Source: an uncultured Alphaproteobacteria bacterium
GTDB lineage: Bacteria > Pseudomonadota > Alphaproteobacteria > HIMB59 > GCA-002718135
Assembly: GCA_902512415.1 (NCBI GenBank)
Contig: CABXJB010000007.1
Coordinates: 1 to 35,854 of the forward strand
Direction of reading: 5' to 3'
Length of the DNA: 35,854 nucleotides
A model generated the notes under the pieces. It had not been told where the DNA came from, searched no databases, and saw nothing but the letters and a program-made list of their open reading frames with translations. Positions within the stretch are counted from its first letter, which is position 1, and every line of letters begins with the position of its first letter. Made by a program: the position numbers and the translations under genes. This document shows, one piece after another, positions 1 through 35,854 of this stretch.

Positions 1-1
1 A

Positions 2-535
2 TCTCAACTTCATTGGATAATCTGGATTGCTATCTTATTATGTGTTTATGGATCTTATTTACTATCATCAAATCAAAGTGTTGAGATACAGCGCTCTGAT
101 GCATTAATTTTTATCTCAGCTTTTTGTTTTGCATTTCATTTAATTCTGATTGATATTTTCATGAAACAATTCAACTCACCGTTTGCATATGGAAGTATAC
201 AATATTTTATTGTATTTCTTTTATCGCTGCTTATTGCAGGAGCATTTGAAAGCCCTACATTAATAAATATTTCAATTGAATGGTTTGAAATATTATACAC
301 AGGAGTTCTGTCTGCTGGTTTAGGATATACATTGCAAATAATTGCACAGCGAAAAGCAAGCCCAGCACCTGCAGCTATTATTTTATCTATGGAAGGTGTA
401 TTTGCAACTATTGCAGGGTGGTTACTTATTAATCAAACTTTAGACTTAAATAAATTATTAGGATGTGTTGCAATTTTTTTAGGGGTAATTATAGTGCAGC
501 TTTTACCAATTATAAGAAAAACAAATGACAAATAA
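2..535 (+). CDS. EamA/DMT-family transporter, C-terminal part (cut by window start)
   Basis: The frame is open from the first bases of the window and gives about 177 residues of a hydrophobic protein with roughly five membrane segments. It contains the second EamA repeat, including the LYTGVLSAGLGYTLQIIAQ and SMEGVFATIAGWLL stretches typical of drug/metabolite transporters. The N-terminal half is missing because the window begins inside the gene, so an internal ATG at 161 is not the true start. Its last bases overlap the start of a PfkB-type kinase fragment at 525. The N-terminus of an EamA protein appears inverted at 617-739 and may be from another copy of this same gene. The substrate cannot be told. 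Confidence 0.85.
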   Translation, partial: SQLHWIIWIAILLCVYGSYLLSSNQSVEIQRSDALIFISAFCFAFHLILIDIFMKQFNSPFAYGSIQYFIVFLLSLLIAGAFESPTLINISIEWFEILYTGVLSAGLGYTLQIIAQRKASPAPAAIILSMEGVFATIAGWLLINQTLDLNKLLGCVAIFLGVIIVQLLPIIRKTNDK

Positions 536-635
536 ATTAGATATTGTTGGCATTGGAAATGCTATGGTGGATGCCATCATTCCATCAAATAAAGAAGAAG
601 TTGAAAAAAATAATTTAAATCGTGAAAAACTAAAA
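525..635 (+). pseudogene. PfkB-family sugar/adenosine kinase, N-terminal fragment
   Basis: The first 37 or so residues (MTNKLDIVGIGNAMVDAIIP..., then EKNNLNREKLK) match the conserved N-terminus of PfkB/ribokinase-family kinases of the adenosine-kinase type, where the GIGNAxVD motif begins the substrate-binding sheet. After that the frame turns into unrelated sequence and stops at 734, giving 69 residues against about 330 for the family. The start overlaps the end of the EamA gene by 11 bases, a normal operon arrangement, so the true gene was probably intact in the native locus. The break coincides with sequence that reads as another gene on the opposite strand. Confidence 0.75.
617..635. other. 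Inversion junction between two truncated gene starts
   Basis: These 19 bases can be read as the end of the kinase similarity on the plus strand (LNREKLK) and as the end of the EamA similarity on the minus strand (SFSRF). Left of it the sequence belongs to the EamA-kinase side; right of it to the yejA-EamA side in reverse. A short stretch compatible with both parents is what microhomology-mediated joining, or a multiple-displacement-amplification chimera, would leave. Confidence 0.6.
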
Positions 636-739
636 GTAAATGGTCCAATAGAGCCCATTCCAGTTGTCTGTGAGACAAAAGCTGTGCCCCATATTAAAGT
701 AGCAATTAGCATTAAAAAATTTGCTCGAGTTTGAGACAT
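617..739 (-). pseudogene. EamA/DMT transporter, N-terminal fragment in inverted orientation
   Basis: Read on the minus strand from an ATG at 739, the first 41 residues (MSQTRANFLMLIATLIWGTA, then FVSQTTGMGSIGPFTFSFSRF) are a typical EamA N-terminus: one membrane segment with the IWGTAF motif and the GPFTF...RF stretch before the second segment. After about residue 41 the frame becomes the antisense of the kinase fragment and loses all similarity. The start lies 7 bases after the stop of the yejA-like gene, as expected for an operon partner. I infer that it is the missing front end of the same kind of gene seen at 2-535. Confidence 0.7.
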
Positions 740-746
740 TAAAAAA

Positions 747-2549
747 CTATCTGTTTAGTTTTTTTTCTTTTTCTTGATTAATCCACCAAGATTCAATGAC
801 AATCCCATAAAGAGGAATTGTTTCAGGGAATTCGAACATATTCCAATAAGCAATTCTGTCGATGTTGCTATGATATAAAGGAATAACATAATGACCCCAT
901 AAAAGTACTCTATCTAAGGCGTGTATTGCCGTTGTGAGTTCTTCTCTCGTTTGTGCTCCAATTAATTGTCCAATTAAATAATCAACAACTTTACTATCAA
1001 CACCTGCATAGTTTCTACTTCCTTCTTTTTTACCTACTTCTGAACCGTAGTAAAATTGTTGCTCATTACCAGGACTCAGACTAACATTCCAAGAAGCTTT
1101 AATCATATCAAAATCATAATTTAATAACCTTGCTTGATATTGTGAAGAATCTACGGTGCGCACATTCATTGTTATACCCAATACTTCTAATGTTTTTTGG
1201 AAAGCTAAAGCAATTCTCTCAACTGAAGGACTGACAATTAAAAACTCAAATTCAAAATGTTTCCCATCTTTCATTAGTTTTCCATCATTGATGACCCATC
1301 CTTCTTCCTCTAATATATTTTTTGCTATTCTTAAATTTTCTCTAGGATTTCCACTACCATCTGTTTCAGGTGGTGCATAAGTTGTGGTAAATATTTCAGC
1401 AGGTAGTTGATCTTTGAAAGGTTCTAATAATTGTAATTCTTTTTCAGAAGGTAGGCCAGTTGAAGCTAAAGGTGAATTATCAAAATAGCTATCAGTTCTA
1501 ACATAGGCATTATTGTAGAGAACTTTATTAATCCATTCATGATCATAAGCAAAAGAAAGAGCATACCTGACACGCGGGTTACTAAATAAGTCTTTTCGTG
1601 AATTAAAAATTAATGCATTCATTCCTGATGGTCTGTCATTTTTCATTTCATTTAAAACAACATCACCATTTGAGACAGCATCAAAATCATATTCAGAGAA
1701 CCATCTTTTTGCATTATATTCACGGCGATAATCATACTCACCAACTTTAAACGCTTCTACAAGTACGGTAGAGTCTTTGTAATAATCATAAATTATTTGA
1801 TCAAAATTATATTGTCCTTTGTGAATAGGTAAATCTTTTGCCCAATAATCTTTAACTCTTTGGTATTTTATTTGACGACCAGGATCTAAGCTTTCAATAC
1901 GATAAGGACCACTTCCAAGCGGAATATCTAAAAAAGTTTTTGTGACATCAATATCACTATAATATTTTTTTGGAATAATAGGGAGAAAACCCGCAACAAT
2001 GAGAGGAAGTTCTTTGTCTTCATTATTTATAAAGTTCATTTTTATTCCACTTGCACCAATCATCTCGGTAGAATTTACTTTCCCATAAGTTTTTTTCTGA
2101 TTTGGCGTTCCTTTGGTTTGAAAAGTCTCTAAACTAAATAACACATCTTCTCTTGTAATAGGTGAACCATCGTGAAACTTTGCATTTGGATTAATGTAAA
2201 ATGTAATTGATGATCTATCCTCTGGCATATCAGCATACTCTGCAATTAAACCATATAAAGTAAAAGCCTCATCCCAAACTCTTCTCATTAAAGTGTCATT
2301 AATATATCCAAGACCAGCAGCTTTTGATCCTTTAAAAGCTACTCTATTTAAATTATCAAATGCACCATAGGCACCAAAGCGCACAACGCCTCCTTTAGGA
2401 GCGTTAGGATTTACATAATCTAGATGACTAAAACCATCTTCATATTTTGGTTTGCCATGCATAGAAATCCCATGTGTTTTTTCAGCAAATGAAGAAGAAT
2501 TAAAAAAAGTAATAAATAGACTGACAATTAAGAGATATTTAAGATTCAT
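747..2549 (-). CDS. yejA: YejA-like extracellular solute-binding protein (peptide ABC transporter)
   Basis: A 600-residue periplasmic binding protein of the SBP_bac_5 family. An N-terminal signal peptide (KYLLIVSLFITFF...SSSFA) precedes the mature start EKTHGISMHG. YejA-type landmarks are YVNPNAPKGG near residue 45, KFHDGSPITREDVLFSLE in the middle of the N-lobe, GSGPYRI, and FNSRKDLFSNPRVRYALSFA, all usual for oligopeptide-binding proteins that work with YejBEF. The length agrees with the family. No permease or ATPase genes follow; the next reading frame downstream is the truncated EamA fragment, 7 bases away, so the yejBEF genes must lie elsewhere. The exact ligand (peptides or peptide-like compounds) is not visible. 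Confidence 0.85.
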   Translation of the reverse strand: MNLKYLLIVSLFITFFNSSSFAEKTHGISMHGKPKYEDGFSHLDYVNPNAPKGGVVRFGAYGAFDNLNRVAFKGSKAAGLGYINDTLMRRVWDEAFTLYGLIAEYADMPEDRSSITFYINPNAKFHDGSPITREDVLFSLETFQTKGTPNQKKTYGKVNSTEMIGASGIKMNFINNEDKELPLIVAGFLPIIPKKYYSDIDVTKTFLDIPLGSGPYRIESLDPGRQIKYQRVKDYWAKDLPIHKGQYNFDQIIYDYYKDSTVLVEAFKVGEYDYRREYNAKRWFSEYDFDAVSNGDVVLNEMKNDRPSGMNALIFNSRKDLFSNPRVRYALSFAYDHEWINKVLYNNAYVRTDSYFDNSPLASTGLPSEKELQLLEPFKDQLPAEIFTTTYAPPETDGSGNPRENLRIAKNILEEEGWVINDGKLMKDGKHFEFEFLIVSPSVERIALAFQKTLEVLGITMNVRTVDSSQYQARLLNYDFDMIKASWNVSLSPGNEQQFYYGSEVGKKEGSRNYAGVDSKVVDYLIGQLIGAQTREELTTAIHALDRVLLWGHYVIPLYHSNIDRIAYWNMFEFPETIPLYGIVIESWWINQEKEKKLNR

Positions 2550-2638
2550 TATAAGTTTGTATCAAGTAAATATGGTAATTTGAAGAGTAAGTTTTTTCAA
2601 ACTACCTTTTTTCTATTTACGATATATATAGAAAACAG

Positions 2639-3556
2639 ATGAAAATTTTTTCTTCAGAAATAACCCCTTATAAACATTACATAAATAGGAGAAAATTCAT
2701 TAAATCTTCTTTAGCTGCCGGTCTAGTTTTAGGCACATCGACAACCATTCAGGCAAATCACTCATCAAACCAAAATATTTATGCCAATCAAGTTGATGAA
2801 AATGACTCTTTAAATAGTTTTGAGGAAATCACTACCTATAATAATTTTTATGAATTTGGCATGGGAAAGACAGACCCATCTGAAAATTCTAGCAATTTTA
2901 ATCCTAAGCCATGGTCAATAAATCTAGAGGGCTTAATTAATAATCCTCAAGTTCTTGATTTAGAAAATTTATTACAAAAAATAGCGATTGAGGACAGAGT
3001 ATATAGATTACGATGTGTTGAAGCCTGGTCTATGGTAATTCCGTGGCAAGGTTTTCCTTTATCAGAATTAATTAAAATTGCAGACCCTCTATCTTCAGCA
3101 AAATTTATCCAATTTGTAACAGTATTTAGACCTGATGAAATGCCAGGTCAAAAAAGAAGATTACTACCCTGGCCATATGTAGAGGGCTTACGTATGGATG
3201 AAGCAATGCATCCCCTAACTATATTATCAACAGGATTATATGGGCATGATTTACTTAATCAAAGTGGAGCTCCTCTCAGATTAGTTGTGCCGTGGAAATA
3301 TGGTTTTAAATCTATTAAATCTATTTCTTCTATTAGATTTGTTGATAAACAACCAGAAGCAACTTGGTCAATGTTGGCACCTAGCGAATATGGATTTTAT
3401 TCCAATGTAAATAATTTTGTTGATCATCCTAGATGGAGTCAGGGTACAGAAAGACGTATCGGTGAATTTAAAAGACGAAAAACTTTGATGTTTAATGGAT
3501 ATGAAGAAGAAGTTAGTCATTTATACTCAGGAATGGATTTGAGAAAATATTATTAA
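2639..3556 (+). CDS. msrP: Protein-methionine-sulfoxide reductase catalytic subunit MsrP (YedY)
   Basis: A periplasmic molybdopterin enzyme that repairs oxidised methionines in envelope proteins. The 305-residue protein has a twin-arginine leader with RRKFIKS at about residues 17-23 followed by a hydrophobic stretch, consistent with Tat export after cofactor insertion. The molybdenum-ligand cysteine is C126 in the YRLRCVEAWSMVIPWQGFPL context, which is diagnostic for YedY. LVVPWKYGFKSIKSI near residue 220 is the usual cofactor-domain signature. Three bases separate it from msrQ, its membrane electron donor, so the two form an operon. Divergent from the yejA-like gene across an 89-base gap that should hold both promoters. 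Confidence 0.95.
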   Translation: MKIFSSEITPYKHYINRRKFIKSSLAAGLVLGTSTTIQANHSSNQNIYANQVDENDSLNSFEEITTYNNFYEFGMGKTDPSENSSNFNPKPWSINLEGLINNPQVLDLENLLQKIAIEDRVYRLRCVEAWSMVIPWQGFPLSELIKIADPLSSAKFIQFVTVFRPDEMPGQKRRLLPWPYVEGLRMDEAMHPLTILSTGLYGHDLLNQSGAPLRLVVPWKYGFKSIKSISSIRFVDKQPEATWSMLAPSEYGFYSNVNNFVDHPRWSQGTERRIGEFKRRKTLMFNGYEEEVSHLYSGMDLRKYY

Positions 3557-3559
3557 TTA

Positions 3560-4165
3560 ATGATATCAACACAATCATTTAAAAAATTTAAACCTCTAAT
3601 ATTTTTAGCTATTATTTTTCCAAGTCTTCTTTGGTCTTATCAATTTATTAACGGCTCTTTAGGGGTAAATCCTATAGAAAAATTAATGGATAATATGGGT
3701 AAGATGGCATTACGTTTAATTGTGCTAACTTTATTTATTTCTTCTTTAAGTGAATTTAAAAATTTTCGTTTTTTCATCGAGATAAGAAGAATGATTGGAT
3801 TGTTTGCTTTCTTTTATGTTTCATGTCATTTTTTGACATACATAGTTCTCGATCATTTCTTTGATATAACTTTTATATTTAAGGATATTATAAAGAGACC
3901 GTTTATAACATTCGGTTTTTTAAGTTTTGTTTTATTAATTCCTTTAGTTTTAACTTCTCCAAAAAAAATATTAAAAAAAATAGGTTATAAAGTTTGGAAG
4001 AAAATACATTATTTAATTTATTCCGCAGCCATTTTATCCAGCGTTCATTTTTACATGTTGGTTAGAGCGAATAAAATTGAACCAGCAATTTATATTTTCT
4101 TAATTTTAGTATTATTAATCTATAGATTGTACTATAAAATTATTCTTCCTCGATTGGTTCGGTAA
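3560..4165 (+). CDS. msrQ: Heme-binding membrane subunit MsrQ (YedZ)
   Basis: A 201-residue polytopic membrane protein of the ferric-reductase-like family that passes electrons from the quinone pool to MsrP. About six membrane segments are visible, with histidines in the expected places (YVSCHFLTYI, KKIHYLIYSA and SVHFYMLV) likely to ligate heme. It directly follows msrP with a three-base gap. Its 3' end overlaps the 3' end of the opposite-strand MFS gene by 26 bases, so the two transcription units converge without an intergenic terminator. Confidence 0.93.
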   Translation: MISTQSFKKFKPLIFLAIIFPSLLWSYQFINGSLGVNPIEKLMDNMGKMALRLIVLTLFISSLSEFKNFRFFIEIRRMIGLFAFFYVSCHFLTYIVLDHFFDITFIFKDIIKRPFITFGFLSFVLLIPLVLTSPKKILKKIGYKVWKKIHYLIYSAAILSSVHFYMLVRANKIEPAIYIFLILVLLIYRLYYKIILPRLVR

Positions 4166-5378
4166 TAGGGCTTAGTTCCATACCGGCTGGTGTAATATTG
4201 CGAGGCAGAGGCACATACTGTGATTCACTATCTATCGGAATAGCCCTCTTAGTCATACGATATAAACCAAAAAGACCAAGCAATCCGTGAATTAATAATA
4301 AATAAATATGATAGCCATTAGGGCCGGCTATGCTCATCATTCCAGCAACCATAAGTGGACCAAGAATAGATCCTACGCCCAAAAGTTTAGCAAATGCAGA
4401 ACTTGCAGCAACAATTTCATTTTGTTCAAGAAAATCATTCGTATGTGCAATAGCTAGAGAATACATTGGTAAAGACATGCAAGAATAAAGTGCTGTTAGT
4501 ATAAAAAATAAAGTCAGAGAAATATAAGAAGACACAACTATAAGAATACATAATCCAGATGCTGCGAAAGTGACACCAATTAAAATTAATCTTCGATCCA
4601 TTCTGTCTGATAAATAACCTATTGGCCATTGTGAGAGTGCACCAAATGAAGTTATAATTATCATGAAGATAGAAACTTCTAAAATACTCAATCCTTTTGA
4701 GGTAGCATAAACGGCACCAAATCCAAATACAGCACTATGTGCTAAACCTGTAAATAAAGCTCCCACAAATCCTAACGGAGAGATCGCATAAAATTCTGAA
4801 AGAGAAAGACTTTTAGTATCAGTCGTGTTTGGTTGTTCTGTCTTAGACAGAAGTATAGGCAGTAAAGAAAAAGATAATAAAATAGATACTAATATAAATA
4901 AATCTACTTTAGCTGGATCACTTAAGTTAAGAAGTAGCTGGCCTAAACCAACAAAGACAAAAGTAATAATCATATAAACAGATAGCAATTTACCGCGAGT
5001 TTGGTTAGTTGATTTATCATTTAACCAACTCTCCATAATAATAAATATTCCGGATAAGCTTATCCCAGTAAAAATTCTAATTATAAACCAGGTATAAGGA
5101 TCAAGAAATATCGAGTGTAGTAATATTGCAATTGATGCTAAAGATGCCAGAGCTGCAAAGACACGTATATGTCCAACACGTTTTAAAAAAGTTGGAATAA
5201 TTATGGAGCCTGTTAGATAACCAACATAATATCCTGCAACAACTAATCCCACTGAAATAAAACTAAATTCTTCAATTATAGACCGAACACCAATCAATGT
5301 GCCTTGAAGACCATGTGCTAAGCTAATAATCCCAAAACCGAAAAAAAGAGCCCAAGTGTTGCGCAGAACAGTAAACAT
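4140..5378 (-). CDS. MFS transporter
   Basis: A 412-residue major facilitator protein with about twelve membrane segments and a charged C-terminal tail ending ITEPIEEE. The loop between segments 2 and 3 is modest (IIPTFLKRVGHIRVFAA), and segment 8-9 shows the repeat motif GYLSDRMDRRLILI, the most recognisable MFS signature here. It resembles the YcaD/sugar-efflux-like bacterial carriers, but the substrate is not readable. It is the last gene of a minus-strand unit with the two small zinc proteins, 21 bases after the FYDLN-type gene, and overlaps the end of msrQ. Confidence 0.85.
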   Translation of the reverse strand: MFTVLRNTWALFFGFGIISLAHGLQGTLIGVRSIIEEFSFISVGLVVAGYYVGYLTGSIIIPTFLKRVGHIRVFAALASLASIAILLHSIFLDPYTWFIIRIFTGISLSGIFIIMESWLNDKSTNQTRGKLLSVYMIITFVFVGLGQLLLNLSDPAKVDLFILVSILLSFSLLPILLSKTEQPNTTDTKSLSLSEFYAISPLGFVGALFTGLAHSAVFGFGAVYATSKGLSILEVSIFMIIITSFGALSQWPIGYLSDRMDRRLILIGVTFAASGLCILIVVSSYISLTLFFILTALYSCMSLPMYSLAIAHTNDFLEQNEIVAASSAFAKLLGVGSILGPLMVAGMMSIAGPNGYHIYLLLIHGLLGLFGLYRMTKRAIPIDSESQYVPLPRNITPAGMELSPITEPIEEE

Positions 5379-5399
5379 TGTAAGTTTTTTATTTAAAAA

Positions 5400-5756
5400 T
5401 TAATATTCTTCTTCACCATCTTCAGGTGTTTTTATACCTGCGTCGGAAGCTGGATCAATTTCTGTTTCATCTTCGATAAGAACTGTATCATCCTCGAGAT
5501 TATCTTCATTGTTATCTATATCCAAATTTTCAATATTAAGCTCATCCTCTTTTTCTTTAGGTTTAGGTGGATTTGGATTTACTAAAGGAGCAGCATTTGT
5601 ACTACCTGGTTTTCTTCCACGTCTAGGTCTAGACATTGTAGTCACTTCAATCTCTTTACCACATTCAGGACATTCTAATTCAGATCTACCCAAGTCGTAG
5701 TATTGTTTACTGCACATCGGACAAATTCTTTTTTCTCCCCAAGATTCTTTATACAT
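5400..5756 (-). CDS. TIGR02300/FYDLN_acid-family zinc-ribbon protein
   Basis: A 118-residue protein with an N-terminal zinc ribbon, CPMC at 12-15 and CPEC at 29-32, around a YYDLGRSELE core, then a short basic linker (RPRRGRKPG) and a long acidic tail rich in D and E. That order (ribbon, basic patch, acidic tail) is the hallmark of the TIGR02300 family of unknown function, widespread in Alphaproteobacteria. No enzymatic motif is present; a nucleic-acid or protein-binding role is a guess. It starts 5 bases after the NDUFS6-like zinc protein and is followed by the MFS gene. Confidence 0.85.
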   Translation of the reverse strand: MYKESWGEKRICPMCSKQYYDLGRSELECPECGKEIEVTTMSRPRRGRKPGSTNAAPLVNPNPPKPKEKEDELNIENLDIDNNEDNLEDDTVLIEDETEIDPASDAGIKTPEDGEEEY

Positions 5757-5761
5757 ATGAA

Positions 5762-5923
5762 TTACTCTTTTTCTTTAATGTAAATTTTACCACAATAACC
5801 ACAGATAACTTTATCTTGACTATCAAAGCTATAATAAACTGCTGGGTGTCCTAAACCATCTTGACCGCCATCGCAACATATAGTTTCTGTTTCCAACGAT
5901 ACTTTTTTTACATCTTGTTCCAC
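5762..5923 (-). CDS. Small zinc-finger protein, zf-CHCC (NDUFS6-like)
   Basis: A 53-residue protein. Reading the minus strand from a GTG at 5923 gives MEQDVKKVSLETETICCDGG, then QDGLGHPAVYYSF, then ICGYCGKIYIKEKE. The C-D-G-G...L-G-H-P...C-G-Y-C-G pattern is the CHCC zinc site of the NDUFS6 family, an accessory subunit of complex I in alphaproteobacteria and mitochondria. No ATG is available after the in-frame stop upstream; AGGAAG just before the GTG may serve as a ribosome binding site. First gene of the unit with the TIGR02300 protein and the MFS transporter. No other complex I gene is in the window. Confidence 0.85.
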   Translation of the reverse strand: MEQDVKKVSLETETICCDGGQDGLGHPAVYYSFDSQDKVICGYCGKIYIKEKE

Positions 5924-5994
5924 AACTTCCTGCTATAAAAAATAAAATACCAATAGTCTAGTTTTTTTAGAGAATTTAATAAAAAATTTAAGAT

Positions 5995-6837
5995 TTAGTT
6001 AATCTGAAAATATACAAGAGTTACGCCAGTTACAATTAGTATTGATGGTATGATTCTTTTGGAGGCAGCCTTTTCTTTAAGCAAATATAAGCTAATTATT
6101 GTTGCTAAAACAATACTTACTTCACGAATACTTGAGACATACGCTATTTCTATAAATTGCATTGACCACACAACAAGCCCATAACCAAGAATAGCAAGCA
6201 CGCCTGCGCTAGTTCCTTCTATAAGGCTATAAGTATTTTTCTTACGAAAGCCATTTTTAGAAATGAGCGCATAAATTAACATGGGTATTCCGTTTAATAG
6301 CAACATCCAAAATATATATGTAAAAGCATTTTCAGTATTTCTTACTCCAATACCATCAATCATTGTATAAGTTGCAATCAGAACTGCTGTTAAAATTGCG
6401 AGCAAAAATCCTTTTTGATTAAATTTTTTAGTTGAAATAAATGAAATCATAAACAAACCTAAACAAGTAATTAAAATTCCTACAATTCCAAAAAAACTAA
6501 TATCACTTGAAATTAGAAATAAACTAATTACTCCAATTATAAAACATGAGCCACCTCTCGCTATTGGATAGACAAAAGACAAATCACCATAATTATAAGA
6601 AACAATTACACTATATCGATAAAAACCATGTAAAATAGTAGTAGCAATTAAAAAATACCATATGTTAATTGTTGGAAGAGGGACAAAAAAAACTAATGGA
6701 AGAAAAACTATTATTTCAATTATGGAAGTAAAGGCCATAATTGCAAGACTATTTCTACTTTTTTTAACTATCGCACTCCAACTTGCATGGCAAAGAGCTG
6801 CAAATAAAATAATAAAAAATACTAAGCTAATAGACAA
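5995..6837 (-). CDS. EamA-family transporter, paralogue 1, flanking phosphonate genes
   Basis: A 280-residue, roughly ten-segment membrane protein of the drug/metabolite transporter superfamily with two EamA repeats. The start is a TTG at 6837; an in-frame stop lies just upstream, and the N-terminus aligns well with a second gene of identical length at 13928-14770. Shared stretches include ILFAALCHASW, FFVPLP, DGIGVRNTENAF and AYVSSIREVSIVLATIISLYLL. It is divergent from phnA across 57 bases, so a shared control region is likely. The substrate is unknown; export or import of a phosphonate-pathway compound is an inference from location only. Confidence 0.85.
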   Translation of the reverse strand: MSISLVFFIILFAALCHASWSAIVKKSRNSLAIMAFTSIIEIIVFLPLVFFVPLPTINIWYFLIATTILHGFYRYSVIVSYNYGDLSFVYPIARGGSCFIIGVISLFLISSDISFFGIVGILITCLGLFMISFISTKKFNQKGFLLAILTAVLIATYTMIDGIGVRNTENAFTYIFWMLLLNGIPMLIYALISKNGFRKKNTYSLIEGTSAGVLAILGYGLVVWSMQFIEIAYVSSIREVSIVLATIISLYLLKEKAASKRIIPSILIVTGVTLVYFQIN

Positions 6838-6894
6838 ATCTTATTGGTTTTATATTTAATTCATTATAGATACCACTTTTAAAATTACAAAAAG

Positions 6895-8136
6895 ATGACA
6901 CATCCAATAGAAATAAATAAAAGAGTCTATCCGGGAATCCCTTCATCAACTGCAATTGTTATTTGTTTAGATGGAAGTCAAAAAGAATATTTTGAGAAAG
7001 CATCAAATTCAAACTTAACACCTAATATTGATGCTTTAAAAATAAATGGAGAGGACTTATTGGCAAATAGTGCAATTCCTAGTTTTACCAACCCTAATAA
7101 TATATCTATTGTAACAGGAAGACCTAGTTCAATTCACGGTATATGTGGAAATTTTTTTTATACTCCTTCCTCAGGAGAAGAGGTCATGATGAATGATCCA
7201 AAGTTTTTAAGAGCTCCAACAATATTTCAAAAGTTTTATGAGCAAGGAGCAAAAATTGCAGTCGTAACAGCAAAAGATAAGCTTCGTAAGTTATTATCCC
7301 ATGGACTCAAATTTACTGACTCTCGTGCAATATGTTTCTCTTCTGAAAAATCTGATCAAGCAACAAAAAATGAAAATGGAATAGACAATATTAATGATTG
7401 GCTTGGTATGAATGTCCCAGATGTTTACTCTCAAGATTTATCTGAGTTTGTAATGGCTGCTGGTGTTAAAATTCTTTCTGAGTTCAAACCGGACATTATG
7501 TATTTATCTACAACAGATTTTATCCAACACAAATATGCACCAGGTGATGATGTAGCAAATAGTTTTTATGCAATGTTTGATAAGTATATTGGACAATTAA
7601 ATATAAATAATAATTCAATCATCATTACAGCTGATCATGGTATGCAATCAAAATCAAAACCTGATGGTTCACCTAATGCAATATTTCTTCAAGATATTCT
7701 TGATAAGAAATTAGGACCTGATGTTTCAAAAGTTATTCTACCTATTACTGATCCATATGTTATTCATCATGGGGCATTAGGTTCTTTCGCAACAATTTAT
7801 TTAGAAGATAAATCAAAAATAGATGAAACAATTAAAGAAATTAAAAAAATAGAAGATATTGAGGTTGTTGTGACTAATGAAATAGGATGTATGGAATATG
7901 ATTTACCAAGAGACAGGATGGGAGATATTATTTGTATGTCATCTAAAAATATGACTATTGGTTCTGCTAAAAGTGCTCACGATCTTAGTAAATTAAAAGA
8001 ACCACTCCGTTCACATGGAGGTCTTCATGAGAGAGAAGTTCCATTCATTTCTAATAAGAAAATCAATTCTGTTGACACCAATAATAAACTAAATAATTAT
8101 GATGCCTTTTATTATGCAATAGCAGGAGCAATGTGA
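6895..8136 (+). CDS. phnA: Phosphonoacetate hydrolase PhnA
   Basis: Cleaves the C-P bond of phosphonoacetate to acetate and phosphate, the last step of the PhnW-PhnY-PhnA route for AEP. The 413-residue protein belongs to the alkaline phosphatase superfamily. The two-zinc site and nucleophile are all present: D26 (ICLDGSQ), T65 (PSFTNPNN), D208 and H212 (TTDFIQHKY), D247 and H248 (TADHGM), H374 (SHGGLHE). From memory of the Sinorhizobium enzyme these correspond with a constant offset of three residues. Cytosolic, with no signal peptide. Overlaps the next gene, phnY, by one base (TGATG). Assignment over a general phosphodiesterase is supported by the neighbouring phnY and phnW. Confidence 0.95.
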
Positions 8137-9575
8137 TGACAAATACAATTAAACACGAACCAATGCGTATTGCAGGAAAAAAAATAGATGCAGAAACAAA
8201 AATAGAAGTGCTCTATCCTTACACAAATGAAATTATTGGCACAGTTCCTGCTGGAACTTCTGATCATGCAAAACAAGCACTTGAGATTGCGTCTAACTAT
8301 CAATCAAAATTAACTAGATATGAGCGTCAGCAAATTTTACAAAAAACAGCAGAGGAACTTGTAAGAAGAAAAGATGAGATATCAGATGTAATTACATACG
8401 AATTAGGAATATCTAAGCAAGATTCACTTTATGAGGTAGGAAGAGCTTTTGATGTTTTTTCATTAACAGCTCAATTATGTATTCTAGATGATGGTGAAAT
8501 ATTTTCATGTGATTTAACTCCTCACGGAAAGGCAAGAAAAATATTTACTATTAGAGAGCCTCTTAGAGCAATATCTGCTATTACACCGTTTAATCATCCA
8601 CTTAATATGGTAGCTCATAAAATTGCTCCGTCAATTGCAACTAATAACTGTACAGTTTGTAAACAAACAGAATTAACACCTATGACAGCAATGCTTCTTG
8701 CAGATGTTTTGTATGATTCAGGACTTCCACCTGAAATGTTCTCTGTAGTTACTGGATGGCCACAAGATATTGGTTTAGAAATGATTAAAAATCCCAACAT
8801 AGATTTAATTACATTTACTGGTAGTGTTGGTGTTGGAAAATACATAGCGGAACAAGCCGGATATAAAAGAACTGTATTGGAATTAGGCGGAAACGATCCA
8901 CTGATAGTGCTAAATGATTTAAGTGATGACGATTTAAAAAAAGCTGTCGAGTTAGCTGTCACTGGTGCTACAAAAAATTCTGGCCAACGATGTACTGCTG
9001 TGAAAAGAATTTTATGTCAAAATAAAATTGCTGATAAGTTTGTTGCAATGATCTTAGATAGAGCAAAAAAAATTACCTATGGCGATCCTATGGATCTCAA
9101 AACAGAACTGGGGACTGTAGTGAATATTGAGGCAGCAGAGTTATTTGATAAAAGAGTTTCAATGGCAGAAGAAGAAGGTGCAAACATATTATATCACCCT
9201 GGGAGAAATGGAGCATTGTTTCCACCTATTGTTGTCGATAATGTAAACCCAAAGAGTGAATTGGTGCTGGAGGAAACTTTTGGTCCAGTGATACCTATTA
9301 TAAGGGTACCCGATAATGATGATGATGTTATTACTATATCAAATTCAACAGCTTTTGGTCTATCTTCAGGTGTATGCACAAACAATTTTATACGGGCAAA
9401 AAAATATATTCAAAATTTAAATGTGGGTACTGTAAATATATGGGAAGTACCCGGTTACCGCATTGAAATGTCACCTTTTGGTGGAATTAAAGATTCAGGT
9501 TTAGGTTATAAAGAAGGTGTTATTGAAGCGATGAAAAGCTTTACAAATGTAAAAACTTTTTCTTTGCCGTGGTAA
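8136..9575 (+). CDS. phnY: Phosphonoacetaldehyde dehydrogenase PhnY
   Basis: An aldehyde dehydrogenase of 479 residues that oxidises phosphonoacetaldehyde to phosphonoacetate with NAD(P). The general base E249 lies in VLELGGNDP and the nucleophile C286 in [23 protein letters not shown] marks the nucleotide-binding turn, and [10 protein letters not shown] and [12 protein letters not shown] complete the family signature. I chose the ATG at 8136, which shares its first base with the phnA stop (TGATG) and has AGGAG eight bases upstream; a GTG one codon earlier is also possible. The direct coupling to phnA identifies the substrate better than sequence alone would. Confidence 0.94.
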
Positions 9576-9593
9576 TTAATTATTAAGTTAAAA

Positions 9594-10700
9594 ATGAAAA
9601 AAAATTTTAGATTTTATGATAACAGACAGAAATATCTTTTATTTGTTACCACAACTAATGAAAAAAATAAAATCGCAGATTCAATTCGTCCTTATATAAA
9701 AAAAATTAATCCCACTAAACCAGGAATAAAAATCTTTGATGCAGGCATGGGTGACGGCTCTCTTTTAATGAATGTAATGAGACAATGTCATGAGGCAAAA
9801 CCAACCATACCTCTATTAATTTCAACAAAAGAAATAAGTATAGAAGATGTAAGATTAGGTTTAGAGAAATTACCAGATAGGTTTGTGGAACATAAAAATA
9901 CTGTTTTTGTAATTTCGAATCTTCATTATGCTGAGGCCGCAAAACTAAGCTCTAATAATAAAATAAAGCAAAAAAAAATAAATTGGAATGTTGTTAAGCT
10001 TAAAGGCTACACCTCTATTGATTTTGCCGAGCAATTAGCAAAACAGAACTCTTTCTTAGAAAAAAAATGGAATATTGAGATTAACAAAAAAACAGGAAAT
10101 CCAACATATCAAGAACCATCTGTAATGATAATATATAGAGAAGATCAAGAATTTAATGTGAATGAACTAATTCCAACTAAATATAATCCTGTAAATAAGT
10201 TTGATCTAATTATTGCTGCTCAACCTTATCGATCAAGGATATCTGCTGAAAAAAAAATAAAGTATGTTATTGAGCCAATGATTAAAGCTTTGAAGTCTAA
10301 AGGTAAATTATTAACTATTCATGCTTCTGGTAATGACCCTGCAAATGAAATAATAAAAAAAATTTGGCCCAAAGAAAATCCATTTCCAACGTTAAGTGAT
10401 AGTATAATTAAGAATTTGAAAACAAATTTAGATAAAAGTTTATTAGCTAAAATAGTATTTAAAGATAAAAAAAATATTAAATGTGAACTGAGGGCCTTAC
10501 CCAATGAAATTAGTGGGAGCATTGCAACATCTTTAATCTTTTCTGCATGGAACGCATCTATTTATGTTAATCAAATGGATGATGATAAAGTTATGCTCGC
10601 AGAAAAATCAAAAAACTATAAAAAAATTGTTGAAAAAATTATCACTAAAAATAAAGGTCTATTTTTTTATAACGAAATTTTTGTTATAGAGAAAAAATAA
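9594..10700 (+). CDS. SAM-methyltransferase-like protein of unknown role, downstream of phnAY
   Basis: A 368-residue soluble protein that I cannot name. Around residues 47-58 it has IFDAGMGDGSLL, a good class I SAM-binding motif I. Later stretches fit a Rossmann methyltransferase order: VFVISNLHYAEA near 105, FDLIIAAQPYRSRIS near 205, and a PMIKALKSKGKLLTIHASG strand-helix typical of the region after motif III. There is no signal peptide or membrane segment. It lies 18 bases after phnY on the same strand, so it is probably co-transcribed with phnA and phnY, and is convergent with the metallophosphoesterase gene two bases away. A role in phosphonate metabolism, for example methylating or handling an N- or O-methylated phosphonate, is inference. 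Confidence 0.6.
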   Translation: MKKNFRFYDNRQKYLLFVTTTNEKNKIADSIRPYIKKINPTKPGIKIFDAGMGDGSLLMNVMRQCHEAKPTIPLLISTKEISIEDVRLGLEKLPDRFVEHKNTVFVISNLHYAEAAKLSSNNKIKQKKINWNVVKLKGYTSIDFAEQLAKQNSFLEKKWNIEINKKTGNPTYQEPSVMIIYREDQEFNVNELIPTKYNPVNKFDLIIAAQPYRSRISAEKKIKYVIEPMIKALKSKGKLLTIHASGNDPANEIIKKIWPKENPFPTLSDSIIKNLKTNLDKSLLAKIVFKDKKNIKCELRALPNEISGSIATSLIFSAWNASIYVNQMDDDKVMLAEKSKNYKKIVEKIITKNKGLFFYNEIFVIEKK

Positions 10701-10702
10701 TC

Positions 10703-11506
10703 TCACTTTATTGTATAATCCAACCAATCTACGTGTGCTTTTAAAAAATCTTCGCTATGCACGATTAAAGAATCTTTTTGCAAAAGAATAACATTATAAT
10801 TTGGATCAGTATAAGCAGTTCCCAATCTAAAGGTTTCTGAAAAATTTGGAATTAATGGTGACCATGTACTTCTAGGTGAAGAAAATGTTATCCCTAGATA
10901 TTTACCAGAAGTAGTAATATGTTGGTGTCCAAAAAAAATATGTTTTATAACTTCTTTATATTTTATTAATATTTTTTTAAATTCTTTTATTTGCTGAAGT
11001 CCCAAACCATCACTTTTAATGTGACCGGTTGGAAGAGGATTGTGATGCATAAATAAGTAGATGTTTTTTTCTAACCCTTCCTCTAACTTATTTATAAGCC
11101 ATTGCTGTCGTTGATTACAGAAATGACCTTGGTCAGTTCCTTCTAAGTTCGTATCTAAAAAAATAAATTTATTATCTTCTATATCTATAAAATATTGAAT
11201 GAAGCCATTATTATCTAGTTTAGTGAAACTAAAAGTATCTATAAATATTTTACGATTATCATGATTACCTATAATAAGTTTTGGCGCTAAGTTTTTTGGC
11301 AAATTTATAGAATCAACAATTTCTTGAAACAATTGATACGATTCTTTATCGCCTTGGTCAGTTATATCACCAGTTATTACAAATAGATCAGCATTATTAT
11401 GATTAGTATTTATATGATCCAGAGCTTTTTTAAATCTGTCTACCGGATCAATTCCATGAATTTTGTCAGTAAAGATATGAGGATCAGATAAATGAATTAT
11501 TTTCAT
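10703..11506 (-). CDS. Calcineurin-like metallophosphoesterase (CpdA/GpdQ type)
   Basis: A 267-residue cytosolic enzyme with the complete two-metal motif series of class III phosphodiesterases: SDPH at 7-10, VITGDITD near 45, IIGNHDN near 80, MHHNPLP near 152 and GHQHITTSG near 190. Family members hydrolyse cyclic nucleotides or phosphodiesters such as glycerophosphodiesters. It is the third gene of the phnW transcription unit, 27 bases after the AllA-like gene. That position suggests it may release AEP or another phosphonate from an ester headgroup; this is inferred from context, and a plain cAMP phosphodiesterase remains possible. Confidence 0.8.
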   Translation of the reverse strand: MKIIHLSDPHIFTDKIHGIDPVDRFKKALDHINTNHNNADLFVITGDITDQGDKESYQLFQEIVDSINLPKNLAPKLIIGNHDNRKIFIDTFSFTKLDNNGFIQYFIDIEDNKFIFLDTNLEGTDQGHFCNQRQQWLINKLEEGLEKNIYLFMHHNPLPTGHIKSDGLGLQQIKEFKKILIKYKEVIKHIFFGHQHITTSGKYLGITFSSPRSTWSPLIPNFSETFRLGTAYTDPNYNVILLQKDSLIVHSEDFLKAHVDWLDYTIK

Positions 11507-11533
11507 AAGTTAAAAAATAGAAACATTATAATA

Positions 11534-12169
11534 CTAAAATGAAGTTTTAAAAAAAATATATTTTTTAAATTCTTTTTGTAAATCAATACTAACTCTTGCG
11601 TGAACCTTTCCTTGACGACCTTGAAAAGAACTTTTTTCTTCAATAGGAAACACTCCCTCATGCCAGATATTGGGATGAATATACAATCCCTGTGACCCAT
11701 CAAAATAAAAAGCTTTAAAATCGCCAACTTGCACATCATCGCCAGGTAATGCTAAAGGAGATATAAAAGGACTTCTTGTTGAAGGATAAAAAAGTTGTCC
11801 TCCATCTGGATGATAATTTACATGCCAGATATAAATATTTTCTGGACGTGTATATTTTGTTGTTGCTTCACTGTCAGGAGCTAAGGCATGACCAAGTATA
11901 TATTTTCCGTCTACTTCATAGTTGCTGTTATGTTGAACGGCATTATTTTGTCCGTACAGTGTGCTTCCTTCCCACCAAGCATCAAAAGGTCCTTCTGTAC
12001 TCCCACCTTCATTTCCTGTACCTTCATCAATTTCACGCCAGCCCTGTTTGGGCCAAGTGACAATTTCAATATCACTATTTTCATATGAGTCGATTAAATA
12101 CCCATAACCTTTTAATGTTTCATTAGTTGCTTTAATTAAAGGAATTTCAACCGCATCTGAACTACTCAT
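11534..12169 (-). CDS. Ureidoglycolate-lyase (AllA)-like cupin protein in the phnW operon
   Basis: A 211-residue protein with the pattern of the AllA/ureidoglycolate lyase family: LKGYGYLID near residue 20, HVNYHPDGGQLFYPS in the middle, ALPGDD, then KAFYFDGSQGLYIHPNIWH. The paired H-x-x-x-H-P and H-P-x-x-W-H segments are where the cupin-fold enzyme binds its ligand. It carries an extra internal segment relative to the roughly 160-residue E. coli protein. Its ATG overlaps the phnW stop (ATGA), which is strong evidence for translation from the same message. No purine or allantoin genes are nearby, so ureidoglycolate is an unlikely substrate; a lyase or isomerase step on a phosphonate intermediate is a hypothesis. 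Confidence 0.7.
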   Translation of the reverse strand: MSSSDAVEIPLIKATNETLKGYGYLIDSYENSDIEIVTWPKQGWREIDEGTGNEGGSTEGPFDAWWEGSTLYGQNNAVQHNSNYEVDGKYILGHALAPDSEATTKYTRPENIYIWHVNYHPDGGQLFYPSTRSPFISPLALPGDDVQVGDFKAFYFDGSQGLYIHPNIWHEGVFPIEEKSSFQGRQGKVHARVSIDLQKEFKKYIFFKTSF

Positions 12170-13263
12170 AAGCTTATCTTTAAATCGCTTATTACCTCTT
12201 TAATAGCTGTAAGTGTATCTTTCATATCTTGATCATTTAAATTACCAATACATCCAATGCGAAAAGTATCAGCAACAGTTAATTTCCCTGGATAAATAAG
12301 AAAATCTTTATCACTAAGAGCATTGTAAAATTTTTGAAAATTAAAGTTTAGATCACTTGGTTGTTTAAAAGTTATAATAATAGGCGCTTGTAATTCATCT
12401 GGTAAGAGTTGCTCAAAGCCAATCTCTTTCATTCCATCACAGATGATTTTACAATTATTTTTATATCTTTTGTGTCGTCCTTCAATCCCACCTTCTTTTT
12501 GATGTTCATCAATTGCTTGATTGAATGCGGCTAATACATGCGTAGGTGGTGTAAAGCGCCATTGTTTATTTTTCTCCATTGCGGTCCATTGATCATACAA
12601 ATCTAAACTTAATGAATGACAATTTCCTTTTGCTTTTTCAATCACATCATTTTTCATTAAAATAAATCCAACACCAGGAACACCCTCTAAACATTTATTG
12701 GATGATGCTGCAACAGCATCAAAAGTAACATCTTTACTACTAAGAGGAAGAGCGCCAAAGGCACTCATCGCATCAATAAATAAAGATAAGTTTTTTTTCT
12801 TAACTACATTAGCAATATCATTGATAGGATTTAGGATTCCCGATGTAGTTTCACAATAAACAGCAAAGACATGGGTGAGTTGTTTATTAGCATCAATAAT
12901 TTCTTCTAATTTCTTCATATCGTGAGGTTCATGTTCTGCCACTTCATAATCAATAGCACTTCTATTTAAGTAGGCGCACATTTTTTTCATTCGTTGACCA
13001 TACGCACCGTTAATTAAAATTAAAATGTTAGCATCTTTTGGCGTGAGTGAACTAATCATTGATTCAACCGCAAAGGTTCCACTTCCTTGCATAGGTACAC
13101 ATTGATAGTTACCCTCTCCGTCAATTAATTTGATTAATGAGTCACGAATAGATTGATTTAAATCTATGAATTTTTGATCACGCGATCCCCAATCATGAAG
13201 CATTGCTTCTTTTGTACTCATGGAGGTTGTTAGAGGACCAGGAGTTAAAAGTTTTTTATCCAT
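12166..13263 (-). CDS. phnW: 2-aminoethylphosphonate:pyruvate aminotransferase PhnW
   Basis: A PLP-dependent class V aminotransferase that converts AEP and pyruvate to phosphonoacetaldehyde and alanine, supplying PhnY. The N-terminus LLTPGPLTTS is characteristic, and the Schiff-base lysine is K190 in AASSNKCLEGVPGVGF. MQGSGTFAVESMI (phosphate cup), VYCETTSGILNPI and FIDAMSAFGALP (the PLP-ring aspartate) follow the family order. I place the start at the ATG at 13263, giving 365 residues; a TTG at 13275 is also in frame. First gene of a minus-strand unit with the AllA-like and metallophosphoesterase genes, divergent from phnZ. Confidence 0.95.
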   Translation of the reverse strand: MDKKLLTPGPLTTSMSTKEAMLHDWGSRDQKFIDLNQSIRDSLIKLIDGEGNYQCVPMQGSGTFAVESMISSLTPKDANILILINGAYGQRMKKMCAYLNRSAIDYEVAEHEPHDMKKLEEIIDANKQLTHVFAVYCETTSGILNPINDIANVVKKKNLSLFIDAMSAFGALPLSSKDVTFDAVAASSNKCLEGVPGVGFILMKNDVIEKAKGNCHSLSLDLYDQWTAMEKNKQWRFTPPTHVLAAFNQAIDEHQKEGGIEGRHKRYKNNCKIICDGMKEIGFEQLLPDELQAPIIITFKQPSDLNFNFQKFYNALSDKDFLIYPGKLTVADTFRIGCIGNLNDQDMKDTLTAIKEVISDLKISL

Positions 13264-13313
13264 TAAATTTTTCAACTATTCTCTTAGATCTTTATCGATG
13301 TCTTATCAAATAG

Positions 13314-13352
13314 TTTAACTTATATTTGTAAAAAATATTCTTATAAGTTAAA
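13314..13352. promoter_or_regulatory. 11-bp perfect inverted repeat between phnW and phnZ
   Basis: The arms TTTAACTTATA (13314-13324) and TATAAGTTAAA (13342-13352) are exact reverse complements separated by 17 bases, ending 8 bases before the phnZ ATG. The whole divergent gap between phnW and phnZ is 97 bases. The element could be a two-half-site operator serving both genes or a weak AU-rich hairpin in the phnZ leader. Both arms are AT-rich, so chance is not excluded. Confidence 0.45.
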
Positions 13353-13360
13353 ATATATTT

Positions 13361-13918
13361 ATGTCAGATAATATTGTTAACTACTTACTTGAATTATTAG
13401 AAAAAAAAGGTTCCGATATTCAATACGGCAATGAAAATGTAACACAACTAGAACATGCTCTTCAATGTGCTGAACTTGCAGAACAACATAATAAATCAGA
13501 TGCTTTTATTGCCGCTGCTTTACTTCATGATATTGGGCATCTTTTATACGAAGATAAAGATCCTATTCATCAAGGGAAAGACGGTGTTCATGAAGATTTA
13601 GGAGCAGATTACTTATCAAAATATTTTGGGGAAGAGGTAACACTTCCTATTAGAGCACACGTTGCATCTAAGCGATATCTTGCAGCAGTTGAGGAAGGAT
13701 ATTATGACGAATTATCTGAAGCATCAAAAATATCTTTGAAAGTGCAAGGGGGCATTTTTTCTAAAGAAGAAGCAGAAGAATTTATTAATAAACCACAAAT
13801 GAAAAAAGCAGTGGAAATGAGACGCTTTGATGATCAAGCAAAAATATTAAATAAAAAAACGCCTTCAGTGGAACATTTTCGAAAGTATGTAGAAAAATCG
13901 TTCCAAGCAACTTCTTAG
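13361..13918 (+). CDS. phnZ: PhnZ-like HD-domain mixed-valent di-iron oxygenase
   Basis: A 185-residue HD-domain protein close to PhnZ, which uses oxygen and two irons to split (R)-2-amino-1-hydroxyethylphosphonate into glycine and phosphate. The metal set is complete: H32 (QLEHALQC), H56 and D57 (LLHDIGH), H60, H77 (VHEDLGADYL), H100 (RAHVASKRYL) and D156 (MRRFDDQ). Y22 and E25, corresponding to the PhnZ lid pair Y24/E27 that separates this oxygenase from ordinary HD phosphohydrolases, are also present, as is the substrate-contacting lysine in SKRYL. A TmpB-like activity on a methylated analogue is possible. No 2-oxoglutarate hydroxylase (PhnY* or TmpA) that would supply its substrate is encoded in the window. 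Confidence 0.85.
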   Translation: MSDNIVNYLLELLEKKGSDIQYGNENVTQLEHALQCAELAEQHNKSDAFIAAALLHDIGHLLYEDKDPIHQGKDGVHEDLGADYLSKYFGEEVTLPIRAHVASKRYLAAVEEGYYDELSEASKISLKVQGGIFSKEEAEEFINKPQMKKAVEMRRFDDQAKILNKKTPSVEHFRKYVEKSFQATS

Positions 13919-13927
13919 TAAAATAAT

Positions 13928-14770
13928 TTAAGAATTAAATATAAAATAAACACCAACAAAAAATATTACTGCTGAGATTAGTCTAATATTTGTTATTTTT
14001 TCACCCAGAAATATAAAACTAATTAATGACGCTATAATTATACTAGACTCTCTAATAGACGATACGTAAGCAATTGGTTGATGATTCATACTCCATATAA
14101 TTATACCATAAGCCGTAAACGACATAACAGAAGCAATAGTTATTAGCGCAAATTGATTTAATTTTAATTTAAATAAACCACTTTTGTTTGTTAAATAAAC
14201 ATAACTAATAGTAAGCCAGCCACCTAAAAAAAAATTCCATACAATAAAACTAAATTCATTAGCAGAGCTTCTCACTCCTGCTCCATCTGAAAAAGTATAG
14301 AGCGCAATTATTATGGAAACGAATAATGAAATAATTATTAGTTTGATATTTAATTTATTTTTGTAATTTTCCTTTGTTAATAAAAGTAATCCAAAAACAA
14401 CAATACCTATTCCAATGAAACCTTTTGTAGTTATAAAATCTTTTAAAAAAATAACTGATAAGATTGTAACAAAAACAGGCGCAAAACCTCTAAAGACAGG
14501 ATAAATTATAGCTATATCTCCTTTATTATACATACTTCCTAAAATTAAAAAATACGCACTATGTAATAGAAGTGATAAAATTAAATAAAACCACGTTATG
14601 CCTTCAGGAATAGGCACAAAAAATAAAATGGGAAAAAAGATTATGCTTTGAATTAGCATTTTCCAGGACATTGCAACTTGAGAATCCGTAATTGATTTAA
14701 TTATTATATTCCAACTAGCATGAAGTAATGCTGCAAAAAGGATTAGTAAAAAAATTCCAGTTTCACCCAT
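13928..14770 (-). CDS. EamA-family transporter, paralogue 2
   Basis: A 280-residue membrane protein with about ten segments and two EamA repeats, clearly paralogous to the gene at 5995-6837: matching stretches include ILFAALLHASW, FFVPIP, SDGAGVRSSANEF and AYVSSIRESSIIIASLISF. An upstream in-frame ATG at 14803 lies inside a strong terminator hairpin and would add eleven residues with no counterpart in the paralogue, so I place the start at 14770. It follows the AEP-binding protein gene on the same strand but is separated from it by that terminator. It converges on phnZ. The substrate is unknown. Confidence 0.85.
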   Translation of the reverse strand: MGETGIFLLILFAALLHASWNIIIKSITDSQVAMSWKMLIQSIIFFPILFFVPIPEGITWFYLILSLLLHSAYFLILGSMYNKGDIAIIYPVFRGFAPVFVTILSVIFLKDFITTKGFIGIGIVVFGLLLLTKENYKNKLNIKLIIISLFVSIIIALYTFSDGAGVRSSANEFSFIVWNFFLGGWLTISYVYLTNKSGLFKLKLNQFALITIASVMSFTAYGIIIWSMNHQPIAYVSSIRESSIIIASLISFIFLGEKITNIRLISAVIFFVGVYFIFNS

Positions 14771-14773
14771 TGT

Positions 14774-14803
14774 AAAAAAAAATGGGGATGTAAACATCCC
14801 CAT
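14774..14803 (-). terminator. Rho-independent terminator after the AEP-binding protein gene
   Basis: On the minus strand a perfect 9-bp stem, ATGGGGATG and CATCCCCAT, encloses a TTTA loop and is followed at once by eight T. It begins 22 bases after the stop of the phnS-like gene at 14825. The GC-rich stem stands out in this AT-rich sequence. It sits just upstream of the EamA start at 14770 and should reduce readthrough from the binding-protein gene into the carrier gene. Confidence 0.9.
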
Positions 14804-14824
14804 AATTATTAATTAAATAAAAAA

Positions 14825-15868
14825 TTAACTTTTCGGTTCAGTTTTTCCGTCGTATCTTTTTTTCCATTCAGCAACAATACGATCTTTATTTGCAGCCGCC
14901 CAAACAAAATCGTTATTAATTAATTTTGCTTGAACTTCATCATAAAAATCAGGAAGCTCAGGATCTTTAGTTACTTTGGAAGAATCAGCAATAATAGATT
15001 GTCTTTCTCCAAATAACTTCATACCATCTCCTAAAGTCCAATCCATTAATGTTTTAGCATCTTCAAGATTGTCCGTTCCTTCCATTATAGCTACCACTTG
15101 CATTTCCCAACCTATTCCTTCATCAGGAATAATCATATCAATTGGTGCACCAGCTTTGATAACTTTAATAGCTCTGCCCGGCCAAGAAATACCAATTGTA
15201 AATTCACCTGAACCAGCTTGTTTACAAGGTTTAGAACCAGAGTGAGTATAAACACCTATATTTTCATGAAGAGCATCCATGTATTCCCATGCTTTATCTT
15301 CGCCCCATATTTGAATCCAACTAGATGCATCCAAAAAGCCTGTACCAGATGATGCAGGATTAGGCATAGAAATATGACCTTTATAAATTGGGTTTGTTAA
15401 CTCAGCCCAACTTGTAGGTTTTGGTAAACCATTTTTTTCTGCTTCTATTCTATTCCAACAAATACAACCAGCCCAACCATAGTTTCCAACCCAAGTAACA
15501 GGGGCAGTATTATCTACATATCGCTGATCAATTGCATCCATACCCTTTGGTGTATATTCTACAAACATACCTTCTGCTTCCATATTAAGTGCAACGGTAG
15601 CTGCCATTTCGAATAAAAAATCTGCTTGTGGATTATCTTTTTCTGCCATCATTTTAGCAGCCATCGTACCTGTTGATTCACGTACAACATTTACTTTAAT
15701 ATCAGGATGTGATTTTTGAAATTCATCCATGTAATGTTTTAAATTATCTGCATCAGTACTTGAGTAAACTAATAACTCACCAGCATTTGCTAACTGATTA
15801 AATGTTGATAAAGATAAAAAAATTAAAACAGTACTTAATGTTTTAAATGTTTTTTTTATTAAGAACAT
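14825..15868 (-). CDS. phnS: 2-aminoethylphosphonate ABC transporter, periplasmic binding protein (PhnS/AepX type)
   Basis: A 347-residue extracellular binding protein of the iron/AEP-type family. The start at 15868 is fixed by a near-perfect GGAGGT six bases upstream; the frame is open 21 codons further, but those codons precede this site and lack such a signal. A signal peptide (KKTFKTLSTVLIFLSLSTF...ANA) leads to mature GELLVYSSTDADN, typical of the family. Conserved internal stretches are ADFLFEMAATVALN, NPASSGTGFLDASSW and FTIGISWPGRAI. Divergent from the ATPase gene, 162 bases away, and closed by its own terminator. The ligand is assigned from phnWAY and phnZ next door. Confidence 0.85.
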   Translation of the reverse strand: MFLIKKTFKTLSTVLIFLSLSTFNQLANAGELLVYSSTDADNLKHYMDEFQKSHPDIKVNVVRESTGTMAAKMMAEKDNPQADFLFEMAATVALNMEAEGMFVEYTPKGMDAIDQRYVDNTAPVTWVGNYGWAGCICWNRIEAEKNGLPKPTSWAELTNPIYKGHISMPNPASSGTGFLDASSWIQIWGEDKAWEYMDALHENIGVYTHSGSKPCKQAGSGEFTIGISWPGRAIKVIKAGAPIDMIIPDEGIGWEMQVVAIMEGTDNLEDAKTLMDWTLGDGMKLFGERQSIIADSSKVTKDPELPDFYDEVQAKLINNDFVWAAANKDRIVAEWKKRYDGKTEPKS

Positions 15869-15874
15869 ATAATT

Positions 15875-15880
15875 ACCTCC
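15875..15880 (-). promoter_or_regulatory. Strong Shine-Dalgarno site of the phnS-like gene
   Basis: The minus strand reads GGAGGT six bases before the ATG at 15868. It is one of the best-matched ribosome binding sites in the window, where many genes have none, and it decides the start in favour of the signal-peptide methionine. It fits the high expression usual for periplasmic binding proteins. Confidence 0.8.
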
Positions 15881-15940
15881 GATTAAAATTTTAGATTTAT
15901 TCATTTTAAATATGACAATCATGTTAAGCATATATTAAAA

Positions 15941-15954
15941 AATTGTTAACAATT
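15941..15954. promoter_or_regulatory. 14-bp palindrome in the divergent phnS/phnT control region
   Basis: AATTGTTAACAATT is a perfect palindrome near the middle of the 162-base gap between the binding-protein gene and the ATPase gene. Its position suits an operator controlling both directions. No regulator gene apart from zur is in the window, so the binding protein is unknown, and I could not recognise a convincing Pho box here. Confidence 0.4.
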
Positions 15955-16030
15955 ATTCATAAATTTCAATATAATTTTGCGTATAACAAGCTATAACTAT
16001 GTTAAATTTACTTAAAACTTATTTAATTCT

Positions 16031-17104
16031 ATGCTGAATAATAACACATATCTTGAAGTTAAAGATTTATCGAAATCATTCGGATCTTTTGAAGCAATAA
16101 AAAATATTGATATAAATATACAAGAAGGTGAATTTGTTTGTTTTCTTGGTCCTTCTGGTTGTGGCAAAACAACCTTACTAAGATGTATAGCAGGTTTAGA
16201 AACTCAAAGTACAGGATCTGTTATTCAAAAAAATATTAATATATCAAATGAGCCTCCATCAAATAGAGATTTTGGAATTGTCTTTCAATCTTATGCCTTG
16301 TTTCCAAACCTGTCTGTCTTTTCAAATATATCGTATGGTTTAATAAATAATAAATGGAAAAAAGCAGATATAAAAAAAAGAGTAGATGAATTATTAAGTT
16401 TAGTTAATCTAACTGAACATGCAACAAAGTATCCAAGCCAGCTATCTGGTGGTGAGCAACAACGTGTAGCCTTAGCTAGAGCATTAGCAACATCCCCTGG
16501 ATTATTGTTATTAGATGAACCGTTATCCGCATTGGATGCAAAGGTTAGGGTTTTTTTAAGAAAACAAATTAGAGATTTACAAAGGAAGCTTGGTGTAACA
16601 ACTATTATGGTTACCCATGATCAAGAAGAAGCACAAACAATGGCAGACAGAATCTTTGTAATGAAAGATGGGGAAATAATTCAGTCAGGAACGCCAAGTG
16701 ACATTTATACAAAAGCTAATTCTCCTTTTATAGCCTCTTTTATTGGTAGCATGAATTTTATTCCTGCCGTTATTGATAGTTCAAACAAAGTAAAGTGTAA
16801 TAAAATAGAGATCACTTGTGATATAGGAAAGTTTAAAGCAAATGATTCTGTTCAACTAGCTATTAGACCTGAGGACATTCAATTTAAACAAAATAACCAG
16901 GATGACAATATGATTCCAGGCACAATTAAAGAAATTGAATTTTTAGGATCTTTTCAACGAGTTTATTTTGAAACTATTAATATTACAGATGAATTAATTA
17001 TTGTTGATGTCCCGAGTGCTACTGCAAGAAAAATTGAATTAGATATTAATAAAGAAATGAATTTATATTTTTCTAAAGAAGATGCTCGTATTTATTCAAC
17101 ATAA
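16031..17104 (+). CDS. phnT: AEP ABC transporter ATP-binding protein (PhnT type)
   Basis: A 357-residue ABC ATPase with a C-terminal regulatory domain, as in the importer subfamily for phosphonates, iron and sugars. Walker A is GPSGCGKTT near residue 40, the Q-loop is FQSYALFPN, the signature is LSGGEQQRVALARALA near 140, Walker B is LLLLDEPLSALDAKVR, and the switch histidine follows in VTHDQEEA. The last hundred residues hold a TOBE-like region (LAIRPEDIQF). Eight bases separate it from the permease gene. It would energise AEP uptake together with the divergently encoded binding protein. Confidence 0.9.
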   Translation: MLNNNTYLEVKDLSKSFGSFEAIKNIDINIQEGEFVCFLGPSGCGKTTLLRCIAGLETQSTGSVIQKNINISNEPPSNRDFGIVFQSYALFPNLSVFSNISYGLINNKWKKADIKKRVDELLSLVNLTEHATKYPSQLSGGEQQRVALARALATSPGLLLLDEPLSALDAKVRVFLRKQIRDLQRKLGVTTIMVTHDQEEAQTMADRIFVMKDGEIIQSGTPSDIYTKANSPFIASFIGSMNFIPAVIDSSNKVKCNKIEITCDIGKFKANDSVQLAIRPEDIQFKQNNQDDNMIPGTIKEIEFLGSFQRVYFETINITDELIIVDVPSATARKIELDINKEMNLYFSKEDARIYST

Positions 17105-17112
17105 TTAAACAT

Positions 17113-18816
17113 ATGAGTTTATTCAAATTTGCAAATATACGTAGAGGTAAAGATTCAAGTGATCGAGTTGGGTTATTTATGCTCATATCCTATATTATTC
17201 TTTTTTTATTATTTTTAGTTTTACCTCTTGGTTCTTTAATTTCGAAAAGTTTACAAAATAAAGATGGGGAATTTATAGGTCTTACAAACTATAACTTATA
17301 TCTTCAAGAACCAGCGTTATTTCAATCACTGTATAATAGTTTATTTGTTGCTATTTGTTCCACTGTTATAGTTGTTGTTTTGGCTTTTTTATTTTCTTAT
17401 GCTCTAACAAGAACTTGTATGCCTTTTAAAGGTTTTTTTAAATTAATAGCTTTAATACCTTTATTAAGTCCATCGATTCTAGCTGCGATAGCTCTTGTGT
17501 ATTGGTTTGGCAATCAAGGTGTTTTAAAAGAAGTGTTGTTAGGAAAATCAATATACGGACCTATTGGTATAATTATGGCTTCTGTGTATTGGACTTTTCC
17601 TCATGCGCTTATAATTTTGACAACTTCTTTATCACTATCTGATTCACGTTTATATGAAGCTGCGGACGTTTTAAAAACATCTAAACTTAGAGCATTTTTT
17701 ACGATTACTATCCCAGGTGCAAGATATGGAATCATTAGTACGGCTTTTGTAATTTTTACTCAAGTATTTACTGACTTTGGTGTTCCTAAAGTTATAGGCG
17801 GAAACTATAATGTTTTAGCAACTGATATTTATAAAGAAGTTGTTGGGATGCAAAATTTTCAAATGGGTGCAGTAATTTCAATGGTGTTATTGGTTCCTGC
17901 GATGATAGCTTTTTTTATTGATCGTTATTCAAGAAAAAAACAAATTTCTTTACTCACATCTAGATCCGTTGTGTTTAAACCTAAGAAGCACTTTAAGGTT
18001 GATATGATTATGCTTGGATTCTGTTCGGCCTTAGCTTTAATTATAATATTAATGATAGGGATGGCGCAATACGGTGCAATAGTTAAATTTTGGCCTTATA
18101 ACTTAAACTTTACGTTAAAAAATTATGATTTTCAAGTAGCCGGACTTGGTTGGGATTCTTTCTATAATTCTGTCCGATTGGCATTTTATACAGCAATATT
18201 TGGCACCATTATTATTTTTGTTGGCGCTTACTTAATTGAAAAGTTAAGAATTAATGAGGGATATAGAAATATAGTGCAATTTTTTGCTCTTATGCCAATG
18301 GCTGTTCCAGGGCTGGTATTAGGATTGGCCTATATATTTTTCTTTAATGCAAAAGATAATCCTCTAAATTTTATTTACGCAACAATGATTATCTTGGTTG
18401 TAAATACTATTGTTCATTTCTATACAGTATCTCACTTGACAGCCATAACAGCTTTAAAGCAAATGGATAAAGAGTTTGAATCTGTTTCTTTATCTTTAAA
18501 AATTCCGATTTATAAGATGTTTTGGCGTGTAACATTACCAGTTTGTCTACCACCCATTTTTGATGTTTCTATTTATTTATTTGTCAATGCTATGACTACA
18601 GTTTCTGGGGTAATTTTCCTTTATTCTTATGATACCACTCTAGCGTCTGTGTCTGCTATTCATTTAGATGAACAAGGAGAAGTTGCTAAAGCTGCTGCGA
18701 TGGCAATGTTAATAGTCTATGTATCAGTTGCAGTCCGATTAACTCATACAATTATTACAAAAAAAGTATTGCGTAAAACTCAAGCGTGGCGATACAATAT
18801 TCTTGATACTAAATAA
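17113..18816 (+). CDS. phnU: AEP ABC transporter permease, fused two-domain (PhnU type)
   Basis: A 567-residue inner-membrane protein with two permease halves in one chain, each with about six segments. The two coupling loops that contact the ATPase are visible: EAADVLKTSKLRAFFTITIPGA near residue 190 and SLSLKIPIYKMFWRVTLP near 460. This fused form matches the putative AEP permease family (TIGR03262-like), in which one gene replaces separate phnU and phnV. It lies between the ATPase gene (8 bases) and the dual-specificity phosphatase gene (20 bases), all on the plus strand. Confidence 0.88.
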   Translation: MSLFKFANIRRGKDSSDRVGLFMLISYIILFLLFLVLPLGSLISKSLQNKDGEFIGLTNYNLYLQEPALFQSLYNSLFVAICSTVIVVVLAFLFSYALTRTCMPFKGFFKLIALIPLLSPSILAAIALVYWFGNQGVLKEVLLGKSIYGPIGIIMASVYWTFPHALIILTTSLSLSDSRLYEAADVLKTSKLRAFFTITIPGARYGIISTAFVIFTQVFTDFGVPKVIGGNYNVLATDIYKEVVGMQNFQMGAVISMVLLVPAMIAFFIDRYSRKKQISLLTSRSVVFKPKKHFKVDMIMLGFCSALALIIILMIGMAQYGAIVKFWPYNLNFTLKNYDFQVAGLGWDSFYNSVRLAFYTAIFGTIIIFVGAYLIEKLRINEGYRNIVQFFALMPMAVPGLVLGLAYIFFFNAKDNPLNFIYATMIILVVNTIVHFYTVSHLTAITALKQMDKEFESVSLSLKIPIYKMFWRVTLPVCLPPIFDVSIYLFVNAMTTVSGVIFLYSYDTTLASVSAIHLDEQGEVAKAAAMAMLIVYVSVAVRLTHTIITKKVLRKTQAWRYNILDTK

Positions 18817-18836
18817 TATTAATAAAATATACTGTT

Positions 18837-19364
18837 ATGGATAAATTGGCGTATGACTTTGTACAATCAAAAGATGTTAGTGGAAAAATTTTTCTTACCT
18901 GCTTTCCAGGAAGACAGGGATCAGAAATTTTATATAAGGAAAGTATTTTTTTAGCAGATTTAAATAACTTTATTAATCTAGGCTGTAATACTATTCTAAG
19001 TTTAGTTGAAGATTCAGAATTTGAAAAACTGTGTGATAAAAAAAATTTTGTTCGTTCTATATACGCTAAAAATTTAAAATGGATGCATATGCCTATTAAA
19101 GATTTAAAAGCACCGGATCGTCAATTTAATGAAAAATGGGAAACAACAAAAGTATTATTAAAAAATGATTTAATGGAAGGAAAAAATATTGTTATTCATT
19201 GTATGGGAGGAAAAGGACGTTCTGGAACTATCGCTGCCATTTTGTTGATAGAATTTGGTGAAGATAATAAAAAAGCAATAGAGATAGTTAGAGAAAAAAG
19301 AAAAGGGGCTATTGAAACAGAGGAACAGGAAGAATTTATTTTAAATTATAACAGGATTAAATAA
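18837..19364 (+). CDS. Dual-specificity/tyrosine-type phosphatase at the end of the AEP transporter operon
   Basis: A 175-residue cytosolic protein with the C-x5-R phosphatase signature HCMGGKGRSGTIAA; the nucleophile is C122 and the arginine R128. A likely general acid is the aspartate in MPIKDLKAPDRQF about 30 residues earlier. The N-terminal FLTCFPGRQG stretch resembles the cyclin-kinase-inhibitor-3-like bacterial group. It follows the fused permease by 20 bases, so it is probably made with the transporter, but whether its substrate is a protein, a lipid or a small phosphate ester is unknown. Its last 8 bases overlap the end of the opposite-strand phosphate transporter gene. Confidence 0.8.
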   Translation: MDKLAYDFVQSKDVSGKIFLTCFPGRQGSEILYKESIFLADLNNFINLGCNTILSLVEDSEFEKLCDKKNFVRSIYAKNLKWMHMPIKDLKAPDRQFNEKWETTKVLLKNDLMEGKNIVIHCMGGKGRSGTIAAILLIEFGEDNKKAIEIVREKRKGAIETEEQEEFILNYNRIK

Positions 19365-20409
19365 AAACATTTAAGTTAAAAATATTTTGAAGAATAAAGA
19401 GTAACAACATCGAAATTAATGCTGCTATAATTGGCAGTGTAAACCAACCAATTGTAATTTTTCCTGCTATAGACCACTGTACTTCTTTACCTCCTTTTAA
19501 TAAACCAATTCCAATAACAGCACCGACAACAGCCTGAGAACTTGAAACAGGAACTAAAGGAATAGATGGTAAATTAACTGACTGTAAAAAATCACTAATA
19601 CCTTGAGAGGCAAATAAAAATAAAACGATGGAGTGAGAAATAACAACGATAAAAGCTGCAACTGGCGACATCTTTAATAAATCATTACCTACTGTAAACA
19701 TAACCCTTTTAGAATAAGTGAAAACACCAATAGCAATAGCTATACCGCCTAGTAAAAATAATTGTTCTTTCGAGCTAAAAACAAAAAAACTAGAAATTGA
19801 AATATCCGTAAAAGGAGAGATCGGAACAAATACACCCATCACGTTGGCAATGTTATTTGCTCCTAAACTATAAGCACCAAAAGCACCCGCTAATAGAAGA
19901 GCTGTACGTGTATACGCATCTAATCTAAGAATATGTAATTTTTTTTTTAAAATAAAATTTTTTGTAAGAGTAAAAAAGGCCATGGCGATTAATCCTGCAA
20001 TAACAGGACATAATACCCATGTTCCAAGTATTGTAATTAGCACTTTTATATCGGTTGCTGATCCCGTGTATAAATTCCATCCAACGATTGCGCCGACAAT
20101 CGCTTGCGTCGTGGAGACAGGCAAACCCACTTTCGTCATGAGGTACACAGAAACTCCAGCAGCAACACAAGCGGCAAAGGCACCAGGGAGCGCATTGATA
20201 GCACCAAGCTTACCTAATGTTTCTGTAGTTCCTGCACCACTAATAATTGCACCCAATATAACAAAGATACTACAGACGATAGCAGCTGTTTTAAATCGTA
20301 CCATTCGTGTTCCAACTGCTGTTCCAAAAACATTCGCCGCATCATTTGCCCCCAAAGACCATCCAAGAAATAATCCTCCTAAGAGAAATATAATGATTGA
20401 TATGTCCAT
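19357..20409 (-). CDS. pit: PiT-family inorganic phosphate transporter
   Basis: A low-affinity phosphate permease of 350 residues with about ten membrane segments and the two family signature repeats: SLGANDAANVFGTAVG near residue 19 and SLGANNIANVMGVFV near 183. Each is followed by an S-x-x-Q-A-I/V-V-G-A motif (STTQAIVGAIVGW and SSSQAVVGAVIG). It is shorter than the roughly 490-residue E. coli PitA, lacking most of the central loop, which is common in the DUF47-linked type. It starts 6 bases after its DUF47 partner gene. Confidence 0.93.
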   Translation of the reverse strand: MDISIIIFLLGGLFLGWSLGANDAANVFGTAVGTRMVRFKTAAIVCSIFVILGAIISGAGTTETLGKLGAINALPGAFAACVAAGVSVYLMTKVGLPVSTTQAIVGAIVGWNLYTGSATDIKVLITILGTWVLCPVIAGLIAMAFFTLTKNFILKKKLHILRLDAYTRTALLLAGAFGAYSLGANNIANVMGVFVPISPFTDISISSFFVFSSKEQLFLLGGIAIAIGVFTYSKRVMFTVGNDLLKMSPVAAFIVVISHSIVLFLFASQGISDFLQSVNLPSIPLVPVSSSQAVVGAVIGIGLLKGGKEVQWSIAGKITIGWFTLPIIAALISMLLLFILQNIFNLNVFI

Positions 20410-20415
20410 TAATTA

Positions 20416-21078
20416 TTAAACTGATCGTTTAATTGCATAGATCTGAACTTCATCAGCTATATCTTCTGCTTGATCACAAATGCGATCAATTTTTTCCACA
20501 AAATATCGAAGATGCATTTTTTGATCTAAAGGAAGTTGAGAATCAAAAATTCTTCGTGCCAAGGAACTAAATTTTATATCTGATTCTTTTTCATAAAATG
20601 TAACTTTATGTCCGTTATCACGTACAGTTTTGATATCACGAAAAAAAGAACGCACTGTTAAACATAATGCTTCTACACAATTAACCACAGTTTCAGTCAG
20701 GTCTATTAAATCTTGATGGAACTCTTTTGGAAAATCTGGTTTTTGAATAGAGAAATGGTAACAATTACCTTGGTACATACCGATTAACTCATCCATATGT
20801 TCTAGTAGTCGTAAAACATCACTTCGTGCATCAGGTATAAGCGTTTCCTCATATAGAGTGTGCTCTACTTCTTTAGTTATTTTATCTGCTTTGCTCTCCA
20901 TTTCTTTAACTTTTTCAACCATTTCATCAAACTTCCCATTTGCCGAATGATTAAGATAAGTTGGAACAATACTTTTAAATACTAATCCCACTTCAGAGAG
21001 AATATCTACAAAACCGTCGATTTCTCTTTCAAGCTTTTTCGTATCACTAAATAAAGAGCTGCTTTTTAATCCAAACAT
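20416..21078 (-). CDS. DUF47/PhoU-like Pit accessory protein
   Basis: A 220-residue, mainly helical soluble protein of the PhoU-like DUF47 family. It has MEKV-type charged helices, KVKEMESKADKITKEVEHTLYEET near residue 70, PDARSDVLRLLEHMDELIG, and a final helix RYFVEKIDRICDQAEDIADEVQIY. The family is almost always encoded next to PiT carriers and is thought to control them. Here it lies 6 bases upstream of pit, so the two form an operon. No phoB, phoR or pst gene is visible in the window. Confidence 0.9.
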   Translation of the reverse strand: MFGLKSSSLFSDTKKLEREIDGFVDILSEVGLVFKSIVPTYLNHSANGKFDEMVEKVKEMESKADKITKEVEHTLYEETLIPDARSDVLRLLEHMDELIGMYQGNCYHFSIQKPDFPKEFHQDLIDLTETVVNCVEALCLTVRSFFRDIKTVRDNGHKVTFYEKESDIKFSSLARRIFDSQLPLDQKMHLRYFVEKIDRICDQAEDIADEVQIYAIKRSV

Positions 21079-21201
21079 CGGGCGCTTATAGAACTTTTAG
21101 ATAAAAAATAAAGGAATGTTACATTTTTGTTATAATTAAACAAAATTTCAAAATACTATAATATATAAAATATATTAATTTAATTACTTTCAGGAGCATT
21201 G

Positions 21202-21429
21202 ATGAGTTTTTTCACAACAAATAATTTAAAATGGCTAAGTACAGTTTTAATTTTAACAGGAATACTTCTTACCAACCTTAATAATTATCCTATAAATATT
21301 TTTATTCACGGATTAGGGGCTATTGGTTGGTCTATTGCTGGTTTAATAACAAAAGATAAAGCGTTAATGACTAACTTTGGTTTACAGATTCCTCTTTTTG
21401 TTATTGGTTATACCTATTACTTGTCATAA
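21202..21429 (+). CDS. Small hydrophobic membrane protein of unknown function
   Basis: A 75-residue protein with about three membrane segments: TVLILTGILL, FIHGLGAIGWSIAGLI and LQIPLFVIGYTYYL. AGGAG lies five bases before the ATG at 21202, a much better ribosome binding site than most genes here have, which supports real translation. It stands alone, divergent from the DUF47-pit operon and convergent with the glycosyltransferase gene. I do not recognise a function. Confidence 0.7.
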   Translation: MSFFTTNNLKWLSTVLILTGILLTNLNNYPINIFIHGLGAIGWSIAGLITKDKALMTNFGLQIPLFVIGYTYYLS

Positions 21430-21450
21430 TAATATTATAAAAAAATATGA

Positions 21451-22473
21451 TTATATAATGGGTTGGCCGGTTTTGGCATCAATCATATAACTTAAATATT
21501 GTTCAGTACATTTTTCCCATGTAAGTTTTAATGCAAAGTTTCTGCAATCTTCCCTTTTAATTTTAAGTGCTTTTTGTATTGAAATCTCCAAGTTATTATC
21601 AAGAGTATTAATTTCAGTATCAGTTAAAATATCTTTCGGCCCTGTTACAGGAAATGCCGCTACTGGAGTTCCAGATGCTAAAGATTCTAAAATAACATTT
21701 CCTAAAGTATCTGTTTTGGATGGAAAAACAAAAACATCTGCATCTGCATAATATTTTGCAAGTTCGTCTCCTGTTTTTAAACCAACAAATTCAATATCAG
21801 GATATTTGTTAATATATTTTTTTAATTCTGGACCATCACCAACAACTGTTTTTTTATAATTACCTTTAATATTTAAAAACTCTTTAATATTTTTTTCAAT
21901 AGCAACTCTTCCTACATAGGTTAGTCTGATATCTTGATCAAATCTATTTCTTTTCCTAGGATTAAATAGATCTGTATCAACTCCCCTATTCCATAGTTTA
22001 AGATTTTTAAATTTGTATTTTAAAAGTTCTGTGATCATTGAGTTTGATGGCACTAGAACATTAATCGAATGCTCATGAAGTCTTCTTAGAATTGAATATG
22101 TGAAAGTTCTTGGAACAAAGAATCTTTGTTTAATATAATCAGGGAAACGTGTATGAAAGGAAGAAGTAATTTTTAAATCTTTCATTACTGAAAATCTTTT
22201 TCCTGCAAAACCTACAGGGCCTTCAGTAATTAGATGAATTATATCTGGATCATATTTTTTGAAAAAATTACTTGTAGTATTTTTTGTATTATAAGAAAAT
22301 TTAATCTCTTTATACCAAGGATAACTAAAATTACTAAACATCTCTGGATGCAAAACCTCAACATCAAAACCTTTTTTATTTAATAAAGGAATAATATTTT
22401 TAAAAGTTGTTACGACTCCATTTACTTGTGGATCCCATGCATCACTTATTAAAGCAATTTTTTTAGGCGGCAT
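21451..22473 (-). CDS. agt: GT4 glycosyltransferase, probable diacylglycerol glycosyltransferase (Agt)
   Basis: A 340-residue GT-B fold enzyme. The N-terminal half has VNGVVTTFKNI, HLITEGPVGFAGK and SFHTRFPDY; the C-terminal half has YVGRVAIEKNIKEFL, VVGDGPELKKY and FPSKTDTLGNVILESLASGTPVAAFP, which contains the acidic-x7-E nucleotide-sugar site with D in first place, as in SqdX/MgtA-like enzymes. It overlaps the PlcP gene by 11 bases. In marine bacteria this pair replaces phospholipids by glycolipids when phosphate is scarce: PlcP makes diacylglycerol and Agt adds a sugar. The sugar (glucose or glucuronate) cannot be told. Confidence 0.85.
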   Translation of the reverse strand: MPPKKIALISDAWDPQVNGVVTTFKNIIPLLNKKGFDVEVLHPEMFSNFSYPWYKEIKFSYNTKNTTSNFFKKYDPDIIHLITEGPVGFAGKRFSVMKDLKITSSFHTRFPDYIKQRFFVPRTFTYSILRRLHEHSINVLVPSNSMITELLKYKFKNLKLWNRGVDTDLFNPRKRNRFDQDIRLTYVGRVAIEKNIKEFLNIKGNYKKTVVGDGPELKKYINKYPDIEFVGLKTGDELAKYYADADVFVFPSKTDTLGNVILESLASGTPVAAFPVTGPKDILTDTEINTLDNNLEISIQKALKIKREDCRNFALKLTWEKCTEQYLSYMIDAKTGQPII

Positions 22474-23275
22474 TCTCTTTCATTTCCTTTTTTTCTTTAA
22501 AGGAAATAAGTTTTAATCTTTCTCTTTCTTCTGCCCAATTTAAAATAGATAAATCTCCAGTTTCATCCTCTACTAGTGCAGTACAGCTTTCTATCCAATC
22601 ACCATCGTTACAATAAAGTACACCGTTTAATTCTTTTATCTCTGGTCTATGAATGTGTCCACAAACAACTACATCAGCTTTTTCTCTTCTTGCCCTGTCT
22701 GAAACTGCAAACTCAAAGTTGCTAATAAAATTCGTTGCATGTTTTGTTTTTTTTTTAAGATACTGAGATAATGACCAGTATGATAAACCAAGTTTTCTTC
22801 TTATAAAATTTACTACATTATTTAGTTTAAGTAAAAATTCATAAAGTGCTGAACCAATTTTTGCTAACCATTTTGCATTAATAATAACAGCATCAAATTC
22901 ATCACCGTGAGTAATGAGTACTTTTCTTCCATCTGCTAATGTGTGACGATCTTCATTTTTAATACAGATGTCCCCAAATGAAAAATTAGTAAAATCTTTT
23001 AAAAGCTCGTCATGGTTACCAGGTATTAAATTTACCTTTGTTCCATTTTTTGCTTTTTTAAGAACTTTTTGGACAACATCATTGTGTTCTTGATGCCAGT
23101 ACATTTTTTTACGCATTCTCCATCCATCAATGATATCGCCAACTAAAAATAGATATTCGGAGTCTGTCTGATCTAAAAATTCAAGCAGCATCGAACTTTT
23201 ACTCCCACTTGTTCCAAGATGAGTATCGGAAATCCAAATTGTTCTGTAAAATTTTTTGTTATTTTCAAAATTCAC
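22463..23275 (-). CDS. plcP: PlcP, metallophosphoesterase-type phospholipase C
   Basis: A 270-residue member of the LpxH-like calcineurin family (COG2908) with ISDTHLG at 14-20, GDIIDGWRM near 47, PGNHDE near 86, ITHGDEFD near 120 and VCGHIHRPE near 207. The MRKKMYWHQEHNDVV stretch and the basic helical insert in the middle fit the PlcP group rather than true LpxH. It is expected to cut phospholipid headgroups to diacylglycerol under phosphate limitation. The start is a GTG at 23275. Translational overlap with the glycosyltransferase gene supports the PlcP reading; LpxH is the alternative. Confidence 0.85.
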   Translation of the reverse strand: MNFENNKKFYRTIWISDTHLGTSGSKSSMLLEFLDQTDSEYLFLVGDIIDGWRMRKKMYWHQEHNDVVQKVLKKAKNGTKVNLIPGNHDELLKDFTNFSFGDICIKNEDRHTLADGRKVLITHGDEFDAVIINAKWLAKIGSALYEFLLKLNNVVNFIRRKLGLSYWSLSQYLKKKTKHATNFISNFEFAVSDRARREKADVVVCGHIHRPEIKELNGVLYCNDGDWIESCTALVEDETGDLSILNWAEERERLKLISFKEKKEMKENAA

Positions 23276-23308
23276 AATAATTTATTTAAACCTCTTATTA
23301 ATAGATTG

Positions 23309-23320
23309 AGGTATATACCT
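23309..23320. promoter_or_regulatory. 12-bp palindrome in the plcP/SET divergent gap
   Basis: AGGTATATACCT is a perfect palindrome 34 bases before the plcP GTG and 72 before the SET-gene ATG. Expected regulation is phosphate starvation, but this does not resemble a canonical Pho box, and at 12 bases chance is quite possible. Confidence 0.25.
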
Positions 23321-23391
23321 AAAAGAAATCATTTTTAATATTATTTATTTGTATTAAATTATTGGCGAATAGATTAAGAAACCTCAATATT

Positions 23392-23877
23392 ATGCATAAA
23401 CTTTGGTACAAAAAACGCTCCACCCTTCATGGATCAGGACTATTTGCAGCAAGTAATATTAAAAAAGATGATCAAGTAATCCAATATATTGGAGATAAAG
23501 TAACAAAAAAAGAAGGCGATAGAAGAGCCGATATTCAATTAAAAAAAGCTGAAAAAAATAAAAAAACCGGAATGGTGTATGTGTTCGAGCTTAATAAAAA
23601 ATACGATATTGATGGAGGAGTCCTACGAAATCATGCCAGATTTATTAATCATTCATGTGATCCAAACTGTGAAGTAGAAATTACTAATAATGAAATTTGG
23701 ATATCGGCAATTAAAAATATTAAAAAAGATACAGAGCTAACTTATAATTATGGTTACCCTTTTGATAGTGATTTTGAAGAACATATTTGTAAATGTGGAA
23801 CAAAAAAATGTGTTGGTTATATTTTAAGTGATGATGATTGGCCTAAATTAAAAAAGGAACTAAAAAAGAAAAAGTAA
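23392..23877 (+). CDS. SET-domain protein lysine methyltransferase-like
   Basis: A 161-residue protein that is nearly all SET domain. It shows HGSGLFAASNIKKDD near the start, RFINHSCDPNCEVE (the SAM and pseudoknot motif), ELTYNYGYPF (catalytic tyrosine region), and a post-SET zinc cluster CKCGTKKCVGYI at the end. All parts needed for a eukaryote-like lysine methyltransferase are present. I use the ATG at 23392; a TTG ten codons upstream would add residues with no SET similarity. It is divergent from plcP and convergent with the PiT-like gene. Its protein target is unknown. Confidence 0.85.
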   Translation: MHKLWYKKRSTLHGSGLFAASNIKKDDQVIQYIGDKVTKKEGDRRADIQLKKAEKNKKTGMVYVFELNKKYDIDGGVLRNHARFINHSCDPNCEVEITNNEIWISAIKNIKKDTELTYNYGYPFDSDFEEHICKCGTKKCVGYILSDDDWPKLKKELKKKK

Positions 23878-23884
23878 TTTTTTT

Positions 23885-24844
23885 TTAAAATCCATTTGGA
23901 ATAAAAATATAATGAATCGATAAAACAATTCCAACAGATACTGATAATCCAAAAATCATTTTTAAAAAATCTTTTCCAATTAAAGGAAAAACATATCGAA
24001 GTTTATACTCTTTATTCATTGTTGCTATTGCTAACTCTCTACCACATAATAAGCCGACAAAAACCCAAGTAGTAGACATTGGAATGTCATTATATTGTTT
24101 AAAGTAGAGTAGTATTATTGCATATATAAAATCAATGATGGTTGCAGACCTAGTGTATCGAGTGCCTGTTTTCGAATAGACAATTTTTTGAATACGCCCC
24201 CCTCGATCCCAAAAAATATAAAAAAGAAGAACACTCAATAAAACAATACATACGATTAATAAACTTACAGGTAACTGACGTGGAAGAAAAACAGCAATGT
24301 TGGCAACGTCATGACTAAGCCATGTGTACCAAAGAAATCCAGTTGTACACCATTGTCCAATCACCCAAGCTCTTCGGTGATTCTCTTTTACTTTATCAAA
24401 TTTTTCATTAATAAAATAACTAACAGCCAACCACACAAGATAAGCAACCATAGCCGCTAAACCATAACCAACAACTGATTTCATTAAAACTTTTTCAAGA
24501 ACAACAGTTGAGGCGAAAGCAGAAAGTACTAGAAAGGTTGTGGAGACAGGAATCCCTACCCTTGTAAGTATAACAAGTATTAATGGGGCGCCAGCATGAT
24601 ACCACTGAATTGTTTGATAGGGAATTTTATTTAAACGTCCAAAAGTAATATCACCATCATTAATATTCCATCCATAAATTAGAGTGAACGCGAGTACTGC
24701 AGAAGCTGCAGTCGCCAACCAATACCATTTGAAACGTTGGTTAGAGGCAATAAAAGTACCAAGAGTTTGAACTGAATCATTTGCAATAACCGAATAAGCA
24801 GCAAGACTAAAACCAACTATTGTATATATTAAAGTTAGATCCAT
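23885..24844 (-). CDS. Divergent PiT-like phosphate/anion permease
   Basis: A 319-residue membrane protein with about nine segments and PiT-type S-T-T motifs in both halves (GIPVSTTFLVLSAF near residue 97 and DIPMSTTWVFVGLLCGRE near 255). The GANDxAN signatures are altered to VIANDSVQTLGTF near the start and LSHDVANIAVF in the second half. Thus both repeats of the family are present, but with substitutions at the substrate-binding signature. It has no DUF47 partner beside it. It may carry phosphate with different affinity or another anion. Encoded on the minus strand after a short gap from the Zur-linked membrane gene. Confidence 0.75.
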   Translation of the reverse strand: MDLTLIYTIVGFSLAAYSVIANDSVQTLGTFIASNQRFKWYWLATAASAVLAFTLIYGWNINDGDITFGRLNKIPYQTIQWYHAGAPLILVILTRVGIPVSTTFLVLSAFASTVVLEKVLMKSVVGYGLAAMVAYLVWLAVSYFINEKFDKVKENHRRAWVIGQWCTTGFLWYTWLSHDVANIAVFLPRQLPVSLLIVCIVLLSVLLFYIFWDRGGRIQKIVYSKTGTRYTRSATIIDFIYAIILLYFKQYNDIPMSTTWVFVGLLCGRELAIATMNKEYKLRYVFPLIGKDFLKMIFGLSVSVGIVLSIHYIFIPNGF

Positions 24845-24897
24845 GTAGTTATTTTAACAACCACATAGATTTTAAATTTAGATTTGGCTATAGAGAA

Positions 24898-25284
24898 TTA
24901 GTGATGATGATCATCTAAATCTTTTTTAATATCTTCATGATCACCAGCCACAATATGGTACTTGCTTTTTGTTACGTATCTTTCCATAAATGGAACAGCA
25001 ATCAAAGGTAACAATCCTCCGATAACAATACCAAAAGCTGCAGATTTAAGGTGTGGATCAAGCGTTGCCGCAATAAAGTCAGCAATAACATGTGCTAAAA
25101 CAACCCCTAGTATGCCTGCGACATATCCATTAGAGACTATTTTTAGTAATCTATTTATACTCCATCCAGAATAAAAACCTATAAGCGGAATAAGAGTATG
25201 AGTAAAACCAAAAACAAATCCTCTTAGAATATCTATTTCTTCAAGGAAGTGTAAAAATTCGGGTAGTTCGTGTGCGTGTTCCAT
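24898..25284 (-). CDS. Zur-linked small membrane protein with histidine-rich ends
   Basis: A 128-residue protein with three or four membrane segments (FGFTHTLIPLIGFYSGWSI, GYVAGILGVVLAHVIADFIA, AAFGIVIGGLLPLIAVPF). The N-terminus MEHAHELPEFLHFLEE and the C-terminus HEDIKKDLDDHHH are rich in histidine and acidic residues, suitable for metal binding. Its ATG shares one base with the zur stop (TAATG), so it is translationally coupled to zur. I do not know the family; a role in zinc uptake or zinc sensing at the membrane is inferred from this linkage. Confidence 0.75.
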   Translation of the reverse strand: MEHAHELPEFLHFLEEIDILRGFVFGFTHTLIPLIGFYSGWSINRLLKIVSNGYVAGILGVVLAHVIADFIAATLDPHLKSAAFGIVIGGLLPLIAVPFMERYVTKSKYHIVAGDHEDIKKDLDDHHH

Positions 25285-25655
25285 TATTTGCAAGCCTTAC
25301 ATTTAGTTAAAATTTCTAGATCAAAAAAAGATAAATCAAACTTATTTAATTTTTTTATCTTGGTGATAGGTAAAAAAAGTTCTTTTAATAGCTCTTCAGT
25401 ATTTCCGCATATTTTACAAATTGCTAATAATGTATTGTGATCATGCTTATGTTTATGAGAGTGACTACATAACATAAACTTTTTATTAGAAATGGATTTA
25501 TGAATAACGCCATCTTTAATTAAAGCATTTAATGCTCGATATACTGTAGTTGGTTGAACTTTTTTAAATGATTGAAATTTATCTAATATTTCATATGCGG
25601 ATAAACCCTTAGGATTTCCGCTTAAAATACTTAGTGTTATTTCATTATTAGTCAT
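25284..25655 (-). CDS. zur: Fur-family zinc uptake regulator Zur
   Basis: A 123-residue repressor of the Fur family. The N-terminal winged helix contains PTTVYRALNALIKDGVIHKS, and the C-terminal half has the structural zinc cysteines CKICG and CKACK plus a histidine run CSHSHKHKHDHN that fits the Zur metal site. It is somewhat shorter than the usual 150 or so residues because the N-terminal helix is reduced. A 22-bp perfect palindrome covers its own start codon, which indicates autoregulation. It is followed, with a one-base overlap, by the histidine-rich membrane protein gene. Zur is favoured over Fur by the palindrome and the histidine-rich neighbour. Confidence 0.85.
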   Translation of the reverse strand: MTNNEITLSILSGNPKGLSAYEILDKFQSFKKVQPTTVYRALNALIKDGVIHKSISNKKFMLCSHSHKHKHDHNTLLAICKICGNTEELLKELFLPITKIKKLNKFDLSFFDLEILTKCKACK

Positions 25656-25675
25656 GTAATGTTATAACATTACAT
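25654..25675. promoter_or_regulatory. Zur box overlapping the zur start codon
   Basis: ATGTAATGTTATAACATTACAT reads the same on both strands; the core TGTTATAACA is the classic Zur-type half-site arrangement. The first bases overlap the zur ATG at 25653-25655, so binding would block its own transcription near the start. A role for murJ, 160 bases to the right, is not suggested. Confidence 0.75.
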
Positions 25676-25834
25676 ATTTTTTAATATTTAGTCAATGGTA
25701 AAAATAAAGAATTTTATTTATGCTATGATGTTTCTGTAAAAAATATAATCAAACTCTGCTATTAGTTGTTAAGAACCTAATTGGGACACAAATAAAATTT
25801 ATACAAATCACTTAGCACAATATAAAATTAGATA

Positions 25835-27382
25835 ATGCAATCGCTCTTCAGGTCCTTTTTTACTGTTAGTTTTTATACAATTCTAAGTAGGATACTTGGT
25901 TTTGTTCGTGACATATTAATAGCACGATTTCTAGGATCAACTGTAACATCAGATGCTTTCTTCGTAGCTTTTCGTATTCCCAGTTTCTTTCGACGTGTTT
26001 TAGCGGAAGGAGCATATAGCGCAGCTCTAGTCCCTGTTTTCTCTGGTATTGTAATTGATTCTAAAGATGATCGTGAAGCTGCTGACTTTGTTGAGAACAC
26101 GATGTCATTGTTACTATTTGTTACGGTGTGTTTAACAATCATTTTCTTTTTTGGCATGCCATATATAATTCAAATACTGGCGCCTGGGTTTTCTGTAAAT
26201 AGTGAAGCATTTGATTTAGCTGTTTATTTTGGAAAAATAATATTTCCGTATTTAATTTTTATTTCCTTGGCAGCACACTTTACCTCAATCTTAAATGTGC
26301 ATGAAAGATTTGCTGTAGGCGCTTTTGCTCCTGCTATTTTAAATATTAGTTTTATTCTCTCTCTTTTTATTATTACACCGTATGTAAGTTCTGCCGGTCA
26401 CGCTCTATCTATTGGTGTCTTAATAGGCGGGGTTGGACAGTTTTTATTTTTACACCGATCTATTCTGGATTTTTATAAACCTAAATTAAAATTTCCAGAA
26501 TTAAATGAGAAGTTAAGAAAGTTTTTTAGATTATTTTTCCCAGGTGTGCTTGGCTCTGGTGTAATTCAATTAAATATTATTGTTGGAACAATTATAGCTT
26601 CTTTCCTTCCTATAGGGGCAATTAGTCATTTGTATTATGCGGATAGATTAAATCAATTACCTTTAGCAATATTTGGTATTGCACTTGGAGTAGTATTACT
26701 GCCGAGTTTATCAAAAGCTATTAAATCGGATAATAATGAAATGACCACTAATTTACAAAATAGATCTTTAGAGTTTGCCTTATTAATTTCTATACCCTCA
26801 GCAATTGGTTTATATTTTTTATCTTTACCAATTGTTCATATCTTATTTGAGCGTGCCGCCTTTACTCAAGAAGATACCATCTATACTTCTAATGTGCTTG
26901 GTTATTTTGCTCTTGGTTTACCCGCTTACGTTTTAATTAAAGTTTTGATAGTTTGTTTTTTTGCAAGAGAAGATACAAAAACACCTTTATATATTTCTAT
27001 TGTCAGCGTTATTACGAATATTATATTATCTCTGATATTAATAAGTACCATGAGAGAGATGGGTATAGCATTAGCAACGGCTATCAGTGCTTGGATAAAT
27101 GCTGCTTTACTCTTTATCATACTTATTAGTAAGCAAACATTAAATTTAGACCGTCAATTTTTAAGCAATATATTTAAATTACTTATATGCTTATTAGCTC
27201 TTATTTTTGTTATTAGGTATCTAGAAAATTTCTTTTTTGCTGAATTATATTTAATAGATATTATGAATAATATATTCTATTTGGTGCTTACTGTTATTAT
27301 TACTGCAGCAATTTATGGAATATTAATATTTATATTAAAAATAATAACAATTACTGATATTAAAAACTACTTGAAAAAATAA
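25835..27382 (+). CDS. murJ: Lipid II flippase MurJ
   Basis: A 515-residue polytopic membrane protein that moves lipid II across the inner membrane for peptidoglycan synthesis. The N-terminus has the MurJ signature: [19 protein letters not shown] near residue 12, [23 protein letters not shown] near 38 and FVPVFS-like LVPVFSG. Another typical stretch is [28 protein letters not shown] near 265. About fourteen membrane segments are present, as expected. Two bases separate it from trpS. In many alphaproteobacteria murJ and trpS are adjacent, which supports normal local gene order. Confidence 0.95.
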
Positions 27383-27383
27383 T

Positions 27384-28394
27384 ATGCAAAAAATCAGCAA
27401 AAGAATATTATCAGGCGTTCAACCTTCTGGTGATTTGCATTTAGGAAATTATTTAGGTGCCATTAAAAATTTTGTATCTCTTCAAAAAGAATTTGAGTGC
27501 TTTTTTTGCGTTGTTGATCTCCATGCTATTACTGTTTGGCAAGATCCAAAAATATTGAAGCAAAAAACAAGAGAGGTGGTAGCTGCATTTATTGCTTCAG
27601 GAATTGATCCAGAAAAAAATACTTTATTTGTGCAATCGCAAGTACCACAACATGCACAATTGGCATGGATTTTTAATTGTGTAGCTCGTATGGGATGGCT
27701 TAACCGTATGACGCAATTTAAAGATAAGGCTGGTAAAAATAGTGAAAACGTATCAGTTGGATTATTTTCTTATCCAACCTTAATGGCAGCAGATATTCTT
27801 ATATATTTAGCAACACATGTTCCGGTTGGTGAAGATCAAAAACAACATTTAGAACTAACACGTGATATAGCCCAGAAATTTAATAGTGATTTTGACACTG
27901 ATATATTTCCTATTCCTGAACCACTAATTTTTGGAGCAGCTACACGCGTAATGAGTCTTCGAGATGGTTTGAAAAAAATGAGTAAATCAGATCCATCAGA
28001 TTATTCGAGGATTATGTTATCTGATAGTGAAGATGAGATTGTAAAAAAAATTAGAAAAGCAAAAACTGATCCATTACCTCTACCTGAAAACATAGAAGAG
28101 GCTAAAAATAGACCTGAGGCTTTCAACCTTCTTACTATATACTCAGCGCTTAACGATTTAGAGTTAGAGAAAGTAGTTTATGATTTTGCAGGAAAAGAAT
28201 TCTCTCAATTGAAGAAGGATTTAGGCGAGCTTGCATCTTCAAAATTATCCCCTATTTCTCTTGAGATCAACAATTTAATAAAAGATGAAAAATACTTAGA
28301 TTCGATAATCAGTAATGGTAAAGACCGTGCTATAAACGTTGCTGATCCAGTATTATCAAAAATTTACGAAATAATTGGTTTTTTTAAAGATTAA
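27384..28394 (+). CDS. trpS: Tryptophanyl-tRNA synthetase
   Basis: A class I aminoacyl-tRNA synthetase of 336 residues that charges tRNA-Trp. The HIGH-type motif is [15 protein letters not shown] near residue 16, and the KMSKS loop is [10 protein letters not shown] near 205. [18 protein letters not shown] and FPIPEPLI are standard TrpRS stretches. The length is normal. Starts two bases after the murJ stop; the following 72-base gap precedes the nfu gene. Confidence 0.97.
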
Positions 28395-28466
28395 TATCCC
28401 AAATTTTTTATATTTTTATTACCAATTTTCATACGAATGTCACATTAATACCTATATAAGAAGTAT

Positions 28467-29033
28467 ATGTTTATACAAACTGAACAAACACCAAACCCCC
28501 AAACACTCAAATTTTTACCTGGGAAGGTGGTTATGGATGAAGGAACAGCATTTTATCAAAATATTGATGACGCAGGAGATTCACCTTTTGCTAGAAGATT
28601 ATTTGCTGTAGATGGAGTTGAAGGGGTATTTTTTAGTAGTGATTTTATTACAATAACTAAAAGTGATGCTTACGAATGGCAGGTTATGAAACCATCTGTA
28701 CTAGGTGGAATTATTGATCACTTTAATTCTGAAGACAAGACAATTGAAAGGGCTGCTTCCAAAGAAGGTGAAATCAGTCTTGAAACAAATCAAAATGACT
28801 CTGATATTGTAAAGCAAATTAAAGAACTTCTTGATACAAGAGTTCGACCAGCTGTAGCAATGGATGGTGGAGATATAATCTACAATAATTTTGAAGACGG
28901 TGTAGTGTACTTAAAAATGCAAGGAGCATGTTCAGGTTGCCCCAGTTCTACTGCTACTCTTAAAATGGGAATAGAAAATATGTTAAAGCATTATATTCCT
29001 GAAGTACAAGAGGTAAGACCAGTTGATGCATAA
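28467..29033 (+). CDS. NifU/Nfu-family iron-sulfur cluster carrier
   Basis: A 188-residue protein with two domains: an N-terminal Nfu_N domain (MFIQTEQTPNPQTLKFLPGK, then SPFARRLFAVDGVEGVFF) and a C-terminal NifU domain (VRPAVAMDGGDIIYNNF and MQGACSGCPSSTATLKMGIENML). The C-x-x-C in CSGC binds the cluster that it delivers to client enzymes. This layout is that of alphaproteobacterial and mitochondrial NFU1-type proteins, not of the NifU scaffold. A possible client nearby is MiaB. Overlaps the following glucosaminidase gene by 8 bases. Confidence 0.93.
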   Translation: MFIQTEQTPNPQTLKFLPGKVVMDEGTAFYQNIDDAGDSPFARRLFAVDGVEGVFFSSDFITITKSDAYEWQVMKPSVLGGIIDHFNSEDKTIERAASKEGEISLETNQNDSDIVKQIKELLDTRVRPAVAMDGGDIIYNNFEDGVVYLKMQGACSGCPSSTATLKMGIENMLKHYIPEVQEVRPVDA

Positions 29034-30036
29034 ACTTTTATATTTAAATATTACAATAGGTTTTTTATTTGTACTAACCTCCATAACGTCTATTGCCTTT
29101 GAGGAGAAAAAAATAAATGAAAAAAATAATATTGTTTATGAACTAAAAACAATACTTGATCATTATGTTTTAAATTACTGTAGTACTTATGATTCATACA
29201 CAGTTAATAGATTATATTCACAAAAGAAAATTTTAGTTGAAAATATAAATATTAAACGAATAGATAAGTTTTTTGTTTCTATTAAAAGAAAGCCATTAAA
29301 TCCAAAAATAATTCAGTTCATTGATAAAGATTCAAGTCTAAAAGTTTTAAACAAAAATATATATGAAGTTAATTTAGATTTTCTTTCTCAATCAAAAAGA
29401 GAATTTGTGAAAACTTTACTCCCATTAATTTCATACGAAAATCAAAATATTATCTTAGAAAGATCTAAGTTAGAAAATATTAGAAATTTTTTGGTTGATA
29501 ATAATACGTTATCAAAATCTGATTTGAAATTTTTAAATAATATTTCAAAAAAATATAGAATAAAAACTGCCGATAAACATAAGTATGATTTAGTGAATGA
29601 TTTATTAGATCGTGTTGATGTTATTCCAAATTCTATAGTGCTTGCCCAAGCAGCGAATGAGAGTGGTTGGGGAACGTCAAGGTTTGCAAGAGAATATAAT
29701 GCATTATTTGGTGAATATACATATAATTATTCTAATGGTGTTGTTCCTCTTTTAAGAGATGAGGGAGAAAAACATTTAGTTAAAGCATTTGATTCAGTAG
29801 ATAAAAGTGTTCAATCATATTTTAATAACCTTAATTCCCACTACGCCTATAAAGATTTTAGAGAGGTCAGAAAGATTATGAGAGAAAAAAATAATTTTAG
29901 TAATATCAAGTTGTTAGTTAAAGAACTCGATTCTTATGCCACTGATATAAATTATATTAAAACAATTAATTTAATAATTGATGCCAATAAATTAGATCAA
30001 TTCGATTCGTTCAGTTATTTAATTAATAACTCATAA
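29026..30036 (+). CDS. Bax-like N-acetylglucosaminidase, secreted
   Basis: A 336-residue exported protein with a signal peptide (LLYLNITIGFLFVLTSITSIA) and a C-terminal lysozyme-like glucosaminidase domain: VLAQAANESGWGTSRFAREYNALFGEY near residue 205, in which the glutamate of ANESGWG is the catalytic acid, and YTYNYSNGVVPLL. The middle part, about 150 residues, is charged and not assignable. It should cut glycan strands of peptidoglycan. I use the ATG at 29026. It ends with a 6-base tail-to-tail overlap with the polysaccharide deacetylase gene. Confidence 0.85.
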   Translation: MHKLLYLNITIGFLFVLTSITSIAFEEKKINEKNNIVYELKTILDHYVLNYCSTYDSYTVNRLYSQKKILVENINIKRIDKFFVSIKRKPLNPKIIQFIDKDSSLKVLNKNIYEVNLDFLSQSKREFVKTLLPLISYENQNIILERSKLENIRNFLVDNNTLSKSDLKFLNNISKKYRIKTADKHKYDLVNDLLDRVDVIPNSIVLAQAANESGWGTSRFAREYNALFGEYTYNYSNGVVPLLRDEGEKHLVKAFDSVDKSVQSYFNNLNSHYAYKDFREVRKIMREKNNFSNIKLLVKELDSYATDINYIKTINLIIDANKLDQFDSFSYLINNS

Positions 30037-31044
30037 ATAAAACTGGTGACCAAACCATCGCCATAAGTTGTCATTACCTTTAGCTGTGCAATTTACTCTT
30101 GAACGACCCTTAGTTAGTTTTCTTTTTAGTCTGATTTCTATACGTTCATTAAATTTAAATAGTTCTGTATCTACTTGCCCTTTACTATCAAAAACAAAGC
30201 AATTAATAGAAGGAACTAATTTTTCATCAAGTAATGAAAAGCCAATGTAAGGAGGATTCTCTTTAATTGTAGGGTCTGTTGGTATGAAATCATAAACACC
30301 TAACCCTTTGGCATTAGAAGCAAATTTTACTCGATCAATTTCCCCATATCTTTCATTTAGAGAAAATCTAGGTAAATAATATAGATTAGATGTTTCATTT
30401 ATAATTCCTGAGTGCTGACCAAAGGCAACTTTAAATTTATATTCTTTCAGTAAATTTATAATTTCTGTATTTGCCTCACCATAAGGAAAGGCAAAAAGAG
30501 AAGGGATACCACCTAGCTCTCTAAGAAAAATTTTATTTGAAATTTCTATTTCATTTTTTACCTCATCAATTGATAAATCAGACATATGATAATGGTTATG
30601 AGAGTGAGCACCAATTGACAGTCCTTGATCTTTTAGTTCTCTAATCTGATTCCAATTTAAATAATTTTTGTTATTTTCACGAATTGTTGAAGTATTAACA
30701 AAAAGTGTAACAGGGATACCCTTCTCTTTGAACTTAGGCCAACCTACTTCATAAAATGATCTATCGGCATCATCAATACTAATTCCAATAGTATTTTGAG
30801 GAAGAGTTCCATCATTAATTATTGTATCTATTATAAACTCAATCGGCTTTACTGAATATTTTTCTTTAGAAAATTCTTTTAAGTGGGCATCAAATTGATC
30901 TATTGTAACACTAGTGGAAGGATATTTAGAAACTCCAAATTTGTGATACATAAACACAACAGCTGAATTTTTAATGTTGCTTGCATAGGAAGAAGATATG
31001 TTTAAACATATAAAAAAAATTAATAATATTTTTAAATTAAACAT
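30031..31044 (-). CDS. Polysaccharide deacetylase (NodB domain), secreted
   Basis: A 337-residue protein with a signal peptide (LKILLIFFICLNISSSYA) and a NodB-type carbohydrate esterase domain. The metal and catalytic motifs are GISIDDADRSF (paired aspartates) near residue 87, GAHSHNHYHMS (H-x3-H) near 140 and FAFPYGEAN near 185. A C-terminal beta-rich extension of about 90 residues ending WRWFGHQFYL follows. It probably removes acetyl groups from a cell-wall or extracellular polysaccharide. Its start is 3 bases from that of tsaB on the opposite strand, so its promoter must lie inside tsaB or beyond. Confidence 0.88.
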   Translation of the reverse strand: MFNLKILLIFFICLNISSSYASNIKNSAVVFMYHKFGVSKYPSTSVTIDQFDAHLKEFSKEKYSVKPIEFIIDTIINDGTLPQNTIGISIDDADRSFYEVGWPKFKEKGIPVTLFVNTSTIRENNKNYLNWNQIRELKDQGLSIGAHSHNHYHMSDLSIDEVKNEIEISNKIFLRELGGIPSLFAFPYGEANTEIINLLKEYKFKVAFGQHSGIINETSNLYYLPRFSLNERYGEIDRVKFASNAKGLGVYDFIPTDPTIKENPPYIGFSLLDEKLVPSINCFVFDSKGQVDTELFKFNERIEIRLKRKLTKGRSRVNCTAKGNDNLWRWFGHQFYL

Positions 31045-31047
31045 TTG

Positions 31048-31653
31048 ATGTTCCTTTTTTTAGATGTAGCTTCACCAATACCAGAATTTCACTTAATTAA
31101 TGATAAAAAAATTATAGATTCAATTAAAATTACAAATAATACTGATCAAAAACTTAGTGATTTGCTAATTCCCATATACCTTCAGATAGATAATGTTTAC
31201 AAACTATCTAAAAATTTAAAAAAGTTAATTATAACTATAGGTCCTGGATCTTATACAGCATTAAGAGTTGGTGCATCTTTTATAGCAGGTCTAAGTCAGT
31301 CAATGAGACTGCCAGTCTCAGTTGTATCGACTGCAACTATTCTCAAGCATCTAGATGATTTTGGGAAAGAAATAGGCATATATTTTGAATCTTCAAACAA
31401 CCAAAAATTTTTTTCATACAAAAAAAAATTAAGATTTATTCATGAAAAGATTGATAATGAGAACTATATAATGCCTGATTCAGTTTCTTATATATTGTAT
31501 AACCTTAGCATACCTAAGTTTTTAGATACTAAAGTTAAATTAGAAACTTTTTCAATTAAAATAAATGTTATAGAAAACTTACATAAATTGAAATTTAATA
31601 AACATTTAATAATTAAGCCTATTTATGTTTCAAACAATACCCTATTAAATTGA
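31048..31653 (+). CDS. tsaB: TsaB, t6A tRNA modification partner protein
   Basis: A 201-residue ASKHA-fold protein, partner of TsaD and TsaE in forming threonylcarbamoyladenosine at tRNA position 37. The diagnostic stretch is IITIGPGSYTALRVGASFIAGLS near residue 66, and FLFLDVASP at the N-terminus corresponds to the family's first strand. The remaining sequence is divergent, and the C-terminal part is only weakly similar. I use the ATG at 31048. It heads a plus-strand operon, and its stop overlaps the TTG start of rimI. Confidence 0.88.
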   Translation: MFLFLDVASPIPEFHLINDKKIIDSIKITNNTDQKLSDLLIPIYLQIDNVYKLSKNLKKLIITIGPGSYTALRVGASFIAGLSQSMRLPVSVVSTATILKHLDDFGKEIGIYFESSNNQKFFSYKKKLRFIHEKIDNENYIMPDSVSYILYNLSIPKFLDTKVKLETFSIKINVIENLHKLKFNKHLIIKPIYVSNNTLLN

Positions 31654-32120
31654 TCAATTACCGTAAACTAAATAAGAGTTATAAAAGTCTTTTTACCAGT
31701 CTTATTTTTAATGAAGGAAAAAACTATGAGGATTTTTTAAATATTGGATGGTCTGAAAATCAGATTATTAATCAACTTAATAAAAATATTAATTTATCAT
31801 ATGGTGCATTTTATAATGAAACTCTAGTTTCTTTTATTTTAGGTGACTTATTTAATATTGAAAAAATATTAGAATATGAGATATTACTATTATATGTTTG
31901 TAAGAATTTTCGAAAAAAAGGTTTAGGGAAAGAGCTGATAAATATAATAGAAGAAAATAACAGTTGTTTGAAAAAAATTTATCTTGAAGTTTCAAAAAAT
32001 AATTCTAAGGCAATATCATTTTATACAAAAATGAAATTTAAAACTACTTACACAAGAAAAAAATATTTTTTAATAGAAAATAAAAGAATTGATGCTTTGG
32101 TATTAACTAAATCTTATTAG
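31650..32120 (+). CDS. rimI: GNAT acetyltransferase, RimI type
   Basis: A 156-residue GNAT-fold acetyltransferase. The acetyl-CoA loop is CKNFRKKGLGKELINIIEE near residue 90 (Q/R-x-x-G-x-G/A pattern), followed by YLEVSKNNSKAISFYTKMKFK, the usual RimI ending where substrate peptide and ribosomal protein S18 bind. The start is a TTG whose last two bases are shared with the tsaB stop (TTGA). The tsaB-rimI order is standard, which supports the RimI assignment over another N-acetyltransferase. Confidence 0.85.
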   Translation: MINYRKLNKSYKSLFTSLIFNEGKNYEDFLNIGWSENQIINQLNKNINLSYGAFYNETLVSFILGDLFNIEKILEYEILLLYVCKNFRKKGLGKELINIIEENNSCLKKIYLEVSKNNSKAISFYTKMKFKTTYTRKKYFLIENKRIDALVLTKSY

Positions 32121-32122
32121 GA

Positions 32123-33430
32123 ATGAAAAAAAATAAAATTTATATTAAGTCTTATGGCTGTCAAATGAACGTATATGACTCGAATAGAATTCTAGATTTA
32201 TTTAAAAATAAAAACTATGAAGTCGCAGATGATCCTAAGGATGCCAATCTGGTTGTTTTGAATACTTGTCACATAAGGGAGAAGGCAGCTGAAAAAGTTT
32301 ATTCAGATATTGGTAGAATAAATAAAATAAAAAAACATGAATCGAAGGAAAATTTTAAATTAGTCGTAGCAGGGTGTGTAGCTCAAGCGGAAGGAAAAGA
32401 AATAAAAAAAAGAGCACCATCAGTTGATTTTGTTGTAGGACCCCAATCCTACCATAACCTGCCAGACATGTTAGATACAAGTGATACTGTTGTAAGTGAT
32501 GAATTTACACAAAATGAGAAATTTAAAAATTTGCTCTATAATTCTGCGGGCGGTGTGTCAGAATTTGTTTCAATTCAAGAAGGATGTGATAAGTTTTGCT
32601 CTTTTTGTGTTGTTCCTTACACTAGAGGGCCAGAATTTTCTCGACCTGTAAACGATATCTTAATTGAAATAGAAACATATGTTGAACAAGGCGTAAAAGA
32701 AATTATTTTTTTAGGTCAAAATGTAAATGCATATCATGGGGTAGGAGTTGATGGTAAACCAAAAGATTTAGCATATTTAGTGAATAAAGTTAGTGAGATA
32801 GAAAAACTTTTAAGAATTAGATATATGACTTCCCACCCTATAGATATGAATGACTCACTTATTGCAGTACACAAAACAAATAAGAAACTAATGCCTTTTT
32901 TACATCTTCCAATTCAGTCTGGTTCAGACAAAGTATTAAAGGATATGAATAGAAAACATACAGTCGATTTTTATAGAAGGCTTGTTGATAAGCTTAGGGA
33001 TAAGCGACCCGATATAGCTCTATCATCTGACTTTATTGTAGGGTATCCAAATGAAACAGATAAAGATTTTGAAGAGACTATGAAAGTTGTAGATAATGTA
33101 GGATTTGTTATAGCCTATTCTTTCATGTATAGTCAGAGACCTGGAACTCCTGCACAAAAAAAAGATAATGTCCCCATCGCAGATAAAAAAGCAAGATTGA
33201 GTGCGTTACAGTCACTTTTAAAAGAACAACAAAAAAAATTTAATAAATCTTTTATAGGAAAAAACATGGAAATATTATTTGAAAAAAGGGGAAGACATCA
33301 AGACCAATATATAGGTAGATCAATATATAACCAGAGTGTTTTTACCAAAAGTGATAGCGATTTAATTAATACTATTAAAAAAGTTAAGATATTAAATTCA
33401 ACTGATTTTGCTTTAGAGAGTTCAATTTGA
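32123..33430 (+). CDS. miaB: tRNA-2-methylthio-N6-dimethylallyladenosine synthase MiaB
   Basis: A 435-residue radical-SAM methylthiotransferase that adds the 2-methylthio group to i6A37 of tRNA. The N-terminal UPF0004 domain begins IKSYGCQMNVYDSNRI with further cysteines in NTCHIREKA and VAGCVAQ for the auxiliary cluster; the radical-SAM cluster is CDKFCSFCVVPYTRG near residue 155. LGQNVNAYHG and SSDFIVGYPNETD fit MiaB rather than MtaB or RimO. The C-terminal TRAM domain (LFEKRGRHQDQYIGRS) is present. Two bases after rimI; its stop overlaps the phoH start. Confidence 0.96.
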   Translation: MKKNKIYIKSYGCQMNVYDSNRILDLFKNKNYEVADDPKDANLVVLNTCHIREKAAEKVYSDIGRINKIKKHESKENFKLVVAGCVAQAEGKEIKKRAPSVDFVVGPQSYHNLPDMLDTSDTVVSDEFTQNEKFKNLLYNSAGGVSEFVSIQEGCDKFCSFCVVPYTRGPEFSRPVNDILIEIETYVEQGVKEIIFLGQNVNAYHGVGVDGKPKDLAYLVNKVSEIEKLLRIRYMTSHPIDMNDSLIAVHKTNKKLMPFLHLPIQSGSDKVLKDMNRKHTVDFYRRLVDKLRDKRPDIALSSDFIVGYPNETDKDFEETMKVVDNVGFVIAYSFMYSQRPGTPAQKKDNVPIADKKARLSALQSLLKEQQKKFNKSFIGKNMEILFEKRGRHQDQYIGRSIYNQSVFTKSDSDLINTIKKVKILNSTDFALESSI

Positions 33431-34380
33431 ATAATTTAAATTATTACTTAGATTTTGAATTAAATGATAATAACTATATTTCTAATCTTTTTGGGGTAGA
33501 TGATAAGAATATTCAAATAATAGAAAAAGTTAATAATGTTCAAATTAAATATAGAGGTAATAAAATAAAAATTATTGGAACTCAATCATCAATAAAAGAC
33601 ACAAAAGAAGAAATTTTATTATTATTTGAACAAGCAAAAAAAGGCGAAGATATAGATGAAGATAAAATAATGGAAGCTAAAAGTATGAAAATATTAGAGA
33701 TAAATCCAGATGAACAAATGAGCCTTTTCTTTCAAACAAAAAAAAGGAAAATATTGCCACGCTCTCAAAACCAAAAAAGTTATTTTCACTTACTTAATTC
33801 AAAGGATATAGTTTTTGCTTATGGACCTGCAGGAACAGGCAAAACTTTTCTAGCAGTGGCTAAAGCAGTCGCATCACTTCAACAAGGTTTTGTGAAAAAA
33901 ATTATTTTATCAAGACCAGCTGTAGAAGCTGGTGAAAAACTTGGATTTTTGCCAGGCGATCTAAAGGAAAAAGTTGACCCTTTCTTAAGACCAATCTACG
34001 ATGCTCTTTATGAAATGATGCCTTATGATCAAGTTGAAAAAAAATTAGCAAATAATACAATAGAAATTGCACCCATAGCTTTTATGCGTGGAAGAACATT
34101 AGAGGACTGTTATATTATTTTAGATGAAGCACAAAATACTACTAAAATTCAAATGAAAATGTTTCTTACAAGACTAGGAAAAAATAGCAAAATGGTTGTT
34201 GTAGGGGATAACACACAAATTGATTTAATATCTAAAAATGATTCAGGACTAATAGATGCTTCAAAAAAACTAAACAAAATAAAAGATATAGGTTTCATTG
34301 AATTAGATCAAAGAGATGTCATCAGACATGAAGTTGTGAGAAAAATTATTAATGCATATGAAGAAAAAAATTCAAACTAA
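33427..34380 (+). CDS. ybeZ: PhoH-like ATPase (YbeZ)
   Basis: A 317-residue P-loop ATPase with a small N-terminal KH-like domain. Walker A is AYGPAGTGKTFLAV near residue 135, followed by LSRPAVEAGEKLGFLPGDLKEKVDP, which is the PhoH signature, then Walker B YIILDEAQNTTKIQMKMFLTR. It works with YbeY in rRNA maturation and ribosome quality control. The TTG start at 33427 overlaps the miaB stop in a TTGA. The ybeY start lies within its last 29 bases. Confidence 0.94.
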   Translation: MNNLNYYLDFELNDNNYISNLFGVDDKNIQIIEKVNNVQIKYRGNKIKIIGTQSSIKDTKEEILLLFEQAKKGEDIDEDKIMEAKSMKILEINPDEQMSLFFQTKKRKILPRSQNQKSYFHLLNSKDIVFAYGPAGTGKTFLAVAKAVASLQQGFVKKIILSRPAVEAGEKLGFLPGDLKEKVDPFLRPIYDALYEMMPYDQVEKKLANNTIEIAPIAFMRGRTLEDCYIILDEAQNTTKIQMKMFLTRLGKNSKMVVVGDNTQIDLISKNDSGLIDASKKLNKIKDIGFIELDQRDVIRHEVVRKIINAYEEKNSN

Positions 34381-34834
34381 TTTTTTTTGTAAATCAAATT
34401 ATTGGTCAAAAAGAATGTTAAAAATTAAAGAAATTGTTAAAAAGATAATTAAAATTGACGATCTTGATTTTAAAAAAAATAACTTTTATATTGTAAATTT
34501 AGTTTTTATAGATGATAATAAAATAAAAAATATTAATAAATTATATAGAAAAAAAAATAAAACTACAGACGTTTTAACTTTCGTAAATTATATTAAAAAA
34601 AATAAAAATATGAATGAAGCTTACTGTGATATTTTCTTTGCAGCTGAAACTATTAAAAAGGATGCAAAACTAAACTTAATAAATTATTATGATCATATAA
34701 CACACTTAATTATTCATTGTTTTTTGCATGTTAATGGATATGATCACAAAAAAAAATCTGATTTTTTAAAGATGAAAAAATTAGAAGAAAAAATTTTAAT
34801 GCAATTAGATATAGAAAGTCCTTATTTTGTATGA
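34352..34834 (+). CDS. ybeY: Endoribonuclease YbeY
   Basis: A 160-residue zinc-dependent endoribonuclease for 16S rRNA 3'-end processing. The zinc motif is HLIIHCFLHVNGYDH near residues 126-140, with the family's H-x3-H-x5-H spacing and GYDH ending. RKKNKTTDVLTFVNY corresponds to the conserved K-x-T-D-V-L-S-F segment. The N-terminus overlaps the phoH gene by 29 bases; a second ATG two codons in (34358) is equally possible. It is unusually lysine-rich. Its stop overlaps the next start (ATGA). Confidence 0.93.
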   Translation: MHMKKKIQTNFFCKSNYWSKRMLKIKEIVKKIIKIDDLDFKKNNFYIVNLVFIDDNKIKNINKLYRKKNKTTDVLTFVNYIKKNKNMNEAYCDIFFAAETIKKDAKLNLINYYDHITHLIIHCFLHVNGYDHKKKSDFLKMKKLEEKILMQLDIESPYFV

Positions 34835-35685
34835 ATCAAGATAATCAAGAAAAACTTAGTCTTTGGAAGAGTTGGTTAATTAAAAAACTATTAAATAATG
34901 ATTCTTCTAAGGAAGAGATATTAAATTTAATTGCTAATGAAGATAGTACAAATGATCAATTAAGTAATTCTGATGATAATAATGAAAAAAATTTAATAAA
35001 AAATATTTTACAACTGGAAAACAAAAGTGTTGAGGACGTAATGGTTCCAAGGGGGGAAATTATTTCAGTTGATAATAAGCAAAATTATAATCAAATTCTT
35101 GATCTAATTAAAGAAGAATCGCATTCTAGACTTCCTGTTTATGAAAATAATTTAGATAATATTATTGGGTTTTTTCATGTAAAAGATTTTATAAAAATTA
35201 ACAAAAATGAATTTGATTTAAATTTAATTTTACGTGATGTACTTTACACAGCTCCCAAATCTCCAATTTTAGAATTATTAAAAAGAATGAGATTATCAAG
35301 AATACATATAGCGCTTGTAGTAGACGGCATTGGTGGAGTTGATGGGTTAGTGACAATCGAAGATTTGGTTGAAGAAATTGTTGGTGAAATAGAAGATGAA
35401 CATGATGCAGAAGATATTGATGAAGAAATTATAAAAAAAGAAGAAAATCTTTTAATAGCAAATGCTGCATATAGAATTGATCAACTAGAAAGAGATTTTA
35501 ATATAAATCTTGAAGTTGCAGATGAAGAAGAAATTGAAACTGTTGGAGGTTTAGTTTTTTCTAAAATTAATAGAATACCGAGAAGTAATGAGGAATTTAA
35601 TATTGATAATATTGTTAATATAAAAGTTTTAAGAGCAAATGAGAGAAAGATTTTAACTGTACAAATAACAAAATTAACTAATTGA
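34831..35685 (+). CDS. corC: CorC/TlyC-family protein with CBS domains
   Basis: A 284-residue cytosolic protein with a CBS-domain pair and a C-terminal CorC_HlyC transporter-associated domain. Landmarks are VEDVMVPRGEIISVD near residue 67, SHSRLPVYENNLDNIIGFFHVKDF near 95, VDGIGGVDGLVTIEDLVEEIVGEIEDEHD near 165, and EEIETVGGLVFSKINRIP near 230. The family is linked to magnesium and cobalt efflux or membrane stress; no transmembrane DUF21 domain is present, as expected for CorC. Located between ybeY and lnt, the common proteobacterial order. Confidence 0.92.
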   Translation: MNQDNQEKLSLWKSWLIKKLLNNDSSKEEILNLIANEDSTNDQLSNSDDNNEKNLIKNILQLENKSVEDVMVPRGEIISVDNKQNYNQILDLIKEESHSRLPVYENNLDNIIGFFHVKDFIKINKNEFDLNLILRDVLYTAPKSPILELLKRMRLSRIHIALVVDGIGGVDGLVTIEDLVEEIVGEIEDEHDAEDIDEEIIKKEENLLIANAAYRIDQLERDFNINLEVADEEEIETVGGLVFSKINRIPRSNEEFNIDNIVNIKVLRANERKILTVQITKLTN

Positions 35686-35854
35686 TTTTTTTAAAATTTT
35701 TTATTTTGGGTGTTTTAACAGCATTATTATACCCTCCTTTTTTTATGCTTCCCTTGGGATTTGCTTTATTCCCTTATTTTATATTTTTAATTTCTAAAGT
35801 ATCATATCAAAAATCTTCTTTAACTTTTTTTATTAGCGGTTCTTTATTTGGGTT
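35682..35854 (+). CDS. lnt: Apolipoprotein N-acyltransferase Lnt, N-terminal part (cut by window end)
   Basis: The frame from a TTG at 35682 runs to the window end and gives 57 residues: MIFLKFFILGVLTALLYPPF, then FMLPLGFALFPYFIFLIS and TFFISGSLFG. The PPF...LPL pattern and two or three early membrane segments match the N-terminus of Lnt, the last enzyme of lipoprotein maturation. The TTG shares bases with the corC stop (TTGA). The CN-hydrolase catalytic domain lies beyond the window. Confidence 0.85.
   Translation, partial: MIFLKFFILGVLTALLYPPFFMLPLGFALFPYFIFLISKVSYQKSSLTFFISGSLFG

Follow-up and report, generated by a model that had tools for sequence, protein, structure and literature searches.

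The starts of two genes are joined tail to tail, on opposite strands, near the left end of contig C7, the whole of which (35,854 bp) is the window analysed here, so that the left edge of the window is a contig end. This join is almost certainly a sequencing artefact and not biology. Judged from the sequence and its comparison with related genomes, it is very probably an inverted fold-back chimera arising from phi29-type whole-genome amplification of a single cell.

Geometry of the join

Read on the plus strand, the window opens with the 3' part of an eamA gene (1..535, with an ORF at 2-535), which comprises the last 177 codons, is cut by the contig end, and encodes a match to the EamA profile PF00892 (E 2.4e-19). 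A pfkB gene starts at 525, sharing 11 bases with the eamA 3' end (535), and runs for its first ~33 codons on the same strand (525..625), with 31 aa showing 71-94% identity in 17 relatives' loci; the 33-aa stub alone retrieved no Pfam match. On the minus strand, the first 41 codons of eamA occupy 617..739 (33 aa, 85-91% identity in 19 relatives' loci), and this 41-aa stub matches PF00892 with an E-value of 2.1e-4, below the Pfam curated cut-off. The eamA start at 739 lies 7 bases past the end, at 747, of the ORF of a family 5 solute-binding protein gene on the minus strand (747..2549; SBP_bac_5, E 9e-64; 93% identity in the related genome G006), which is the native neighbour of eamA. We presume this gene to be of the yejA type, a name assigned by the sequence-only reading of this DNA and not by profile search. 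The two arm alignments overlap at 617..625, where the bases can be assigned to either arm and the fold-back junction is placed; past these bases the native genes become unrecognisable in the window, and the join leaves two spurious ORFs behind (525-734 on the plus strand and 503-739 on the minus strand).

The sequence-only reading had regarded both N-termini as correct and set in normal operon spacing, and the 11-base overlap and 7-base gap agree with this. Its kinase start at 525 likewise holds, but the arm alignments place the loss of the kinase at about 625 and not near 635, while they concur with its placing of the EamA start at 739 and the loss of that gene at 617.

When the window was aligned to 13 named relatives, the arms fell on opposite strands in 12; the thirteenth (L070) is a distant homologue with a single short match. 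In the closest named relative, L069 (AG-319-D07), positions 1-625 align at 86% identity and positions 617 onward at 88%, with strands opposed and the arms meeting at 617-625. Eight of the 12 place the arm ends at exactly 625 and 617; of the rest, three extend the right arm as far as 599 and one cuts the left arm short at 607. The matches are not chance, because the E-values across the 12 relatives are 0.0 for the right arm and at most 1.8e-125 for the left. The eamA 3' part at 1..535 matches the relatives' native eamA on the strand opposite to the rest of the window, and on a larger scale the window from 617 to 35782 is collinear with positions 40583-77602 of contig C1 of the related genome G046 on one strand, unmatched stretches aside, so that only 1-625 is flipped. 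A stretch of about 5 kb (13914-19002) is shared by the window and G046, but the corresponding site in G006 lacks it and has the flanks ~170 bp apart.

The sequence left of the junction had also been proposed to repeat a nearby locus in reverse. No such repeat is seen within the window: among its 54 inverted pairs, the 25 longest have no arm in 1-625, which is expected if the window has the loop only, and an inverted repeat inside the window was rejected as the cause of the join. Positions 1-616 are the single-copy loop of the fold-back. The loop is visible for 625 bp up to the junction, and a further 233 bp of it are missing; the repeated stem would begin 233 bp past the left edge of the window, beyond the contig end.

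The native locus in related genomes

Across the genus, the native order is yejA-eamA-pfkB on one strand, just as the sequence-only reading had supposed. In G006, eamA is complete (296 aa), as is the PfkB-family kinase gene (324 aa; L022, PF00294 E 1.1e-40), after which an adenosine deaminase gene lies on the other strand. All 19 of the relatives' loci that were fetched with yejA (L003-L021) have yejA, the eamA start, and the eamA end on the same strand and in that order; the pfkB start comes next in 17, and the other two hit the contig end inside eamA.

We searched a 1,021-bp query in native order, taken from G006, against 101 other genomes of the genus, one per species and with G006 included. 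This is the comparison with related genomes that the earlier reading had proposed, and a single alignment crosses both break points uninterrupted in 86 of the 101. In three others (G116, G012, and G002), the main alignment begins at query position 234 and the native order is present on one contig in pieces, and the native order is thus shown by 89 of the 101. The alignment is cut inside the region in G017, G056, and G013, being spread over two contigs in G056 and lying at a contig end in G017 and G013. Nine genomes gave no strong match to this query (six no match, three short matches only).

A 246-bp query across the window's join was searched in the same 101 genomes, and 93 match it somewhere while eight have no match. 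The same junction in several related genomes is what the sequence-only reading had named as speaking against a chimera; among the matches listed, none spans the junction, and they stop at the join or overrun it by up to ~18 AT-rich bases. G057, G069, and G076 gave weak matches (best E 4e-4 to 9e-4), which are outside the matches listed.

Shared bases at the break points

In the relatives measured, the native break points lie 858-860 bp apart. Compared in register at 617-625, the pfkB site and the inverted eamA site share 3-9 nt in all 12 named relatives and at least 5 nt in 10 of them: 9 nt in L061 (G006) and L062, 6 in L066, and 5 in seven relatives including L069, with 4 in L059 and 3 in L068. 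An earlier and narrower measure, which looked no further than three bases to each side of the aligned points, gave 9 (L061), 9 (L062), 0 (L069), 2 (L066), and 3 (L058) at the exact points, and 3-6 nt at nearby points for L069, L066, and L058. As a control, random point pairs 300-1,500 bp apart were drawn in L061, L069, and L003 (L061 and L003 being the same genome); at least 5 shared bases occurred in 0.8-0.9% of pairs and at least 9 in 5-12 per 100,000 pairs. Since the cell's own native sequence is absent from the assembly, the length of the microhomology has to be inferred from the relatives, which put the inverted match at the join at probably 5-9 nt.

The 9-nt inverted match is not conserved in the genus, both sites varying from one relative to another, and this argues against a recombinase site. 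This bears on the idea of a balanced inversion of the ~858-bp segment from eamA codon 41 to pfkB codon 33, or of a phase-variable switch, in which the observed junction would be one end and the other end would fall 233 bp past the contig's left edge. We give this idea hardly any credence: no recombinase site is visible, the inverted state was found in none among the matches listed in the 101 genomes, and a unique 858-bp flip should assemble through, whereas here the contig breaks off within the segment and the assembly lacks the rest of pfkB. An invertible switch with conserved flanking repeats was also considered as a class and rejected, as the sites differ between relatives.

The extent of the shared bases is equally relevant to a pure assembler misjoin arising without any chimeric molecule, for example through a k-mer join at a repeat. 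Assemblers do make misjoins at contig ends. In none of the 12 named relatives, however, do the two points have more than 9 nt in common, which is too short for a de Bruijn k-mer join; the reads must come from a chimeric molecule. A misjoin of this kind is accordingly very hard to credit.

Assembly context

The assembly comprises 925,269 bp in 55 contigs and is estimated to be 61.6% complete. We take the genome to be that of an amplified single cell on the grounds of this assembly state and the titles of its relatives' records, 10 of 13 of which carry names of the AG-... or SAG type, although several titles also say MAG; names of this type are single-cell names. The zone within 625 bp of contig ends makes up only ~7.4% of the assembly, and the junction falls in it, where a random real junction would seldom land. 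The rest of the assembly was searched with the remainder of pfkB plus the next ~10.5 kb (a total of 11.4 kb right of the break, by G006) and with the 233 bp of eamA that the contig lacks; the matches found were all 26-118 bp long. The assembly has one copy of the eamA start and one of this yejA (a collapsed copy would read the same without depth), and a yejA paralogue of 46% identity lies on contig C4. A megablast search of window positions 1-2600 against a phage collection gave no match.

These observations are where a true inverted duplication in the cell's chromosome has to be weighed. Under this explanation, yejA-eamA-pfkB' would be followed by an inverted copy produced by microhomology-mediated template switching in vivo; junction and microhomology would be identical, the collapsed repeat would likewise break the contig, and sequence alone cannot separate such a duplication from an amplification chimera. 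We nonetheless hold it to have only a slight chance of being right. It cuts pfkB, the remainder of which is not found in the assembly (a weak argument with an assembly 62% complete), it cuts eamA in one copy, and its junction is spanned by none among the matches listed in the 101 other genomes. A true inverted duplication has no evidence of its own and is improbable. Were it real, which we doubt strongly, the window would offer a snapshot of a spontaneous fold-back in an uncultured marine alphaproteobacterium, with pfkB and eamA disrupted at a microhomology of 5-9 bp.

Likeness to amplification chimeras

Chimeras made by multiple displacement amplification (MDA) offer the closest comparison. 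In the consulted parts of Lasken and Stockwell 2007 (PMC1855051), 406 of 475 single-cell MDA chimeras were inverted, 337 of these 406 joined segments less than 10 kb apart while 69 spanned more than 10 kb, and complementarity of at least 2 and up to 21 nt was present in 76.8%. The mechanism proposed there has the 3' end priming on a displaced strand close by, and self-priming hairpins were found to be no major route. For a larger read set, the portion consulted of Tu et al. (PMC4595205) gives about 70% inverted chimeras, distances that range from 0 to 5,000 nt and peak at 250-300, and overlaps that are mainly 5-8 nt long.

The C7 join resembles the chimeras of PMC1855051 in that two segments, each collinear with related genomes and lying less than 10 kb apart (858-860 bp), are joined inverted with the middle skipped, probably at a few complementary bases, and it is private to this one sample among the matches listed in the 101 genomes. 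Unlike those chimeras, which were seen in single reads, it is preserved in an assembly, at the end of a contig, and shows part of the loop. On this comparison, its features appear largely to match the published signatures of MDA inverted chimeras, and the join is almost certainly an ordinary artefact.

An amplification chimera of this kind could have formed as follows. A nascent strand would have passed through eamA and gone ~33 codons into pfkB before coming off its template, either by displacement of its 3' end or because the template was broken. Pairing over some 5-9 bases, the freed 3' end would have found the beginning of eamA on a single strand close by in the branched molecule to which both belonged, and the polymerase would then have extended it through eamA and yejA with reversed orientation. 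Synthesis in the other direction would leave an identical join. The chimeric path would have been retained during assembly, with the contig ending inside the loop.

The join matters only as a warning: fold-backs at contig ends introduce false truncated proteins into gene prediction, as with the ORFs at 525-734 and 503-739, and such assemblies could be cleaned by comparing their contig ends with a related genome to detect fold-backs. The consulted parts of a report on one laboratory's single-cell pipeline (PMC9771814) describe the trimming of contig ends by 100 bp and, for benchmark cultures, a rate of 1.5 misassemblies per 100 kb. Applied to 925 kb, this rate would predict ~14 misassemblies, although the present genome need not have come from that pipeline.

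A second fold-back in the assembly

We surveyed the 1.5-kb ends of 20 other contigs (C1-C6 and C8-C21 of the 55; 40 ends) against ~395 kb of G046. No match in this sample was found for 31 of the 40 ends. Among the nine that matched, four are collinear along all 1.5 kb (in one case except for 10 unaligned bases where a stretch ends), three matched over 171-208 bp only, and two are the two ends of contig C13. We picked C13 because both of its ends match the same place, and the survey therefore gives no frequency of fold-backs.

Contig C13 (25,974 bp) carries the same 4,130-bp sequence inverted at its two ends (1-4130 and 21845-25974), with five mismatches that all fall within 72 bp (1741-1812). 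Its course matches contig C1 of G089 between 1,501 and about 21,850, where it reverses to a point 17.7 kb back. The reversed part was searched in six relatives, and in each it has an opposite-strand match to the place already matched by the contig start. Up to 6 nt are shared at the turn by the alignment to G089, and fewer or none by the others. Like the C7 join, then, C13 is collinear with relatives until it returns on itself near a contig end; unlike it, C13 turns back 17.7 kb and keeps 4,130 bp of duplicated stem, whereas C7 stops before the stem. As a parallel, C13 is weakened somewhat because a 17.7-kb turn exceeds what is typical in the two MDA papers and because its five mismatches are clustered.

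The assembly has at least two fold-backs (C7 and C13), each near a contig end, and the presence of the second favours an amplification chimera over a real inverted duplication: an unlinked fold-back would need a second rare event in the chromosome and is expected under amplification. Together with the native order in relatives, it lends support to the fold-back amplification chimera that the sequence-only reading had put forward.

Some further observations touch on contig ends and on the C13 region. Contig C41 of G006 matches the C13 region in two parts (1-1543 and 1542-3377, overlapping by 2 bases) that lie on opposite strands and 3.5 kb apart at their nearest, and it is likely another inverted chimera. 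At the end of contig C14 (24132-25631, L136), the match to G046 covers just 171 bases at the beginning of the final 1,500, though the G046 stretch continues; this may be either a difference in gene content or another chimera. The start of contig C8 (1-528, L110) is a tandem repeat with a period of ~150 bp and copies that are 85-88% identical.
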